Shown here piece by piece: positions 1-64,000 of a DNA stretch of 64,000 nucleotides. The position numbers and the translations under genes are program-made. This stretch comes from Konateibacter massiliensis (GTDB lineage: Bacteria; Bacillota; Clostridia; Lachnospirales; Lachnospiraceae): positions 1 to 64,000 of the forward strand of contig NZ_LT860097.1 of assembly GCF_900184995.1 (NCBI RefSeq), read 5' to 3'. Position 1 is the stretch's first letter. Each line of letters starts with the position of its first letter. The notes under the pieces were generated by a model, which saw only the letters and a program-made list of their open reading frames with translations, ran no database searches and had not been told where the DNA came from.

Positions 1-245
1 GTACGAGAGGACCGGGTTGGACGAACCGCTGGTGTATCTGTTGTCTACCAAAGGCAGGGCAGAGTAGCCAAGTTTGGAAGGGATAAACGCTGAAGGCATC
101 TAAGCGTGAAGCCCCCCTCAAGATGAGATATCCCATAGCGCAAGCTAGTAAGACCCCTTGAAGAGTACAAGGTAGATAGGACAGAGGTGGAAGTGCAGCA
201 ATGTATGGAGCTGACTGTTACTAATCGGTCGAGGGCATGACCATA
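1..245 (+). rRNA. 23S ribosomal RNA, 3' end (partial)
   Basis: The window opens inside a 23S rRNA gene. The first bases carry the conserved sarcin-ricin/domain VI stretch (GTACGAGAGGACCGGGTTGG) and the segment ends in the usual closing motif (ACTAATCGGTCGAGGGCATG). Only about the last 245 bases are present; the exact 3' end is an estimate. No 5S rRNA-like sequence follows before the tRNA at 432, which is unusual because most Clostridia place 5S directly after 23S. Identity is certain, the end position is approximate. Confidence 0.95.
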
Positions 246-431
246 AGCACTTAGCAATTGACGAGCGAAGCGAAGGCAGAGCTTAGTGCGTTGGTCGTTC
301 GATAGAGTGAAACGAAATCGAACTTCCTTAGTGTCTCTTATTGAATTATTCGAATTCTATATACAGTTTTGAAGGTATAATACAGTGACTAGCAATAGTC
401 ACTTATGTTATATACTCATATATATTAGCAG

Positions 432-502
432 AGGGGAATCATCCAGTGGTAGGATGACAGTCTCCAAAACTGTTCACGGGGGTTCGAATCCCTCTTCCCC
501 TG
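432..502 (+). tRNA. tRNA-Trp (anticodon CCA)
   Basis: A 71-nt cloverleaf can be drawn by hand. The acceptor stem AGGGGAA pairs with TTCCCCT, the D arm is ATCC/GGAT, the anticodon stem ACAGT/ACTGT holds loop CTCCAAA (anticodon CCA), and the T loop is TTCGAAT. The discriminator base is G and CCA is not encoded. It lies about 190 bases after the 23S rRNA end, so it may be part of the rRNA transcript or have its own promoter (a TATAAT at 376 has no good -35 box). Confidence 0.95.
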
Positions 503-570
503 CTTTTAAAGAAACATTCAAACACTGTTAAAAGTGACTTGAATGTTTTTTATTTTATAGGAAATATTAT

Positions 571-681
571 GTGCACAAATGCAAATAGAAGATGTTACTA
601 CGTGACTGCATTCGGCGCAACAAAGCAGCCAAGTCCCTCATGAGTGAGAGATGCAGAAGTTGATGCGGATTTGTCCGCTTT
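571..681 (+). repeat. structured dispersed repeat, family 1, copy 1
   Basis: This stretch matches the segment at 51707-51811 almost base for base over its first ~75 nt, including a shared block around GATGTTACTACGTGACTGCA. In both copies ATGCA...TGCAT closes over a GTTAC-TAC-GTGAC hairpin. This copy loses the second arm of the long hairpin seen in the other copy and instead ends in GCGGA-TTTG-TCCGC plus a pyrimidine-rich tail, which could act as a terminator after tRNA-Trp. No protein is encoded. Confidence 0.7.
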
Positions 682-900
682 CTATATTGTTAAAATTAAC
701 ACAGGAGTGTTAAAACAAAATCGATAAAATTTAAAAATTGTTTTATATAACATCAAAAAAATCAGAATAATAAGAAGAAATAACTTAATATAATAATCAA
801 AACAAAGAAAATAAGGAAGAAAAAAACAAAGATATTTAAAAATACAAAATTATATCTCTGAAATCTATAGGAAAAATCGTTTAAAAATTCACAATCATAA
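682..900. other. A/T-rich non-coding spacer
   Basis: Very A-rich sequence with no credible reading frame, RNA fold or repeat seen. It separates the rRNA/tRNA unit from the alcohol dehydrogenase promoter. Confidence 0.6.
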
Positions 901-929
901 TTGTAATAATGAAATAGGTGTGCTATACT
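901..929 (+). promoter_or_regulatory. sigma-A type promoter of alcohol dehydrogenase gene
   Basis: TTGTAA at 901-906, a 17-nt spacer and TATACT at 924-929 give a good vegetative promoter. The start codon lies about 45 nt after the expected transcription start, with AGGAGG at 969-974. Confidence 0.65.
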
Positions 930-982
930 GGATTAGTAAAGTAATTTAAACAAATTTAAACAAATCTAGGAGGTATTTCATT

Positions 983-2164
983 ATGGCAAGATTCACATTA
1001 CCAAGAGACTTATATTATGGAAAAGGAAGCTTAGAAGTACTTAAGACGCTAAAAGGAAAAAAAGCTATCATTGTAGTTGGTGGCGGTTCCATGAAGCGTT
1101 TTGGATTTTTGGACAAGGTACTGGATTATCTAAAGGAAGCAGGAATTGAGACAGAGCTGTTTGAAAAGGTTGAGCCAGACCCATCGGTAGAAACCGTTAT
1201 GCGCGGAGCAGAAGCGATGAGAAAGTTTGAGCCTGATTGGATTGTATCTATTGGTGGAGGTTCGCCGATTGATGCGGCAAAGGCTATGTGGGCATTTTAT
1301 GAATACCCGGAAACAACATTTGAAGATTTGATTACACCGTTTAATTTCCCTGAGTTGAGACAAAAAGCAAGATTCCTTGCTATTCCGTCTACATCAGGAA
1401 CGGCTACAGAGGTTACCGCTTTTTCCGTTATAACAGACTATTCAACGGGAATTAAATATCCGTTAGCTGACTTTAACATTACACCGGATGTGGCAGTAGT
1501 TGATCCGGAATTAGCAGAGACAATGCCTCCTACATTGACTGCACATACAGGAATGGACGCACTGACACATGCAATCGAAGCATATGTATCGACTCTGAAC
1601 TCACCATTTACCGATCCGCTGGCACTCAAAGCAATTCAGATGGTGTTTGAAGAATTACCGGATTCCTTTAAGGGTGACACCAAAGCCAGAGAGCAGATGC
1701 ATTATGCACAGTGTTTGGCTGGTATGGCATTTAGCAATGCATTACTTGGAATTGTTCACTCGATGGCTCATAAGACAGGAGCAGCATTCTCAACAGGACA
1801 TATTCCTCACGGATGTGCAAACGCAATCTATTTGCCATATGTAATTAAGTTTAATGCAAAGAATGAAGTTGCAAAGAGCCGTTATGCATACATAGCAAAA
1901 TTTGTTGGTATTGAGGGCAGCTCAGAGGACGAGTTAGTGAGCAAGCTTTGTGCCAAGATTGATGAGTACAATGTGAAATTGGATATTCCTAAGAACTTGA
2001 AGGACTTTGGCATCAATGAGGCTGAATTCAAGGAGAAGGTAGCAAGAATTGCAGAACTTGCAGTTGGCGATGCCTGTACAGGCTCTAATCCAAGAGAAAT
2101 CACACCGGATTTAATGGAAAAATTATTAACCTGTACTTACTACGGAACAGAAGTAGATTTTTAA
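983..2164 (+). CDS. iron-containing alcohol dehydrogenase
   Basis: The 393-residue protein is a full-length group III (iron-dependent) alcohol dehydrogenase, which interconverts aldehydes and alcohols with NAD(P)H in the cytoplasm. The nucleotide-binding motif GGGSPIDAAK is at residues 91-100. The metal ligands are visible as Asp and His of MDALTHA, His of SMAH and His of PHGCANA. The family includes butanol and ethanol dehydrogenases and 1,3-propanediol dehydrogenase; substrate cannot be told from sequence. The start has a strong AGGAGG. It is monocistronic, with its own promoter and a strong terminator, which fits a fermentative enzyme that disposes of reducing power. Confidence 0.93.
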   Translation: MARFTLPRDLYYGKGSLEVLKTLKGKKAIIVVGGGSMKRFGFLDKVLDYLKEAGIETELFEKVEPDPSVETVMRGAEAMRKFEPDWIVSIGGGSPIDAAKAMWAFYEYPETTFEDLITPFNFPELRQKARFLAIPSTSGTATEVTAFSVITDYSTGIKYPLADFNITPDVAVVDPELAETMPPTLTAHTGMDALTHAIEAYVSTLNSPFTDPLALKAIQMVFEELPDSFKGDTKAREQMHYAQCLAGMAFSNALLGIVHSMAHKTGAAFSTGHIPHGCANAIYLPYVIKFNAKNEVAKSRYAYIAKFVGIEGSSEDELVSKLCAKIDEYNVKLDIPKNLKDFGINEAEFKEKVARIAELAVGDACTGSNPREITPDLMEKLLTCTYYGTEVDF

Positions 2165-2192
2165 AAACAACTGAAAATAGAAGAAACAATAA

Positions 2193-2228
2193 AACGGACG
2201 TATCACTTGAACAGTGATACGTCCGTTC
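2193..2228. terminator. rho-independent terminator (adh, probably bidirectional)
   Basis: An AACGGACGTATCACT stem pairs with its reverse complement across a short TGAAC loop. It lies 30 nt after the alcohol dehydrogenase stop and between convergent genes. Only a short T-rich tail follows on the + strand. Confidence 0.8.
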
Positions 2229-2305
2229 TTCATCTAAAAAGCCTAAACATATACATTGCAATAGTTTTTGATTAGCATCTGTATAGTGTTAGGCGGTCGA
2301 TTTTT

Positions 2306-3283
2306 TTACTTTCGTACTGGTCTGATATATTTAAAAAAACGCTCCGGATCATGATACATGTAGATGATTCTACCGGGAGACGTATCAAAGCAGTAACCGG
2401 TGTCTGCAAAATCAAAAGTTGCCATTGCCTTTTCAAGTTTTTCTTCTACACTACGATTTTCCTGCTCATAATCGAATGCTCCATGTTCAAAAACAATATA
2501 CTCGGCTTCTGGAACATCAATCATAAGCATTTGTGGTGGTACTTCGCCTTTATAATCAAAAGGAAGTCGTACACCATAACACTCTGTACGCGGAATACCC
2601 CAATCGCAGAGTCTGCCATCCGGATCATTAATGTACGCCATAATCTGACCGCTGCCGCTGTTGCATTCGTTACCGCCATCGTCATCCAATTTACCCTTAA
2701 TACTGTCGAGCAAGCCGCAAATTGTTTCACAGTCCTGTCCCGGAATAAGACTTTGCTTTTGCCAAAAATCCCAATACCCATTACTTTCATAATTTTTAAT
2801 GTGCAAAAATTTGTGTGCGGGAATGGTCACAAAATAAATTTTAACATCATCTGTAGATTTCATCATGCCAATCTCTCCTAATCCTAAAAAGTAGCGGTCA
2901 AAAGGGTTTATTTTCGTACGAAGAACGACAGGCACAGTTTTTTTCCTATATTCACTTGGAGTTATACCATAGGTTCCTTTAAAAGCTCTGGTAAAAGCTT
3001 CATGTGATGAAAAACCATAATCAAAAGCAATATCTAAAAGGCTTCTTTCACTATCCCGAACCTCTTTTAGTGCAAAGGCTAATTTTCTGTTTCGCAGGTA
3101 ATCCCTAAACTGCATACCCGATATTTCTTTAAATTTCTTTGTTGTATAGAATTCGGAATAACCCAACCTGCTAGAAAGAAAGCGTAGTGTCAAGGCTTCA
3201 TCGTTATAACCTTTAATACATTTGTCAATTTCGTCAACAATTATCTGAATTTGCTTCTGCCATTCGTACATTCGTCTGTTCAC
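2306..3283 (-). CDS. AraC-family transcriptional regulator with C-terminal effector-binding-like domain
   Basis: The 325-residue protein has two helix-turn-helix motifs typical of AraC/XylS regulators at the N terminus (about residues 10-115, including the signature FDYGFSSHEAFTRAFKGTYG and the ITPSEYR end). The remaining ~200 residues resemble a GyrI-like/effector-binding fold (pattern FVTIPAHKFLHI, and VPEAEYIVFEHGAFD). That N-terminal DNA-binding, C-terminal ligand-binding order is the reverse of classical AraC. The ligand is unknown. It converges on the alcohol dehydrogenase gene; no operon partner is visible, and regulation of that enzyme is only a guess. Confidence 0.85.
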   Translation of the reverse strand: MNRRMYEWQKQIQIIVDEIDKCIKGYNDEALTLRFLSSRLGYSEFYTTKKFKEISGMQFRDYLRNRKLAFALKEVRDSERSLLDIAFDYGFSSHEAFTRAFKGTYGITPSEYRKKTVPVVLRTKINPFDRYFLGLGEIGMMKSTDDVKIYFVTIPAHKFLHIKNYESNGYWDFWQKQSLIPGQDCETICGLLDSIKGKLDDDGGNECNSGSGQIMAYINDPDGRLCDWGIPRTECYGVRLPFDYKGEVPPQMLMIDVPEAEYIVFEHGAFDYEQENRSVEEKLEKAMATFDFADTGYCFDTSPGRIIYMYHDPERFFKYIRPVRK

Positions 3284-3420
3284 CCCGTTTCAACCACCCT
3301 AAATCCATTATAGAGGATTAGAAAGATTGCTGCTTGATTTTACTTGCTGTTATTTCATTTTTTATTTTAAGTTTTGGTATCTGTATTACAATATTATATC
3401 ACATAAATCTGCAAAAGAAG

Positions 3421-3446
3421 AAACGGCATAGCCGAAGCTATACCGT
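3421..3446 (-). terminator. terminator after the small coat-protein pair
   Basis: AAACGGCATAGC pairs with GCTATACCGTTT across a CGAA loop. On the minus strand it is followed by a T/C-rich tract. It lies 20 nt beyond the stop of the 81-residue coat-like gene. Confidence 0.65.
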
Positions 3447-3466
3447 TTCCTCAAAACAATTCTATA

Positions 3467-3712
3467 TTATTTGAAAAGTGATCTCACATGTGCAATTTCT
3501 TCAGGGGTTGCAGGTGCTGCCGGAATGTAGTAGGACTTGCTTCTGGCAATCTGGTATAATTCTTCCTGAGAGGTTTCGCATTGGTTGCGAAGCTGTTTTA
3601 AAGTCTGCTTTAGCTGCGGATTTTCTGTCTGTGTAATCATCTCTGCATATCTGGTAAGTTCTCCGTTTATGCCAACGAGAGCATCACTTACCATTGTTTT
3701 TTCCATCATCAT
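3467..3712 (-). CDS. small CotF-like spore coat protein
   Basis: The 81-residue product has the pattern of the Coat F family: a helical pair (LVGINGELTRYAEMITQTEN and LKQTLKQLRNQCETSQEELY) followed by the tail SKSYYIPAAPATPEEIAHV, which is typical of CotF-like proteins in Clostridia. Such proteins are packed into the spore coat. The gene is 13 nt downstream of the 61-residue gene on the same strand and shares a terminator at 3421. Assignment rests on pattern similarity, so the family is likely but the role is inferred. Translation starts in an MMM run; the RBS AGGAGG-like sequence fits the second or third Met. Confidence 0.65.
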   Translation of the reverse strand: MMMEKTMVSDALVGINGELTRYAEMITQTENPQLKQTLKQLRNQCETSQEELYQIARSKSYYIPAAPATPEEIAHVRSLFK

Positions 3713-3725
3713 AATTCGTACCTCC

Positions 3726-3911
3726 TTATTGTAAAAATTGTAATAATTGTTGTTTGGTCTGTTCTGCAGCCTGTGCAGACTTTTGGAAAAACTGTTTTAC
3801 TTCACCGTCATTTGCTTGCTCTGCATAGGAAGACATTTTGCAGTGGGATGTGTCATGACCGCCGATTAAATGTCTCAAATTCTGTAAATCAAGTTCTGAA
3901 ATGTTTTGCAT
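3726..3911 (-). CDS. 61-residue hypothetical protein, probably coat-related
   Basis: The protein is short, helical and rich in Gln (tail AAEQTKQQLLQFLQ) with a central HDTSHCKMSSYAEQA segment. It is the first gene of a two-gene unit with the CotF-like gene. AGGAGGTAATACC lies just upstream of its ATG. Proteins with this ferritin-like two-helix look accompany CotF paralogues in spore-formers, so a coat role is plausible but not shown. A toxin-antitoxin reading was considered and is less likely because neither protein resembles a known toxin. Confidence 0.55.
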   Translation of the reverse strand: MQNISELDLQNLRHLIGGHDTSHCKMSSYAEQANDGEVKQFFQKSAQAAEQTKQQLLQFLQ

Positions 3912-4013
3912 GGTATTACCTCCTTTTATTATAAATAATTAAAATAACTTGATAAGTTACTTAGACAGAGTTAGTATACCCAGCAAAGTAAAAAAAATTA
4001 TAAAAAATAAAAA

Positions 4014-4043
4014 AACCTAAAGATACCGGAATATCTTTAGGTT
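4014..4043 (-). terminator. terminator of the membrane protein gene
   Basis: AACCTAAAGATA pairs with TATCTTTAGGTT across a 6-nt loop. On the minus strand it is followed by a long T-rich run (T5 A T6), an ideal intrinsic terminator 8 nt past the stop codon. Confidence 0.85.
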
Positions 4044-4051
4044 AAAAGCTT

Positions 4052-5587
4052 TTATTCAATTACAATAAAGTCTTTGTCATAGTATTCTGCTATTTTATAG
4101 TTTGCATAATTGTCCTTGTCATCGGTAATATCGTCAAAATAAATTAATTCAGGATATACGGTCAGGGCAGGAATAGAAACCTCTTTCACAGTGTCGTCAT
4201 TATATAAAACCTCGCGCGCGTCCATCTGAGCATCAAATTCTGCTGCTTCTCCGCTTGTAATTGATTTGATTGCCCTTACACCGGTGGACAGACTGATTTC
4301 CAATGTAGTCAGATGAACCAGACCATATAAAATAAAAAGAAAAATAACTACATTACCGGCAATGGGCCTCAGACAGACAAGAAGGCTTCCAAAATTCTCA
4401 TTGTCCTCAAGCTTTGCAAGTTTTTTTTGAAGCCAGCCTGCATAGTAAATAATATTTGCAGAAAAGAACAAAATTACTCCGAAATAAATGATATCCAGAT
4501 AGCGGGGAGCAGGAATTCCGTTTGTGGAGTAATATCCCGGCATAAGCAAAACCGCATACATGCTGAAGGTAATCAGTGTAAAAATAACCGGATATTTAAA
4601 TTGGAAAGTTACTTTTTTTAGTCCTATAAAAGCGATTATTCCGATAAAAAGGATTCCGAGGAACACAACCGTATTAGTATAAAGCTTTGCGTAACCTAAT
4701 CCGTGCAAATAAGATTTTATTATCGTTTCAATCACAGTCTGTTTTTCCGTGAAGGATGCCTGCCTTCTTAAATTTCCGGGAGCTCCGACGCAAAGTGCAA
4801 ATCCAACCAGATAGATAACAGTGTTAATCCAGTATCTGATTTTAAAAGATTTTGACAGACTCTTGTCCAAAATGGAGCCAATAAACAGGATAACTGTGCA
4901 TACAAATCCGAGAAGAGTGATGGCAAAATGTCCGCCCGCCACACAAAAAGACAGGATACACAGCGCAATCGTATTCGGAATACTAAGCTTTTTATAATGG
5001 AAAGCCAGCAGTGATTTTCCAAGTAAAATAAATGCAAGGTACAAAAAGAATGTATATCCTACGCCGCCTGTATACCAAAAGAAACCTTCTACCGCATTCG
5101 GGAGATATTGTATGGATAAAAATGCAGTCGCACTTGCCAAAATCATATAAATATACTTGTCCATACCTAATATTTTACAGAGCAATACGTGATAGAGATA
5201 GAAAATAGATATAATTAAAATTCCAATCAGTATAACGGAGTGTAAAAAGGTGAGCTGCTCTGAAAATAGGGAAGGACGAAGAGCTGCAAAAAAGCTCATC
5301 GCATAGGTTCCCTGCCATACGCCCCAATAGCTTGTGGCGCGCTCAATCGCTGCGCCGATAACAGCAAAAAATGCTGCAATACCGCTGTTGTTTCGCAAAG
5401 CCGCTCCAGTCAAAATTGTATAATTAAAATCATCAGCGCTCGGATGATTATAAAAACCAAGAATTAGCAGTGGAAGAGTGGATAGGAATAATCCAATTAC
5501 GGAAAACAGGGCAAAACTTTTTCTGGAAAGTAATTTACCAAAGTATTTTTCCCAAAAAAATTTACACATATCAAATAACCAAGTCAC
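4052..5587 (-). CDS. polytopic membrane protein, GT-C / DUF6056-like
   Basis: The 511-residue protein has about 11-12 hydrophobic segments, beginning near residue 24. An acidic motif PSADDFNY sits after the first segment, the position where GT-C glycosyltransferases carry their catalytic acidic residues. A soluble C-terminal tail of about 80 residues follows the last membrane segment. The pattern fits the DUF6056 family of putative cell-surface glycan enzymes. Donor and acceptor are unknown. The gene stands alone between its terminator and the palindromic repeat array, with AAGGAGG just before the start. Confidence 0.65.
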   Translation of the reverse strand: MTWLFDMCKFFWEKYFGKLLSRKSFALFSVIGLFLSTLPLLILGFYNHPSADDFNYTILTGAALRNNSGIAAFFAVIGAAIERATSYWGVWQGTYAMSFFAALRPSLFSEQLTFLHSVILIGILIISIFYLYHVLLCKILGMDKYIYMILASATAFLSIQYLPNAVEGFFWYTGGVGYTFFLYLAFILLGKSLLAFHYKKLSIPNTIALCILSFCVAGGHFAITLLGFVCTVILFIGSILDKSLSKSFKIRYWINTVIYLVGFALCVGAPGNLRRQASFTEKQTVIETIIKSYLHGLGYAKLYTNTVVFLGILFIGIIAFIGLKKVTFQFKYPVIFTLITFSMYAVLLMPGYYSTNGIPAPRYLDIIYFGVILFFSANIIYYAGWLQKKLAKLEDNENFGSLLVCLRPIAGNVVIFLFILYGLVHLTTLEISLSTGVRAIKSITSGEAAEFDAQMDAREVLYNDDTVKEVSIPALTVYPELIYFDDITDDKDNYANYKIAEYYDKDFIVIE

Positions 5588-5719
5588 AAAATTGCCTCCT
5601 TATAATAGCATACATTTTATAAAATCCCTTTTGATTTTAGCAGATTTATAGAATATGGCAATAGCTGGCACAATAAATTAAGTAAAATGTAATCTTTTAT
5701 TAATGAAAAGAACTATGAT

Positions 5720-5934
5720 ATAATGTCGATAGACATTATATCATCCCGAATGGGGATCCAATTATGAGTTACGGAGTAATTCATATAATGTCGGTAGACA
5801 TTATATCATCCCGAATGGGGATCCAATTATGAGTTACGGAGTAATTCATATAATGTCGGTAGACATTATATCATCCCGGATGGGGATACAATTATGAGTT
5901 ACGAAGTAATTCATATAATGTCGGTAGACATTAT
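5720..5934 (+). repeat. 65-bp tandem palindromic repeats (family 2), 3.3 units
   Basis: Units begin at 5720, 5785 and 5850, with a partial fourth at 5915-5934, an exact 65-bp period. Each unit has three palindromes in order: ATAATGTC-4nt-GACATTAT, ATCCC-GAAT-GGGGAT, and ATGAGTTA...TAATTCAT. A TATAAT box sits in the left arm of each first palindrome. The array ends 24 nt before the MATE gene start. A single diverged unit lies at 15455-15518 before the FAD dehydrogenase gene. The role may be an operator array, a phase-length promoter or a mobile palindromic repeat. Confidence 0.85.
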
Positions 5935-5958
5935 AGTGTCATATTACGGGAGGCAAAA

Positions 5959-7284
5959 ATGCTATTTGATAATAAGGCATTAAGAAGACTAATCATTCCT
6001 CTGATTATCGAACAGATTCTGGCGATTACAGTTGGAATGGCAGATACCATGATGATATCAAGGGCGGGCGAAGCAGCCGTATCAGGCGTATCCCTTGTGG
6101 ATATGATTAACACCCTTCTTATAAATATTTTTGCAGCTATCGCGACGGGCGGAGCTGTCGTAACGGCACAATATATCGGCAAAAAGCGAAGGGATATGGC
6201 TTGCGTTTCGGCTAAACAGCTTATCTACATAACCGGTATCCTCTCTCTTGTGATTATGACGATGACGCTTCTCCTTCGAAGACCGTTACTCTCTCTTTTA
6301 TTTGGAGCAATCGATGAGGATGTAATGAGGAATGCCATTATTTATCTGACAATTACGGCGATATCCTATCCTTTTCTTGCCTTATATAATTCCTGTGCAG
6401 CGCTGTTTCGTGCGATGGGAAATTCTAGGGTCTCCATGAATGTGTCACTCGGAATGAATGTAATTCATATACTTGGAAATGTGCTTTTTATATTTAAGCT
6501 TGATATGGGAGTTGCCGGAGCAGGAACCTCCTCTTTAATTGCACGTATGCTTGCAGCGATTGTGATGCTGGCTTTGATTAGCAATAAGCAAAATGATGTC
6601 TATGTAAAGCAAATTTTTAAGATAGAATTTAATTCCCTTATGGTGAAAAAGATTTTGAATATCGGAATTCCGAATGGTTTTGAAAATAGTGTATTTCAGC
6701 TTGGACGTGTCGTTGTGGTCAGTATTATATCAGGCTTTGGAACGGTTCAGATTGCGGCAAATGCGGTGGCAAATAATTTGGACAGCATGGGTTGTATAGC
6801 GGGACAGGCAATGAACCTTGCAATTATCACCGTTGTGGGGCGCTGTGTCGGTGCCGGTGATTACAAGCAGGCGACCTACTACACAAAAAAGATATTGAAA
6901 ATAACCTATTTCATTACGATAGCCGTAAATATCGTTATTTTGACGACGATGCCATGGATTTTAAGTATTTACGATTTATCGCCGGAGACGCTTAAATTAG
7001 CGATGACATTGGTATTTATCCATGATGGACTTGCAATGGTGCTGTGGCCGGCATCCTTTACCCTACCGAATGCACTGAGGGCATCTAATGATGTAAAATT
7101 TACGATGGTCGTTTCCATCTTTTCCATGTGTGCTTTCCGGGTTGTATTGAGCTATATTTTGGGCAAACATATGGGAATGGGAGCAATCGGAGTATGGATT
7201 GCTATGGTTGTGGATTGGCTGTTTCGTGTCATCTGCTTTGTGAGCAGATTTATAGGCGGCAAGTGGAAGCTGCAAAAGATTTAG
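5959..7284 (+). CDS. MATE family efflux transporter
   Basis: The 441-residue protein has 12 predicted membrane helices and the pattern of multidrug and toxic compound extrusion proteins: an N-terminal LIIPLIIEQILAITVGMADT and the internal duplication beginning near residue 230 (ILNIGIPNGFENSVFQLGRV). It should export organic cations or drugs in exchange for Na+ or H+; the substrate is unknown. GGGAGG precedes the start. The 65-bp palindromic array lies immediately upstream and probably holds its promoter. The methyltransferase gene follows after 30 nt, so the two may be co-transcribed. Confidence 0.92.
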   Translation: MLFDNKALRRLIIPLIIEQILAITVGMADTMMISRAGEAAVSGVSLVDMINTLLINIFAAIATGGAVVTAQYIGKKRRDMACVSAKQLIYITGILSLVIMTMTLLLRRPLLSLLFGAIDEDVMRNAIIYLTITAISYPFLALYNSCAALFRAMGNSRVSMNVSLGMNVIHILGNVLFIFKLDMGVAGAGTSSLIARMLAAIVMLALISNKQNDVYVKQIFKIEFNSLMVKKILNIGIPNGFENSVFQLGRVVVVSIISGFGTVQIAANAVANNLDSMGCIAGQAMNLAIITVVGRCVGAGDYKQATYYTKKILKITYFITIAVNIVILTTMPWILSIYDLSPETLKLAMTLVFIHDGLAMVLWPASFTLPNALRASNDVKFTMVVSIFSMCAFRVVLSYILGKHMGMGAIGVWIAMVVDWLFRVICFVSRFIGGKWKLQKI

Positions 7285-7314
7285 ATTTCATATAGAAAGA
7301 ATAGAGGATAGAGA

Positions 7315-8691
7315 ATGAGGCTACCAGAAGCATTTGTAAATAAAATGAAGGAAATCCTGCAGGGAGAATACGAGGATTATATTAAAAGCTATGACAATGA
7401 GAGAATGTATGGGCTCAGAGTCAATACAAATAAGATTTCGCTAGAGGAGTTTGAAAGAATATGCCCCTTTGAGATAGAGAAAATTCCGTGGATACCAAAC
7501 GGTTACTATTATAACGGGAAGGAGCATCCGGCAAAGCATCCGTATTACTATGCCGGATTATATTATTTACAGGAACCAAGCGCCATGACACCTGCATCCC
7601 GCCTTGCGGTGGAGCCGGGGGATGTCGTGCTTGATATGTGTGCGGCCCCGGGCGGAAAAGCCACGGAGCTTGGAACAAAGCTCAGAGGCAAAGGACTTTT
7701 GGTTGCGAACGACATCAGCAATTCAAGAGCAAAGGCACTTTTGAAAAACATTGAGCTTTTCGGAATATCGAATGTATTTGTTGTAAATGAGACACCGGAT
7801 AAACTGTTGAATTATTACGAAGAGTATTTTGATAAAATTTTGATTGATGCGCCTTGCTCCGGTGAGGGAATGTTTCGAAAAGATCCGGGAATCATAAGCA
7901 GTTGGGAGAGAAACGGCCCTGAGTTTTATGCAAAAATACAAAGGGATATTATTATACAGGCAGCTAAGATGTTAAAGCCGGGCGGACTTATGCTTTATTC
8001 TACCTGTACATTTTCGCCTGTTGAGAATGAGGGAACGATACAGTATCTCCTTGACACAAACGACAGCTTTGAACTGCTTGAGGTTGAAGATTATGAAGGC
8101 TTTTCAAAGGGAAGACCGGAACTTATCGGCGGCAGTGAGGAGCTTGCAAAAACAGTGCGTATTTGGCCTCATAAAATGGAGGCAGAAGGGCATTTTATTG
8201 CATTGCTTCACAAAAAGGGAGAGCCTATTCAAGGAATGGTCAGCGGTGAAAAATATAAGATTGCAAAATCAGATTCCGAGGTGCTCGAGGAGTTTCTCCA
8301 AAATGTTTCGATGGATATTGACAGAAATTATATTGATATCAAAGGGGAACGAGTATTTTATGTATCCCAATACATGAAAAATTTAAAAGGGATGCGATTT
8401 TTACGGTCAGGACTTTTACTCGGTGAGATGAAGAAAAACAGATTTGAGCCTAGTCAGGCATTTGCGATGGCACTGAGGGCAGAGGAGTTTGACTCTGTTG
8501 TAAACCTTCAGGAAGATGACGGGAGAGTAATTAAGTATTTAAAGGGAGAAACACTTGATATAAGCGATGTAGAGGTAAAAAGAAAATCCGGCTGGCAGTT
8601 AGTCTGTGTGTCCGGCTACCCGCTTGGCTGGGGAAAGCTGAACAACGGAATGCTGAAAAATAAGTATAGTGCCTCATGGCGGTGGCAGTAA
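7315..8691 (+). CDS. RsmB/RsmF-type RNA cytosine-C5 methyltransferase
   Basis: The 458-residue protein belongs to the NOL1/NOP2/Sun group, which transfers methyl from S-adenosylmethionine to cytosine C5 in rRNA or tRNA. The SAM-binding motif is DMCAAPGGKA (about residues 107-116). The two catalytic cysteines are in DAPCSGEGMFRK (Cys181) and STCTFSP (Cys231). The last ~150 residues match the PUA-like RNA-binding tail of RsmF-type enzymes, ending in VSGYPLGWGK. Whether the target is rRNA or tRNA cannot be read. It follows the MATE gene by 30 nt. Confidence 0.9.
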   Translation: MRLPEAFVNKMKEILQGEYEDYIKSYDNERMYGLRVNTNKISLEEFERICPFEIEKIPWIPNGYYYNGKEHPAKHPYYYAGLYYLQEPSAMTPASRLAVEPGDVVLDMCAAPGGKATELGTKLRGKGLLVANDISNSRAKALLKNIELFGISNVFVVNETPDKLLNYYEEYFDKILIDAPCSGEGMFRKDPGIISSWERNGPEFYAKIQRDIIIQAAKMLKPGGLMLYSTCTFSPVENEGTIQYLLDTNDSFELLEVEDYEGFSKGRPELIGGSEELAKTVRIWPHKMEAEGHFIALLHKKGEPIQGMVSGEKYKIAKSDSEVLEEFLQNVSMDIDRNYIDIKGERVFYVSQYMKNLKGMRFLRSGLLLGEMKKNRFEPSQAFAMALRAEEFDSVVNLQEDDGRVIKYLKGETLDISDVEVKRKSGWQLVCVSGYPLGWGKLNNGMLKNKYSASWRWQ

Positions 8692-8850
8692 TTTCTAAAT
8701 TTTACGGTTTAACCTCATGGCATTGCAGGCTAAATCTAACAAATATGCATCTTTTAGGGAACAGTTGTAATAATGAATAAAATATAGTAGTATTAAGGGG
8801 ATAGTTCAGACTAGAGATAATACAACGATTTTACAAAAGGGGATTGTTTT

Positions 8851-10083
8851 ATGAAGATATTTCAAAATAGTTTGCTAAAGACAATGGTTGCAATCTGTCT
8901 GTCTCTTGTCCTTGTGACAACGGCGGAGGCTTCCTCAAAGAGCAATATATCGAATCAGATTACAGATATCACAGAGCAGAAGAAGAACACTGAGGCAAAT
9001 ATTAATGATGCAAAAAATAAAGTAGATAATCTTGAAACACAAAAAAATAAGTTAGAGATTTATTTAGATGACTTAAATACACAGCTTATGAATTTAAGTG
9101 AGCAGTTGGAGGATTTGGGAAATCAGATTACTACGAAGGAAGAAGAGATTACAACGACGCAGCAGGAGCTTGACGATGCTAAGGCAAAAGAAGAACAGCA
9201 GTATGAGGATATGAAAAAGCGTATTAAGTTTATGTATGAGAATGGAGATACGGCATATCTGGAAATGTTTCTGGAGGCGGAAAGTCTGTCTGATGCGTTG
9301 AACAGGGCGGAATATATTGTCAAGATATATGATTATGACAGAGACATGCTGAATGAGTATAAGGAGACAAAGGAAGAAATTGAAGTGAAGGAAGAACTGC
9401 TTATTCAGGAGCAGGAAGAGCTGTATGTCTTACAGGCTGATGTGGAAAGTAAGCAGCAGCAGGTAGGAGAGATTGTAGCCTCCACATCAACGAAGATTTC
9501 CTCCTATTCCAATGAAATTGCAGCAACAGAGAAGAAGGCAAAGGAATATGAAGCGAAATTAGCGGATCAGAATAATACGCTGGAGAAGCTAAAAGAGGCA
9601 AAGGCGGCAGCGGAAAAGGCAGCGAAGGAAAAAGCCGCGAAAGAAAAGGCGGCAGCAGAAGCGGCGAAATCGCAGAGTGCAGGCTCCGGCTCTTCTCAGA
9701 GTGGTTCGTCAGGAGGCACGAGTGGTTCATCGGGAAGTACAAGCAGTTCCGCAGGAGATCTGGCGATGCTTGCGGCAATTATTCAATGTGAAGCAGGCGG
9801 TGAGAGTGCGGAAGGAAAGCTAGCAGTTGGCTCTGTTGTTATGAATCGTGTCAACAGTGCAGGCTATCCGAATACAATAGTAGGAGTTATTTACCAGAGC
9901 GGTCAGTTTACACCGGTGGCAAGCGGGCGATTTGCCCTTGTTTTGGCACAAGGAGCAAACAGCAGTTGTGTATCCGCTGCGCAGCAGGTATTAAACGGAC
10001 ATTCCTCCGGCAGTTGGCTGCAGTTTAGAACCGTAAGTTCCGGTATTAGCGGAACGATAATCGGCAATCATGTATTTTTCTAA
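8851..10083 (+). CDS. secreted coiled-coil cell wall hydrolase (SleB/CwlJ domain)
   Basis: The 410-residue protein starts with a signal peptide (residues 1-28, ending TTAEASS). Residues ~30-250 form a long coiled coil like that of PcsB and other regulated cell wall hydrolases, followed by an Ala/Lys/Glu-rich stretch and a Ser/Gly linker. The C-terminal ~110 residues are a Hydrolase_2 (SleB) domain with the likely catalytic glutamate at residue 314 in QCEAGGES. SleB-type domains are lytic transglycosylases that cut peptidoglycan. The coiled-coil arm suggests control by a partner such as FtsEX, as for PcsB; this is inference. The L,D-transpeptidase gene follows about 100 nt later. Confidence 0.88.
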   Translation: MKIFQNSLLKTMVAICLSLVLVTTAEASSKSNISNQITDITEQKKNTEANINDAKNKVDNLETQKNKLEIYLDDLNTQLMNLSEQLEDLGNQITTKEEEITTTQQELDDAKAKEEQQYEDMKKRIKFMYENGDTAYLEMFLEAESLSDALNRAEYIVKIYDYDRDMLNEYKETKEEIEVKEELLIQEQEELYVLQADVESKQQQVGEIVASTSTKISSYSNEIAATEKKAKEYEAKLADQNNTLEKLKEAKAAAEKAAKEKAAKEKAAAEAAKSQSAGSGSSQSGSSGGTSGSSGSTSSSAGDLAMLAAIIQCEAGGESAEGKLAVGSVVMNRVNSAGYPNTIVGVIYQSGQFTPVASGRFALVLAQGANSSCVSAAQQVLNGHSSGSWLQFRTVSSGISGTIIGNHVFF

Positions 10084-10098
10084 AAAGAATAAAAGCTG

Positions 10099-10119
10099 GG
10101 TACTGGCAAAGTCAGTACC
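10099..10119 (+). terminator. weak terminator-like hairpin
   Basis: GGTACTG pairs with CAGTACC across an 7-nt loop, followed by a T-rich tract (TTTCCTATATT). It lies between the hydrolase and L,D-transpeptidase genes and may end or attenuate the first transcript. Confidence 0.5.
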
Positions 10120-10181
10120 TTTCCTATATTCTAATTAGAACTACCAAAGAATAAGTATAGACGAGGAACAGAAAGGAAACA

Positions 10182-11165
10182 ATGGCAGCAATGGGGAAGA
10201 GAAGAGGGGCGTTGCTTACTTTAATGGCTATAACAGGAGTGGCTTTGGTTGTGGTGGCAATTGGAACGACCAAGTATATAATTAAGGCAAATGAGCAGAG
10301 GGTAACTTATGAGGCGGCAAAGGTGACACCCGTATTCAGCGCTGGTGTTTTGACAGAGAAAAGCAGTCCGATAAGCAAAATAGAGCCACGGTTAAGCAGA
10401 GAAGAGAAGCTAGTCAATGATTTTGCAACCGCTAAAATTCAGTATAAGTTCGGAGAAGAGACAGAGACAGTTGATACCGAACTGATTAAAAGCTGGATTA
10501 CAATTGAAAATGATGCGGTAGTGCTGGATGAAGATAAGGTTTCGGAGTATGTAGCGGCGCTTGCAAAAAAATATGATACAGTGGGAAGTGAAAGGCAATT
10601 TGTCAATTCTCACGGAGAAACGGTGACGGTGTCCGGAGGACCTTATGGCTGGGCGATGGACTGCGGGGCAGAGACAAAGGAGCTTATCGGTCTTATCAAG
10701 GAAGGCCAGAGCATAGAAGGGAGAGAGCCGGTTTACAAGCAGAAGGGCTTTGTAAGAGGTATAAATGATATCGGAAACACTTATGTAGAGGTCAATATGA
10801 ATGAGCAGAAGATGTGGTTTTACAAGGATGGTGAATTGATTGTGGCCACGGATATCGTCACGGGAAATATGGCAAAGGGGCATAACACGCCCACTGTAGT
10901 CGGCTATATTTATAATAAAGTGAGAAATATTAATTTGGTCGGAACCGGATATGTGGCGTTTGTGCGTTATTGGATGAAGGTATATGGCTCCATCGGAATA
11001 CATGACGCTTCATGGAGAAGTAAATTTGGAGGAAATATTTACACGACAAATGGCTCTCACGGCTGCATCAATACACCGTATGATAATGTGAAAACCATAT
11101 TTGAAAATATAGAGGTTGGTACCCCGGTTATAATTTTTTATGACAGTTCGGTCATGCAGAAATGA
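10182..11165 (+). CDS. L,D-transpeptidase (YkuD domain) with PG_binding_4-like domain
   Basis: The 327-residue protein has one N-terminal membrane segment (about residues 11-32), a PG_binding_4-like region (~85-190) and a YkuD catalytic domain. The active-site motif is SHGCINTP with the catalytic cysteine at residue 295. It forms 3-3 peptidoglycan cross-links or attaches proteins to the wall, outside the membrane. The last residues (DSSVMQK) and stop codon are encoded by the end of a MITE-like repeat that starts at about 11142, so the natural C terminus was probably replaced. AAAGG lies before the ATG; a second in-frame Met is at codon 4. Confidence 0.9.
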   Translation: MAAMGKRRGALLTLMAITGVALVVVAIGTTKYIIKANEQRVTYEAAKVTPVFSAGVLTEKSSPISKIEPRLSREEKLVNDFATAKIQYKFGEETETVDTELIKSWITIENDAVVLDEDKVSEYVAALAKKYDTVGSERQFVNSHGETVTVSGGPYGWAMDCGAETKELIGLIKEGQSIEGREPVYKQKGFVRGINDIGNTYVEVNMNEQKMWFYKDGELIVATDIVTGNMAKGHNTPTVVGYIYNKVRNINLVGTGYVAFVRYWMKVYGSIGIHDASWRSKFGGNIYTTNGSHGCINTPYDNVKTIFENIEVGTPVIIFYDSSVMQK

Positions 11166-11324
11166 TTATACAAAATGACCGTGAGTGCTTGCACTCTAAG
11201 GATATTTTGCATAATCATTTCTATAGGGCAGACGCCCTACATTCATAATGTGCCAATTATTTAGTACGATATTGGTGTATCCGTATATTCTGGCACATTA
11301 TGAATGGCATGGCTGAACGGTTAC
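11142..11324 (-). mobile_element. MITE-like element, family 4, copy Z
   Basis: The element carries imperfect terminal inverted repeats (left GACAGTTCGGTCATGC, right GCATGGCTGAACGGTTAC). It aligns along its whole length with the reverse complement of the copy at 25045-25230. Shared internal marks are ATGACCGTGAGTG with a GAGTG/CACTC hairpin, a GGGC...GCCC hairpin, and the paired CATAATGTGCC/GGCACATTATG arms. There is no reading frame for a transposase. Its left end overlaps the 3' end of the L,D-transpeptidase gene and supplies the stop codon. Confidence 0.75.
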
Positions 11325-11434
11325 AATTTTTTACAAAAATAAATAGAAAGAATACACAATTATAATGGCAACGTGGTATACTTAGTATCATATACAAGGA
11401 TAAAAATGTTAAAAAATAATAAGGAGAGATAGAG

Positions 11435-12283
11435 ATGGCAGAAAGAGATTGCAATAGTACATCGTGTTCAAAGGACAGCTGTGAGGGCTGCGCAAGCGCA
11501 GATAAGAGCACCCCGCAGAGCTTTCTGGTAGAACCGAATATTTATACAAATGTTAAGAAAGTAATCGGAATTGTGAGCGGAAAGGGAGGCGTCGGAAAAT
11601 CTATGATTACGGCATCCCTTGCCAATCAGATGAAGCAGCAGGGTTATCGCGTAGGAATTCTTGATGCAGATATCACCGGACCGTCCATTCCGAAAATGTT
11701 TGGCTTAAAAGGTCCGGCTCAGGGAACTGAGGAAGGAATTTTCCCGGAGGAAGCGCAAAACGGAACGAAGGTGATGTCCATCAACCTTTTGATGGAGGAT
11801 GAGGAAGCTCCGGTAATATGGAGAGGACCTGTTATCGCCAACATGGTAAAGCAGTTTTGGAGTGACGTTATGTGGGGCGAGCTGGATTATTTATTCGTGG
11901 ATATGCCTCCTGGTACAGGTGATGTACCGCTTACGGTATTTCAGTCTCTGCCGGTTGACGGAATTGTTGTGGTGACCTCCCCGCAGGATTTGGTCAGCAT
12001 GATTGTGAAGAAGGCTTATCATATGGCAAAGACGATGAACATTCCGATTATCGGTATTGTTGAGAATTACAGCTATATCGAATGTCCTGATTGCGGCAAG
12101 AAGATTCAGGTATTTGGTGAAAGCCATATTGATGAGATTGCCGCTGATTTAGAGTTAGAAGTGTTAGGTAAGGTGCCGATTCGCTCTGAATACGCAAGTG
12201 CAGCGGACGCAGGAGAATTTTATAAGGTGAATAATGATTATATACAAAAGGCGGCAGATAAGCTTACAGGTATGCTTGCATAA
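11435..12283 (+). CDS. Mrp/NBP35-family P-loop ATPase (iron-sulfur carrier)
   Basis: The 282-residue protein has the deviant Walker A motif SGKGGVGKS (about residues 49-57), the DADITGPS switch and the DMPPGTGD segment of Mrp proteins. A cysteine-rich N terminus (C6, C11, C16, C19) and a C-terminal CPDC motif fit a bridging Fe-S cluster held by a dimer. Known relatives carry Fe-S clusters to target proteins in the cytoplasm. GGAGAGA precedes the start. It may be transcribed with the HAD nucleotidase gene 15 nt downstream. Confidence 0.9.
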   Translation: MAERDCNSTSCSKDSCEGCASADKSTPQSFLVEPNIYTNVKKVIGIVSGKGGVGKSMITASLANQMKQQGYRVGILDADITGPSIPKMFGLKGPAQGTEEGIFPEEAQNGTKVMSINLLMEDEEAPVIWRGPVIANMVKQFWSDVMWGELDYLFVDMPPGTGDVPLTVFQSLPVDGIVVVTSPQDLVSMIVKKAYHMAKTMNIPIIGIVENYSYIECPDCGKKIQVFGESHIDEIAADLELEVLGKVPIRSEYASAADAGEFYKVNNDYIQKAADKLTGMLA

Positions 12284-12298
12284 GAGAAGGCTTGAAAG

Positions 12299-12997
12299 GT
12301 GGATAAGAAATTGGGAAGATACAATACCATTTTGTTTGATGTAGATGGCACTCTGCTTGATTTCAATTCGGCAGAGAGAAATGCGATGAAAAAAGTTTTT
12401 GAAAATCATAATTATTTATTAGATGATAACGTAAAAGCAATTTACAATGAGATTAACCATGGACTTTGGAAGCAGTATGAGCAGGGGGAAATTACGAGAG
12501 AAGAAGTAATTTATACCAGATTTGTAAAGCTCTTTGAGACTCTCCAAATAGAGGGAGACGGAGTTGCATTTGAGGATGAATATCAGGAGCTGCTCGGTCA
12601 GGGACATGATTTGATTGATGGTGCGGTGGAGCTGATAGAGAGACTTTATAAGACTCACGATTTATATATTGTGACAAACGGAGTCACTAAAACCCAGTTC
12701 AGCCGTCTGAAGGCTTCCGGTCTGGATGTCTATATGAAGGATATTTTTGTTTCGGAGGCAACAGGCTTCCAAAAGCCGATGAAAGAGTATTTTGACTATT
12801 GTTTTGTAAGAATACCGGGGATAGACTTGGAGAAGACGATTATAGTGGGAGACACCCTGTCTTCTGATATTTTAGGGGGTAACAACGCGAACATTGCGAC
12901 TTGCTGGTTTAATCCGGAAGGTATCAAGGCAAGTATGGATGTAACGATTGATTATGAGATAAAAGCCCTGGATGAACTGGATGAGATTGTAAAGTAA
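12299..12997 (+). CDS. YjjG-type HAD nucleotidase
   Basis: The ~232-residue protein is a haloacid dehalogenase-type hydrolase with all four motifs: DVDGTL (nucleophile Asp), TNG, a lysine in GFQKP and GDTLSSDI. The pattern matches the YjjG/YfnB group, which dephosphorylates non-canonical pyrimidine nucleotides. The start is uncertain: GTG at 12299 has AGAAGG 8 nt upstream, while TTG at 12311 has AGGTGG 8 nt upstream. Both leave the catalytic motif intact. It follows the Mrp gene by 15 nt and is ended by the terminator at 13028. Confidence 0.85.
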   Translation: MDKKLGRYNTILFDVDGTLLDFNSAERNAMKKVFENHNYLLDDNVKAIYNEINHGLWKQYEQGEITREEVIYTRFVKLFETLQIEGDGVAFEDEYQELLGQGHDLIDGAVELIERLYKTHDLYIVTNGVTKTQFSRLKASGLDVYMKDIFVSEATGFQKPMKEYFDYCFVRIPGIDLEKTIIVGDTLSSDILGGNNANIATCWFNPEGIKASMDVTIDYEIKALDELDEIVK

Positions 12998-13027
12998 GAA
13001 AATAATGTTAGAGTAGTTTGATTAAAA

Positions 13028-13057
13028 GAGCAAGGCACATAGATGTCTTGCTTTTTT
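13028..13057 (+). terminator. rho-independent terminator after HAD nucleotidase
   Basis: AGCAAG pairs with CTTGCT around a 12-nt loop, followed directly by six T. Its end touches the family 3 repeat. Confidence 0.8.
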
Positions 13058-13196
13058 ATATAATAGAAAATTCTTACGAATTTCCTATTATATAAAACGA
13101 TTATGCGAACCTCGCGGAGTAGAAGTTGTTGCTTTGCAACCCGCTCGGGCGCGAAGTGTGAGCAACGCTCACACTTTTTTATAATAGAAAATTGCC
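13058..13196 (+). repeat. structured dispersed repeat, family 3, copy A
   Basis: Three hairpins in order: ATAATAGAAAATTC...GAATTTCCTATTAT, GTTGCTTTGCAAC, and GTGTGAGC-AAC-GCTCACAC. Between them lie the conserved strings TTATGCG, CCTCGCGGAG and CCGCTCGGGCGCGAAG. Near-identical copies occur at 13978, 26335 and 48301. A short duplicate of the first arm (ATAATAGAAAATT) follows the last hairpin. No coding content. Confidence 0.8.
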
Positions 13197-13311
13197 AAGC
13201 TCATTCTTTTTAACTGAAATTTTACAAACCGCATTCGTATAATTTTACAGAAGCGTGGTAAAGTTAAATTGTAAAAATAAAAGAAAATAGAAAGTAAAAT
13301 AGGAGTTGTGC

Positions 13312-13977
13312 ATGAGTAAAATAACGTATGAGCAGATAAGAGAAAATAAAGAGATTAATACTTATATTCAGGTCGGAAATGAGGTTCTTGGTGTGCTGGG
13401 CTATACGGACCATTCTAAGATTCACGCGATAAAGGTAGCCGAGACGGCGGGAAAAATATTAAGAGAGCTTGGTTATTCCAAAAAGGAAATTGAGCTGGCA
13501 AAAATAGCGGGCTTCATGCATGATATCGGAAATTCGGTTAATCGAAATGACCACGCCCACAATGGAGCTTTGATGGCATTTCAGATTTTGAAGGAGCTTG
13601 GAATGGACTGCGAGGACATTGCAGCAGTTGTAACGGCAATCGGAAATCACGATGAAAAGACAGGAACAGCGGTGACACCGATATCTGCGGCAGTCATTTT
13701 GGCAGATAAGACAGATGTAAGAAGAAATCGTGTGAGAAATAAGGAAAAAGCCAACTTTGACAATCACGACAGGGTGAATTACGCTGCCATCAAGTCGAAG
13801 GTGATGATTGATAAAGAAAAAGGAGTAATCCATCTGGATATAAAATTAGATGAATCGATCTCCTCTATCTTGGATTATTTTGAAATTTTCCTAAACCGCA
13901 TGTTGATGTGTAAGCGGGCGGCGGAAATATTAAATGCAAAGTTTAAATTTACGGCAAATGGCAACAAGGTTGCCTGA
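13312..13977 (+). CDS. HD-domain phosphohydrolase
   Basis: The 221-residue protein has an HD domain with the metal-binding set H...HD...H (His in DHSKIHAIKVAE, the pair in MHDIGN, and HAHNG, then GNHDE). HD proteins hydrolyse phosphate esters of nucleotides or (p)ppGpp-like molecules; the substrate is unknown. The start is ATG 13312 because AGGAG lies 7 nt upstream; an in-frame TTG 6 nt earlier is too close to it. The gene is flanked on both sides by family 3 repeats and converges on the uridine kinase gene. Confidence 0.85.
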   Translation: MSKITYEQIRENKEINTYIQVGNEVLGVLGYTDHSKIHAIKVAETAGKILRELGYSKKEIELAKIAGFMHDIGNSVNRNDHAHNGALMAFQILKELGMDCEDIAAVVTAIGNHDEKTGTAVTPISAAVILADKTDVRRNRVRNKEKANFDNHDRVNYAAIKSKVMIDKEKGVIHLDIKLDESISSILDYFEIFLNRMLMCKRAAEILNAKFKFTANGNKVA

Positions 13978-14095
13978 TTTAATATCATAGGAATTTCCTA
14001 TGATATTAAAACTATTAATGCGCATCTCACCGAATGGAAGTTGTTGCTATGCAATCTGCTCGGGCGCGGAGAATGTGCTTTGCACATTCGTTGTT
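13978..14095 (+). repeat. structured dispersed repeat, family 3, copy B
   Basis: The first palindrome is AATATCATAGGAATTTCCTATGATATT. It is followed by ATTAATGCGCATCTCACCGAAT, the GTTGCTATGCAAT hairpin, CTGCTCGGGCGCGGAG, and the last hairpin GAATGTGC-TTT-GCACATTC. The last stem differs from copy A (GTGTGAGC/GCTCACAC) on both strands, so pairing is kept. It fills the space between two convergent genes and probably serves as their terminator region. Confidence 0.8.
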
Positions 14096-14100
14096 CCAAA

Positions 14101-14718
14101 TTACTGATTCAATACAATATTTAAGTGTTCTTTTAGGATATTAAGCGCGGTTAAATTTTCTCCGCCGCGCGGAATGATAATATCTGCATATTTCTTAGAA
14201 GGCTCAATAAACTGTTCATGCATCGGTTTTACCGTGTTGGAATATTGGGCAATTACAGAATCGATGCTTCTGCCGCGCTCTTTGATGTCGCGAAGAATTC
14301 GTCTCATTAGGCGCTCATCTGCGTCCGCATCCACATAAATTTTGGTATCCATCATATTGCGAAGCTCTTCATTTTCCAGTATGAGAATACCCTCTACAAT
14401 GATTACCTTCTTGGGATAAAGTATTACGGTATCCTCGGTACGATTGTGTATGGAGTAAGAATAGACGGGGCGATAGGCTTTTTTCCCGTTTTTTAAGTCG
14501 TTTAAATTTGAAATAAGCAGGTCCGTATCGAATGAGTTTGGATGGTCATAGTTCAATTTTTCACGCTCTTCAAAGGGCATATCATAATGAGCTTTATAGT
14601 AGTAGTCATGGCTGATAAGCTCTATGTCATTTTTAAAAAATTCCTTCAGGTTATTCACGATGGTTGTCTTGCCGGAAGCGGAGCCGCCGGCTACACCGAT
14701 TACATAAACACGATTCAT
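14101..14718 (-). CDS. udk: uridine kinase family protein
   Basis: The 205-residue protein has the P-loop GVAGGSASGKTT at residues 8-19, the HDYYY segment and the NYDHPNSFDTDLL motif of uridine/cytidine kinases, and RDIKERGRS near residue 145. Known relatives phosphorylate uridine and cytidine with ATP or GTP in pyrimidine salvage. Length is normal for the family. It has its own start region (AGGAT before the ATG) and no clear operon partner. Related Udk-like paralogues without proven uridine kinase activity exist in Clostridia, so the exact substrate is likely rather than certain. Confidence 0.85.
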   Translation of the reverse strand: MNRVYVIGVAGGSASGKTTIVNNLKEFFKNDIELISHDYYYKAHYDMPFEEREKLNYDHPNSFDTDLLISNLNDLKNGKKAYRPVYSYSIHNRTEDTVILYPKKVIIVEGILILENEELRNMMDTKIYVDADADERLMRRILRDIKERGRSIDSVIAQYSNTVKPMHEQFIEPSKKYADIIIPRGGENLTALNILKEHLNIVLNQ

Positions 14719-14835
14719 GGTAATCCTCCGATTTAGTTATTCAATGATATTATAGTGTATAAGAAAAGCTCCTGCAAGTGGAAAAAAAGGTTTTATTCAG
14801 GAACATGTCGAAAAAAGTTGTTTCAGAGCCGCAGG

Positions 14836-14864
14836 TTGCTTTTAGAATAGATTGAGTATATAAT
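14836..14864 (+). promoter_or_regulatory. sigma-A promoter of EamA gene
   Basis: TTGCTT at 14836-14841, a 17-nt spacer and TATAAT at 14859-14864. The start codon of the EamA gene is 53 nt downstream, with AAGGGGG in between. Confidence 0.7.
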
Positions 14865-14917
14865 GAAACAAAACTGGGACGGTATTGTAAAAATATGCGG
14901 AACAAGGGGGATGAGGC

Positions 14918-15340
14918 ATGGGTGAACTATGGATTTTATATGCGTGTCTTGGCGCTGTCTTTGCGGCCCTGACATCAATATTTGCAAAAATAGGAATTGA
15001 AAATATCAATTCGAATCTTGCAACAGCCATACGAACGGTCGTTGTTTTGATCATGGCATGGGGCATTGTCTTTATAACCGGTAAGCAGCATGAAATCAGC
15101 AACATAACACAGAAAAGCTGGGTGTTTTTAGGGCTGTCCGGCATTGCAACAGGACTGTCATGGCTTTTCTTTTATAAAGCACTTCAAATCGGTGATGCTT
15201 CAAAGGTTGTCCCGGTGGATAAGTTCAGTATTGTAATTACGATGGTTTTGGCATTTCTTATCTTAGGAGAAGCAGTGAGCGCAAAGACTATAATTGGGTG
15301 CCTTGTTATTACGGCGGGGACGTTAATACTCGTTTTGTGA
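14918..15340 (+). CDS. half-size EamA-family (DMT) transporter
   Basis: The 140-residue protein has about five hydrophobic helices and a single EamA domain (N-terminal ACLGAVFAALTSIFAKIGIE; end GCLVITAGTLILVL). Most DMT exporters have two such domains in one chain; half-size members are thought to dimerise. The substrate is unknown. It has a strong promoter at 14836 and a good RBS (AAGGGGGATGAG). It is followed by a non-coding stretch with the family 2 palindrome. Confidence 0.85.
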   Translation: MGELWILYACLGAVFAALTSIFAKIGIENINSNLATAIRTVVVLIMAWGIVFITGKQHEISNITQKSWVFLGLSGIATGLSWLFFYKALQIGDASKVVPVDKFSIVITMVLAFLILGEAVSAKTIIGCLVITAGTLILVL

Positions 15341-15433
15341 TAATAAAATACTTAAAGTAACAAAAAACAGGAATAATAAAGCGATAAGGATAGAGAATCA
15401 TAATTTCACTATCCTCCATTTTTGCGCTTATGA

Positions 15434-15518
15434 TAGACACATTTCGACGTTTATGCTATAATTGTCGTTGGACAATTATAGCATCCCAGATGGGGATCCA
15501 CGAATTACGAAGTAATTC
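15434..15518 (+). promoter_or_regulatory. promoter with embedded family 2 palindrome unit
   Basis: TAGACA at 15434-15439, a 17-nt spacer and TATAAT at 15457-15462 form a good promoter. The TATAAT lies inside the left arm of a perfect 12-bp palindrome GCTATAATTGTC-GTTG-GACAATTATAGC (15455-15482). ATCCC-AGAT-GGGGAT and GAATTAC-GAA-GTAATTC follow. Order and spacing match one unit of the 65-bp array at 5720. A palindrome over a -10 box looks like a repressor operator; the downstream hairpins would be in the 5' leader. Confidence 0.7.
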
Positions 15519-15553
15519 AAATAAAATTTAGTTAGACGGTTTGGAGGCAATTT

Positions 15554-16954
15554 ATGCAAAAACAATATGATGTAATTATAATAGGTGCGGGACCTTCAGG
15601 AATTTTTTGTGCTTATGAATTAAAAGAAAAACAAAAAGATTTACGTATTTTAATGATAGAAAAAGGAAGACGGATTGAGAGCAGAAAATGTCCGAAGAGA
15701 CAGACGAAGGTATGTGTCGGCTGTAAACCCTGTTCTATAACGACAGGTTTTGCAGGTGCGGGAGCTTTTTCCGACGGTAAGCTGTCCCTCTCTCCTGATG
15801 TGGGCGGACATTTGCCGGAAATGCTTGGCTATGATAAGGCGCTGGAGTTAATCAATGAGTCAGACAGCATTTATTTGAAATTTGGTGCGGATACAAATAT
15901 TTATGGTATAGATAAGGCAAAGGAAATTCAGGAAATCAGAAGAAAAGCAATCAATGCAAATCTGAAATTAATTGAATGTCCAATCAGGCATCTCGGAACG
16001 GAAGAGGGCTATAAGATTTACAATAAGCTCCAAAATCATCTGTTGGATGAAGGCGTGGAGATGATGTTTAACACGATGGTGGACGATCTTATCATAGAGG
16101 ATAACAAGGCAGTTGGTGTTATCACGGACAAGGGCGAAAGCATCTATGCCGGAGAGCTTGTATCAGCAATCGGACGTGAGGGCTCTGAGTGGTTTAGCCA
16201 TATTTGTGAAAAATATAAGATAGCAACACAGGTAGGAACCGTGGATATCGGTGTAAGGGTTGAGGTGCGTGATGAGGTCATGGAATTTTTAAACAAGAAC
16301 CTCTATGAAGCGAAGCTTGTTTATTATACACCGACCTTTGACGACAAGGTGAGAACATTTTGTACAAACCCTTCAGGAGAAGTGGCAACCGAGTACTATG
16401 AGAATGGTCTTGCTGTTGTAAACGGACATGCATACAAATCTAAGGAATACAAGACGAATAATACGAATTTTGCTCTTCTTGTATCCAAGAATTTTACGGA
16501 GCCGTTCCATACTCCGATTGAATATGGAAAACAGATTGCACAGCTTAGTAACATGCTTTGCGACGGAAGAATATTGGTGCAAACCTTCGGCGATTTCCAG
16601 AGGGGAAGACGAACAACGGAGGAGAGACTTTGCCGTAACAATCTGATTCCGACATTAAAGGATGCAGTACCTGGAGATTTATCCTTAGTATTCCCTCATC
16701 GTATTATGGTGGATATCGAGGAGATGATTTTGGCGCTTGATAAGGTAACACCGGGAATTGCCAGCGATGAAACACTGCTCTACGGTGTGGAGGTAAAATT
16801 CTATTCCAACAAGGTAGTGGTAAACAAGGATTTTGAGACAAGTATCGAAGGTCTTAGAGCAATCGGCGATGGAGCTTCCGTGACAAGAGGTCTGCAGCAG
16901 GCATCTGCAAATGGAATCAGTGTAGCGAGAAGTATTTTGAAAAAGATAAGCTGA
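15554..16954 (+). CDS. FAD-dependent dehydrogenase (COG2509-like)
   Basis: The 466-residue protein begins with a dinucleotide-binding motif IIIGAGPSGIFCAYEL (residues 8-23). A cysteine cluster follows near residues 49-62 (CPKRQTKVCVGCKPC), then GFAGAGAFSDGKL, and the C-terminal FAD motif AIGDGASVTRGLQQA. This matches the uncharacterised FAD-dependent dehydrogenases of COG2509, common in Clostridia. The physiological substrate is not known; four clustered cysteines suggest a metal or Fe-S site. GGAGG precedes the start. The parvulin-like gene follows after 11 nt, so the two are probably co-transcribed from the palindrome promoter. Confidence 0.85.
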   Translation: MQKQYDVIIIGAGPSGIFCAYELKEKQKDLRILMIEKGRRIESRKCPKRQTKVCVGCKPCSITTGFAGAGAFSDGKLSLSPDVGGHLPEMLGYDKALELINESDSIYLKFGADTNIYGIDKAKEIQEIRRKAINANLKLIECPIRHLGTEEGYKIYNKLQNHLLDEGVEMMFNTMVDDLIIEDNKAVGVITDKGESIYAGELVSAIGREGSEWFSHICEKYKIATQVGTVDIGVRVEVRDEVMEFLNKNLYEAKLVYYTPTFDDKVRTFCTNPSGEVATEYYENGLAVVNGHAYKSKEYKTNNTNFALLVSKNFTEPFHTPIEYGKQIAQLSNMLCDGRILVQTFGDFQRGRRTTEERLCRNNLIPTLKDAVPGDLSLVFPHRIMVDIEEMILALDKVTPGIASDETLLYGVEVKFYSNKVVVNKDFETSIEGLRAIGDGASVTRGLQQASANGISVARSILKKIS

Positions 16955-16965
16955 GGATATAGAGA

Positions 16966-18033
16966 ATGAGAAAGAGAAAAATGAGGAGAGTCAGGGTTGT
17001 ATTAATCATATTGGCATGCCTGTTTGTCGGCGGGATTGGAATTGGCTGTGCTCAAAGTGTTACATCTGTTATTTTAGTGAATAGGCTAGGGGATGACGAT
17101 GTATTTCGTATCAATGACAGTGTGTGCACACTTGCGGAAGCAAAAATTTATCTCACCAACTTGCAGGACCAATATGAGGATATTTACGGCAGTGATATGT
17201 GGCAGACAAAATGCGGTGATATGACAATTGAGGATTATCTGAAAAAAACGGTTATTGCCCAAATGGCACAGATTAAGAGCATGGCATTGTTTTCCAAGGA
17301 ATATAGCATTGAACTGACGGATGAGGAAAAAAATACGGTTAATCAGGCGGCTGAGGAGTATTATGGTAGCTTAAGTGAGGCAGAAATCGAATATATGGGC
17401 GTTACAAAACAAGATATTTCCAATGCCTATACAGACTATTTACTGGCAAGCAAAGTGTATTCCTCCCTCACAACAGAAACAAACACTGAGGTAAGTGATG
17501 ATGAGGCAAGAATTATTACGGTACAGCAGATTGTTATCAACAAATATACGTTGGATGCTTCAGGAAATAAGGTAGCTTTTTCGGATGCGGAAAAGCAAGA
17601 GGCATATAACAAAGCCGCCGGGGTACTGGAAAAAGCACAAAACGGCGAGGATTTTACTAATCTTGCAGAGAACTACAGCGATAACGAGACAACCGAGCTG
17701 TCTTTGAGCCGCGGGAAGCTGGAAGAAACAGTGGAAAAAGTCGTATTTGATTTGGAAAATGATGAAATAAGTGATATAATAGAGACTGAGGACAGTTACT
17801 ACATATTCAGATGTATCAACAGCTATGACATTGAAGCGACAGATGCCAACAAAGAGGTTATTATTGAACAGAGAAAAGCCAAGGCATTTGATGAGGTATA
17901 CGAAGTTTTCGTGGAAGGACTAGTATCGGAATTTAATGAAGAGTGTTGGAATTCAGTTGCGTTGGGAGACAATGGCACTGAGGTGAATACTGTCAATTTC
18001 TTTGACACTTATAATCAACATTTTGAAAACTAG
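16966..18033 (+). CDS. PrsA/SurA-like peptidyl-prolyl isomerase-type extracytoplasmic protein
   Basis: The 355-residue protein starts with a basic stretch and a hydrophobic anchor (residues 10-30); Cys28 in GIGC is a poor lipobox. The N-terminal helical region is SurA-like, and residues ~185-300 resemble a parvulin domain (VQQIVINKYTL, AQNGEDFTNLAENYSDN, DIIETEDSYYIFRCIN). Such proteins assist folding of secreted proteins outside the membrane. The parvulin part is degenerate (the usual GGDLG/F signature is ELSLSRGKL), so it may be a chaperone without isomerase activity. It is 11 nt after the FAD dehydrogenase gene. Confidence 0.75.
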   Translation: MRKRKMRRVRVVLIILACLFVGGIGIGCAQSVTSVILVNRLGDDDVFRINDSVCTLAEAKIYLTNLQDQYEDIYGSDMWQTKCGDMTIEDYLKKTVIAQMAQIKSMALFSKEYSIELTDEEKNTVNQAAEEYYGSLSEAEIEYMGVTKQDISNAYTDYLLASKVYSSLTTETNTEVSDDEARIITVQQIVINKYTLDASGNKVAFSDAEKQEAYNKAAGVLEKAQNGEDFTNLAENYSDNETTELSLSRGKLEETVEKVVFDLENDEISDIIETEDSYYIFRCINSYDIEATDANKEVIIEQRKAKAFDEVYEVFVEGLVSEFNEECWNSVALGDNGTEVNTVNFFDTYNQHFEN

Positions 18034-18088
18034 AGAGAATGATAAATCTGATAAAGTAGTTTAATGATGGACGAGGGGGGAACTGTAT

Positions 18089-18475
18089 ATGCAGGAGCAG
18101 GAACATATTTTGGTAATTGATGATATGCTGACCAACCTAAAAATTGTAGAGAGTTTTTTAAAGCCCTATTATAAAGTTTCACTTGTAAAGTCTGGTGAAC
18201 AGGCACTTAAATTTATGGAGAAAAATAATCCGAATTTAATTCTTTTGGATATTCAGATGCCAGGCATGGACGGCTTTGAAACAATCCAAAAAATCAAGGA
18301 AAATCCTAAGAACAGGGAAATACCGGTATTGTTTTTGACATCTCAGGAGGATATTGACAGTAGAATGAAAGGGTTTCAATTGGGAGCAACCGATTTTATT
18401 TTGAAGCCGTTTATGCCGGATATGGTCTTAAAGGTAATCGCATCAAGGCTGAAAGAAGAGAAAGAAAAAGTTTAA
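18089..18475 (+). CDS. single-domain response regulator (CheY-like)
   Basis: The 128-residue protein is a bare receiver domain. The acidic pair is in VIDDML (residues 10-12), the phosphorylated Asp is in LLDIQMPGMDG (about residue 54), the conserved Thr/Ser in FLTSQ and the Lys in LKPF. No output domain is present. It sits upstream of a chemoreceptor gene, so a signalling role with chemotaxis is possible, but a terminator separates them. Its kinase is not in the window. Confidence 0.9.
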   Translation: MQEQEHILVIDDMLTNLKIVESFLKPYYKVSLVKSGEQALKFMEKNNPNLILLDIQMPGMDGFETIQKIKENPKNREIPVLFLTSQEDIDSRMKGFQLGATDFILKPFMPDMVLKVIASRLKEEKEKV

Positions 18476-18491
18476 AGAGGAAAATGGTGAG

Positions 18492-18521
18492 GGAAGCCGT
18501 CGTAATGGGGGCTTCTTTTTT
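18492..18521 (+). terminator. rho-independent terminator after response regulator
   Basis: GGAAGCC pairs with GGCTTC around an 11-nt loop and runs straight into six T. Confidence 0.8.
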
Positions 18522-18582
18522 GTATCATATAAAAACTATTTATGCGTTCATTCCAGAGAAGAAACGGCTCTCATGCTTTTTC

Positions 18583-18600
18583 GGTTATACGCGTGTAACC
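18583..18600. promoter_or_regulatory. candidate operator palindrome upstream of chemoreceptor
   Basis: GGTTATACGCGTGTAACC is an 18-bp palindrome with one mismatched pair and a central CG, the form of LacI-type operators. It lies 121 nt before the chemoreceptor start. A degenerate piece resembling the family 3 repeat (ACTATTTATGCG) precedes it. The role is inferred only from symmetry and position. Confidence 0.35.
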
Positions 18601-18720
18601 GCTTATTAATTATCAATAAAATTGTATAAAAAAAGTATTAAATGTAAAATAATGCGAACAAAGAATGATATAATGAAAAGCGTTAGAAGAGGCTCATGGT
18701 GGCGCTCAAGGAGGAGAATT

Positions 18721-20760
18721 ATGTTTAAATCGATTAGGACAAAATTATTAGTTTTTATTATTCCAATCATTGTTGTTTCCTTTGCTATTTTAATTATCTA
18801 TAGCATTCAATCAAGCGAAAACAGAGTGCGCAGCCAGATTAAGGCCACAATGGAGAGCGAACTGAGTGGGCAGATGGATAATATTAACAATGAGTTGAAG
18901 GGTGTAACGCAAATTGCCGATAGCATAGCTGATATGGTAAGTGCGACCTATCAGGTTGAAACAATGAGCCAATATGAAACTATGCTTCAGAAAATTATTT
19001 TTAATAACGATATCGTATCCGGAAGCGGTATTTGGTTTGAGCCATATATCTATGATAGCAGCGCGGAATATATGAGTTTATATGTATATAAGGATGGAAC
19101 CGATGCCAAGACGACATATGAATATAATACAAAAGATTATAATTATTTTGCCTATGAATGGTATACCCAATCGGTGACATCAGGGAAAACAGAAATCACA
19201 GATCCTTATTTAGATGAAGTGAGCGGAACTGTCATGTCTTCCTGCTCATCGCCGATTTTGGCAAGCGATGGAACAATCATCGGTATTGTTACCGTGGATA
19301 TTGACTTGACGACGATACAAAATATTGTCAATAAGATTGATATCGGAAAAGCGGTACTTCTAAATGGAGAAGGCTCTTATCTGGCAAACAGTGATACAGA
19401 AAAGGTCATGAATAAAAATATTAAGGACGAGGAAGAGAGTACACTTGCAGAGCTTGGAAATACAGTTCTTGGGCAGCAGGAAGGTAACGGAGTTTATACA
19501 AAGAACGGCGAAAAACATGATCTTTACTATAGTACACTTGAAAATTATGGCTGGAAGCTTGGTATTGAAATTCCGGAAAGTGAGCTGTTTGCAACAATCC
19601 GTACAATGACAATTAATATGATTATAATTGGAGTTTTGGCTATCATTGTGTGCATTGTGGTTATTGTACTTGTGATAAACTCTGTGACCAAGGGAATTAA
19701 GAAAATAAATAATTCTATTACGAAGCTTGCGGCGGGTGATTTTACAGAGGAGCCGGTGAAACTGAAATCAAAGGATGAGCTGGGAAGAATGGGCGAGAAT
19801 CTCGGTATCATGTATGAGAAGAATAAACTTGTTTTGAAAAGAATTGCTGACAGTGCCGCGGTTATGAATCAGTCCAGTACGGAGTTAAAGCAGGCGTCAA
19901 ATGATTTGGCAAATCAGTTTAATGATATTACACACATTATGCAGAATGTTAACAATGATATGATGTCCACAAGTGCGGCGACAGAGGAACTGAATGCCTC
20001 GGTTGAGGAGGTAAATGCTTCTGTAAACGTTCTGGCGGTAGAGACAGAAAATAGTGCCGATATGGCAGTTGAGATTGAGGACAGAGCGGCAGAAATCGAG
20101 AAGAGCAGCAGACATTCCTTCGAAAAGGCAAACGAGCTTGTAAAGGAATACGAAACGAGTTTGAATATCAGTATTGAAAATGCAAATGTGGTGACGAATA
20201 TCGGTGCTTTGGCAAATGTAATTTCAAGTATTGCCGAGCAGATTAACCTGCTTTCCTTAAATGCCTCCATTGAAGCGGCAAGAGCAGGAGAACAAGGAAG
20301 AGGCTTCGCAGTAGTTGCCGGGGAAATCGGAAAACTTGCCTCTGACACGACAAAAGCAGTAGAGGAAATTAAAAATACAATTGACCAGGTAACAGATGCA
20401 TTCAGTGTGCTGACAGACAATTCCAAATCTATTTTAGGATTTATAACGGATACGGTAACCCCAGATTACAATAGCTTTGTAAGTGTATCGGAGCAGTATG
20501 GTGAGGATGCAAGAAGCTTTAAGGCATTGTCACATAAGGTTTCGGATATGGCGGCAAGCATTGAGCAGACGGTTACGGAAATTACAAGTGCAATACAAAA
20601 TATTACAGAGTCCGCACAAAATACAGCACAAAATGGTTCAGATGTTGCAAATGCAATCTCAATCGTATCGGGTGTGGTGGATAACGTAGAGGAAAAATCT
20701 GCAGAGCAGGAAGGCACGGCTGGCGGTATGAATGAACTTGTAAGTAAGTTTAAGCTATAA
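18721..20760 (+). CDS. methyl-accepting chemotaxis protein with dCache sensor
   Basis: The 679-residue protein has a first membrane helix at about residues 8-28, a large extracellular sensor resembling dCache_1 (~35-290, with [12 protein letters not shown] and [20 protein letters not shown]), a second helix (~297-320), a HAMP linker, and a cytoplasmic signalling domain. The hairpin-tip signature begins near residue 503 ([20 protein letters not shown]). It should sense small ligands and steer CheA. No C-terminal CheR/CheB pentapeptide is seen. The start is ATG 18721, 4 nt after AGGAGGAG; an earlier in-frame ATG at 18622 lacks a ribosome site. Confidence 0.92.
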
Positions 20761-20776
20761 ATATATAGATACATAA

Positions 20777-20815
20777 AAGAGCAGTTACAGGATTTAAAAT
20801 CTTGTAACTGCTCTT
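20777..20815. terminator. bidirectional terminator between chemoreceptor and htpG
   Basis: AAGAGCAGTTACA pairs with TGTAACTGCTCTT around GGATTTAAAATCT, which itself can extend the stem (GATTTAAAATC). T-rich sequence flanks it on the + side. It lies between convergent genes. Confidence 0.85.
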
Positions 20816-20837
20816 GCTTTATTATTTTGTTATTTTG

Positions 20838-22898
20838 TTATTTTGTCAGCAGCATCATGATTTCATTGCTTCTTGCAATAAACTTTGTCATCGCATCAGC
20901 GGCTAATGGTTTATGGCAAATCAGTGCCAAATCATAAAGCTGTTCACAAATCATCGGAACATTTTCAGAATCCTTATTTTCCAGAATATATTTTACAAGT
21001 GTGTGGTTAGCATTTAATACAAGTGTTTCGTTGGAGCCGAACATACTTGGGTCCATACCATACATGTTGTACATTTTCATCATATCCTGCATACGTCTGC
21101 TTTCCTCGGAAAGTGTAATCATGGAGGAGATGGATTCGTTCTTCAGCTTCTCGACTTTAACGTCCAATTTATCGTTGCTTAAGGCTTTTCTGAATACCTC
21201 AGTCAAGGTATCAATTTCTGCTGTCATATCAACATCGCTATTGTCTTCCTTGAAGTTCTCTGTCAAATCTGCATCGATTCTTTGGAACTTAATATCCTCA
21301 TTTTTCTGCTCAAGCTGTGTAATAAATGGAGAGTCAATGTTGTGAGTCAGCATGACCGCATTTAAGTTTTCCTCCTTAAACATATGGATGTACTGGCTTT
21401 GCTGCTGAGCGTCACTTACATAGTAGATGGTTTTGCGATCTTTTTCCTTTGCCTCTTCCGTATCATTTTCAGCACTCTCGTCTGTAACTTCTTCAGTATT
21501 GTCCTCAGTCGCAGGAAGGTTACTTTCCTTGTATTCGGAAAGAGTTAAGTATTTATCATTTAAGTCCTTAAATAGGATATAGTCGGTCATCTTTTCGCAG
21601 AACTTCTCGTCCTTTAAGCAGCCAAATTTGATGAATGGGCTGATATCATCCCAGTATTTCTCATAGGCTTCTCTGTCAACCTTACACATACCGGACAGCT
21701 TATCTGCTACCTTCTTTGAAATGTAGTCAGATATCTTCTTTACAAAGCCATCATTTTGAAGGGCACTTCTGGATACGTTAAGCGGTAAATCAGGACAGTC
21801 GATAACGCCCTTTAAGAGCAGAAGGAATTCAGGAATAACCTCCTTGATGTTGTCTGCGATAAATACCTGATTGTTGTACAACTTAATGGTACCTTCCATT
21901 GTGTCGTATTCTGTATTAATCTTAGGGAAGTACAGAATTCCTTTTAAATTAAACGGATAGTCCATATTCAGATGGATCCAGAATAAAGGCTCCTTGTAAT
22001 CCATAAATACCTTGCGGTAAAATGCCTTGTAGTCCTCGTCAGTGCAGTCATTCGGATGCTTTGTCCAGAGAGGCTGCGTATCATTCAGTGGAACCGGGCG
22101 TTTTAAAATTTTGAGTTTTTCAGTTCGCGGAGAGACCTCTACGATTTCTTTCTCGCCATTTTCATTTTCTTTCTCCTCGGTTTTTGCCTCCTCGATGATA
22201 GTCTCGATTACAGTATCCTTCTCGGTTTTTTCCTCAGATAAAATTGTCTCATATTCCGGCTCTGCGGTTGCATTGGATAAAAAGATTTCAGTTGGCATAA
22301 AGGAACAGTATTTTTCAATGATTTCCCTTGCACGGTATTCATTTGCAAATTCAAGGCAGTCCTCATTTAAGAATAAAGTGATTTCGGTACCTACTGTATC
22401 CTTATGACCTTCCTCCATGTCAAATTCTGTACCGCCGTCACATTCCCAGTGAACAGGTGTCGCACCTTCCTTGAAGGAGAGGGAATCAATATGAACCTCA
22501 TCTGCTACCATAAAGGCAGAATAAAAACCAAGTCCGAAATGTCCAATAATCTGGTCCTCATTTGTCTTGTCCTTGTATTTTTCTAAAAAGTCAGTTGCGC
22601 CGGAAAAAGCAATCTGATTGATATATTCATTTACTTCATCAGCCGTCATTCCAAGACCGTTGTCGATGAATTTCAGAGTTTTCTCCGTTGGATTTGCAAT
22701 AACTTGTATTTTGAACTCATGGTTTTCTGGGATTGTGTACTCACCCATGATTTCCAGTTTTTTTAGTTTGGTGATGGCGTCACAGCCATTTGAGATTAAC
22801 TCACGAAAGAAAATGTCATGGTCGGAATACAGCCATTTTTTAATAATGGGAAAAATATTTTCGCTATCGATTGATAAACTTCCATGTTGCTTACTCAT
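20838..22898 (-). CDS. htpG: molecular chaperone HtpG (Hsp90)
   Basis: The 686-residue protein has the GHKL ATPase domain of Hsp90 (LISNGCDAITKLKKL, FIDNGLGMT, GHFGLGFYSAFMVAD) and the middle-domain signature LNVSRSALQ. An acidic, Lys/Glu-rich insert lies at about residues 216-256, and a second acidic patch near residue 460. It is an ATP-dependent cytoplasmic chaperone. The start is ATG 22898, 8 nt after AAGGAG; an in-frame GTG at 22907 overlaps that ribosome site. A perfect CIRCE lies upstream, so the gene should be repressed by HrcA and induced by heat. Confidence 0.95.
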   Translation of the reverse strand: MSKQHGSLSIDSENIFPIIKKWLYSDHDIFFRELISNGCDAITKLKKLEIMGEYTIPENHEFKIQVIANPTEKTLKFIDNGLGMTADEVNEYINQIAFSGATDFLEKYKDKTNEDQIIGHFGLGFYSAFMVADEVHIDSLSFKEGATPVHWECDGGTEFDMEEGHKDTVGTEITLFLNEDCLEFANEYRAREIIEKYCSFMPTEIFLSNATAEPEYETILSEEKTEKDTVIETIIEEAKTEEKENENGEKEIVEVSPRTEKLKILKRPVPLNDTQPLWTKHPNDCTDEDYKAFYRKVFMDYKEPLFWIHLNMDYPFNLKGILYFPKINTEYDTMEGTIKLYNNQVFIADNIKEVIPEFLLLLKGVIDCPDLPLNVSRSALQNDGFVKKISDYISKKVADKLSGMCKVDREAYEKYWDDISPFIKFGCLKDEKFCEKMTDYILFKDLNDKYLTLSEYKESNLPATEDNTEEVTDESAENDTEEAKEKDRKTIYYVSDAQQQSQYIHMFKEENLNAVMLTHNIDSPFITQLEQKNEDIKFQRIDADLTENFKEDNSDVDMTAEIDTLTEVFRKALSNDKLDVKVEKLKNESISSMITLSEESRRMQDMMKMYNMYGMDPSMFGSNETLVLNANHTLVKYILENKDSENVPMICEQLYDLALICHKPLAADAMTKFIARSNEIMMLLTK

Positions 22899-22950
22899 TT
22901 TATACACTCCTTTTGTTTGATTATGATAATAGTGTTACATAATATTTACT

Positions 22951-22979
22951 ATCATAATACCCGTCTTTTCAAATGTCAA
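22951..22979 (-). promoter_or_regulatory. sigma-A promoter of htpG
   Basis: On the minus strand TTGACA (22979-22974), a 17-nt spacer and TATGAT (22956-22951) give a near-consensus promoter. The CIRCE operator begins 7 nt upstream of the -35 box. Confidence 0.85.
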
Positions 22980-22986
22980 GACAAAA

Positions 22987-23013
22987 TTAGCACTCATTTA
23001 TAATGAGTGCTAA
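22987..23013. promoter_or_regulatory. CIRCE operator (HrcA binding site)
   Basis: TTAGCACTC-N9-GAGTGCTAA is an exact match to the CIRCE consensus. It is placed upstream of the htpG -35 box, so HrcA binding would block RNA polymerase from the upstream side. HrcA itself is not in this window. Confidence 0.93.
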
Positions 23014-23067
23014 CAAATAACAAATGAGAAGCCGAAAGCTCCCCATATGTTATTTGTATTAGGTACA

Positions 23068-23090
23068 GAAATACTGCTTTGCAGTATTTC
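23068..23090 (-). terminator. hairpin after DUF5721 gene
   Basis: GAAATACTGC pairs with GCAGTATTTC across TTT, just past the stop of the DUF5721 gene. A T-run is lacking, so it may be a processing or weak termination hairpin. Confidence 0.45.
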
Positions 23091-23103
23091 GTGCTATATA
23101 AAT

Positions 23104-23607
23104 TTAATTAACCTCAAAAGCAATCTCATGTGCCTTAAAAAACTTTTGCACCATCGAATCCCATTCATATTCCAGCGTCTTATCAAGGCTGAATACCTTG
23201 ATGGAGGTGCCGGTAATGCAGCTTAAGGAGTTGTTGCTGTATTTAATGTTCAAAAACAGTCCGTTCACGTCATTTGGAGAGAGAGAAATGTTGCTCTGGC
23301 TTAACAGCTTTTCTACATTGGCAGGTGAGAGCAGAAATACAATTTTAAATCCAAGCGGCGTTTTCTTGCCCTTAATAAGCTCAAAGCAGACAGGCTTTAG
23401 AATCTCCCAATAGGACATTTCCTGACCGGTTAAATCCTTTTCTTCCAATTCTTCCGTGCTGTAAAAGTCCTTGTTGATATGTCCGTCAATCGTGAAGGTA
23501 TTGTATGTCGTTATCGTTGCCTCGGATAGCAGGAATTTGTTAAAGGTGTCTGAGATTAATAATTTGGACATAAAGTCCTTTACGTCAATAATTTGCAGTG
23601 AAATCAA
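23104..23607 (-). CDS. DUF5721 family protein
   Basis: The 167-residue protein is soluble, without signal peptide or membrane helix. The opening MISLQIIDVKDFMSKLLISD and the central LTGQEMSYWEILKPVCFELI match a family confined to Lachnospiraceae and relatives (DUF5721). Function is unknown. It lies upstream of htpG on the same strand, but the CIRCE promoter separates them. Its divergent neighbour is the M18 aminopeptidase gene. Confidence 0.7.
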   Translation of the reverse strand: MISLQIIDVKDFMSKLLISDTFNKFLLSEATITTYNTFTIDGHINKDFYSTEELEEKDLTGQEMSYWEILKPVCFELIKGKKTPLGFKIVFLLSPANVEKLLSQSNISLSPNDVNGLFLNIKYSNNSLSCITGTSIKVFSLDKTLEYEWDSMVQKFFKAHEIAFEVN

Positions 23608-23737
23608 TGTTATCCCCCAAGTCTTTACTAAAATGGTAATCTGTCGTATACTAACAACTATAATTCTATTATACTATGTAAATTCTTTTTAGCAATGAAA
23701 AGTATAGATAAAAACCAAAGCATTTGGAGGAAAGATA

Positions 23738-25045
23738 ATGAACAATCAAGAGAATGTGAAATATTTAACAAATATAATAGTGGCAGGAACCTCTCCCTAC
23801 ATGGTAGTGCAGGAGGGAGTGAAAAAACTGAAGGAGGCGGATTTTGAACCGCTTTTTCTCAATCAGGATTGGGGTCTTAAAAATGGGGGAAAATATTATG
23901 TGGAGCATTGCGGCTCTAGTCTTTTTGCCTTTACAGTCGGAGAAAAGTTTGGCTTTCGGCAGGGTTTTAAAATAGCAACGGCACATACTGACTTTCCGTG
24001 CTTTCGGGTTAAGCCAAATCCAGACATCACGACAAATCAATACAGACAGATTAATGTGGAGGTATACGGAGGTCCGATTTTAAATACATGGCTTGACCGT
24101 CCGCTGTCCGCTTCAGGACGTGTTACGCTGAAAAGTGATAATCCGTTTAAGCCTGAAATACGGCTGATTGATTTAAAAAAGCCGCTGTTTACAATACCAA
24201 ACCTTGCCATTCATTTAAACCGCGATGTAAATAAAGGCGTGGAATTAAATAAGCAGACTGATATGCTTCCGATTGCAGCGATTGTAAACGAGGAGCTTGG
24301 CGGAGAAAACTTCCTCAGTTTTTTGGCACGGGAGCTTTCGGTGGAGAAAGAGCAAATCTTAGATTATGAGCTTAATCTGTATAATTTAGATGAGCCTTGT
24401 CTGCTCGGGCTGAACGAGGAATTTTTATCGGCACCTAGAATTGATAACCTGACAAGTGTGAGCGCAGCGCTGACAGCGCTTATTGGCGGAAAGGGAGAAA
24501 AGGGCATCAATGTAATAGCCCTGTTTGACCATGAGGAAATTGGAAGCAGAACAAAACAGGGAGCAGGCTCCGCTATTTTGTCCTTTATTCTGGAAAAGAT
24601 TATGCTTTCTTTCGGAAGAGACAGAGCGAAATTTTTATCAGCTCTCTCGGACAGCTTTATGCTCTCAGTAGACGTGGCACACGGACTGCATCCGAACAAG
24701 GTAGGAAAGCACGATATTACAAATCAGCCGATTTTGGGAAAAGGCTTATGCATCAAGGAGGCGTGCTCTCAAAGCTACGCGACGGACAGTGAGGCGGTTG
24801 CCGTCACAGAGCTGCTATGTCTGTCCAAGGACATTCCTTATCAGAAATATATAAATCGCTCCGATATCGTCGGAGGAAGCACGATTGGAGCCATTGCGGC
24901 TGCTCACCTTCCGATGAAAATTGTGGATGTCGGAATTCCGATTTTGGCAATGCACTCCGCAAGGGAGGTTATGGGGGTAGCTGACCAGACCGCTCTTACA
25001 GACTTGCTGGAAACATTTTTTACGGTTTCTTCTTCGGTTTCGTAG
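23738..25045 (+). CDS. M18 family aminopeptidase
   Basis: The 435-residue protein is a zinc aminopeptidase of the aspartyl aminopeptidase family (ApeB/DAP2-like). Metal and catalytic motifs are visible: HTDFPCFRVKP (His and Asp), DHEEIGSRTKQGAGS (Asp, Glu-Glu) and the C-terminal AMHSAREVMG (His). It removes N-terminal residues, often acidic, from peptides in the cytoplasm. TTGGAGG precedes the start. The stop codon coincides with the first base of MITE-like copy X. Confidence 0.92.
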   Translation: MNNQENVKYLTNIIVAGTSPYMVVQEGVKKLKEADFEPLFLNQDWGLKNGGKYYVEHCGSSLFAFTVGEKFGFRQGFKIATAHTDFPCFRVKPNPDITTNQYRQINVEVYGGPILNTWLDRPLSASGRVTLKSDNPFKPEIRLIDLKKPLFTIPNLAIHLNRDVNKGVELNKQTDMLPIAAIVNEELGGENFLSFLARELSVEKEQILDYELNLYNLDEPCLLGLNEEFLSAPRIDNLTSVSAALTALIGGKGEKGINVIALFDHEEIGSRTKQGAGSAILSFILEKIMLSFGRDRAKFLSALSDSFMLSVDVAHGLHPNKVGKHDITNQPILGKGLCIKEACSQSYATDSEAVAVTELLCLSKDIPYQKYINRSDIVGGSTIGAIAAAHLPMKIVDVGIPILAMHSAREVMGVADQTALTDLLETFFTVSSSVS

Positions 25046-25230
25046 TAACAGTTCAGCCATGCCATTCATAATGTGCCCGAATATACAAATATTCCAAGTA
25101 TTTTACTTCATGATTGGCACATTATTCATGTAGGGCGTCCGCCCTATAGAAATAATTCTATAAAATGTCCTTAGAGTGTGAACACTCACGGTCATTTTAT
25201 AGAATCATTTCTGCATGGCTGAACTGTTAC
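25045..25230 (+). mobile_element. MITE-like element, family 4, copy X (best copy)
   Basis: A 186-bp element with perfect 18-bp terminal inverted repeats: GTAACAGTTCAGCCATGC on the left and its exact reverse complement on the right. Inside, CATTCATAATGTGCC pairs with GGCACATTATTCATG, GGGCG pairs with CGCCC, and ATTCTATAAAATG pairs with CATTTTATAGAAT around a GAGTGT/CACTC hairpin, so nearly the whole element folds. No protein is encoded and no target duplication is obvious. Copies Y (46943) and Z (11142, inverted) align along their full length. Confidence 0.8.
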
Positions 25231-25258
25231 ACAAAATAAAAAAAATTCAGAAAAATGC

Positions 25259-25287
25259 TTTTCATTATTTTATATGTATGCTATTAT
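25259..25287 (+). promoter_or_regulatory. possible promoter of degV gene
   Basis: TTTTCA, a 17-nt spacer and TATTAT. The match is modest, but it is the best spaced pair between the MITE-like element and the DegV gene. Confidence 0.35.
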
Positions 25288-25382
25288 TAGTAGTAATGAA
25301 AACTATATTATGTAGTTAAGAAAAAGAAAGTTAAAACTACTATAGCATACGCAGTAGTGGTTCTCATAAATAGGAGGTAACG

Positions 25383-26222
25383 ATGAGCTATAAAATTGTT
25401 GTGGATAGTTGTGGAGAATTTACTGAAAGATTAAAAGGTGATGAGCATTTTGTAAATGTGCCGTTGGAGCTTCAGGTAGACGACCATATTATTGTGGATG
25501 ATGAGACTTTTAATCAGGCTGAGTTTTTAAAATTGGTTGCGGCGAGCCCGAATTGCCCGAAGTCCTCCTGTCCGTCTCCTGAGAGATACATGAAGGAATA
25601 TACCTGCGAGGCAGAGGATGTATACGCGGTAACGCTGTCAAGCCAGCTGAGCGGCTCCTATAACAGTGCTGTTTTGGGAAAAAACTTGTATCACGAGGAA
25701 AAAGGCGAGAAGAATATTCACGTATTTGACTCCAAATCAGCCTCCATCGGCCAGACGTTGATTGCCCTGAAGGCAGAGGAATGTGAAAAGGCGGGTATGC
25801 CTTTTGCCGAGGTCGTGAAGACGGTGGAAGAGTATATTGAAGGAATGAATACTTATTTTGTTTTGGAGACGCTTGAGACGCTTCGTAAAAATGGAAGACT
25901 CAGCAACTTAAAAGCATTGGTTGCGGGCGCATTGAATATTAAACCGGTTATGGGTGCCACAAAGGAAGGAACCATATATCAGATTGGGCAGGCGCGCGGT
26001 ATTAACAAGGCACTTGATAAAATGATTACAGTGATTGTGGAGCAGGCAAAGGATACCGAGAATAAAATTCTTGCCATTTCTCACTGCAATTGTCTGGAAA
26101 GAGCGTTAAAAGTGAAGGAAGAGCTGATGAACCGGTGTAAGTTTAGAGATGTTATTGTGTGCGATACAGCAGGTGTCAGCAGCCTCTATGCAAACGACGG
26201 CGGCATAATCGTGGTAGTGTAA
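25383..26222 (+). CDS. DegV family fatty-acid-binding protein
   Basis: The 279-residue protein has the DegV fold: N-terminal KIVVDSCGEF, the lipid head-group motif TLSSQLSGSYNSA (about residues 82-94), and LRKNGRLSNLKALVAG. DegV/FakB proteins bind a fatty acid and present it to the FakA kinase in the cytoplasm. FakA is not in the window. TAGGAGG precedes the start. It appears to be a single-gene unit between non-coding repeats. Confidence 0.92.
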   Translation: MSYKIVVDSCGEFTERLKGDEHFVNVPLELQVDDHIIVDDETFNQAEFLKLVAASPNCPKSSCPSPERYMKEYTCEAEDVYAVTLSSQLSGSYNSAVLGKNLYHEEKGEKNIHVFDSKSASIGQTLIALKAEECEKAGMPFAEVVKTVEEYIEGMNTYFVLETLETLRKNGRLSNLKALVAGALNIKPVMGATKEGTIYQIGQARGINKALDKMITVIVEQAKDTENKILAISHCNCLERALKVKEELMNRCKFRDVIVCDTAGVSSLYANDGGIIVVV

Positions 26223-26245
26223 TAAAATAATTTTGAATTGACTAC

Positions 26246-26331
26246 AAATGTTCACAAATATAGTGTATAATATATGACAGAAACAAGCGCGATGCGATGT
26301 TTATATAGAATGCTTGTATTTGTGGACATTT
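26246..26331. repeat. 86-bp inverted-repeat segment
   Basis: AAATGTTCACAAATA at the left end pairs with TATTTGTGGACATTT at the right end (one G-T type mismatch). A second pair, ACAAGC/GCTTGT, lies inside and abuts the right arm. A TATAAT occurs in the enclosed segment. It follows the degV stop by 24 nt and is followed by a family 3 repeat. It could be a terminator, a tiny MITE or an invertible promoter; the sequence does not decide. Confidence 0.5.
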
Positions 26332-26334
26332 TAT

Positions 26335-26430
26335 TTTATAACATAGAAAAATCCTTTGAATTTCCTATGATATAAAAATATTATGCGCACCTTGCTTGGG
26401 CGTGAAGTGTGAGCTTTGCTCACACTCTGT
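26335..26430 (+). repeat. structured dispersed repeat, family 3, copy C
   Basis: This copy has the first palindrome (AACATAG...CTATGAT, imperfect), ATATTATGCGCACC and the final GTGTGAGC-TTT-GCTCACAC hairpin. It lacks the central GTTGC/GCAAC hairpin found in copies A, B and D: CACCTTGC runs directly into TTGGGCGTGAAG. Confidence 0.75.
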
Positions 26431-26466
26431 TGGGGATAACAGGCGAAATGGAAAAGGAGAATAGAG

Positions 26467-26712
26467 ATGAGTCAGGAAAAAGTAGAACGTTATAAAAAAG
26501 AAAAAGCAAACAGAAAAGAGATTATGAAAAAAGAGAAGAGAAAATCTCTTGCAATAAAAGCGGCAGCAGCGGTTGTTGGTTTGGCAATTGTGTGTTGGCT
26601 TAGTTATTCTGCTTATGATGTTATTCAGTCTAATCAGGCGGAGAAGGTAGTATCCGTAAATCTTGATTCCGTTACAGGTTACTTAGCCGGTGTGTCAGCG
26701 GTTACAGAATAA
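26467..26712 (+). CDS. small single-pass membrane protein
   Basis: The 81-residue protein has a highly charged Lys/Glu N terminus (residues 1-29), one membrane helix (about 30-50, AAAAVVGLAIVCWLSYSAYD) and a short extracellular tail. No family is recognised. AAAAGGAG lies 8 nt before the ATG. The DHH phosphoesterase gene starts 4 nt after its stop with almost no ribosome site of its own, so the two are probably translationally coupled. Confidence 0.75.
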   Translation: MSQEKVERYKKEKANRKEIMKKEKRKSLAIKAAAAVVGLAIVCWLSYSAYDVIQSNQAEKVVSVNLDSVTGYLAGVSAVTE

Positions 26713-26716
26713 TAAA

Positions 26717-27697
26717 ATGACGAGATTTGAACAATTACTATCTCACATCAGTAAGAACCATGTGTTTATCCAAACACATAATTTCCCGGATCCAGATGCG
26801 ATTGCAAGTGCATACGGATTGCAGAAGCTTTTGGAGGCGAAGCATATTTCGTCTACTATCTGCTATAATGGGAGAATTGACAGGCTCAGTACGCTGCACA
26901 TGATTGAAAAGCTTGGTATTACCTTATACCAGATGGAGGAGATTCCTCATATGACGGAGGAGGATGAGATTATTCTCGTGGATTCCCAAAAGGGAAATAT
27001 TAATGTGGAGGATATGGTGGGAAACATCATTATCTGCATTGACCATCATCCGTCTAATCATGTGAGTGATTATAAATATGCCGATATCAGAAAAGAGATT
27101 GGTGCCTGCGCGTCTATCGTAGGAGAATATTTTGTGGAAAATAATATCCCGGTAGATAAGAAAACGGCGACCGCCCTTATTTATGGAATCAAGATTGATA
27201 CGGCGAATTTAAGCCGGGGCGTTTCACAGGTGGACTTGGATTTATTTTATTATCTGTATACCAAATGTGATATGGATATTGTGCAGGGGTTAGAGCACAG
27301 TGTATTGCAGATTGATGATCTGCATGCTTATGCCAATGCAATCAATAATATAGACATTGTGGAGGGAATCAGCTTTGCCGATACCGGCATGGATTGCCCG
27401 GAGGCTTTGATTGCAAATATATCGGATTTTATGATGTCAATTGCGAATGTATATTTGTCTGTGGTATATGCAAGAAAAACGGAAGGGCTTAAGTTGTCTG
27501 TCCGCAGCAAATACAGTACTTGTGATGCAGGAGAGTTATGTAAACTAGCTTTGGAGGGTTTGGGAAACGGCGGTGGACATGCCCATATGGCGGGAGGCTA
27601 TGTACCTTTTTCCGGAGATGACGAGGAAGAAAAGAAGCTCACCGATTTGATAAAAGAGAGATTTTTAACTTGTGTGAAGACATGCAAGAAGGAATAA
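26717..27697 (+). CDS. DHH/DHHA1 phosphoesterase (NrnA-like)
   Basis: The 326-residue protein has the DHH catalytic motifs NFPDPDAIAS (residues ~22-31), the VDSQ segment and IDHHPSNH, and a C-terminal DHHA1 domain with GGGHAHMAGG. NrnA-like enzymes degrade short oligoribonucleotides or dephosphorylate pAp; related ones cleave cyclic dinucleotides. The start ATG 26717 is chosen over the in-frame GTG at 26690, which lies inside the upstream gene. The exact substrate cannot be told. Confidence 0.87.
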   Translation: MTRFEQLLSHISKNHVFIQTHNFPDPDAIASAYGLQKLLEAKHISSTICYNGRIDRLSTLHMIEKLGITLYQMEEIPHMTEEDEIILVDSQKGNINVEDMVGNIIICIDHHPSNHVSDYKYADIRKEIGACASIVGEYFVENNIPVDKKTATALIYGIKIDTANLSRGVSQVDLDLFYYLYTKCDMDIVQGLEHSVLQIDDLHAYANAINNIDIVEGISFADTGMDCPEALIANISDFMMSIANVYLSVVYARKTEGLKLSVRSKYSTCDAGELCKLALEGLGNGGGHAHMAGGYVPFSGDDEEEKKLTDLIKERFLTCVKTCKKE

Positions 27698-27698
27698 A

Positions 27699-27732
27699 TA
27701 ATGGCTGTGCACGAATTTGTGTACAGCCATTG
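27699..27732. terminator. bidirectional terminator between DHH gene and argG
   Basis: AATGGCTGT.CAC pairs with GTG.ACAGCCATT around GAATTT. The genes on each side converge. On the minus strand it is followed by a T-poor tract, on the plus strand by TGCTTGTTT. Confidence 0.7.
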
Positions 27733-27768
27733 CTTGTTTATGATAAGTAAATCTGCTTTTTCTTTTTT

Positions 27769-28989
27769 TTATTTCTTATCCGCTTCGGCCATCTTCATAG
27801 CACGAACCTTCAGGGAAAGTCCGAATAAATTGATAAAGCCTTCTGCGTCGTGATGATCATATAATTCACCGGTTGTAAAGCTTGCCAAAGACTCACTGTA
27901 CAAGGAATATGGAGAGGTGGTTCCGGCTTTGATGATGTTTCCTTTGTAAAGTTTGAACTTTACTTCGCCGGTCACATACTGCTGTGTGGACTCTACGAAA
28001 GCCTGAACAGCTTCACGAAGAGGAGTAAACCATTTTCCTTCATATACGATATCTGCATAACGGTTTGCCATCTCTTTCTTAAGAGAAAGGGTAGCGCGGT
28101 CTAAAATCAATTCCTCCAACTGGGTATGTGCTTCCATCAGGATTGTTCCGCCCGGAGTCTCGTAAACACCGCGGGACTTCATTCCTACAACACGGTTTTC
28201 CACGATATCGATGATACCGATGCCGTGCTTTCCGCCAAGTGCATTTAATTTTTCAATAATAGCGGAAGCCTTTAATTTCTCGCCGTTTAAGCTCACAGGA
28301 ATACCTTTTTCAAAGGTCATTGTCACATATTCACCTTCTTCTGGAGCTTTCTCAGGTGTTACGCCAAGAACAAGAAGATGGTCATAATTTGGTTCATTTG
28401 CAGGATCTTCAAGCTCCAAGCCTTCATGGCTGATGTGCCAGAGATTTCTGTCACGGCTGTAGCTGGAATCTGCGGAGAATGGAAGGTCAATGCCATGGTC
28501 CTTACAATACTGGATTTCATCTTCACGGGACTGCATTTTCCAGGTATCGTTGCATCTCCAAGGAGCGATAATCTTTAAGTCAGGAGCAAGAGCCTTGATT
28601 CCTAATTCAAAACGAACCTGATCGTTTCCTTTTCCGGTAGCGCCGTGGCAGATAGCAACAGCGCCCTCAAGTCTTGCGATTTCCACTAATTTTTTTGCAA
28701 TAACCGGTCTAGCCATGGAAGTGCCTAAGAGATATTTGTTCTCGTAAACGGCATTTGCCTGCACACATGGAATCACATATTCATCTACGAATTCATCTAC
28801 CACGTTCTCAATGTATAGCTTTGTAGCGCCGGATAATTTGGCTCTCTCTTCCAAACCGTCCAATTCGTTGCCCTGTCCAACATCTATGCATACACAAACT
28901 ACATCATAGTCATAATTCTCTTTTAACCACGGGATAATGGCGGTTGTATCGAGTCCACCGGAGTAGGCTAAAATAACTTTTTCTTTCAT
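27769..28989 (-). CDS. argG: argininosuccinate synthase
   Basis: The 406-residue protein joins citrulline and aspartate with ATP to give argininosuccinate, the penultimate step of arginine synthesis. The PP-loop motif AYSGGLDTT is at residues 8-16; [15 protein letters not shown] and SVDENLWG-like [11 protein letters not shown] follow. Length is normal. GGAGG precedes the start. It is divergent from argC, with ArgR-like boxes over its promoter. argH, the usual neighbour, and argF are absent from this window. Confidence 0.96.
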
Positions 28990-29065
28990 AAAATAATGCC
29001 TCCTAAACTTTGTATGAATGATTTATAATAGGAAGGGATATCCACTTCCTCTGCTTCTTTAAATT

Positions 29066-29154
29066 AATATACAACATTGCAATTATAAATGCAAGTGTAA
29101 ATTTATACACTGTTATGTAAATATTATGCATTGTTTTGTATAAATTTAAATACA
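29066..29154 (-). promoter_or_regulatory. argG promoter with ArgR-like boxes
   Basis: On the minus strand TTGCAT (29094-29089), a 17-nt spacer and TATATT (29071-29066) form a promoter. Four A/T-rich imperfect palindromes of ARG-box type line up at 29078-29093 (TGCAATTATAAATGCA), 29096-29109 (TGTAAATTTATACA), 29116-29130 (TGTAAATATTATGCA) and 29137-29154. The first lies between -10 and -35. ArgR is expected to repress with arginine as co-repressor; this is inferred from motif form and the gene context. Confidence 0.65.
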
Positions 29155-29294
29155 TGGCGAGAAAAGAGAAAACTATAACTGAAAAATAAATGTCCAAACC
29201 CTTTATGAATAAAAGGATAGACATTGAAAACCAAAATAATTTCATATATAATAAAAGAAGCTTTGCAGAGAATAAAAATAAATCTAAAATGTAG

Positions 29295-29329
29295 TTGCAT
29301 ATTATACGAAGAGGGTGTATAATTATGCA
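29295..29329 (+). promoter_or_regulatory. argC operon promoter with paired ArgR-like boxes
   Basis: TTGCAT (29295-29300), a 17-nt spacer and TATAAT (29318-29323) form the promoter. ARG-box-like sequences TGCATATTATAC and TGTATAATTATGCA coincide with the -35 and -10 boxes and lie about 21 bp apart centre to centre, the usual spacing of ArgR half-operators. Confidence 0.7.
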
Positions 29330-29402
29330 ATAATTAATTCGTGACAAGAGAATCTGTTTGCAGCTTCATCTTGTATGGGCGTCAGAGATAGGAGAGATGA
29401 TA

Positions 29403-30443
29403 ATGGTAAAAGTAGGAATTATCGGTTCAACAGGATACGCAGGAGGAGAATTGGTTCGAATTCTTGCAGGACATAGAGAAGTAAAAATAGTGTGGTATGG
29501 CTCCAGAAGCTATATAGATAAAAAGTATGCAGAAGTTTATCGCAACATGTTTCAAATTGTAGATGACGTGTGCATGGACGATAATATGGAGGAGCTTGCA
29601 AAACAGGTGGATGTAATTTTTACGGCTACACCGCAGGGCTTTTGTGCTTCCCTTGTAAATGAAGAAATTTTATCGAACGTAAAGATTATTGACTTAAGTG
29701 CGGACTACCGCATTAAGGATGTAAAAACTTATCAGGAATGGTATAAAATAGAGCATAAATCACCGGAATTTATCAAAGAGGCTGTTTATGGTCTGTGTGA
29801 AATTAACAGAGAGGCTGTAAAAAAGGCGAGATTGGTTGCGAATCCGGGCTGCTATCCGACCTGTTCCACCCTGTCTATCTATCCTTTGATAAAGGAAGGA
29901 CTGATTGATACCAATACAATTATTATTGATGCAAAATCAGGAACGTCAGGCGCAGGAAGAGGAGCCAAAGTTGACAATTTGTTCTGCGAAGTAAATGAGA
30001 ATATAAAAGCTTACGCTGTAACAAACCACAGACATACACCGGAGATTGAGGAACAGCTATCCTATGTAGCGGGCGAGGAAATCATACTGAACTTTACACC
30101 GCACCTTGTTCCGATGAACCGAGGGATTTTAGTAACTGCCTATGCTACACTGAAAAAAGAAGTGAGCTATGAAGAGGTAAAGGCGGTCTATGACAAGTAT
30201 TATGCGAACGAAAAATTCGTGAGAGTACTCGATAAGGACCAGACGCCTGAGACAAAATGGGTGGAAGGCAGTAACTATGTTGATGTGAATTTTAAAATTG
30301 ACCCGAGAACAAACCGGATTATCATGATGGGCGCTATGGACAATCTGGTAAAAGGTGCCGCAGGGCAGGCAGTCCAGAACATGAATCTGATGTTTGGCTT
30401 CGAAGAGAATATGGGACTTGACCTAGTGCCAATGTTTCCGTAA
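29403..30443 (+). CDS. argC: N-acetyl-gamma-glutamyl-phosphate reductase
   Basis: The 346-residue protein reduces N-acetylglutamyl phosphate with NADPH, the third step of arginine synthesis. It has the nucleotide-binding motif GSTGYAGGELVR near the N terminus, the active-site cysteine in NPGCYPT and the C-terminal MGAMDNLVKGAAGQAVQN. The start is ATG 29403, 6 nt after GGAGAG; upstream in-frame starts lack a ribosome site. It is first in an operon with a GNAT gene, argJ, argB and argD (gaps of 14, 15 and 19 nt, then a 17-nt overlap). Confidence 0.95.
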   Translation: MVKVGIIGSTGYAGGELVRILAGHREVKIVWYGSRSYIDKKYAEVYRNMFQIVDDVCMDDNMEELAKQVDVIFTATPQGFCASLVNEEILSNVKIIDLSADYRIKDVKTYQEWYKIEHKSPEFIKEAVYGLCEINREAVKKARLVANPGCYPTCSTLSIYPLIKEGLIDTNTIIIDAKSGTSGAGRGAKVDNLFCEVNENIKAYAVTNHRHTPEIEEQLSYVAGEEIILNFTPHLVPMNRGILVTAYATLKKEVSYEEVKAVYDKYYANEKFVRVLDKDQTPETKWVEGSNYVDVNFKIDPRTNRIIMMGAMDNLVKGAAGQAVQNMNLMFGFEENMGLDLVPMFP

Positions 30444-30457
30444 ACAGAGGTAGATAG

Positions 30458-30898
30458 ATGATCAGAACAATGAAAATAGAAGATTACGAGAAGGTGCGCG
30501 GGCTTTGGGACAGTATCAGAGGCTTTGCAATCCGAAGTATAGACGATTCCCAAGAAGGGATTGAACGGTTTCTAAGGAGAAATCCGACTACGAGCATTGT
30601 GGCGGAGGAAAACGGAGAGATTGTAGGCAGTATCCTATGCGGGCATGATGGGAGAAGAGGTTGTTTTTATCACGTGTGTGTCCGGGAGGACAAACGCCAG
30701 TCAGGAATCGGAAACGAGATGGCACAGGCTGCATTGCAGGCATTAAAAGTGGAGAAAATAAGCAAGGTTTCCCTGATTGCATTTAAGAGCAATGCGGTCG
30801 GAAATAATTTCTGGCAGGGACTTGGCTGGACCATGAGAGAAGATTTAAATTATTATGAATTGACTTTGAATGAAGATAATATAGTAAACATTAATTAG
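30458..30898 (+). CDS. GNAT N-acetyltransferase in the arginine operon
   Basis: The 146-residue protein is a GCN5-related acetyltransferase: N-terminal IRTMKIEDYEKVRGLW, acetyl-CoA-binding loop RQSGIGNEMAQAAL (about residues 87-100) and GWTMREDLNYYEL at the end. It resembles YpeA-type enzymes. It lies between argC and argJ, so it may acetylate glutamate (an ArgA-like role) or another arginine-pathway compound. ArgJ can already supply acetylglutamate by recycling, so the reaction would be anaplerotic. The function is inferred from location only. Confidence 0.8.
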   Translation: MIRTMKIEDYEKVRGLWDSIRGFAIRSIDDSQEGIERFLRRNPTTSIVAEENGEIVGSILCGHDGRRGCFYHVCVREDKRQSGIGNEMAQAALQALKVEKISKVSLIAFKSNAVGNNFWQGLGWTMREDLNYYELTLNEDNIVNIN

Positions 30899-30913
30899 GA
30901 AGGAAACAGCAGG

Positions 30914-32137
30914 ATGAAGATAATAGAAGGTGGAGTGACGCAGGCAAAAGGATTTTTCGCTACGTGTACGGCAGCAGGAATTAAATATAAGGACAGACAA
31001 GATATGGCTTTGCTTTACAGTGAGGTACCATGTAAGGCAGCGGGAACATACACGACAAATATTGTGAAGGCGGCACCGGTTTTATGGGATAAGGATTTGA
31101 CGGACCATGCACCGTACACACAGGCAGTTGTAATCAATGCAGGAATCGCAAATGCCTGTACAGGAGAAGAGGGTTATCGTTACTGTAAGGAGACAGCAGA
31201 AGTGGCTTCCAAGGCATTGAATATTCCGGAGCACAGCGTTTTGGTGGCATCCACGGGTGTAATCGGAAAACAGCTCCCGATAGATAAAATTACAGCGGGA
31301 ATTCAGGCGATGGCACCAAGCCTTGGTGCGGCAACAGAGGACGGTCACAAGGCGGCAAGAGCGATTATGACGACGGATACCTGTCCGAAGGAGATTGCGG
31401 TTGAGGTTACTCTTGGCGGTAAGCCGGTAGTGATAGGCGGTATGTGTAAGGGCTCCGGCATGATTCATCCGAATATGTGTACGATGCTTTCCTTTATCAC
31501 GACAGATGCGGCCATCTCAAAGGAGCTTCTGCAGGAGGCACTGAGCGAGGACGTGAAGGATACCTACAACATGATATCCGTGGATGGCGACACCTCAACA
31601 AATGATACTGTTTTACTCATGGCAAACGGCATGGCAGGAAACGCAGAAATCACAGAGAAAAATGAAGACTATGCCAAATTTTTGGAGGCATTGAATTATG
31701 TAAATACCAGTCTGTCAAAAAAGATTGCAGGCGACGGGGAAGGTGCGACCGCGCTGTTTGAGGTGAAGATAGTAGGTGCCGAGACGAAGGAACAGGCAGT
31801 TACACTCAGCAAATCGGTTATCACGTCAAGTCTTACCAAGGCGGCTATTTTTGGGCATGACGCAAACTGGGGACGTATTCTGTGTGCGATGGGGTATTCA
31901 GGAGCGCAGTTTGATCCGAACAAAGTAGATTTGTATTTTGAGAGCAAGGCAGGAAAGCTTCAGATTATCGAAAATGGCGTGGCACTTGATTACAGCGAGG
32001 AAGAAGCGACCAAGATTTTATCCGAGCCGGAAGTAACGGCAATTGCCGATATCAAAATGGGTGACGCGACAGCCACAGCATGGGGCTGCGATTTGACCTA
32101 CGATTATGTTAAAATAAATGCGGACTATCGTTCATAA
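30914..32137 (+). CDS. argJ: glutamate N-acetyltransferase / amino-acid acetyltransferase
   Basis: The 407-residue protein transfers the acetyl group from acetylornithine to glutamate, and bifunctional members also use acetyl-CoA. The self-cleavage site is in KGSGMIHPNMCTMLSFITTD; Thr190 would be the new N terminus of the beta chain. Most family members have Ala before this Thr, here it is Cys. Other motifs are ASTGVIGKQLP and GHDANWGRI. AGGAAGG precedes the ATG. The gene sits in the argC operon. Confidence 0.95.
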   Translation: MKIIEGGVTQAKGFFATCTAAGIKYKDRQDMALLYSEVPCKAAGTYTTNIVKAAPVLWDKDLTDHAPYTQAVVINAGIANACTGEEGYRYCKETAEVASKALNIPEHSVLVASTGVIGKQLPIDKITAGIQAMAPSLGAATEDGHKAARAIMTTDTCPKEIAVEVTLGGKPVVIGGMCKGSGMIHPNMCTMLSFITTDAAISKELLQEALSEDVKDTYNMISVDGDTSTNDTVLLMANGMAGNAEITEKNEDYAKFLEALNYVNTSLSKKIAGDGEGATALFEVKIVGAETKEQAVTLSKSVITSSLTKAAIFGHDANWGRILCAMGYSGAQFDPNKVDLYFESKAGKLQIIENGVALDYSEEEATKILSEPEVTAIADIKMGDATATAWGCDLTYDYVKINADYRS

Positions 32138-32156
32138 GAGAAAGAGGAAATAAAAG

Positions 32157-33053
32157 ATGGAAATGGAATTATGGCTTCAAAAAGCGCAGGTTTTAATTGA
32201 GGCATTGCCTTATATACAGAGATTTAACGGAAAGACAATTGTTGTAAAATATGGCGGTAGTGCCATGGTGGACGATGAGTTAAAGAAAAATGTCATAAAG
32301 GATGTGGCACTTCTTAAATTAGTAGGCTTTAAGCCGATTATCGTGCACGGAGGCGGCAAGGAAATCAGCAGATGGATTAAAAAATCAGGTATGGAGCCAA
32401 ATTTCATCAACGGACTTCGCGTGACGGATGAACCTACGATGGAAATCGCAGAGATGGTATTAAATAAAGTGAATAAGAGCTTAGTCCAGATGATGGAGAG
32501 TCTTGGCGTAAAGGCTGTCGGAATAAGCGGTAAAGACGGTTCCACGATACGTGTGGATAAGAAACTTTCCGGTGGCAAGGACATCGGTTTTGTGGGTGAG
32601 GTAAAAGAGGTAAAGACCGACTTAATCGACACACTGCTTGCCAATGACTTTATTCCGGTTATTTGCCCGATTGGTATTGATGATGATTATCAGACATATA
32701 ATATCAACGCAGATGATGCGGCATGTGCTATCGCAAGAAGTGTAAAGGCAGAGAAGCTTGCTTTCCTGACCGATATTGAAGGTGTTTACAGAGATCCGCT
32801 TCGCTCCGAGACGCTTATTTCAGAGCTGACTATCCCGGAGGCAAAGGAATTTTTAAAGAGCGGTAATGTAGGCGGAGGAATGCTTCCGAAGCTTCAAAAC
32901 TGTATTGATGCAATTGAGAGCGGTGTGTCCAGAGTGCATATTTTGGACGGACGAATTGAACATTGCTTGTTGCTTGAATTCTTTACCAATAAGGGTATCG
33001 GAACGGCAATTTTAAGCGAATCAGAAAGCAGGTATTATGATGAGCACGAATAA
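32157..33053 (+). CDS. argB: acetylglutamate kinase
   Basis: The 298-residue protein phosphorylates N-acetylglutamate with ATP, the committed step of the pathway. Motifs of the amino-acid kinase fold are VVKYGGSAM (residues ~23-31), VHGGGKEIS and the C-terminal [18 protein letters not shown], which belongs to the arginine-sensitive type. An N-terminal helix (residues 3-16) is of the kind that links dimers in the hexameric, feedback-inhibited enzymes, so arginine inhibition is likely. Its 3' end overlaps argD. Confidence 0.95.
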
Positions 33054-34221
33054 TTATATGGAACAGGCAGAGAAAAATCTGCTTCATACTTATAATCGTT
33101 ATCAGATTGTGTGGGATAAGGGCGAGAGCGTTTATCTTTTTGATACAAATGGAAAAAAATATTTGGATTTTGCTGCGGGAATCGCGGTAAATTCTTTGGG
33201 ATATAGCAATGAGGAATATAAGACAGCGCTGAAAGAGCAGATTGACAAGCTGATGCATGTCTCAAATCTCTATTACAATGCACCGCTTGCAGAGGCAGGA
33301 GAGAAGCTTATCAAAGCTTCTGGGCTTGACAAGGTGTTTTTTACAAACAGCGGTACAGAGGCAATTGAAGGAGCCATTAAGGCAGCGAGGAAATATGCCT
33401 ATGACAAGGACGGTAAAACCGACCATGAAATCATTGCGATGAATCATTCTTTTCACGGAAGAAGTATGGGAGCCTTGTCTGTGACGGGCAATCCTCATTA
33501 TCAGGAGGCATTTAAGCCGTTGATTGGCGGAATTAAATTCGCAGATTTTAATGACTTGGAGAGCGTGAAAGCGCTGATAAACGAAAAGACTTGCGCGATT
33601 ATTTTAGAGCCGATTCAGGGTGAAGGAGGAATTTATCCGGCGGAGCCTGCATTTTTAGAAGGCTTGCGAGCAATCTGTGACGAGAAAGATATTTTGCTTA
33701 TCTTTGACGAAATCCAGTGCGGCATGGGAAGAACAGGTTCCATGTTTGCGTGGCAGGGATATGGAGTAAAGCCGGACATTATGACGAGTGCGAAGGCACT
33801 GGGCTGCGGAGTGCCGGTAGGAGCCTTTGCTATGACAGAAAAGGCAGCTTCCCTTGTACCGGGTGACCACGGAACAACCTACGGCGGAAATCCACTTGTA
33901 TGTGCGGCTGTGAGCAAGGTGTTTGACATTTTCGAAAAAGAGAACCTTGTGGAGCATGCAAAGGAAATCGGTGGATATCTGACTGAGAAATTGGATACGC
34001 TTGTGGATAAATATGACTGTATTGAGACACGTCGAGGAAAAGGCTTGATGCAGGGGCTTGTTTTGAAACAGCCAGCCAATCCGGTTGTATTAAAGGCGTT
34101 GGAGCAGGGATTGATTGTGATAACGGCAGGCACGAATGTGCTTCGTATGGTTCCGCCGCTTGTGATTGAAAAAGAACATGTTGATGAAATGATAGAAAAA
34201 CTGGAAGCTAGTTTGAGTTAA
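33037..34221 (+). CDS. argD: acetylornithine aminotransferase
   Basis: The 394-residue protein is a class III PLP-dependent aminotransferase that converts N-acetylglutamate semialdehyde to acetylornithine. The PLP lysine is in [14 protein letters not shown], preceded by [14 protein letters not shown]; the substrate-side [15 protein letters not shown] is also clear. The start overlaps argB by 17 nt (ATGATG at 33037). A weak hairpin AAGCTAGTTT/AAACTAGCTT covers its stop codon, but the next gene follows at once. Confidence 0.94.
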
Positions 34222-34244
34222 AACTAGCTTTCAGGAGGTTTTGT

Positions 34245-35585
34245 ATGTTTAATAACAGGAAATGTTTGATGATAGTGTGCTTTAGTTTTATGTTGCTGTT
34301 GGCAGGCTGCAATCAAAAGAATGAAGTATCAAGAGAGCAGACAATCGTATCGGGTGAAAATCTTGATATTTTTGTGACGACCGACGTTCATTATCTGGCG
34401 GAAAGCCTGAATGATAATGGTGCGGCGTTTCAGAAATATATTTCATCGGGAGACGGTCGTCTGCTTCATTACACCGAAGAGATTGTGGATGCTTTTTTAG
34501 ATGAGACAGAAGAGGAAAACCCGGATATCCTTATTATCAGCGGAGATTTGACAAATAACGGTGAAAAAGACAGTCATCTGGAGCTGGCAGAAAAGCTAAA
34601 AAACTTGGAAGAAAATACGGAAACCCGTGTTTATGTTATTCCCGGAAACCATGACATAGAAAATCCATGGGCACGCGGCTTCCAAGGGGAAAAGCAGTAT
34701 GTGACAGACAGCATTACAGCATCTGATTTTGAAGAAATATATAAGGATTTCGGCTATCAGGAGGCTGTTTCAAGAGATGCGTCAAGCTTGAGCTATCTGG
34801 CGGTACCGTCGGACGATGTCTGGCTTCTCATGCTTGATACAAACGTATATCAGAATAATTATAAATACGGTTCACCGGCAACTTACGGTAAGATAAAGCC
34901 GGAGACGCTCGAGTGGATATGTGAGTGCAGTAAGCTGGCAGAGGATAACAATGCCCGTATTATCACGGTAATGCACCACAATTTATTCAAACATAGCACC
35001 GTCTTAAGTTACGGTTTCACTCTTGACAACAATGATGAAGTGCTTAAATTATTTCAGGAATGTAACCTAAATTTGGTTCTAAGCGGACACATTCATATAC
35101 AGGATATCAAATCTGATAAAGAGGAGACAAATCCGGTCTATGACATTGTTACAAGCGCACTTGGCGTATATCCGGTGCAGTATGGTACACTCCATTATAT
35201 ACCGAAAACCGGATTCTCTTACAGCACAAGGCAGGTTGATGTGGAAAACTGGGCAAAGAAGAATGGCATAGAAGATGAAAATCTTCTCAACTTCAAGAAG
35301 TACGGCAGGGAGTTTTTTGCGGGCAGGTCCTATCAAAGCACATATGAAAAGTTGATGGAAACCAATTTGTATTCAGAGGATGAGATGAAGCTGATGGCAG
35401 AGATCATGAGTGTTTTGAATTCGAATTATTTTGCCGGAACGGTCAGTGATGTGCGCGAGGAGATAATGGCTTCTGAGGGGTATAAGCTTTGGAGAAATGC
35501 AGAGGTGCCAGAGATGCTTACAAGATATGTGCAGAGCATGCTTTATGACAGCGGGCTCGATAATAATCAGATTAATGTGAAGTAA
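34245..35585 (+). CDS. metallophosphoesterase lipoprotein
   Basis: The 446-residue protein begins with a lipoprotein signal (LLLAGC, Cys22). The calcineurin-like core has TTDVHY, SGDLTNNG, PGNHD, VMHHN and GHIH, all metal ligands present. It should be a surface-anchored metal-dependent phosphatase or phosphodiesterase; the substrate is unknown. The C-terminal 120 residues look helical and are specific to this type. It is 23 nt after argD, with AGGAGG before the start, so read-through from the arginine operon is possible. Confidence 0.87.
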   Translation: MFNNRKCLMIVCFSFMLLLAGCNQKNEVSREQTIVSGENLDIFVTTDVHYLAESLNDNGAAFQKYISSGDGRLLHYTEEIVDAFLDETEEENPDILIISGDLTNNGEKDSHLELAEKLKNLEENTETRVYVIPGNHDIENPWARGFQGEKQYVTDSITASDFEEIYKDFGYQEAVSRDASSLSYLAVPSDDVWLLMLDTNVYQNNYKYGSPATYGKIKPETLEWICECSKLAEDNNARIITVMHHNLFKHSTVLSYGFTLDNNDEVLKLFQECNLNLVLSGHIHIQDIKSDKEETNPVYDIVTSALGVYPVQYGTLHYIPKTGFSYSTRQVDVENWAKKNGIEDENLLNFKKYGREFFAGRSYQSTYEKLMETNLYSEDEMKLMAEIMSVLNSNYFAGTVSDVREEIMASEGYKLWRNAEVPEMLTRYVQSMLYDSGLDNNQINVK

Positions 35586-35698
35586 TGGGAAAAATATAGT
35601 TGAAAATGGGGAGGACATGAGTGTATACTTAGTGGATGAAGTGGTAACTGTGAAGGAACCAAACAGTTATGATAAGTGCAAATTTACAGGAGACAAAA

Positions 35699-37294
35699 AT
35701 GAAGCGGATGATAAAGAGAGTACTAAGTGTGGGGTTATGTTTTGTATTGATTGGCGTAATGGCAGGCTGCAATTTAAAAGTGCAGGAGAAGGAAGAGGTT
35801 TCCACAGCAGCGGTGGAAGAAACTACCCAGATTGTATTGTGGTATACGAATGAAGAATTAAGCGAATATATTGATAAGGCAGCAAAAGAGTATGAAGCAG
35901 ATAATGCTGTCAAGGTTAAGACAAAGCTGGTATCGTCCATTGACTATATTGAAACAATTAACCAGGCAGTCCTAGAGGAGGATAGTGCTCCCGATTTGTT
36001 TATCGCGGAGAGCAGCAATTTGGAAAAAATATATCTGGCAGGGCTGGCACTTGAACATACAGAGGAAGTGTCAAAAGAGAATTATTATGAGACAGCGAGA
36101 AATGCATTTACTTATAATGACAAGCTTCTTGCCTATCCGCTCTACTTTGAGACAAGTTATCTGCTCTACAACCAGGATTATGTGGAGAATGCCCCGAGCA
36201 CCATTGATGACATTTTGAGTTTTTCTGAGGAATTTGATGCACCGGAGGGTGTGGAAGCCATATTTAACTGGGATGTAACGGATATTTTATGTAATTATTT
36301 TTTTATTGGAAAATATTTGAACAACGATGAGATCGACAACGAAAATTATATTGCGGACAGAGAAAAATTAAGGGAAGCATTCCAATATTATCAAAACTTA
36401 AACCAGTATTTTGCCATAGATGCGCAAACGGTGGATTATGAGACTTCATTCCAGAATTTTGTAGACGGAAAAAGCGTATTTACCATTGCAAAAACGGACA
36501 AACTACCAGAAATAGAATTGATAGAAGGTGATATAAGTGAGGATGTACAAAATGAGCAAACCGCAGAAGATATGGAAGCTTCTGAAGCAGACGAAGCGGG
36601 AGCTGCAGAAGCAGAAGAAAATCAGAATTCGGAAGCAGAAAATGAGAAGAGTGCTGGGCAAAGCGATGAGCAGGCTTCCAAAGACAGCGAAGCAAACGGT
36701 GAAGGTATTGAGGAAGAATCAGAACAAAATAAAGAGAACATTGATGGCTTGACGAGCTACGCAGCCGGTGTCGAGCGAATATTTAAGCCCGAGACAACAG
36801 AAGTTTTGAAGGAAAATGAAAAAGACAGTACTTCAGAAACAGTGAGCGAAAGTGAAACGACAGAAGCTGCTGAAACACCAGCCCCATCTGAAACAACAGT
36901 GTCAACTCCGGCAATCATAGATAAAAACAGCAGCTTTAAAATTGTCCCGCTTCCAAATCTTACAACAGAACTTGCGAGCAGAGGTATTGCAGTAAATTAT
37001 GGTGTATTTGTAAATGGCTACACAACAAAAGAGGAAGCAGCAAAGGCATTTGCAAAATACCTGACTTATGACAAGGGAAGCTATTTATATCAGGAAGCCG
37101 GAAAACTTTCCGCAAGAAGTGATATTGATTATCAAAATGAGAATATTGCCAATATTTTAAAGCAGTATGAGACGGATACCAATGCCCCGAAGATTATGGA
37201 GAATGGAGATTTCTGGCTTAAGCTGGAGATATCATTCGCCAACATATGGAAGGGCGAAAGCGTGGAAGAGAGCATTGCTGAGATTGAAAAATAA
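35699..37294 (+). CDS. extracellular solute-binding lipoprotein with acidic low-complexity insert
   Basis: The 531-residue protein has a lipoprotein signal (VMAGC) and a family 1 solute-binding fold: TTQIVLWYTNEEL, SAPDLFIAESSN, the GKSVFTIA strand and, near the end, AVNYGVFVNGYTTKEEAAKA. A ~138-residue, Glu/Ser/Ala/Thr-rich segment without hydrophobic core interrupts the fold at about residues 273-410, between two elements that are adjacent in MalE-like proteins. No ABC permease or ATPase is nearby. The start is ATG 35699, 6 nt after AGGAG; an earlier ATG at 35669 has none. Confidence 0.8.
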   Translation: MKRMIKRVLSVGLCFVLIGVMAGCNLKVQEKEEVSTAAVEETTQIVLWYTNEELSEYIDKAAKEYEADNAVKVKTKLVSSIDYIETINQAVLEEDSAPDLFIAESSNLEKIYLAGLALEHTEEVSKENYYETARNAFTYNDKLLAYPLYFETSYLLYNQDYVENAPSTIDDILSFSEEFDAPEGVEAIFNWDVTDILCNYFFIGKYLNNDEIDNENYIADREKLREAFQYYQNLNQYFAIDAQTVDYETSFQNFVDGKSVFTIAKTDKLPEIELIEGDISEDVQNEQTAEDMEASEADEAGAAEAEENQNSEAENEKSAGQSDEQASKDSEANGEGIEEESEQNKENIDGLTSYAAGVERIFKPETTEVLKENEKDSTSETVSESETTEAAETPAPSETTVSTPAIIDKNSSFKIVPLPNLTTELASRGIAVNYGVFVNGYTTKEEAAKAFAKYLTYDKGSYLYQEAGKLSARSDIDYQNENIANILKQYETDTNAPKIMENGDFWLKLEISFANIWKGESVEESIAEIEK

Positions 37295-37327
37295 ATATCA
37301 AAGAATATAATTCCAATCATAGGGGAT

Positions 37328-37381
37328 AATTTGTATAGTATGATTAGGGTGCTTTTGACATTCTAATCATAGTACAAAATT
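37328..37381. promoter_or_regulatory. 54-nt imperfect palindrome upstream of DMT transporter
   Basis: AATTTGTATAGTATGATTAG on the left pairs with CTAATCATAGTACAAAATT on the right around GGGTGCTTTTGACATT. The inner 9-bp arms are perfect. It ends 17 nt before the transporter start and overlaps the leader. It may be an operator or an RNA hairpin that modulates translation. Confidence 0.5.
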
Positions 37382-37398
37382 ATGGAGGTTATCAAACT

Positions 37399-37830
37399 AT
37401 GATTGGAATTATTCTTGCCTTGATTTCGGGAGCGCTTATGAGTGTTCAGGGAGTATTTAATACTGAGGTTACAAAAAATACAAGCATATGGGTGTCTACG
37501 GGATGGGTGCAGCTTAGTGCATTTATTGTCTGTATTTTTGCATGGTTTTTCACCGGTCGGGAGAGCATTACCGGACTTGCACAGACGCAGCCTAGATATA
37601 TGCTGCTTGGCGGTGTAATCGGAGCCTTCATCACTTACACGGTTATCAAGAGCATGGGAACACTCGGACCAGCCAAGGCAGTTATGATTATTGTAATCTC
37701 ACAGCTTTTGGTGGCTTATATTATTGAGGTATTTGGAATATTTGGGGTTGATAAGGTGGAATTTGAGTGGAAAAAGCTGCTCGGAATGGCATTGGCAATT
37801 GCGGGTGTTGTAATATTTAAGTGGGATTAG
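37399..37830 (+). CDS. DMT family transporter, DUF606/YdcZ type
   Basis: The 143-residue protein has about five membrane helices and the DUF606 pattern (MIGIILALISGALMSVQGVF; GGVIGAFITYTVIKSMGTLG). Members act as homo- or heterodimeric small-molecule transporters of the drug/metabolite superfamily; the substrate is unknown. ATGGAGG precedes the start. The gene stands alone behind a palindromic leader. Confidence 0.85.
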   Translation: MIGIILALISGALMSVQGVFNTEVTKNTSIWVSTGWVQLSAFIVCIFAWFFTGRESITGLAQTQPRYMLLGGVIGAFITYTVIKSMGTLGPAKAVMIIVISQLLVAYIIEVFGIFGVDKVEFEWKKLLGMALAIAGVVIFKWD

Positions 37831-37933
37831 AATGAAAAGTTAGGAAAAAAGGACCTTGTAATAATTGCATATTTTAGTTACAATTAAATAGTCTGGTATA
37901 GAGGGAAATCCATAATTTTATTATGGAGGAAAT

Positions 37934-38539
37934 ATGCGAAAGGACAAAATTTTAAAATTTAGTATTATAGCAGCAATTTTTGTATTGTGCGGCTTTCTGT
38001 ATAGCTGTAAGGACAACAGTAAGACAGCGGTATCCCTGACAGAGGAAACAGCGGATACAGGCGGGACAGCGGTTGAGACAGCTTCAGAAGAAGAGCAGGA
38101 CAAAAATGAGAAAACCACAGTAATTTGTGTATATATTTGTGGGGAGGTTCAAAATCCCGGTGTATACGAGGTGGAAGAGGGAGCGAGACTATATCAGGTA
38201 GTTGAACTGGCGGGAGGAATTTTAGACACTGCCTCACGAAACTATCTTAATCTTGCAGAGTGTGTGACCGATGGTCAGAAAGTCATGGTTCCCACAGAAG
38301 AAGAGGCAGAGCAGTTAGAGACTGCCAAGGAGGAAGCCGCTTCCGGCTTAGTAAACATCAATACGGCAAATGAGGAAGGTCTTACCACATTGCCGGGAAT
38401 TGGAGCAGCAAAGGCAAAAAGCATTATCGCCTACAGGGAGTCTAAGGGTGGATTTCAATCTATTGAAGAGCTAATGGAGATTGAAGGAATTAAAGAAGGT
38501 GTTTTTAACAAGGTTAAGGACTTGATTACAGTAAAATGA
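37934..38539 (+). CDS. comEA: ComEA family competence DNA-binding protein
   Basis: The 201-residue protein has a lipoprotein-like or signal-anchor start (ILCGFLYSC), an SLBB-type domain (VYICGEVQNPGVYEVEEGAR) and a C-terminal pair of helix-hairpin-helix motifs (VNINTANEEGLTTLPGIGAA and FQSIEELMEIEGI). ComEA binds double-stranded DNA at the cell surface and hands it to ComEC. TGGAGG precedes the start. It is followed without a gap by a two-component system, and comEC lies 3.2 kb further on the same strand. Confidence 0.92.
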   Translation: MRKDKILKFSIIAAIFVLCGFLYSCKDNSKTAVSLTEETADTGGTAVETASEEEQDKNEKTTVICVYICGEVQNPGVYEVEEGARLYQVVELAGGILDTASRNYLNLAECVTDGQKVMVPTEEEAEQLETAKEEAASGLVNINTANEEGLTTLPGIGAAKAKSIIAYRESKGGFQSIEELMEIEGIKEGVFNKVKDLITVK

Positions 38540-38549
38540 GGTGACGATC

Positions 38550-39239
38550 GTGGGAAAAAAAGTACTTGTTGTAGATGATGAAAAATTGATTGTAAAAGGA
38601 ATACGTTTCAGCTTAGAACAGGACGGCATGGAGGTTGATTGTGCCTATGACGGTGAGGAGGCTTTGAATCTGGCAAAGGAGAAGGAGTACGATATCGTGC
38701 TGCTTGACATTATGCTTCCGAAGCTTAACGGCTTTGAGGTGTGCCAGCAAATCAGAGAGTTTTCCAGTATGCCGATTGTCATGCTGACGGCAAAGGGCGA
38801 CGATATGGATAAAATATTGGGCTTGGAATATGGCGCAGACGATTACATAACAAAGCCGTTTAACATCTTAGAGGTTAAGGCGAGAATCAAAGCGATTATG
38901 CGCCGTACAAGCAAGAAGGCTGAGCAGGCAGAGAATAAGAAAATTGTCCAGGTCGGTGATTTAAAGCTTGATTGTGAAGGAAGAAGAGTATATATTTCCG
39001 GCAAGGAAATCAATTTGACGGCAAAGGAATTTGACGTATTGGAGCTTTTGGTATTTAATCCGAACAAGGTTTACAGCAGGGAAAACCTTCTTAACATCGT
39101 ATGGGGCTATGAATATCCGGGAGATGTGCGTACCGTTGATGTACATATCAGGCGCCTGCGTGAAAAAATTGAAACGAATCCGAGCGAACCAAAGTATGTA
39201 CATACAAAGTGGGGCGTTGGGTATTATTTTCAAGAGTAG
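38550..39239 (+). CDS. OmpR/PhoB-type response regulator
   Basis: The ~229-residue protein has a receiver domain (KKVLVVDDEK; phosphorylated Asp in LLDIMLPKLNG; KPF) and a winged-helix DNA-binding domain (LTAKEFDVLELLVFNPNKVY, VHIRRLREKIE). It partners with the sensor kinase just downstream. The GTG at 38550 is chosen because GAGGTG lies 6 nt upstream; GTG 38541 is inside that ribosome site. It starts 10 nt after comEA stops. The pattern is close to WalR/PhoB regulators of envelope functions. Confidence 0.93.
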   Translation: MGKKVLVVDDEKLIVKGIRFSLEQDGMEVDCAYDGEEALNLAKEKEYDIVLLDIMLPKLNGFEVCQQIREFSSMPIVMLTAKGDDMDKILGLEYGADDYITKPFNILEVKARIKAIMRRTSKKAEQAENKKIVQVGDLKLDCEGRRVYISGKEINLTAKEFDVLELLVFNPNKVYSRENLLNIVWGYEYPGDVRTVDVHIRRLREKIETNPSEPKYVHTKWGVGYYFQE

Positions 39240-39245
39240 TTTTTG

Positions 39246-39265
39246 ATAGCCCCATATGGGGCTAT
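39246..39265. terminator. perfect 20-bp palindrome between response regulator and kinase
   Basis: ATAGCCCCAT followed directly by ATGGGGCTAT, then TATTTAC. It sits 6 nt after the response regulator stop and before the kinase. It could terminate or attenuate part of the transcript, setting the regulator-to-kinase ratio, or stabilise the upstream mRNA. Confidence 0.5.
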
Positions 39266-39312
39266 TATTTACCTGTGATTTTAAATTGCGATAGCGACAA
39301 GACGAAAAGTAG

Positions 39313-40758
39313 GTGTGTGTTATTTTTGTACGACTTAAAAAAAGAGGAAAATTTATTAGAAGCTTAAAATTCAGGCTTATGCTTGTGTTGGCGGTTGTTG
39401 GCATTGTTCCGAGCTTTATGCTGAAAAACGGAATTATAGACAGCTATGAGGACAGAGCGGTTTTGCAGAGAAGCATAGATGTATCGAATCAGTGCAAAAT
39501 GCTGTCAAATCAGATCTATACATATGGCTATTTGATGGACCCTTCTTCAGAGACAATCGGTGCTTCGGTAGAGCAATTGGCAGGAATGCTTGACGGAAGA
39601 CTGATGGTTATTGATAATACCTTTAAAATTGTAAAGGATACTTATGTGCTGGAGGAAGGGAAAATTATCGTGTCCGAGGAGGTAATCAAATGCTTTAAGG
39701 GTACGAATACCTCCAACTATATAAAAAAAGGAAACTATATTCAACTGACGGTTCCGGTTATTGACACAATCACAAAGGAAGCGGTCGGTGTTATTCTTGC
39801 GAGCGTTTCTACCGACAGCATAACCGACAGTATTTCTGTTTTAAACCAGAAAGCGACCGTATTACAGCTCGGAATGGGAATGGTTATTTTGATGCTGGCG
39901 TTTTACCTTGCAGGAGTCTTGGTAAAGCCCCTTGCAAGTGTCAGCAACTCGATCGAGGCGCTGGATGAAGGTTATGTCGATGAGAAAATATCCGTTTCCG
40001 ATTATACGGAGACACAGTTGATATCGGAGGCCTTTAATAAAATGATGGTCAGAATGAAAGTGCTTGATGATTCTAGACAGGAGTTTGTTTCAAATGTCTC
40101 GCATGAGTTGAAAACACCGCTTACCTCGATGAAGGTTTTGGCAGATTCTCTGATTGCACAGGAGGAAGTTCCGATTGAGCTTTATAAGGAGTTCATGGTC
40201 GATATAGCAGAGGAAATTGACAGGGAAAATAAGATTATCAATGATTTGCTGTCTCTCGTTAAATTGGACAAGACATCAGCGGACTTAAATATTACATCGG
40301 TTGACGTCAACGGATTGTTAGAGCAAATTTTAAAAAGGCTTAAGCCGATTGCGGCAAAACAAAATATTGAACTGCTTTTCGAGAGCTTCCGGCCGGTTAC
40401 GGCGGAGGTGGATGAGGTTAAAATTAGTCTTGCGATATCCAATCTGGTTGAGAATGCAATCAAATATAATACAGAAAACGGCTGGGTACATGTCTCTTTG
40501 AATGCCGACCACAAATATTTTTATATCAAGGTGGCGGATTCTGGTATCGGAATTCCGGAGGATTCCCTTGAGCATATTTATGAGAGATTTTACAGGGTGG
40601 ACAAGTCACATTCCAGAGAAATCGGCGGTACAGGTCTGGGGCTATCCATCACAAGGAATGCAATTTTAATGCATCGTGGTGCAATTAAGGTATACAGCAA
40701 GGAAGAAGAAGGAACTACCTTTACGGTGAGGGTGCCTCTCAACTATATTTCACAGTAG
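39313..40758 (+). CDS. sensor histidine kinase with HAMP domain
   Basis: The ~481-residue protein has two membrane helices (about residues 20-37 and 178-199) around an extracytoplasmic sensor, then HAMP, HisKA (phosphorylated His in NVSHELKTPLTSM) and HATPase_c (N box NAIKYN, DSGIGIP, GTGLGL). It is the partner of the response regulator upstream. The start is uncertain: GTG 39313 is taken as the first available, but the ribosome site AAGTAGG ends right before it. Sensor ligand is unknown. Confidence 0.9.
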   Translation: MCVIFVRLKKRGKFIRSLKFRLMLVLAVVGIVPSFMLKNGIIDSYEDRAVLQRSIDVSNQCKMLSNQIYTYGYLMDPSSETIGASVEQLAGMLDGRLMVIDNTFKIVKDTYVLEEGKIIVSEEVIKCFKGTNTSNYIKKGNYIQLTVPVIDTITKEAVGVILASVSTDSITDSISVLNQKATVLQLGMGMVILMLAFYLAGVLVKPLASVSNSIEALDEGYVDEKISVSDYTETQLISEAFNKMMVRMKVLDDSRQEFVSNVSHELKTPLTSMKVLADSLIAQEEVPIELYKEFMVDIAEEIDRENKIINDLLSLVKLDKTSADLNITSVDVNGLLEQILKRLKPIAAKQNIELLFESFRPVTAEVDEVKISLAISNLVENAIKYNTENGWVHVSLNADHKYFYIKVADSGIGIPEDSLEHIYERFYRVDKSHSREIGGTGLGLSITRNAILMHRGAIKVYSKEEEGTTFTVRVPLNYISQ

Positions 40759-40791
40759 AAATTCCGTGACGACGCAGGAATGGAGGAGATT

Positions 40792-41745
40792 ATGACAAAA
40801 CTAAAAATAGGAATTCTTTGTGCTGTTCTCGCTCTGATTATGGTAGGGTGTGAGAAAGAAGAGGTAGAAGAGTCAACATACCATATGTATTATATCAACA
40901 AGGAAGAGACAAAGGTTGTATCGGAGGGGTATACTCCAAAAAGCGCCGAAGCAAGTGATTTGGTGGAAGAATTTCTTTCAAAACTTGAGGAAAATCCTGA
41001 AAATACAGATTATAAGAAGGCAAAACCAGATGAGGTGAAGCTGCAGGGTTATTCGATAGAGGCAAGTCAGGTATACCTTACTTTTAATGAGGGATATTAC
41101 AAAATGTCAAGTGTGGCAGAAATATTGTTTCGCACGGCAATGGTCCGTATGCTGACGCAAATACCTGGCATTGAGTTCGTCTCCTTCTACATCAATGATC
41201 AGCCTCTCACGGATGCCAACGATAATGTTGTGGGTATTATGACAGCGGCAAATTTTATTGAAAATACAGGAGATGAGATTAACTCGTATGAGAGAACCAA
41301 TCTCACCTTGTACTATGCAAATGAGGCAGGTAATAAGTTGATTGAGACTTCTGTTGATGTGGTGTACAGTACGAACATTTCAACGGAGAAGCTTGTGATA
41401 GAACAGCTTATCCAAGGGCCGACCTCGGATCAGGTATATCCAACCCTTCCGCCGGAGACGAAGCTTTTAAGTGTCTCGACATCGGATGGAGTATGTTATG
41501 TGAATTTTGATGAGAGCTTTTTAAATCATAGCTACGAGCTGACAGAGTCGGTGCCGGTTTATTCCGTTGTCAACTCACTGCTGGAGCTTAGCGGCATAAC
41601 CAGGGTTCAAATACTCATCAATGGCGAAACCGATATCACTTATCGGGAAGCAATCAATTTTAACACTTTATTTGAGCGAAACCTAGATATTATAGAAAAC
41701 AATTCAATTGTAACAGAAGGAAAGGAAGATATTATCGATGAGTAA
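40792..41745 (+). CDS. GerMN domain lipoprotein
   Basis: The 317-residue protein has a lipoprotein signal (ALIMVGC) and two GerMN-like repeats (about residues 65-150 and 195-290; patterns QVYLTFNEGYYKMSS and VCYVNFDESFLNHSY). GerM proteins act in the spore or cell envelope in sporulation and germination. The start is ATG 40792 after GGAGGAG; ATG 40780 lies on top of that site. It is downstream of the kinase and its end overlaps comEC by 8 nt. LpqB-like GerMN proteins next to kinases are known in other Gram-positives. Confidence 0.85.
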   Translation: MTKLKIGILCAVLALIMVGCEKEEVEESTYHMYYINKEETKVVSEGYTPKSAEASDLVEEFLSKLEENPENTDYKKAKPDEVKLQGYSIEASQVYLTFNEGYYKMSSVAEILFRTAMVRMLTQIPGIEFVSFYINDQPLTDANDNVVGIMTAANFIENTGDEINSYERTNLTLYYANEAGNKLIETSVDVVYSTNISTEKLVIEQLIQGPTSDQVYPTLPPETKLLSVSTSDGVCYVNFDESFLNHSYELTESVPVYSVVNSLLELSGITRVQILINGETDITYREAINFNTLFERNLDIIENNSIVTEGKEDIIDE

Positions 41746-43915
41746 ACGCCCGCTTTGTGTCGTTGCTCTTGTGTATATTCTCGCCGTCGCACTATTACTT
41801 TTGATTGATACGTCGGGACTGGCAAGCATGCCGCTGAATTTTCGAGAATCAGCGGCGGTTCAAGCCATTACGGACAAAAGTCAGGTAGCCGTAAGCGGCA
41901 GGGTATATAAGCAGGAACTAAAAAATGAACAATTGGCACTCTATTTAAATCAAACAGTTCTTTATCAAAATTCAGGCTCAGTCCGAGCCAATCAAATTAT
42001 CGTCTACACCGATATCGACAAACAAATTCCCATTGGATACAAAATTAACGTAACAGGTACGGCAAGGAAGTTTCAGCAGGCAGCAAATCCCGGTCAGTTT
42101 AATTCTTATCTGTATTACAAAAGTCTGAACATTGATTTTAGCGTCACGGCAAAAGAAATTATAGTGGAAGAAGAGAAGGAAAACCTTGTCCGAAACACGC
42201 TGCAAAAAATCAGAACCCGTTTGAGCGGCAATTTTGACCAAATAACAAAGGGAGATACTGAAAACGGAACCTTTAAAGCGATGGTGCTTGGAGATACCTC
42301 AGAATTTACCGGAAGCATTAAGGATTTGTATCAGCGTGGAGGGATTTTGCATATCATATGCATCAGCGGCTCCCATATCGAGATTATCGGAATGTTTCTA
42401 TTCCATATGCTTAGAAGGTTTGGTCTTAATTACAAAATCTCAGGTGGCATCTGTATCGCTGTTGTCATCTGTTATGGTATTATGACAGGTTTTGGTCTGT
42501 CCGCCTACCGGGCAGTCATTATGTTTACGATTGCAATGATTGCAAAAATGCTTGGGCGAACTTACGATATTTTATCCTCTCTTTCTCTTGCATCCATCCT
42601 CATTCTGATGGACAATCCCCTCTATATTATCAACATCGGCTTTCTGCTGTCCTTTGGTGCAGTTATCGGCATTGGTGCGGTATCCCCTGTCATTTGTCAA
42701 ACTTTTTCCATTAAATTCAGATTTGCAAGAGATTTCATTTCAACGCTTGGCGTGTCTATTGTGACATTTCCGATTATCTTATATTCCTATTATGAATTTC
42801 CTATCTATTCTATATTTTTAAATATGATTGTCATACCGATTTCAAGTCTTGTTTTGGTGTCGGGAATATTAGGCTGTCTTTGCGTGGAAATCAGTATGCT
42901 GCTTGGCGGTTTTATGCTTGGCATGGGGAGCTATATTTTGAAAGTTTATGAGGGGCTTTGTGAATTTTCCTTGCAGCTTCCTTATTCCAGTATGGTTTTT
43001 GGAAAGCCGTCACCGTTGCAAATGATAGTTTATTATCTACTTCTTGCCATAATATTGTATGTGATGAGTAACTGGAAAAAGAAAGAAGCTGTTCTTCTTT
43101 TTGCTGCAATGCTGCTTGTTATGACAATTAGGCTGCCACAGGGCTTCTGGGTGACCTTCTTGGATGTGGGGCAGGGGGATGGCATTGTCATCCATTCAGA
43201 GAAAAATACGACTTTTATGATAGATGGAGGAAGCAGCAGCGTGAAAGAGGTAGGGAAATATAGAATTCTTCCTTTTCTAAAGTCAAAGGGGATACGAAAG
43301 CTAAATTATTGTATTGTTACGCACCCAGACAGCGACCATATTTCCGGCTTGATGGAGATTATGCAGTCCGATTACAAAATTGAAAATCTTATTCTGCCGC
43401 AAATCGGCGAGAAGGACGAGGCATACCTTGAATTGGAGGAATTGGCAAAACAATCTGGAATTTCTGTATTATATATAAAAAAAGGAGATATTTTACAGGA
43501 AGGTAATCTGAAGCTAACCTGCCTTCACCCCTACAAGGAGTATGTTCCTGAGTCGGTAAATGACTATTCAACGGTGTTAAGCCTCAAATGGGAAGAACTT
43601 GACATGCTGTTTACGGGAGATTTGGAAGCAAAGGGGGAAGAGGAGGTGACAAAGCTGCTTACAAAAGATTACGATATTCTAAAGGTGGCGCACCACGGCT
43701 CTAAAAATTCCACATCGGCACAATTTTTAAGTCGTCTTGGAGCAGAATACGCCGTGATATCCTGCGGAGAAAAAAACAGCTATGGGCATCCGCATAAGGA
43801 GCTTTTGGAACGGCTGTCAACCGAAAAAATGAATATTATGACAACAATGGATAAGGGGGCAATTACGATTATGGTTGAAAAAAACTCATTTTTCTACAGC
43901 AGTTATCGAAAATAA
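41738..43915 (+). CDS. comEC: ComEC/Rec2 DNA internalization protein
   Basis: The 725-residue protein is a full three-part ComEC: an N-terminal OB-like region (~30-150), a Competence transmembrane domain (~180-460; ICISGSHIEIIGMF and GLSAYRAVIM), and a C-terminal metallo-beta-lactamase-like domain (DVGQGDGIVI; HPDSDHISGL near residue 530; AHHGSKNS). It forms the channel for single-stranded DNA uptake; the last domain may degrade the other strand. It overlaps the GerMN gene by 8 nt and shares its operon with comEA at a distance. Confidence 0.93.
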   Translation: MSKRPLCVVALVYILAVALLLLIDTSGLASMPLNFRESAAVQAITDKSQVAVSGRVYKQELKNEQLALYLNQTVLYQNSGSVRANQIIVYTDIDKQIPIGYKINVTGTARKFQQAANPGQFNSYLYYKSLNIDFSVTAKEIIVEEEKENLVRNTLQKIRTRLSGNFDQITKGDTENGTFKAMVLGDTSEFTGSIKDLYQRGGILHIICISGSHIEIIGMFLFHMLRRFGLNYKISGGICIAVVICYGIMTGFGLSAYRAVIMFTIAMIAKMLGRTYDILSSLSLASILILMDNPLYIINIGFLLSFGAVIGIGAVSPVICQTFSIKFRFARDFISTLGVSIVTFPIILYSYYEFPIYSIFLNMIVIPISSLVLVSGILGCLCVEISMLLGGFMLGMGSYILKVYEGLCEFSLQLPYSSMVFGKPSPLQMIVYYLLLAIILYVMSNWKKKEAVLLFAAMLLVMTIRLPQGFWVTFLDVGQGDGIVIHSEKNTTFMIDGGSSSVKEVGKYRILPFLKSKGIRKLNYCIVTHPDSDHISGLMEIMQSDYKIENLILPQIGEKDEAYLELEELAKQSGISVLYIKKGDILQEGNLKLTCLHPYKEYVPESVNDYSTVLSLKWEELDMLFTGDLEAKGEEEVTKLLTKDYDILKVAHHGSKNSTSAQFLSRLGAEYAVISCGEKNSYGHPHKELLERLSTEKMNIMTTMDKGAITIMVEKNSFFYSSYRK

Positions 43916-43989
43916 GTTCATAAGAATATTGCCACCCATTCATCAGAATGGTATACTAGAAATAGTGAAGCAAGATTGGAGGAGTTATT

Positions 43990-44874
43990 ATGCCACAGAC
44001 AAGACAAATTGAAAATGAAAGACTTCTTTTGAAGGTAAATGATTACGGCGGCGAATTGGCTGGGATTTATGATAAGAAAAACTCCAGAGAATTAATCTGG
44101 TGTGGGGACCCGGCGGTTTGGAATAGACACGCACCGATACTGTTTCCATTTGTGGGAGAGCTGTTTAACAAAGAATACCGCTATGAAAATGTAATTTATC
44201 CGATGACTGCACATGGTTTTGCCAGGGATACGGAATTTACTTTTGACGGAATAAAAGAAAATAAAATTGTCCACAGTATGAAAAGTAATGCAAAGACAAA
44301 AAAGGTATATCCTTTTGATTTTAAATTGGAAGTGAGCCACAGCATTGTGGAAAACGAGGTTTTAGTTGAGTGGAAGCTAGTAAATACAGGAGATAAAGAG
44401 ATGCTGTTTGGCATTGGCGCGCATCCTGCATTTAATGTGCCGGCAAGGGAAAATGAGGAGCAGAAGGATTATTATCTGAGCTTTGGTGATAAGGAGACAC
44501 TTGGCTATATTCATATTGATAAGGAGTATCCGACAGCAATGTACGATACCGTACATACGTTAAAACTTACAGATGGTAAATATAAAATCGGAGAGCATAT
44601 GTTTGATGGCAGTACTTTGATTTTTGAAAACCGCCAATTGTCTGAGGTTGGAATTGCTTTTCCCGATAAAACACCTTATGTGACGGTACAATGTGAAGGT
44701 TTTCCGTATGTGGGCGTATGGAAGAAGCCAGGAGCGTCGTTTATCTGTCTGGAGCCTTGGTATGGACGCTGTGATAATTACGGTTTTGCGGGAGAACTGG
44801 AAAATAAAATGGGAGTTCAAAAACTAGAGGCAAAAGAGGAGTTTAACGTATCCCATAAAATTGTTATCCACTAA
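43990..44874 (+). CDS. aldose 1-epimerase family protein (LacX-like)
   Basis: The 294-residue protein has the galactose mutarotase fold: WNRHAPILFPFVGEL, the His in AHGFARD, and GIGAHPAFNVP with a second His, then LEPWYGRCD. It matches the LacX branch, which interconverts anomers of sugars or sugar phosphates; the substrate is unknown. TTGGAGGAG precedes the start, and a clean terminator follows at 44920. Confidence 0.87.
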   Translation: MPQTRQIENERLLLKVNDYGGELAGIYDKKNSRELIWCGDPAVWNRHAPILFPFVGELFNKEYRYENVIYPMTAHGFARDTEFTFDGIKENKIVHSMKSNAKTKKVYPFDFKLEVSHSIVENEVLVEWKLVNTGDKEMLFGIGAHPAFNVPARENEEQKDYYLSFGDKETLGYIHIDKEYPTAMYDTVHTLKLTDGKYKIGEHMFDGSTLIFENRQLSEVGIAFPDKTPYVTVQCEGFPYVGVWKKPGASFICLEPWYGRCDNYGFAGELENKMGVQKLEAKEEFNVSHKIVIH

Positions 44875-44919
44875 GAGGCGGGAAGAGGTTACTGAATTAC
44901 CGCTGAGCCTGAAAAGGGA

Positions 44920-44947
44920 AATAGCCCGTATTTGCATACGGGCTATT
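44920..44947 (+). terminator. terminator after aldose epimerase
   Basis: AATAGCCCGTA pairs with TACGGGCTATT around TTTGCA, followed by ACTTATG. The stem is strong and the tail is T-poor. Confidence 0.75.
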
Positions 44948-45081
44948 ACTTATGAGGGGGGAGATAGTTTGTTTGTATTTCAACTATCAAGTTTATTATA
45001 AAAATAAAGTATGTCCATTTTGTGTTTATTTTCTTAAAATAGTAAGAACTATTTTGAGAGATTTTATTACATTATGAGAAA

Positions 45082-45117
45082 TTCGGGCACGAAGAATGTG
45101 CAAAGCACATTCTTTAT
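45082..45117 (+). repeat. fragment of family 3 repeat (3' hairpin only)
   Basis: TTCGGGCACGAA followed by GAATGTGC-AAA-GCACATTC and T-rich sequence equals the 3' part of family 3 elements (compare copy B at 14069). The upstream parts are missing. Confidence 0.6.
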
Positions 45118-45144
45118 TTAAAATAAGATTAAGCAAATAAAGGA

Positions 45145-46917
45145 ATGGTGTTAAAGTTGGAAAAATGGTTTATACAGACGAAAAAAGCAGATTTTGAGCA
45201 GATTGGAAAAACCTTTCATATAGATCCTGTCATAGCACGAATTATCCGCAACAGGGAAGTTATCACAGACGAAGAAATCAAAATGTATTTAGAAGGAACG
45301 TTAAAGGACCTTCACAGTCCGTGGCTTATGAAGGATATGGACAAGGCGGTTGGCTTGATACAGACAAAAATTTCAGAGCAGAAAAAAATAAGAGTGATAG
45401 GCGACTATGATATTGACGGAGTGAATGCCACCTACATTCTGCTAAAGGGCTTAAAGCGGTGCGGTGCTGCCGTTGACACGGATATCCCCGATCGAATGAA
45501 GGATGGATACGGAATTAATGAAAATCTGATTGATTCTGCAAAAGAAGCAGAGATTGACACCATTATTACCTGCGACAACGGAATTGCAGCCACAAGCCAG
45601 ATTGCTTACGCAAAGGAGCTTGGAATGACCGTGATTGTAACGGACCACCATGATATTCCATTTGAGGAGAAGGATGGTGTCAAAACAGAGATTTATCCGC
45701 CGGCGGATTCGATTGTCAATCCAAAACAAAGCGAGTGCACCTATCCCTTTGATAAAATATGCGGCGCTGTGGTGGCGTTTAAGCTTGTGCAGGCGTTGTA
45801 TGAGACATATGGCATAGCTCAGGAGGAATGTGAACCGCTTTTGGAAAATGCGGCACTTGCAACGGTTGGGGATGTGATGGATTTGTCCGATGAAAACAGA
45901 ATCATAGTAAAAGAGGGCTTAAAACGCATGAATCATACCTCGAGTAAGGGACTTTCCTCTCTGATTTCGTTGAACGGCTTGAAGGAAGGGGCAATCAGCT
46001 CCTATCATATCGGTTTTGTGCTTGGACCGTGCATCAACGCAGGCGGAAGATTGGACACCGCAAAGCGTGCCTTGGAGCTTCTAAACAGCGAGACAACAGA
46101 AGAGGCAGGAAGGCTTGCGGGAGACTTAAAAAATTTAAATGACAGCAGAAAAGCATTGACCTTAAAAGGTTTAGAGGAAGCCTTACATATCATAGAGACA
46201 ACAGAACTTAAGAAAGATAAGGTTTTAATCGTCTATCTTGGAGAATGTCATGAAAGTCTTGCGGGGATTATTGCGGGACGTATTCGGGAAAACTATAATA
46301 AGCCTGTTATTGTATTCACTGATGCAGAAGGCTGTGCAAAAGGCTCAGGCCGCTCGATTGAGGCTTACAATATGTTTGAGGAGCTATCCAAATTTAAAGA
46401 GCTTTATTTAAAGTTTGGAGGACATCCGATGGCAGCCGGACTTTCCCTGCCTACCGAAAACATTGATATATTGAGAAAAAAGCTGAATGAGGAGACCGTT
46501 CTCACTGAGGAGGATTTTATCGCAAAGGTCATGATTGATGTTCCGATGCCGCTTCATTATATTACGGAAGAACTGATTGAGCAGTTGGAGCTTTTAGAGC
46601 CTTTCGGAAAGGGAAATGAAAAGCCGACCTTTGCCGAGAAGAACATAAAGGTACTAAGTGCCAGAATACTGGGGAAGAACCAAAATGTCTTAAAGCTGTC
46701 AGTGCAGAATGAAACGGGAACAAAGCTTGATGCCCTCTATTTTGGCAATATTGATAAGTTTAATGACTTCTTGATTGAAAAATATGGAGAAGAGGAAAAG
46801 GATAGACTGTATGCGGGAAGGGCAAGTGAAGTACGTCTCTCACTTACTTATTATCCAAGCATCAATGAGTATAACGGCAATAGGACGATACAGATTGTGA
46901 TAAAAAACTTTTGTTAG
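45145..46917 (+). CDS. recJ: single-stranded-DNA-specific exonuclease RecJ
   Basis: The 590-residue protein has the DHH phosphoesterase motifs GDYDIDGVNATY (about residues 79-90), DNGIAA and VTDHHDIP, the DHHA1 segment GGHPMAAG and an OB-like C-terminal region with LEPFGKGNEKPTF. RecJ degrades single-stranded DNA 5'-3' in recombination and repair. It is slightly short for the family but complete. The ATG at 45145 touches its AAAGGA site; a TTG at 45157 (12 nt after that site) is an alternative start. MITE-like copy Y follows. Confidence 0.9.
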   Translation: MVLKLEKWFIQTKKADFEQIGKTFHIDPVIARIIRNREVITDEEIKMYLEGTLKDLHSPWLMKDMDKAVGLIQTKISEQKKIRVIGDYDIDGVNATYILLKGLKRCGAAVDTDIPDRMKDGYGINENLIDSAKEAEIDTIITCDNGIAATSQIAYAKELGMTVIVTDHHDIPFEEKDGVKTEIYPPADSIVNPKQSECTYPFDKICGAVVAFKLVQALYETYGIAQEECEPLLENAALATVGDVMDLSDENRIIVKEGLKRMNHTSSKGLSSLISLNGLKEGAISSYHIGFVLGPCINAGGRLDTAKRALELLNSETTEEAGRLAGDLKNLNDSRKALTLKGLEEALHIIETTELKKDKVLIVYLGECHESLAGIIAGRIRENYNKPVIVFTDAEGCAKGSGRSIEAYNMFEELSKFKELYLKFGGHPMAAGLSLPTENIDILRKKLNEETVLTEEDFIAKVMIDVPMPLHYITEELIEQLELLEPFGKGNEKPTFAEKNIKVLSARILGKNQNVLKLSVQNETGTKLDALYFGNIDKFNDFLIEKYGEEEKDRLYAGRASEVRLSLTYYPSINEYNGNRTIQIVIKNFC

Positions 46918-46942
46918 GCAGTAAAATTAAGTATCTTATGGC

Positions 46943-47125
46943 TACTATTCAGCCATGCCATTCATAATGTGCCAAATATACCGTTATTCCAAGTATTTTA
47001 TGAGATGATTGGCACATTATTCATGTCGGGCGTCCGCCCTATAGAAATAATTATATAAAATGTCCTTAGCGTGCAAGCACTCACGGTCATTTTATATAAT
47101 TATTTCTGCATGGCTGAACTGTTTA
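46943..47125 (+). mobile_element. MITE-like element, family 4, copy Y
   Basis: The ends are CTATTCAGCCATGC and GCATGGCTGAACTGTTTAC. The interior follows copy X closely: CATTCATAATGTGCC pairs with GGCACATTATTCATG, GGGCGTCCGCCC, and ATTATATAAAATG pairs with CATTTTATATAAT. X has ATTCTATAAAATG/CATTTTATAGAAT at that place, a change on both sides that keeps the pair. It starts 26 nt after the recJ stop and ends just before the T-box promoter. Confidence 0.75.
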
Positions 47126-47135
47126 CAAAATAAGG

Positions 47136-47164
47136 TTGCAATGCCCTGAAAGATGTGATAAGAT
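47136..47164 (+). promoter_or_regulatory. promoter of the T-box leader
   Basis: TTGCAA (47136-47141), a 17-nt spacer and TAAGAT (47159-47164). The leader RNA would start near 47171, 10 nt after the end of MITE-like copy Y upstream. Confidence 0.65.
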
Positions 47165-47187
47165 TTTAGTTAAATATCAAATGCAAT

Positions 47188-47488
47188 GAAAGAGACTCTA
47201 ATCCGCATCAACATTGGCAGAAGCCGATATTGGAGCAGCCAATTTTAAAATTGGCTTGAGATAACCGACAGGAAGGAAGCGTCACCGACTGAGAACGCCT
47301 CTTAGGGGAAACGGATAAAAGGGAACACTCTGGAGCAGACTTGTCGAAACGGTATCTTAGTAGGCTTGTACGTGACATGCGTTAAATGTGTGAGTGGAGA
47401 GAGAAGGAAGCTTCTGTCTCAATGCGGGTGGTACCGCGGGAATTATTGTAATCCCGTCCCAGAATACGAAGTATTCTGGGACTTTTTT
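47188..47488 (+). promoter_or_regulatory. T-box riboswitch, asparagine type
   Basis: A tRNA-sensing leader. Stem I closes with AAGAG (47190-47194) and CTCTT (47299-47303). Just inside, GAGAACG places AAC (Asn) at 47294-47296 as the specifier codon. The T-box CGGGTGGTACCGCG is at 47425-47438, and the terminator GTCCCAGAATAC-GAA-GTATTCTGGGAC with six T ends at 47488. Uncharged tRNA-Asn should favour read-through. The genes it is expected to serve, gatCAB, now lie almost 1 kb downstream behind an IS200-type element. Specifier choice is by position, not by folding software. Confidence 0.9.
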
Positions 47489-47560
47489 GTATAAACAGAA
47501 AAAATAAACCTCCGGCTATGCCGGTGGTCCCACGGTTTTGCTTTAGATTCAAGCAAAAAA

Positions 47561-47615
47561 CCTCCTATGTTATAATAATTGCGGGTTTAGCCAACCACAA
47601 AAAAGACATAGGAGG
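47561..47615 (+). promoter_or_regulatory. RBS-sequestering hairpin and promoter of tnpA
   Basis: CCTCCTATGT (47561-47570) is the exact complement of ACATAGGAGG (47606-47615), which contains the tnpA ribosome site. A TATAAT (47571-47576) begins right after the first arm. RNA started from this -10 box would lack the first arm and expose the ribosome site; RNA reading in from upstream would contain both arms and hide it. This mirrors the known protection of IS200 from impinging transcription. Confidence 0.7.
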
Positions 47616-47623
47616 TATCCAAA

Positions 47624-48097
47624 ATGGATATGAATAGTTTAGCCCATACTAAATGGGAATGCAAGTATCATTTGGTATTTGCACCAAAATACAGAAGACA
47701 GATAGTATATGGAAAAATTAAAGCAGATATTGCTCAAATATTAAGTACATTATGTAAGCGTAAAGGAATAGAGATAATGGAAGCAGAATGTTGTGTGGAT
47801 CATATTCACATGTTAGTTAGAATACCACCCAAATATAGTGTGTCTGAAATAATGGGATATCTAAAAGGAAAAAGTTCACTGATGATATTTGAAAGACATG
47901 CTAATCTAAAATATAAGTATGGAAATCGCCATTTTTGGTGTAGAGGATATTATGTAGATACGGTAGGAAAAAATACAAAGAAGATACAAGAATATATTGC
48001 AAATCAATTGAAAGAAGATCATGAATCGGATCAAATGACATTGAATGAATATATAGACCCGTTCACGGGTGAGCCAGTACAAAAAAGCAAGAAGTAG
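47624..48097 (+). CDS. tnpA: IS200/IS605 family transposase TnpA (Y1 HUH)
   Basis: The 157-residue protein is a full-length Y1 transposase. The HUH motif is H60-I-H62 in CVDHIHMLV, and the probable catalytic tyrosine is Tyr124 in KKIQEYIANQ. It cuts and joins single-stranded DNA at the hairpin ends, usually during replication. AGGAGG lies 8 nt before the ATG. Reading frame and length are intact, so the element may be active. Codon use looks more A-rich than that of the neighbouring gat genes. Confidence 0.95.
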   Translation: MDMNSLAHTKWECKYHLVFAPKYRRQIVYGKIKADIAQILSTLCKRKGIEIMEAECCVDHIHMLVRIPPKYSVSEIMGYLKGKSSLMIFERHANLKYKYGNRHFWCRGYYVDTVGKNTKKIQEYIANQLKEDHESDQMTLNEYIDPFTGEPVQKSKK

Positions 48098-48272
48098 TCC
48101 CTGAAAGGGAAGCTAGGGAATAAAGCTATAATGAAAGGCTCAAGGAGCTTGCAGGAGTAAGGAGGCAATAAAAAAGGCCCTTTAGGGCTGCCTGAGAAGG
48201 AAGTGCGGTTGGCAAAACCATCAGGCGCCTCCGGGCGCAAGCAGGGAATAGACCCTTACAGGGTCAGAGCAA
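48098..48272 (+). ncRNA. structured non-coding 3' region of the IS200-type element
   Basis: The ~175 nt between the tnpA stop and the right-end hairpin hold several small hairpins: CCCTGAAAGGG, GGCCCTTTAGGGCT, GGCGCCTCCGGGCGC and GACCCTTACAGGGTC. No reading frame is seen. It could be a remnant of an omega-RNA scaffold from a lost tnpB, an antisense-type regulator, or only DNA hairpins used in transposition. Transcription is not shown. Confidence 0.4.
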
Positions 48273-48300
48273 GCCACCGGCTAAGCCGGTGGTCTTGACT

Positions 48301-48427
48301 TGTATCATAGGAAATTCTTGCAAATTTCCTATGACATTAAAAAATATTATGCGCACCTCGCGGAGGGGAAGTAGTTGCTTCGCAACCCGCTCGGGCGCGA
48401 AGCGTGAGCAGAGCTCACACTTTCTTG
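48301..48427 (+). repeat. structured dispersed repeat, family 3, copy D
   Basis: A full copy: ATCATAGGAAATTC...AAATTTCCTATGA, ATATTATGCGCACCTCGCGGAG, GTTGCTTCGCAAC, CCGCTCGGGCGCGAAG and GTGAGC-AGA-GCTCAC. It begins at the right end of the IS200-type element and ends 31 nt before gatC. Confidence 0.8.
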
Positions 48428-48458
48428 TATTCTATTAAAAAGATAAAGGAGAATGATT

Positions 48459-48752
48459 ATGGCAAATGTAATTACAGATGAAACAATTGAATATGTAGGT
48501 ATATTGGCAAAGCTTGAACTTTCTGAAGAGGAAAAGGAGCAGGCAAAAAAAGATATGACGAACATGCTTAATTATATTGATATGTTAAATGAACTGAACA
48601 CAGAGGGCGTAGAGCCGATGTCACATGTATTTCCGGTACACAACGTGTTCCGCGAGGATGTTATTGTAAACGGCGATGACAGAGAAAAAATACTTGCAAA
48701 TGCTCCGCAGAAAAAAGACGGAAGCTTCCAAGTACCGAAAACCGTAGAATAG
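48459..48752 (+). CDS. gatC: Asp-tRNA(Asn)/Glu-tRNA(Gln) amidotransferase subunit GatC
   Basis: The 97-residue protein is the small subunit that stabilises GatA in the GatCAB complex. Family marks are [41 protein letters not shown] and the end [11 protein letters not shown]. The start is ATG 48459, 8 nt after AAAGGAG; ATG 48453 is too close. It is the first gene of gatC-gatA-gatB. An Asn T-box upstream suggests that Asn-tRNA formation is the regulated job. Confidence 0.93.
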
Positions 48753-48763
48753 GAGGAATTACG

Positions 48764-50236
48764 ATGAACCTGATGAGTTTAACTGCCGTGGAACTCGGCA
48801 AAAAAATAAAAGCAAAAGAAGTGACAGTGGAAGAAGCAGTAAAAGCAGCACTGGCACAGATTAAAGAAGTGGAAGACAGCGTGAACAGCTATGTGACCGT
48901 AGATGAAGAAGGCGCGTTAAAAAGAGCAGCAGAGGTGCAAAAGCTGATTGACAGCGGCGAGCTTACCGGACCTTTGGCAGGTGTGCCGGTTGCGATTAAG
49001 GATAATATGTGTACCGAGGGGCTTCTCACAACATGCAGCTCCAAGATTTTAGGAAACTTTAAGCCGACCTATACGGCGGAAGCAGTTTTGAACTTGGAAA
49101 AGGCGGGAGCTGTTGTAATCGGTAAGACAAATATGGACGAGTTTGCGATGGGAAGTACAACAGAAACATCTGCTTTTGGTGAGACGAAAAATCCTTGGGA
49201 TTTGTCACATGTGCCGGGCGGCTCCTCAGGCGGCTCCTGTGCTGCGGTTGCGGCAGAGGAATGCTCCTTTGCACTCGGCTCTGATACGGGCGGCTCCATC
49301 AGACAGCCTAGCTCTTTCTGCGGTGTGACCGGAATTAAACCAACCTACGGAACAGTATCTCGTTACGGTCTCATTGCCTATGGTTCTTCCTTGGATCAAA
49401 TCGGACCGGTTGCAAAGGATGTGACAGACTGTGCGACAGTGCTTGAGACAATCGCTTCTCACGATGCTAAGGACAGTACATCCATTGAGAGAGAAGACTA
49501 TGACTTTACCGCAGCACTTGTGGATAATGTAAAGGGTATGAGAATTGGTATTCCAAGAGATTATTTGGGTGAAGGTCTAGACCCGGAGGTAAAGGCGGCA
49601 GTGCTGAAGGCAGCAGAGGAGTTGAAGGCAAAGGGCGCAATTGTGGAAGAGTTTGATTTAAGTCTTGTAGAATATGCAATCCCTGCTTACTATATTATCG
49701 CTTCCGCAGAGGCAAGTTCGAATCTGGCACGTTTTGACGGAGTAAAATATGGCTACCGCACAGAGAATTTTGACGGACTTCACAATATGTACAAAAAGAC
49801 GAGAAGTGAGGGCTTCGGAGCAGAGGTAAAACGAAGAATTATGCTTGGCTCCTTCGTTCTTAGCAGCGGCTATTATGACGCTTATTATATTAAGGCACTG
49901 AGAACAAAAGCGCTGATTAAAAAAGCATTTGATAAGGCGTTTGAAAAATATGATGTAATTTTAGGACCTGCGGCGCCGACTACGGCACCAAAGCTTGGAG
50001 ACAGTTTGAGTGACCCGATTAAGATGTATTTGGGTGATATCTATACGATTTCCGTGAATTTAGCAGGACTTCCGGGCATCAGCCTTCCATGCGGTGTTGA
50101 TTCTAAGGGACTTCCAATCGGCTTGCAATTGATTGGCGATTGCTTTATGGAAAAGAAAATTATTCAGGCGGCATATGCTTACGAGTGTACACGTGCCTAT
50201 GAGCGTTGTGAGATTGCAAAGAAAGGGGACAAATAA
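48764..50236 (+). CDS. gatA: Asp-tRNA(Asn)/Glu-tRNA(Gln) amidotransferase subunit GatA
   Basis: The 490-residue protein is the glutaminase subunit that frees ammonia from glutamine for transamidation of misacylated tRNA. The amidase signature is complete: catalytic Lys in PVAIKDNMCT (about residue 79), GGSSGGSCAAVAA with the cis-Ser, and the nucleophile Ser in DTGGSIRQPSSFCG. AGGAGG precedes the start, and it lies 11 nt after gatC. Confidence 0.96.
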   Translation: MNLMSLTAVELGKKIKAKEVTVEEAVKAALAQIKEVEDSVNSYVTVDEEGALKRAAEVQKLIDSGELTGPLAGVPVAIKDNMCTEGLLTTCSSKILGNFKPTYTAEAVLNLEKAGAVVIGKTNMDEFAMGSTTETSAFGETKNPWDLSHVPGGSSGGSCAAVAAEECSFALGSDTGGSIRQPSSFCGVTGIKPTYGTVSRYGLIAYGSSLDQIGPVAKDVTDCATVLETIASHDAKDSTSIEREDYDFTAALVDNVKGMRIGIPRDYLGEGLDPEVKAAVLKAAEELKAKGAIVEEFDLSLVEYAIPAYYIIASAEASSNLARFDGVKYGYRTENFDGLHNMYKKTRSEGFGAEVKRRIMLGSFVLSSGYYDAYYIKALRTKALIKKAFDKAFEKYDVILGPAAPTTAPKLGDSLSDPIKMYLGDIYTISVNLAGLPGISLPCGVDSKGLPIGLQLIGDCFMEKKIIQAAYAYECTRAYERCEIAKKGDK

Positions 50237-50237
50237 G

Positions 50238-51668
50238 ATGAGCAAACAATATGAAACAGTCATTGGACTTGAAGTGCATGTTGAATTGGCAACAAAGACA
50301 AAAATATTTTGTTCCTGCAGCACCCAGTTTGGCGGGGCGCCGAATACACATACCTGCCCGGTATGTACAGGTATGCCGGGTTCCCTTCCGGTGTTGAATA
50401 AGCAGGTGGTAGAATATGCGGCAGCGGTTGGACTTGCAACCGGCTGTACCATTACACAAAACTGTAAATTTGACAGAAAGAATTATTTTTATCCGGACAA
50501 TCCGCAGAACTATCAGATTTCCCAGCTCTATTATCCGATTTGCCGGGACGGCGGAATTGAGATTGAGACAGAGAACGGAAAAAAGACAATTCGTCTTCAT
50601 GAGATTCATATGGAGGAGGATGCAGGAAAGCTGATTCACGATGAGTGGGACGACTGCTCCTTAGTAGATTTTAACCGAAGCGGCGTACCTTTGATTGAAA
50701 TTGTATCAGAGCCGGATATGCGAAGTGCAGAAGAGGTAATCGCTTATTTGGATAAGCTGAGACTTATTATCCAGTATTTGGGTGCTTCTGATTGTAAGCT
50801 TCAGGAGGGCTCCATGAGAGCTGATGTAAACCTTTCTCTTCGCGAGGTAGGAGCGAAGGAATTTGGAACGAGAACGGAAATGAAAAACTTAAACTCCTTC
50901 AAGGCAATTGCAAGAGCAATCGAGGGAGAGCGGGAACGTCAGATAGAATTGCTCGAAGAGGGCAAGGAAGTTGTTCAGGAGACAAGACGCTGGGACGATA
51001 CGAAGGAATGCTCCTATGCAATGCGTTCCAAAGAAGATGCACAGGATTACCGCTATTTCCCGGAGCCGGATTTGGTTCCGATTATCATCAGCGACGAGTG
51101 GCTGAGAGAAATCAGAGACAAGCAGCCGGAGCTTCGCGATGAGAAGAAAGCGAGATACAAAAAGGAATTTGATATTCCGGAATATGACATTGATATCATA
51201 ACAGCTTCCAAGAGAATGGCAGATATTTTCGAGGAGACGATAGCAATCTGTAACAAGCCGAAGAAGGTATCCAACTGGCTGATGGTTGAGACCATGAGAT
51301 TGTTAAAAGAGCATGACATGGAACCGCAGGACATTACATTTTCTCCGAAAAATCTGGCAAAGCTAATTGATTTAGCGGATGACGGAACGATTAACAGCAG
51401 CGTTGCCAAGGAAGTATTTGAAGTGATGTTCAAGGAGGATATCAATCCTGAGCAGTATGTGGAAGAAAAGGGCTTGAAATCCGTCAATGACGAAGGTGCT
51501 CTTCGCAGCACAATCGAGGGTGTTATCGCAGCAAATCCGCAGTCCGTTGAGGATTACAGAAGCGGTAAGGAAAAAGCAATTGGCTTCTTGGTTGGACAGA
51601 CGATGAAGGCAATGCAGGGAAAAGCAGATCCGGGCATGATTAATAAAATATTGAAGGAATTGTTGTAA
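50238..51668 (+). CDS. gatB: Asp-tRNA(Asn)/Glu-tRNA(Gln) amidotransferase subunit GatB
   Basis: The 476-residue protein binds the misacylated tRNA and activates Asp or Glu on it with ATP. Markers are VIGLEVHVEL at the N terminus, a zinc-binding cysteine set (CSCSTQFG...CPVC), DFNRSGVPLIEIVSEPD and the C-terminal YqeY-like tail (GKEKAIGFLVGQTMKAMQGK). The start is ATG 50238, 1 nt after the gatA stop, with AAGGGG upstream; the longer frame would overlap gatA by 100 nt. The family 1 hairpin downstream serves as terminator. Confidence 0.96.
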   Translation: MSKQYETVIGLEVHVELATKTKIFCSCSTQFGGAPNTHTCPVCTGMPGSLPVLNKQVVEYAAAVGLATGCTITQNCKFDRKNYFYPDNPQNYQISQLYYPICRDGGIEIETENGKKTIRLHEIHMEEDAGKLIHDEWDDCSLVDFNRSGVPLIEIVSEPDMRSAEEVIAYLDKLRLIIQYLGASDCKLQEGSMRADVNLSLREVGAKEFGTRTEMKNLNSFKAIARAIEGERERQIELLEEGKEVVQETRRWDDTKECSYAMRSKEDAQDYRYFPEPDLVPIIISDEWLREIRDKQPELRDEKKARYKKEFDIPEYDIDIITASKRMADIFEETIAICNKPKKVSNWLMVETMRLLKEHDMEPQDITFSPKNLAKLIDLADDGTINSSVAKEVFEVMFKEDINPEQYVEEKGLKSVNDEGALRSTIEGVIAANPQSVEDYRSGKEKAIGFLVGQTMKAMQGKADPGMINKILKELL

Positions 51669-51706
51669 CAATCGAGTTTGTTTGAATAAGTATAAAAATT
51701 ATATAA

Positions 51707-51811
51707 GCGCACGAATGCAAGTGGAAGATGTTACTACGTGACTGCATTCGGCGCGATAAAGCAGCCAAGTCCCTCATGAGTGAGGGACTTGGCTGCTTTG
51801 TTCTTCGTGCA
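51707..51811 (+). repeat. structured dispersed repeat, family 1, copy 2 / gatB terminator
   Basis: The outer arms GCACGAA and TTCGTGC enclose GAATGCA/TGCATTC with a GTTAC-TAC-GTGAC hairpin, then a perfect 18-bp hairpin AAGCAGCCAAGTCCCTCA-TGAG with its complement, followed by a T-rich tail. The first ~75 nt match 571-645. The long hairpin is a strong terminator candidate for gatCAB. The conserved upstream half is not needed for termination, which argues for another function. Confidence 0.8.
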
Positions 51812-51891
51812 AAAACATGTTTAAATTTAAGACAAATTTAAGCTCCATAATTTATGATAGGGAAAACAAGATAAAGAATAGGAGGTATCAT

Positions 51892-53700
51892 ATGTATAAG
51901 AAAAAACTAAAAAGGACAATGGCATGTATCATGGCTGCATCTTTGGTTGTTTCTACATTTTCAGCAACAAGTATAGTAAAGGCAGCCTCGGCTAACTCAA
52001 ATACGGCAGAGGAGGGGCAACAGCCGCCGTCAGGCGATATGCCAGGCGGGGAAGCGCCGGATGGGAACCCGCCGGGAGACCCGCCTTCCGGTGGTATGGG
52101 AGGTGCGAATACCATGACGTATGACTATTCCGGCACTCTTTCGGGAGCATTGACGGCAGATGGCACTTCCGTGACCTCAGATGGTGAAACGACCACGGCG
52201 TCAACGGCAGAACAAAATGCTGCATTGGTACAAAATGGCGGGACGCTGACAATCACAAACGGAACATTGCAAAAATCAGGTGACTCTGAAAATGCAGATA
52301 ATTGCAACTTTTATGGTGTCAATGCCATTCTTCTTGCAATAAACAGCGGTTCTATGGCTTATATTTCAGACACCGCTCTGACTGCAGACAGTGAAGGCAG
52401 CAATGCAATTTTTGCCACAGACAGTGCTACGGTGTATGCCAATAACAATACCATATCAACGACATCAAATAGTTCAAGAGGATTGGATGCCACATACTCC
52501 GGTACTATCATTGCCAATGATATGACAATCTCAACAAAGGGAGATCACAGTGCTACTATCGCAACGGACCGTGGAGGCGGAACTATTTCAGCGACAAACA
52601 GTACACTTTCAACGGAAGGCTCCGGCTCACCTCTTCTCTATTCAACAGGAGATATACAGGTAAATAATATTACGGGAACCGCAAGCGGAAGCCAGATTGC
52701 AGGAATGGAAGGATATAATACCATTTTAATACACAATTCAAACCTGACAAGTACCATTACCGACAAAACGGCTAGTGACCCGATTGCAAACGGAATTATT
52801 ATTTATCAGTCCACATCAGGTGATGCGGAAAGTACGACAGGCAGTACCGCAACCTTTGAGGCGGCAGATTCAACACTTACAAGTGCGATTACAAGCGGAG
52901 CGATGTTTTATCTTACAAATACGGAAGCAAATATCGTGTTAAGCAATACAGTACTTGATTTTGACAGTGACAATGTAAATTTACTTACCATACAAGGCAA
53001 TGATTCAAATAGCTGGGGAACAGCAGGAAGCAATGGAGCGCAGGCTAAATTCACGGCAATCGGAGAGACACTCAGTGGTGATATTGATGTTGATACGATA
53101 AGCATCCTTGATTTGTATCTGTTAGAAGGAACCACCTATACAGGAGCAGCGACGATATCAACCAATGAAGTGAATACAAGTCAGACCGATTCACCTATTA
53201 CAATTAATCTGGATAGCACCTCCAAGTGGATTGTGACAGCGGATACCACAATCAGCAATTTAAATGCAGAAAGCGGTGCTGCCATTGTAGATGAAAGCGG
53301 AAAAACAGTTACAATCGTTGCAAACGGTGAGACCATTGTAGGCGGTACAAGTGAATATACCATTACAGTGACGGGAGCTTATTCAGACAGCATTACAACA
53401 GACAGTACAAACCAGCTAAGTACGGATTATATTGATCGTTCAGATTTTGATGCTTACTACAATGTCTCTACGGCATTTGGAAGCAGTACAACAACAGATA
53501 GCACAACCGTTTCTGAGGCGGAAGACACAAGTGTGGAAGGCGATACAGAGAATGCTTCGGATATCGAGGATGAAGTAGTTAGCGAAGAGATTGATACAGC
53601 GGAGGCTACAGAATCCAATGTCATGCAATATGCAATTATAGCAGTAGCGGTGTGTGCTGTAATCGGAGGCGGATTTGTTTTTTATAAGAAAAAAAGGTAA
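51892..53700 (+). CDS. cell-surface beta-helix-like protein, membrane-anchored
   Basis: The 602-residue protein has a signal peptide (about residues 1-30, ending IVKAASA), a Pro/Gly-rich stretch (EEGQQPPSGDMPGG onward, ~38-72), then ~450 residues of Thr/Ser/Asn-rich repeats (GTLTITNGTLQ, SNAIFATDSATVYANNNTIS, GTIIANDMTISTKG) typical of right-handed beta helices of adhesins or pectate-lyase-like proteins. It ends in an acidic linker, one membrane helix and KKKR. No LPXTG motif is seen, so anchoring is by the helix. The start is ATG 51892 after AGGAGG. Ligand or enzyme activity is unknown. Confidence 0.75.
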   Translation: MYKKKLKRTMACIMAASLVVSTFSATSIVKAASANSNTAEEGQQPPSGDMPGGEAPDGNPPGDPPSGGMGGANTMTYDYSGTLSGALTADGTSVTSDGETTTASTAEQNAALVQNGGTLTITNGTLQKSGDSENADNCNFYGVNAILLAINSGSMAYISDTALTADSEGSNAIFATDSATVYANNNTISTTSNSSRGLDATYSGTIIANDMTISTKGDHSATIATDRGGGTISATNSTLSTEGSGSPLLYSTGDIQVNNITGTASGSQIAGMEGYNTILIHNSNLTSTITDKTASDPIANGIIIYQSTSGDAESTTGSTATFEAADSTLTSAITSGAMFYLTNTEANIVLSNTVLDFDSDNVNLLTIQGNDSNSWGTAGSNGAQAKFTAIGETLSGDIDVDTISILDLYLLEGTTYTGAATISTNEVNTSQTDSPITINLDSTSKWIVTADTTISNLNAESGAAIVDESGKTVTIVANGETIVGGTSEYTITVTGAYSDSITTDSTNQLSTDYIDRSDFDAYYNVSTAFGSSTTTDSTTVSEAEDTSVEGDTENASDIEDEVVSEEIDTAEATESNVMQYAIIAVAVCAVIGGGFVFYKKKR

Positions 53701-53715
53701 TGGAAAGTATAGTAA

Positions 53716-53757
53716 AAGGAGTGTAGCCAAGCCGGCTGCGCTTCTTTTATTTTTTGA
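53716..53757 (+). terminator. terminator after surface protein gene
   Basis: An imperfect stem GAGTGTAGCC / GGCTGCGCTTC (G-T pairs) is followed by TTTTATTTTTT. Confidence 0.65.
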
Positions 53758-53817
53758 TATTTTATGTTATGCTATTACTAGAAAAAAGACGATACGAAGT
53801 GCAAGGGAGGTAAGAGT

Positions 53818-54114
53818 ATGACAATCGTATATATAATGGCAATCATTTTTACAGTGCTTGGCATTTATCTTCTGACAGGCAGGGGAGGCTGGCTGATTGC
53901 CGGATACAATACCGCGAGCAAGGAAGAGAAGGAAAAATATGATGAAAAAAAGCTATGCCGCAGTATGGGAGTTCTCATGCTCGTTATTGCCGTGATTATA
54001 TGCCTGACAGCTTATGTAAATACAGATGAATTTGCGATGAAGATGATTGCTCCGATATTGATTGCAGTCGGAGTGGAAATGGTTTACGCAAATAAGTTCT
54101 GCAACAAGAAATAG
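53818..54114 (+). CDS. DUF3784 family small membrane protein
   Basis: The 98-residue protein has three hydrophobic helices (about residues 4-22, 48-66 and 73-90) and the family motif TGRGGWLIAGYNTASKEEKEKYDEKKLCR between the first two, described here in parts: a GWLIAGYN core and an EKYDEKKL run. DUF3784 proteins are common in Clostridia and have no known role. GGAGG precedes the start; addB starts 17 nt after the stop, so it may share the addAB transcript. Confidence 0.8.
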   Translation: MTIVYIMAIIFTVLGIYLLTGRGGWLIAGYNTASKEEKEKYDEKKLCRSMGVLMLVIAVIICLTAYVNTDEFAMKMIAPILIAVGVEMVYANKFCNKK

Positions 54115-54130
54115 ACCAGAGGAGAGAACA

Positions 54131-57100
54131 ATGTCATTACAATTATTACTTGGAAATTCAGGTTCAGGAAAATCGTATCAGCTCAATCAATATCTCATCG
54201 AGCAGTCTATGGCGAATCCGGATACCAACTATATCATTATTGTTCCCGAGCAGTTTACACTGCAGACGCAGAAGGACATTGTGAGTATGCACCCGCGTCA
54301 CGGCGTTATGAATATCGATATTGTGAGTTTTCAGCGACTGGCATACCGTATTTTTGAGGAGACCGGCGGAAATAGTCTTGCCTCCTTGGACGATACAGGT
54401 AAAAATTTGATTATCCGAAAGATAGCATCCCAGAAGCAGCCCGAGCTTAGGATGCTTGGCGCCAATCTAAAAAAACTCGGTTACATCAGTGAAATTAAGT
54501 CTGTTATCTCGGAGCTGACCCAGTATAATGTGGAGCCGAACCAGTTGGAGCAATTGATTGAGGAGACGAAGAATAAACCGTCACTCAATTACAAATTGCA
54601 GGATATCCATGTGCTGTATAAGGGCTTTAAGGAATATTTGGCGGATAAATTTATCACGGCGGAGGAGCTTTTACTCGTGCTGTCTAGAGTGGTAAAAGAT
54701 TCTGCCATCATTCAAAACAGTGTGATTGCAATTGACGGTTTTACAGGCTTTACGCCGGTTCAATTCGTACTTTTGGAAGAGCTTATCAAGCATTGTAAAA
54801 AGCTTATGGTGAGCGTTACGATAGACAGCCGGGAGGAACTGAATTTAAAGAATGAACATGAACTTTTTTATATGAGTAAAAAGATGATTTTATCCCTGCA
54901 AAAAATAGCCGCTGAGACCAAAGTAGAGATGGAGGAGCCTATTTTTATGAAGGAACAGGTGACCTGCCGTCACAGCGGGAAAACCGCGCTGGGAGCGTTG
55001 GAAAAACGTATTTTTCGGTATCCGGTGAAAAAGTATGAGGAGGAGCAGGAGGAAATCAAAATTTTTACGGCTAAAAATCCTCTTGCAGAGATAAAGGCAA
55101 TTGCAGGGGAGGTTTTGCGTCTTGTGCGCGAGGAGGGCTATCGTTTTCAGGAAATTGCGGTTGTTTCCGGTGATATTGCCGCCTATTCAAGCTATGCCGC
55201 AAAGGTCTTTAAGCAGTATGATATACCGGCATTTATTGATGATAAGCGAAGCATTTTGATGAATTCCTTCGTGGAGTTTATCCGTGCGACGCTTAAAATG
55301 ATAGAGGAGGATTTCAGCTATGACGGAGTCTTCCGCTATCTGCGATGTGATATGCACCCGATGGAGCGAGAGGACGTCGATGAGCTTGAAAACTATTGTC
55401 TTGCCTTTGGCATTCGCGGCAGGAAAAAATGGGAGCAGAAGTGGGTGCGCACCTATGACCTTATACAGGAAGAAAAGCTGCTGGAAATCAATGCACTGCG
55501 TGAAAGTCTGATGGAAACAGTTCTTCCCCTCTATGAAGTACTGAAAGCGAAGGATACGACGGCAAAGGAGATGATACGCTCTCTCTATGATTTTGTCGCA
55601 AAGCTCAATTTGCAGCAGAAGCTTGGCGAGATGGAGCGGGAATTTGAGGCAGCAGGGGAGCTTTCTCTTGCAAAGGAATATGCTCAGATTTATAAAATCG
55701 TCTTGGAGTTGTTTGACCGGGTTGTGGATTTGCTCGGAGACGAAAAACTTACAGCGAAGGAATTTCGTGAAATACTGGACGCAGGTTTTGAGGAGGCGAA
55801 GGTCGGCATTATTCCGCCAAGCATTGACCGCGTTGTGTTCGGCGATATTGAGAGAACGAGACTTGATAAGATTAAAGTACTGTTTTTTGCCGGAGTAAAT
55901 GAGGGGATTATCCCGAAAAACTCGAACAAGGGAGGTATTATTTCCCAGATTGAGAGGGAAGCGCTGTTACAGTATGATATTGAGTTAGCACCCACTAACA
56001 GGCAGGACGTATACACACAAAAGTTTTATTTATATCTAAATATGACAAAGCCGAGCGAGAAGCTCTATCTGTCCTACAGCAAAACAGATTCCCAGGGAGG
56101 GACACTGCGTGCCTCCTATCTGATCGGAACGGTGAGAAAACTATTTCCGCGTATCGCTATTGAGGACAAGGATGAGGTGCTCACAAGCTTTGAGGGTGTG
56201 GTGTGTGAAAGCAACGGTCTTGACTACCTCACCTATTGTCTGAGACAAGTTATGCTTGGCAATAAGCCGGAGGGCTTTTTGGAGTTGTATCACTGGTACA
56301 ACAGGCAAACGGATTATGAGACGATTATCAAATCGCTTGGAGAGGCAGCGTATTTTCATAACCATGAGAGTAAAATCAGCAAGGCGGTTGCAAAAGCGCT
56401 CTATGGCAGTGTGCTTGAAAACAGTGTGACAAGACTTGAAAAATATGCAGCCTGTGCCTTTGCGCACTTTTTGACCTATGGCTTGGAGTTGAAGGAGAGA
56501 CGAGAATACCATTTTCAGGCGATGGACATGGGAAATATTTTTCATCAGGTGCTTGAATTGTTTGCAAAGCGGCTCTTGCAAAGCGGCTATGACTGGTCGA
56601 GTATACCGGAGGAGGAGAGAAACAATCTCGCGGACCTCTGCGTGGAGGAGTGTATTATTGATTATGGAAATACGGTACTTTACAGTTCGGCGCGAAATGA
56701 ATATGTGATAGCCCGCATCAAGAGAATTGTGAGAAGGACGTTGTGGGCATTGCAAAATCAGATGGTGAAAGGAAAATTTTCTCCAAGCAGCTATGAGATT
56801 TCGTTTTCTATGGCGGACAGTCTTGACAGCATCAATATCCGCCTGTCTGAGGACGAAAGGCTTAAGCTGAAGGGCCGCATTGACCGTATGGACTTATATG
56901 AGGATGATGAAAATGTCTATGTAAAAATCATTGATTATAAATCAGGAAGCACCTCCTTTGATATGGTTGCACTGTACTATGGTCTGCAATTGCAGCTTGT
57001 CGTATATTTAAATGCTGCGGTTGAGATGGAGCAGAAATTAAAACCGGACAAAGCGGTTATCCCTGCGGGAATCCTATATTATAACATCAGCGATCCTGTT

Positions 57101-57541
57101 GTGGACAGGGAAGAGGAGGACAGTGAGGAGAACATCCGACAGAGAATACTGGAAAAGTTGAAAATGAATGGGCTGGTCAACAGCGATCGTGAGATTATCC
57201 GTATGATGGATGACGAGATGGAAAACAAATCCTCCGTACTCCCTGTTTCCTTTAATAAGGACGGAAGTTTGTCACGCTATTCCTCCGCCGCTTCCACAGA
57301 GCATTTTCATGCGCTTTCCCGCTTTGTAGACGAAAAAATTAAGGAGCTTGGGACTGAGATTTTGGAGGGAAATATTGAGATTGCCCCTTATGAATCAGGA
57401 AACAGGACGGCGTGCGACTATTGTACCTACAAAGGAATCTGCGGTTTTGATTTAAAAAGCCCCGGTTTTGAGTTTAGGAGACTAAAACAGTTTTCAGATG
57501 ATGAAATCTGGGAAAAAATCGTGAAAGGAGAAGGAGAATGA
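54131..57541 (+). CDS. addB: AddAB helicase-nuclease subunit AddB
   Basis: The 1136-residue protein is the AddB subunit of the double-strand-break repair helicase-nuclease. It opens with a helicase-like P-loop GNSGSGKSY, has UvrD-like helicase regions without all motifs, and ends with a RecB-type nuclease domain (IIDYKSGS) flanked by iron-sulfur cysteines (CA in EKYAACAFAHF, and CDYCTYKGIC). The start is ATG 54131 after GGAGAG; an earlier in-frame ATG lies inside the DUF3784 gene. It overlaps addA by 4 nt (ATGA). Confidence 0.95.
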   Translation: MSLQLLLGNSGSGKSYQLNQYLIEQSMANPDTNYIIIVPEQFTLQTQKDIVSMHPRHGVMNIDIVSFQRLAYRIFEETGGNSLASLDDTGKNLIIRKIASQKQPELRMLGANLKKLGYISEIKSVISELTQYNVEPNQLEQLIEETKNKPSLNYKLQDIHVLYKGFKEYLADKFITAEELLLVLSRVVKDSAIIQNSVIAIDGFTGFTPVQFVLLEELIKHCKKLMVSVTIDSREELNLKNEHELFYMSKKMILSLQKIAAETKVEMEEPIFMKEQVTCRHSGKTALGALEKRIFRYPVKKYEEEQEEIKIFTAKNPLAEIKAIAGEVLRLVREEGYRFQEIAVVSGDIAAYSSYAAKVFKQYDIPAFIDDKRSILMNSFVEFIRATLKMIEEDFSYDGVFRYLRCDMHPMEREDVDELENYCLAFGIRGRKKWEQKWVRTYDLIQEEKLLEINALRESLMETVLPLYEVLKAKDTTAKEMIRSLYDFVAKLNLQQKLGEMEREFEAAGELSLAKEYAQIYKIVLELFDRVVDLLGDEKLTAKEFREILDAGFEEAKVGIIPPSIDRVVFGDIERTRLDKIKVLFFAGVNEGIIPKNSNKGGIISQIEREALLQYDIELAPTNRQDVYTQKFYLYLNMTKPSEKLYLSYSKTDSQGGTLRASYLIGTVRKLFPRIAIEDKDEVLTSFEGVVCESNGLDYLTYCLRQVMLGNKPEGFLELYHWYNRQTDYETIIKSLGEAAYFHNHESKISKAVAKALYGSVLENSVTRLEKYAACAFAHFLTYGLELKERREYHFQAMDMGNIFHQVLELFAKRLLQSGYDWSSIPEEERNNLADLCVEECIIDYGNTVLYSSARNEYVIARIKRIVRRTLWALQNQMVKGKFSPSSYEISFSMADSLDSINIRLSEDERLKLKGRIDRMDLYEDDENVYVKIIDYKSGSTSFDMVALYYGLQLQLVVYLNAAVEMEQKLKPDKAVIPAGILYYNISDPVVDREEEDSEENIRQRILEKLKMNGLVNSDREIIRMMDDEMENKSSVLPVSFNKDGSLSRYSSAASTEHFHALSRFVDEKIKELGTEILEGNIEIAPYESGNRTACDYCTYKGICGFDLKSPGFEFRRLKQFSDDEIWEKIVKGEGE

Positions 57542-60500
57542 AGGTAACATGGACGAAGGAGCAGCAGAAAGTAATTGACTTGAGAAACCGGAATATTTTA
57601 GTATCCGCGGCAGCAGGTTCCGGAAAAACAGCCGTGCTCGTGGAGCGCATTATTTCCATGATTACAGAGGGCAGTTCTCCGATTGACATAGACAAGCTTT
57701 TGATTGTGACATTCACAAATGCGGCAGCCTCCCAGATGCGAGAGAGAATCGGCGAAGCGATTGAGGCAAAGCTTGAGGAAAACCCGAAAAACGAACATCT
57801 GCAAAAGCAGGTATCTTTGGTTCATAATGCTTATATCACAACCATTCACAGCTTTTGCCTAAGGGTAATCCGAAACCATTTTAACCAGATTAATCTGGAC
57901 CCTTCCTTTCGAATTGGAGATGAAGGCGAGCTAAAGCTTTTGAAGGGAGATGTTCTGGAAAAAATTCTGGAAAAGCATTATGAGGAAAAGAGTGAGGACT
58001 TTTTTGACTTTGTGGAGAGCTATTCCACCGGAAAAACCGACAAGGAATTAGAAGATATGGTGCTGCAGCTCTACCAGTTTGCGATGAGTTATCCATGGCC
58101 AAAGGAGTGGCTTCGTGCGTGTGTCCAAGGCTATGAGATAGGAAGCATTGCAGAGTTAGAGGAGACAAACTGGTATAAGAGCATTGCAGACAATATTCAG
58201 ATTATGGTGCGGGAGATGGCAGAGCAGGTGGAACAACTCATAGAAATCTCCTTAAGTGCTGACGGTCCTTATATGTATGAAAGCACTCTGCAAGCGGAAA
58301 AGGAAATGCTGGAGAGGCTTTTAAGGACAAGAGGCTATGAGGAATATTACGAGCAGTTTAACAGCTTGTCTTTTGGGCGGCTCTCTTCTAAGAAGGATGA
58401 GAACGTTTCCGTATTCTTGCGCGAAACGGTAAAAAAGCAGAGAGACGGTATAAAAAAGACGCTGAATTCGTTAGCGGAGCGGTATTTTTATGCCCTGCCG
58501 GAGCAGGTTCTTTTCGATATACAAAATTGTAAAAAAAGCGTGGAGGTGCTTGCCAACCTAACGATTGAATTTATGGAGGAATACCAAAGCGCAAAGCTTG
58601 ATAAAAATCTGGTTGATTACAACGATTTGGAGCATTATGCTTTAAATATACTTGTGGAAAAAGAGGAGAATGGCTGGAAGCCAAGCGAGGCAGCGCGTGA
58701 ATATGAGGATATTTTCGAGGAAATTATGATTGACGAGTATCAGGACAGCAATCTTGTTCAGGAAATGCTTCTGCGGGCGGTATCACGCGAGAGCGTCCAG
58801 AAAAACAATGTATTTATGGTAGGTGACGTCAAGCAGAGCATTTATAAGTTCAGACTGGCAAGGCCGGAGCTGTTTATGGAAAAATACAATACCTATTCCC
58901 TCTCAGACTGTGACAAGCAGCGGATTGATTTGGATAAGAATTTCAGAAGCAGAGGGGAAGTGCTGTCTGCGGCTAATTTTATCTTTCATCAGATTATGAT
59001 GGAGTCAATCGGCGGCATCGATTACAACAAAGAATGTGCACTCTATCTGGGTGGTGACTACAAAGAGCCACGGAGTGAGAGAGATTTTGAGGCAGAGGTT
59101 TTACTTGTTGATTTGGATTCAGCGCTGGCGGAGGATGAGGGAAACAAGAAAAGCTCTCTATTGGAAGATAAGGAGTATACGCCGAAGGAGCTTGAGGCAA
59201 AAGCGATTGCAGCTCGAATTAAAGAGCTTGTGAACGAGGAGAGAGGGCTTAAAATTATCGATAAGGCGACAGGTGAGTATAGAAGTGTGCGTTACAGTGA
59301 TATCGTGATATTACTCCGCACAATGGCGGGTTGGGCAGATACGTTTACCTCTATTTTGATGTCTGAGGGAATACCGGCACATACCGGCTCACAGACGGGA
59401 TATTTTTCTACGATTGAGGTGACAACCTTGTTAAATCTTCTGCGTGTGATTGACAATCCGTTACAGGACATTCCGTTTGCCTCGGTTATGACCTCTCCGA
59501 TTGCAGATATCATGGGAGAAGAGCTTGGCATCATCAAGTCGTCCTATAAGGAGCTTGGCATCTATGAGGGCAGCAGGCGGTATGCGTTTGAGGGTGAAAA
59601 CAAAGTATTAAAGAATAAGTTAAACAAACTATTTGAATTAATTGAAAGATTTAGAAAAATTGCGGTATATACACCGATACATGATTTAATCTGGCATATT
59701 TTGGAGGAGACGAACTACGGCAGATTTGCCGCCGCCATGCCGGGAGGTGAGCAGAGAAAGGGAAATCTGGATATGCTCATTGAGAAAGCAATTGTGTTTG
59801 AAAGCACGAGCTACAAGGGATTGTTTAATTTTGTACGCTATATTGAAAACCTGCAAAAATATGATGTGGATTTTGGTGAGGCGGAGGTTGTCAATGAAAG
59901 TGACGATACGGTTCGCATTATGAGTATCCATAAGAGCAAGGGACTGGAATTTCCGGTTGTGTTTGTGAGCGGTATGGGAAAAAGCTTCAACAATCAGGAC
60001 GCAAGAGCAAAGCTGGTTATGCATCCGGACCTTGGTGTGGGCGCAGACTACATTGATTATGAGCACCGCGTAAAAGCCCCTACGCTGATTAAGAAGGCGA
60101 TGCAAAAACAGATACAGATGGAAAACCTTGCGGAGGAGCTAAGAGTTCTCTATGTGGCACTCACAAGGGCGAAGGAGAAACTGATTTTGACGGGTGCAAT
60201 CGCAAAGCTGGAGGATAAGCTTGCAAGCTACAGCCAAACCCTAAACCGCAAGGAGAAATTGGGCTATCGCTTTGTCAGTGAAGCCGGAAACTATATGGAA
60301 TGGGTGCTTCAGGCTTTGATGCGGCATAAGGACAGCAGAGAATTTTTGGAAAAATATGAAATCGGAGTTCCTTCCTACGACCTGCCGTTTTCGTCGGAGG
60401 CAAAGTATTTCCTCAAGGTAATCGGGCTTTCTGATTTGGTGAGGGAAGAAATACTGACCCAGATATGGGAGGACAATTTTAAAAATGAATTAAAAAATGG

Positions 60501-61239
60501 GCTGCCTCAGGAAGAAGGCGATATGGAATACATTTCAGTGCTTGAGGAAAAGTTGAATTTTTCCTATCCGTATCAGGAACTGAAAAATATTCATACAAAG
60601 ATGACGGTCTCGGAAATTAAAAAGCTGGGACAGGTACTGGATGATGAAGAGCTTGGTACCCCTCTCATTAGGGAGGAGATACCAGTACCGCTTTTGCCGA
60701 AGTTTATGGCAGAGGAAGGCGAGCTTGCCGGCGCAGATCGAGGAACTGCGTACCACAGGGTATTCCAGCTTTTGGACTATGCTAAAATAGGCGGAAAAGA
60801 AGAGGTAGAAGCCCAGCTTGCCAAAATGGTGGAGGAGCATAAAATTTCAAAGGAAGCCAAGGAGAGTATCCGTCCGCATCTGCTGGAGAAATTTTTCAAA
60901 TCCAATATTGGGCAAAGGGTCAAAATAGCCAGCGAGCAGGGAACGCTAAAAAGAGAGAAACCGTTTGTAATGGGTATTAAAGCAAAAAGGATAAAAACCT
61001 CTCTGCAAAGTGACGAGATGGTTTTGATACAAGGTATCATTGACGCATTTTTTGAGGAGGACGGTAAAATTATTCTCGTGGATTACAAGACGGATTATGT
61101 GAAATCAGAGCAGGAGCTGATTTCCAGATATAAGGTTCAGCTTGAGTATTATGCGGAGGCATTGGAGAAAATAACCGGGCAGGAGGTTAAGGAGCGGATT
61201 ATTTATTCCGTTATGCTTGGAAAAGAAATTCTGGTTTGA
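57538..61239 (+). CDS. addA: AddAB helicase-nuclease subunit AddA
   Basis: The 1233-residue protein is the motor subunit of AddAB, which unwinds and trims broken DNA ends for RecA loading. UvrD-type motifs are present: Walker A AAAGSGKTA (residues ~22-30), FTNAAASQMRERI, the DEYQDSN Walker B, GDVKQSIYKFR, SIHKSKGLEFP and YVALTRAKEKL. The C-terminal RecB-type nuclease has GIIDAFFEEDGKIILVDYK. It is translationally coupled to addB by ATGA. Length is normal for Clostridia. Confidence 0.96.
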   Translation: MKVTWTKEQQKVIDLRNRNILVSAAAGSGKTAVLVERIISMITEGSSPIDIDKLLIVTFTNAAASQMRERIGEAIEAKLEENPKNEHLQKQVSLVHNAYITTIHSFCLRVIRNHFNQINLDPSFRIGDEGELKLLKGDVLEKILEKHYEEKSEDFFDFVESYSTGKTDKELEDMVLQLYQFAMSYPWPKEWLRACVQGYEIGSIAELEETNWYKSIADNIQIMVREMAEQVEQLIEISLSADGPYMYESTLQAEKEMLERLLRTRGYEEYYEQFNSLSFGRLSSKKDENVSVFLRETVKKQRDGIKKTLNSLAERYFYALPEQVLFDIQNCKKSVEVLANLTIEFMEEYQSAKLDKNLVDYNDLEHYALNILVEKEENGWKPSEAAREYEDIFEEIMIDEYQDSNLVQEMLLRAVSRESVQKNNVFMVGDVKQSIYKFRLARPELFMEKYNTYSLSDCDKQRIDLDKNFRSRGEVLSAANFIFHQIMMESIGGIDYNKECALYLGGDYKEPRSERDFEAEVLLVDLDSALAEDEGNKKSSLLEDKEYTPKELEAKAIAARIKELVNEERGLKIIDKATGEYRSVRYSDIVILLRTMAGWADTFTSILMSEGIPAHTGSQTGYFSTIEVTTLLNLLRVIDNPLQDIPFASVMTSPIADIMGEELGIIKSSYKELGIYEGSRRYAFEGENKVLKNKLNKLFELIERFRKIAVYTPIHDLIWHILEETNYGRFAAAMPGGEQRKGNLDMLIEKAIVFESTSYKGLFNFVRYIENLQKYDVDFGEAEVVNESDDTVRIMSIHKSKGLEFPVVFVSGMGKSFNNQDARAKLVMHPDLGVGADYIDYEHRVKAPTLIKKAMQKQIQMENLAEELRVLYVALTRAKEKLILTGAIAKLEDKLASYSQTLNRKEKLGYRFVSEAGNYMEWVLQALMRHKDSREFLEKYEIGVPSYDLPFSSEAKYFLKVIGLSDLVREEILTQIWEDNFKNELKNGLPQEEGDMEYISVLEEKLNFSYPYQELKNIHTKMTVSEIKKLGQVLDDEELGTPLIREEIPVPLLPKFMAEEGELAGADRGTAYHRVFQLLDYAKIGGKEEVEAQLAKMVEEHKISKEAKESIRPHLLEKFFKSNIGQRVKIASEQGTLKREKPFVMGIKAKRIKTSLQSDEMVLIQGIIDAFFEEDGKIILVDYKTDYVKSEQELISRYKVQLEYYAEALEKITGQEVKERIIYSVMLGKEILV

Positions 61240-61246
61240 TATTGTA

Positions 61247-61275
61247 TTGTGTTGGATTTTGTTGTATTATATAGT
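61247..61275 (+). promoter_or_regulatory. possible promoter of eutS-like gene
   Basis: TTGTGT, a 17-nt spacer and TATAGT, beginning 8 nt after the addA stop. It would give a leader of about 70 nt before the GTG start of the shell protein gene. Confidence 0.5.
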
Positions 61276-61354
61276 AAAGTGAAAAGCAAAATACCTTTTA
61301 ATCCTAACATCATGATATAGAAGGCAGAAGCACTCTCTGAAAGGAGCAAGAAAC

Positions 61355-61741
61355 GTGGAATTTGAACAATTATTAAAGAATAATGATGCTTCCGGTAAGC
61401 TTCGAATTGTACAGGAGCTGGTTCCGGGTAAGCAGGTTACGCTGGCTCATGTGATAGCAAGTCCGGACCCAATCGTATATAAAAAATTAGGACTTAACCC
61501 AAGCGAGGATTATGTGAGAGCGGCAATCGGTATACTCAGTATGAGCCCTGCGGAAATATCCGTTATTGCCGGTGATTTGGCAATTAAATCGGCAAATGTT
61601 GATTTGGGATTTATTGACCGTTTCAGCGGCACGCTGATTTTTACGGGCAGGGTGGCAGAGGTGGAAGCTGCGATTGAAACAATATGTAAGTATTTGAGAG
61701 AGAATCTTGGTTTTGCGATTTGTGAAATTACCAGAACCTGA
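61355..61741 (+). CDS. bacterial microcompartment shell protein, EutS/PduU family
   Basis: The 128-residue protein is a circularly permuted BMC-domain shell protein: IVQELVPGKQVTLAHVIASP forms the start that lines the hexamer pore, then AIGILSMSPAEISVIAGDLA and FIDRFSGTLIFTGRVAEVE. Such hexamers build the facets of ethanolamine or propanediol microcompartments. GTG is the start (AAAGGAG upstream). Only this shell protein and an EutP-like GTPase are present; no EutM, EutN, EutBC or aldehyde dehydrogenase is in the window. Confidence 0.88.
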   Translation: MEFEQLLKNNDASGKLRIVQELVPGKQVTLAHVIASPDPIVYKKLGLNPSEDYVRAAIGILSMSPAEISVIAGDLAIKSANVDLGFIDRFSGTLIFTGRVAEVEAAIETICKYLRENLGFAICEITRT

Positions 61742-61756
61742 TGTACAGGATTTGAC

Positions 61757-62251
61757 ATGAAGAAAATTATTTTGATGGGACGAAGTGAATGTGGTAAAAC
61801 GACATTGCGCCAGGCATTGAAAGGAGATACCCTTCACTACCATAAGACACAATATGTAAATCACTATGATGTGGTTATTGATACACCGGGAGAATATGCC
61901 GAAAATCATACATTAGGGCGGGCACTTGCTCTGTATTCCTATGAAGCTGATGTGGTAGGGCTTTTAATCAGCGCTACGGAAAGCTATTCTTTGTTTCCGC
62001 CCTGCGTGACAGCCGTATCTACAAGACCGGTTATCGGTATCGTAACGCAGATTGATGAGGAAAACGGAAATCCCGAGCAGGCGGAAGAATGGCTTCGTCT
62101 TGCAGGCTGTGAGACAGTCTTTTTTGTGAGCTCTTACACCGGTGAGGGAATCTGGCAGATTATCGATTACCTAAAGGAAGACGGAGACGTTCTGCCGTGG
62201 AAAGAAGATACAGCAGAACAGCCAAGGACGGTTCTTTCAACAAAGAATTAA
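61757..62251 (+). CDS. EutP/PduV-like GTPase
   Basis: The 164-residue protein has a Ras-like P-loop GRSECGKTT (residues 8-16), the DTPGEYAEN switch and TQID as the nucleotide-specificity motif. EutP and PduV are small GTP/ATP-binding proteins linked with ethanolamine or propanediol microcompartments; PduV can associate with the shell, and some EutP proteins act as acetate kinases. It lies 15 nt after the shell protein gene with a weak ribosome site, suggesting coupled expression. Confidence 0.87.
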   Translation: MKKIILMGRSECGKTTLRQALKGDTLHYHKTQYVNHYDVVIDTPGEYAENHTLGRALALYSYEADVVGLLISATESYSLFPPCVTAVSTRPVIGIVTQIDEENGNPEQAEEWLRLAGCETVFFVSSYTGEGIWQIIDYLKEDGDVLPWKEDTAEQPRTVLSTKN

Positions 62252-62286
62252 ATTTTGTTACAGTTCACAATATCGTGAGGTGTTTT

Positions 62287-62886
62287 ATGTTAGATAAGGC
62301 AGTACCATATAAGCGTATTATTATGAAGCTGGATTATGAGAAAAATCATAGCACGGCAAATATAATACTGCCCGAAGGATATTCCTTTCAAATGTATGAG
62401 GAAGGAATGGAGGAGGAATGGGCAGAGACAGAGGCAGAGGTTTTGGAATTTGACACGAAGGAAAAGGCTCTTGCTTATTTTAAGAAAAATCTGCTTCCGT
62501 ATAAGGAAAATCTGAAAAAAAGAATGATTTTTGTGGTGAATAAAGAGGGGACAGCTGTTGCCAATGCCTGTGCCTGGTATGCTGATTACAAGGGAAAGCA
62601 TCAGGCACATGTCCACTATGTTGCGGTGAGACCGGACTATCAGGGGTTAGGCATTGGAAAGGCAGTATTTCAAAAGATACTGACTCTTTTTCCGGTTTAT
62701 GAACCAAATGAGGACATTTATCTCCATACCCAGACATGGAGCCATGTTGCAATTCGCATGTATCTTACAATGGGGTTTCGGTTGATAAAGGATGAGTTTA
62801 TCGGCTATCATCAAAAGGATTATGAGGAAGCTGTGCGCACTCTGGAGAAGATTTATGATAGAGAGACGATAAAAAAGACATCTTGA
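62287..62886 (+). CDS. GNAT family N-acetyltransferase
   Basis: The ~199-residue protein has a C-terminal GNAT domain (VHYVAVRPDYQGLGIGKAVF, about residues 111-130; YLTMGFRLIKDEF at the end). The N-terminal half has no family marks. The acceptor is unknown. The start is taken as ATG 62287, after GTGAGGTG; the longer frame begins inside the EutP gene. The stop codon is inside the terminator hairpin. Confidence 0.8.
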   Translation: MLDKAVPYKRIIMKLDYEKNHSTANIILPEGYSFQMYEEGMEEEWAETEAEVLEFDTKEKALAYFKKNLLPYKENLKKRMIFVVNKEGTAVANACAWYADYKGKHQAHVHYVAVRPDYQGLGIGKAVFQKILTLFPVYEPNEDIYLHTQTWSHVAIRMYLTMGFRLIKDEFIGYHQKDYEEAVRTLEKIYDRETIKKTS

Positions 62887-62909
62887 ATAAAATTTCAAGA
62901 TGTCTTTTT
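62872..62909. terminator. bidirectional terminator between GNAT gene and lgt
   Basis: AAAAAGACATCTTGAA pairs with TTCAAGATGTCTTTTT around a 6-nt loop. The left arm contains the GNAT stop codon; A and T runs on both sides serve both directions. Confidence 0.88.
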
Positions 62910-62923
62910 ATATGATAGGAAAA

Positions 62924-63694
62924 TCATTCTTCGATATCGGATTTATCCTCTCTTTTATTCAATACATAGCCCATAACAAGGCCGGCAAGTACGATAAAGA
63001 TAGAGATAAACTGTGAGGTGGAAAGCGCTCCGATGCTTCCGCGTACCAAATCACCTCTAAAGAACTCAATGATAAAGCGTCCGATGCCGTATAAAACTAA
63101 ATAGGCGCTTGCGACAAGCCCTGATTTTGAATTCTTTCTTGCAAACAGGATGAGAACAAGAGCGATAGCAAAATCACCAAGGCTGGACATTAGCTGTGTT
63201 GGCACTAAGTGAATGTGGTTTGGCGCGTACTCAGAGTTTTGAAATACAATGCTAAAGCCCGAAGTCGTTTCCAAGCCATAGCAGCAGCCTGCAAAAAAGC
63301 AGCCGACACGCCCAAAGCCTTGTGCGATAGCCAAGGAAGGCACAAGTAAATCAAAATATGTTAAAAAGTTCTTTTTCTTATATCGGCAGTAGAGATAAGC
63401 AGCTAAAATTCCGCCGATAATACCGCCGTACACAACAAAGCCGTCCATCAGCTCCAACAAACTGGCTGGATTCTCGAGAATAGTTTTCCATTTCGTAATG
63501 AAATACAAAAGCTTAGCTCCCAACAGTCCGAAAATAATGCAGACAAAGGCGAGATTAAAGAGAAAATCTCGGTCAAGGCCTCTTTTTTTTGCACGGTAAT
63601 CAGCAGAAAGAAGTGCTGCAATAAAGCCAATTCCGATTAATAAACCATAGCTATGTACGGTAATGGGACCAATACTGAATAAATCGTTATACAT
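62924..63694 (-). CDS. lgt: prolipoprotein diacylglyceryl transferase
   Basis: The 256-residue membrane enzyme transfers diacylglycerol from phosphatidylglycerol to the lipobox cysteine of prelipoproteins. About seven membrane helices are visible, with HSYGLLIGIGF near the N terminus and the signature region GRVGCFFAGCCYG. That signature replaces the usual GRxGNFxNxE core; Clostridial Lgt proteins often have this GCCYG form. It would process the lipoproteins at 34245, 35699 and 40792. GGAT precedes the start; the gene is in its own unit next to tRNA-Gly. Confidence 0.92.
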   Translation of the reverse strand: MYNDLFSIGPITVHSYGLLIGIGFIAALLSADYRAKKRGLDRDFLFNLAFVCIIFGLLGAKLLYFITKWKTILENPASLLELMDGFVVYGGIIGGILAAYLYCRYKKKNFLTYFDLLVPSLAIAQGFGRVGCFFAGCCYGLETTSGFSIVFQNSEYAPNHIHLVPTQLMSSLGDFAIALVLILFARKNSKSGLVASAYLVLYGIGRFIIEFFRGDLVRGSIGALSTSQFISIFIVLAGLVMGYVLNKREDKSDIEE

Positions 63695-63765
63695 AGAGGT
63701 ATCCTTTCTGGTGTGAAATTTTGTAAAATGAGAGTCGGTATGAAGTTATACCAGCTATAAATAGT

Positions 63766-63809
63766 TTTTATAACATAGGAAACTCGTAGTAATTTCCTAT
63801 GTTATAAAA
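63766..63809. repeat. fragment of family 3 repeat (5' palindrome only)
   Basis: TTTTATAACATAGGAAA and its near-complement ATTTCCTATGTTATAAAA form a 15-bp stem around CTCGTAGTA. Family 3 copies start with the same palindrome, with ACATAG/CTATGT here instead of TCATAG/CTATGA. It lies between tRNA-Gly and lgt. Confidence 0.6.
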
Positions 63810-63847
63810 CAAATAAGACTCTATGATAATCATAAAGTCTTAAGAAG

Positions 63848-63920
63848 AGCGATAGACGAGACTCGAACTCGCGACCTCCACCTTGGCAAGGTGGCGTACT
63901 ACCAACTGTACTACTATCGC
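63848..63920 (-). tRNA. tRNA-Gly (anticodon GCC)
   Basis: On the minus strand GCGATAG pairs with CTATCGC. The anticodon stem CCACC/GGTGG holds TTGCCAA (anticodon GCC), the T loop is TTCGAGT and the discriminator is T, as usual for glycine tRNA. CCA is not encoded. Confidence 0.95.
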
Positions 63921-63959
63921 ATAACCAATATATTCTGTTTGAAAACTGCTACGTTAGAT

Positions 63960-63988
63960 ACTATACTATAAAAATTTATGTTTGTCAA
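63960..63988 (-). promoter_or_regulatory. sigma-A promoter of tRNA-Gly
   Basis: On the minus strand TTGACA (63988-63983), a 17-nt spacer and TATAGT (63965-63960), about 40 nt before the tRNA. Confidence 0.8.
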
Positions 63989-64000
63989 GAATGAAATCTT

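Follow-up and report, generated by a model that had tools for sequence, protein, structure and literature searches.

BOX in pneumococcus, RUP, and bcr in Bacillus cereus are modular, structured, intergenic and mobile repeats of Gram-positive bacteria, and group IIC introns are known to insert just downstream of intrinsic terminators. For REP/BIME sequences it has been proposed that they reinforce termination, insulate genes or bind a DNA protein. REP, REPIN and BIME are short non-coding palindromes thought to be moved as folded single-stranded DNA by Y1 (HUH) enzymes, as described in part in PMC3733652. This paper reports GTAG repeats for Proteobacteria, Cyanobacteria, Chloroflexi and the PVC group, and its main text contains neither Firmicutes nor Clostridi as a word. 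The repeat analysed here, present in several copies in a 64-kb stretch of DNA (the window, always meant at its full length), is likewise dispersed, non-coding and palindromic, with many copies per genome, outside genes; in these respects it agrees with REP/BIME-type repeats, but not in those that define membership of REP/REPIN. Most likely it is a non-autonomous, multi-hairpin mobile DNA element (REP/MITE-like) that targets terminators, the pairing of its stems being kept as DNA in source copies.

Anatomy of the element and its copies in the window

On the + strand, the copies at 13052, 13976, 26332 and 48296 have a common order, H1, linker, P2 enclosing P3, joint and P4, over a length of ~135 bp. 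H1 is a palindrome of ~40 nt with the core ATAGGAAATT..AATTTCCTAT and T/A-rich outer arms, followed on its 3' side by the linker AAAAACTATTTATGCGCAC or a variant of it. The P2 stem bears a purine-rich bulge on its 5' side (AGTGGAAG) and encloses the inner hairpin P3 (GTTGC/GCAAC), while a nearly fixed joint, CTCGGGCGCGAAG, connects this body with P4, a terminator-like hairpin with a T-rich tail. Such a tail stands 3' of P4 in 70 of the 89 copies collected from the same genome. When folded, each of the four window copies beats all 200 shuffles (z between -5.05 and -5.99), and in the alignment across genera the purine bulge GGAAG and the linkers are conserved. The features of the window are given below; the covariance model R1 was built on 27 copies that include copies A to D, so that the bit scores of these four are a match by construction.

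13030-13057, + strand: intrinsic terminator (GCAAGGCACATAGATGTCTTGC followed by TTTTTT; read by eye) belonging to a HAD-hydrolase gene upstream (Pfam), its T-tract forming the left flank of the element; not among the matches of a simple terminator scan
13052-13182, + strand: copy A, complete, with H1, body A and P4a; 142.8 bits with model R1
13054-13097, + strand: H1 palindrome of copy A, ATATAATAGAAAATTC/GAATTTCCTATTATAT, with outer T/A arms
13105-13153, + strand: body of copy A, with P2 (GCG..CGC, GCGG/CCGC), purine bulge AGTAGAAG and inner P3 (GTTGC/GCAAC)
13154-13182, + strand: P4a of copy A, terminator-like hairpin AAGTGTGAGC/GCTCACACTT with T-rich tail
13976-14097, + strand: copy B, with short H1, body A and P4b (GAATGTGC/GCACATTC), between convergent HD-domain and uridine-kinase-family genes (Pfam); 110.6 bits
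26332-26433, + strand: copy C, with H1 and P4a, the body lacking most of P2/P3; 85.0 bits
48296-48428, + strand: copy D, 30 nt upstream of gatC; 135.5 bits
47428-47488, + strand: T-box antiterminator motif (GTGGTACCGCGG) and terminator GTCCCAGAATACGAAGTATTCTGGGAC-TTTTTT, upstream of gatC; the Rfam match of this T-box is sub-threshold (63.9 bits, gathering 93)
47489-48299, + strand: IS200-type element (Y1 transposase) of 811 bp, in the T-tract between the T-box terminator and the H1 of copy D
45082-45118, + strand: fragment with the 3' end of the body and P4b (GAATGTGC/GCACATTC), upstream of a recJ-type gene
63764-63811, no strand assigned: solitary H1 palindrome (ATAACATAGGAAACTC..AATTTCCTATGTTAT)
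522-640, + strand: subfamily B copy with P2 AATGCA/TGCATT and truncated H1, behind the terminator downstream of tRNA-Trp; 28.3 bits
51659-51804, + strand: subfamily B copy with GAATGCA/TGCATTC and a long P4 (AAAGCAGCCAAGTCCCTC..GAGGGACTTGGCTGCTTT); 41.8 bits
18515-18546, + strand: remnant consisting of a terminator T-tract, a collapsed H1 and the linker CTATTTATGCG (by eye)
62876-62926, + strand: terminator T-tract followed by half an H1 (TTTTTATATGATAGGAAAATC), at the end of a convergent lgt-type gene (by eye)

Copy D thus stands behind a T-box-type terminator from which it is now separated by the IS200 element.

A sequence-only reading of the window had listed four copies and fragments at 45082 and 63766; all were recovered, including the lack of the middle hairpin in the copy at 26335. 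Its variants of the first stem were found as TAATAG/CTATTA (13058), TCATAG/CTATGA (13978 and 48301) and ACATAG/CTATGT (63766), but the copy at 26335 has ACATAG/CTATGA, an imperfect pair. Both types that it gave for the last stem, GTGTGAGC/GCTCACAC and GAATGTGC/GCACATTC, are present, but look more like exchangeable modules than position-by-position compensation, and the linkers it considered fixed are nearly, but not wholly, so, with the variants CTCGGGCGCGAAG, CTCGGGCGCGGAG, CTTGGGCGTGAAG and TTCGGGCACGAAG. Absent from it were the subfamily B copies (~522-640 and 51659-51804), with other P2 and P4, the H1 remnants near 18515 and 62895, and the terminator that precedes many copies. A simple motif rule divided the 89 copies into 72 A-like and 17 B, and some of them combine a body of one type with a P4 of the other, such as L096:14087, which joins body B to the P4 of A; modules have been exchanged between copies.

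Two other repeats were seen in the window. The stretches 25077-25228 and 46972-47123 form a pair that is 89% alike, and the latter overlaps a match to Clostridiales-1 of Rfam that stays below threshold (34.6 bits; gathering score 48). Three tandem units of 65 nt (TCATCCCGAATGGGGATCC.., with palindromes ATAATGTC/GACATTAT) occupy 5718-5935, and a single stretch near 15475 is related to them.

Dispersal, genomic placement and turnover

A BLAST search with the first copy gave at least 67 matches in the window's own genome, at least 41 places being matched at E<=7.3e-24 (40 of 173 first-look candidates scored). R1, for which 150 of 3266 candidates were scored, gave at least 147 matches at E<=0.01, among them at least 102 with E<1e-12; the count takes in H1-only matches and opposite-strand matches of the same palindrome. 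The initial view of a dispersed structured family, as opposed to simple duplication, is supported.

Matches to R1 were present in 16 of 41 genomes (the own genome and 40 relatives), all of the same family, and a pattern derived from three other genera identified at least 120 loci in named genomes; among the matches listed (80 titles) were the Lachnospiraceae genera Anaerobutyricum, Anaerostipes, Eisenbergiella, Roseburia, Mediterraneibacter and Diplocloster, together with the broader titles Lachnospiraceae, Eubacterium, Clostridium and Clostridiales. A second model, R2, at E<=1e-4 matched 56 of the 120 genera that had been sampled in the family, the own genus included; across the class it matched 25 of 291 genomes, of which 5 were among the 10 of the own family and 20 among the 281 others, with weaker scores. 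The exact pattern of the H1 core was found in 34 of the 291 class genomes, single matches being at the level of the reversed control, which has them in many genomes, so that only genomes with three or more copies were used as class-wide evidence. There were 10 of these (none in the reversed control; with two or more copies, 16 against 4), eight of them outside the own family, and one, G217, holds 31 copies. In some other families (f27, f34, f37 and f82) a terminator T-tract is followed by H1, a structured body and a terminator-like hairpin, the body sequences being different; elsewhere in other families H1 is solitary or does not adjoin a terminator. The architecture is shared between genera, and with some other families, although the sequences of the stems have changed; the element family is widespread in what the listed titles indicate to be Lachnospiraceae, with relatives in other Clostridia.

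Some further occurrences were recorded. In G217, of another Clostridia family, the loci L353-L358 have a further body type behind H1 (GGGGGATGCAAGGGGG...GAGACGCATTTTTTATT), once in tandem. A plasmid search with a window copy gave no match; with a copy from another genus it gave one record, NZ_CP135163.1 (positions 308-437, L391; 88.5% identity), a complete 243-kb plasmid of Roseburia sp. 831b in which a hypothetical protein is annotated across part of the copy. A similar copy is present in 31 records that were deposited as phage; two of these, MT835472.1 and MT835478.1, are scaffolds marked UNVERIFIED that come from human fecal samples and could be DNA of bacteria. An exact 28-base pattern had no matches in a genome contig collection from which the own and very near genomes were possibly left out. 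Five H1 copies reach contig ends in G233, which had the appearance of a longer element, but the repeat is missing from the assembly and in G312 contigs break within the element, so that a longer element is not claimed.

Placement was surveyed in 857 kb (~20% of the genome), made up of the window and ~0.8 Mb in 40 stretches chosen for holding copies, with genes called by a simple script of our own (83% of the surveyed DNA coding) and copies of at least 54 bits (n=75). Overlap with called genes never exceeds 40 nt in the 75 copies, and in 60 of them H1 lies behind the 3' end of a same-strand gene. P4 points to the start of a same-strand gene in 51 copies and to the stop side of a gene on the other strand in 23, one copy having no neighbour there; the distance from P4 to the start has a median of 53 nt and is 17-33 nt in 21 of the 51. 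Fourteen copies lie between convergent genes, with P4 mostly near the stop of the opposite gene.

By rule, a hairpin with a T-tract is found directly at the H1 border in 52 of 89 own-genome copies, 37 being without one, and in 50 of 67 copies from other genomes, these 67 having been taken from 126 pattern matches because their H1 core was recognised and enough sequence was available upstream. The same rule detects 6/89 and 4/67 when the upstream part is shuffled, and 43/506 at random intergenic points. There is one orientation, with H1 toward the terminator and P4 away from it. Dispersal thus takes place outside genes, often immediately 3' of terminator T-tracts, in a single orientation. A T-box-type terminator directly precedes 5 of the 89 copies of this genome and 5 of the 114 examined from others, the gatC copy of the window being an additional case; the 857 kb contain 14 T-box antiterminator motifs on both strands, and the share is inflated because this DNA was selected around copies. 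The own-genome cases (L080, L082, L083, L096 and L100) are located in the leader of the regulated gene. A sequence resembling the left arm of H1 follows P4 in 36 of 89 copies as compared with 235 of 876 in the background, a weak excess, and tandem remnants were dropped as a general feature.

The 89 copies were compared with 1.2 Mb of a sister species (G001), ~75% identical where aligned. Both flanks are colinear in it for nine copies, and at all nine the copy is absent, by eye and by R1; matches to R1 do exist in the stretches of the sister species, none of them inside the nine intervals. Flank identity at the compared loci is about 66-90%, mostly near 75%, and given this, loss in the sister species instead of gain is possible for any single locus. 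The upstream terminator can be recognised in both species at four of the nine loci. At L107:12966 the sister species retains a short H1-like remnant (TTTTTTTATATCATATAAAA), and at three loci (L090:16505, L093:7887 and L051) the flanks simply enclose dissimilar sequence. No clear target-site duplication was observed in the nine comparisons, mostly made near 75% identity; the element has a T-tract on its left and a T-rich tail on its right. In tandem copies from other genomes, the next H1 begins in the T-tract of the preceding P4.

Covariation, mismatches and alternative explanations

The cross-genus alignment comprised 54 copies (48 of 61 filtered copies and 6 others). Pairing holds in 95.3% of its cells (97.4% in P2 and 94.8% in P3), and two-sided changes occur in 211 cells, compared with 51 in shuffles, a signal that is abolished by sliding the pairing partner. 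Covariation was evaluated with a test of our own, similar to R-scape (G-test with APC), the null being obtained by re-placing the changes on a FastTree tree. Above this tree-preserving null, 14 of 45 pairs were significant at E<0.05 (six in H1, two in P3 and six in P4, one column being common to two pairs), and the cross-genus set had been found with a pattern fixing part of P2, where covariation could hardly appear. Among all column pairs five were significant, and the five fall within the structure. Covariation above chance, which the sequence-only reading made the touchstone of its proposal, is thus present, and with six H1 pairs the paired changes it described for the first stem gain support. 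In the 72 own-genome copies 6 of 46 pairs were significant (three in H1 and three in P4), the run including two misplaced pairs, columns 68-142 and 69-141, neither of them significant; among all column pairs there were three, one structural and two not, all within P4. In these copies the linkage between P4 columns is about as strong outside the pairs as within them, and P4 changes amount to the exchange of whole modules; base-by-base compensation of P4 within the own genome was accordingly set aside.

Selection on pairing in RNA should leave G-U tolerated and A-C not. In neighbouring terminators G-U exceeds A-C (44 and 33 against 10 and 13 in two sets; 77:23 in total), whereas in the stems of the element the two are equal, at 150:146 cells (54 and 72 copies) and at 107:110 events inferred on trees (for 54 copies, and for those 62 out of 72 that have most columns); the difference with terminators has a Fisher p of 4e-6 for cells and 2.8e-6 for events. 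Because of this equality, single copies are probably not under RNA selection, and the earlier view of the paired changes as a sign of selected RNA is not supported. Direct changes from one Watson-Crick pair to another were inferred 173 times, most often in H1 (54 and 51 in the two sets), and pair changes have no strand bias. Pairing may be renewed in source copies as DNA, or the arms may correct each other, and the frequent direct changes fit both; the symmetric mismatches would fit a fossil family now without function as well.

These data bear differently on the other ways in which the repeat could be understood. It could be a structured RNA family, with copies transcribed through terminator read-through and acting as a regulatory or stabilising RNA or as the 5' leader of the next gene, and strong folding, covariation above the tree null, the conserved bulge GGAAG and linkers, the T-rich tail behind P4 in 70/89 copies and the 21 of 51 copies ending 17-33 nt before a same-strand start would all be in keeping with this. 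We nevertheless find it highly improbable, given that G-U equals A-C in all stems (107:110, against 77:23 in neighbouring terminators), that promoter-like patterns at two tested places are not above shuffled expectation, that a credible Rfam match is absent and that the sister species lacks the copy at 9/9 comparable loci. Moreover, 23 of 75 copies face an opposite-strand gene that they cannot lead, on which ground a riboswitch or leader was rejected as a general role.

Template switching in replication copies the arms of a palindrome onto each other, a process known as quasipalindrome correction, and the paired changes could have arisen without selection by such arm-to-arm copying on ordinary repeats. 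Correction alone would not maintain the order H1-P2(P3)-P4, which persists over genera and families despite stem changes, and P2 and P3 stay paired too (97.4% and 94.8% of cells), so that we regard this as unlikely to be the explanation, in spite of the excess of direct Watson-Crick changes (173) over steps into G-U (107) or A-C (110), their peak in H1, the longest palindrome, and the lack of strand bias, all of which it would account for. Retention of the copies as a domesticated chromosomal element that reinforces termination, insulates neighbours or binds a DNA protein appears more doubtful still. The location at borders of transcription units, the T-rich tail (70/89) and the 14 copies between convergent genes with P4 mostly close to the opposite stop would be expected of it, but not the turnover implied by a sister species without the copy at 9/9 comparable loci, nor the accumulation of mismatches without bias; besides, many copies follow a pre-existing terminator, and behind T-box terminators extra termination should lower expression.

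Mobiliser candidates and comparison with known systems

If the repeat is a mobile DNA element targeting terminators, a transposition machinery would recognise H1 (core ATAGGAAA..TTTCCTAT), together with the remaining hairpins, in the form of folded single-stranded DNA, and would insert the element behind a terminator T-tract. Selection for paired stems would act on source copies only and settled copies would decay neutrally, and neutral decay would make G-U and A-C mismatches equal in number. P4 and its T-rich tail would form a terminator-like end and hence a possible target for the next copy, as in the tandems observed.

No transposase belonging to the element was found, and no autonomous copy, with its 5' and 3' halves split by a gene, was seen in the 857 kb surveyed (~20% of the genome). 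The only Y1 matches in the own genome (97.9% complete) are eight IS200 copies of 161 aa, which differ by 0-2 of 811 bases; all eight stand behind a hairpin with a T-rich tail (seven by script, the eighth by eye), in the orientation of the element. Among these IS200 copies (L070-L077) is the one at 47489-48299 of the window, which lies between a T-box terminator and the gatC leader. Because the eight copies occupy the same type of site in the same orientation, an IS200-like Y1 (HUH) enzyme is the most attractive candidate for the mobiliser, although not a proven one. A Y1 match was obtained in 14 of 24 relatives and in 11 of 19 presumed carriers of other families, with no evident fit with copy number; it was absent in the remaining eight of these 19, and in G003, G004, G013 and G024 despite their 15, 7, 6 and 2 model matches. 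Reverse transcriptase matches were absent in 12 of 24 carriers, and with matches in only 12 of 24 a reverse transcriptase or group II intron was rejected as common mobiliser. Draft genomes can conceal genes, and a mobiliser can be lost after a burst. A similarity of an H1 arm to a dif half-site is likewise unsupported, a dif pattern having had no match within three mismatches in 13 genomes.

On a broader scale, and more tentatively, the elements might constitute a gene-less superfamily that homes to intrinsic terminators in several families of Clostridia, with a shared H1 (core ATAGGAAA..TTTCCTAT) marking the end beside the terminator T-tract, exchangeable structured bodies behind it and a terminator-like hairpin that re-creates the target. 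The mover would then be an unrecognised enzyme or a host function acting on single-stranded DNA hairpins, which is invoked because neither Y1 nor reverse transcriptase was found in all carriers. Terminators, usually read as ends, would here be landing sites, and an element that settles behind them, T-box attenuators included, without breaking genes can reach high copy number and can, in common Clostridia, alter many transcription units at once in their leaders and borders. There is also a warning in these results, namely that covariation and paired stem changes can arise from a mobile DNA element, and a tool, since the count of G-U versus A-C, calibrated on neighbouring terminators, helps to tell mobile DNA from an RNA family.

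With regard to named families, a search of the window against Rfam at gathering score yielded nothing on the element, and at E<=10 nothing credible at 11 loci, where miRNA-type and similar matches lay far below gathering scores; a description of the repeat was not found in the open-access literature searched. No already named repeat corresponding to the family was found in either source, and membership was tested and rejected both for a named RNA family and for REP/REPIN. REP/REPIN are 20-40 nt long, whereas the element has ~135 nt with several different hairpins and is located at intrinsic terminators. The GTAG or CGTC tag, as defined in PMC3733652, was seen by eye in the alignments at neither H1 nor P4 ends, and while REP/REPIN need RAYT, the Y1 genes of the own genome are of IS200 type only; RAYT/REPIN membership was rejected on these two grounds. 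According to the same source, in what it states of their stems, G-T pairs are often present in REP, in contrast with the symmetric mismatches of the element. The IS200/IS605 family has hairpins near both ends, a T-rich left target and one orientation with respect to it, like the element, and the IS200 of the own genome uses the same kind of terminator T-tract, but its end hairpins have no likeness to H1 or P4 (by eye) and the element is devoid of a transposase gene. The insertion site is like that of group IIC introns, from which the element differs by its ~135 nt and the lack of an Rfam intron match. From BOX, RUP and bcr, compared by their description, it is set apart by the targeting of terminators and the order H1-P2(P3)-P4.
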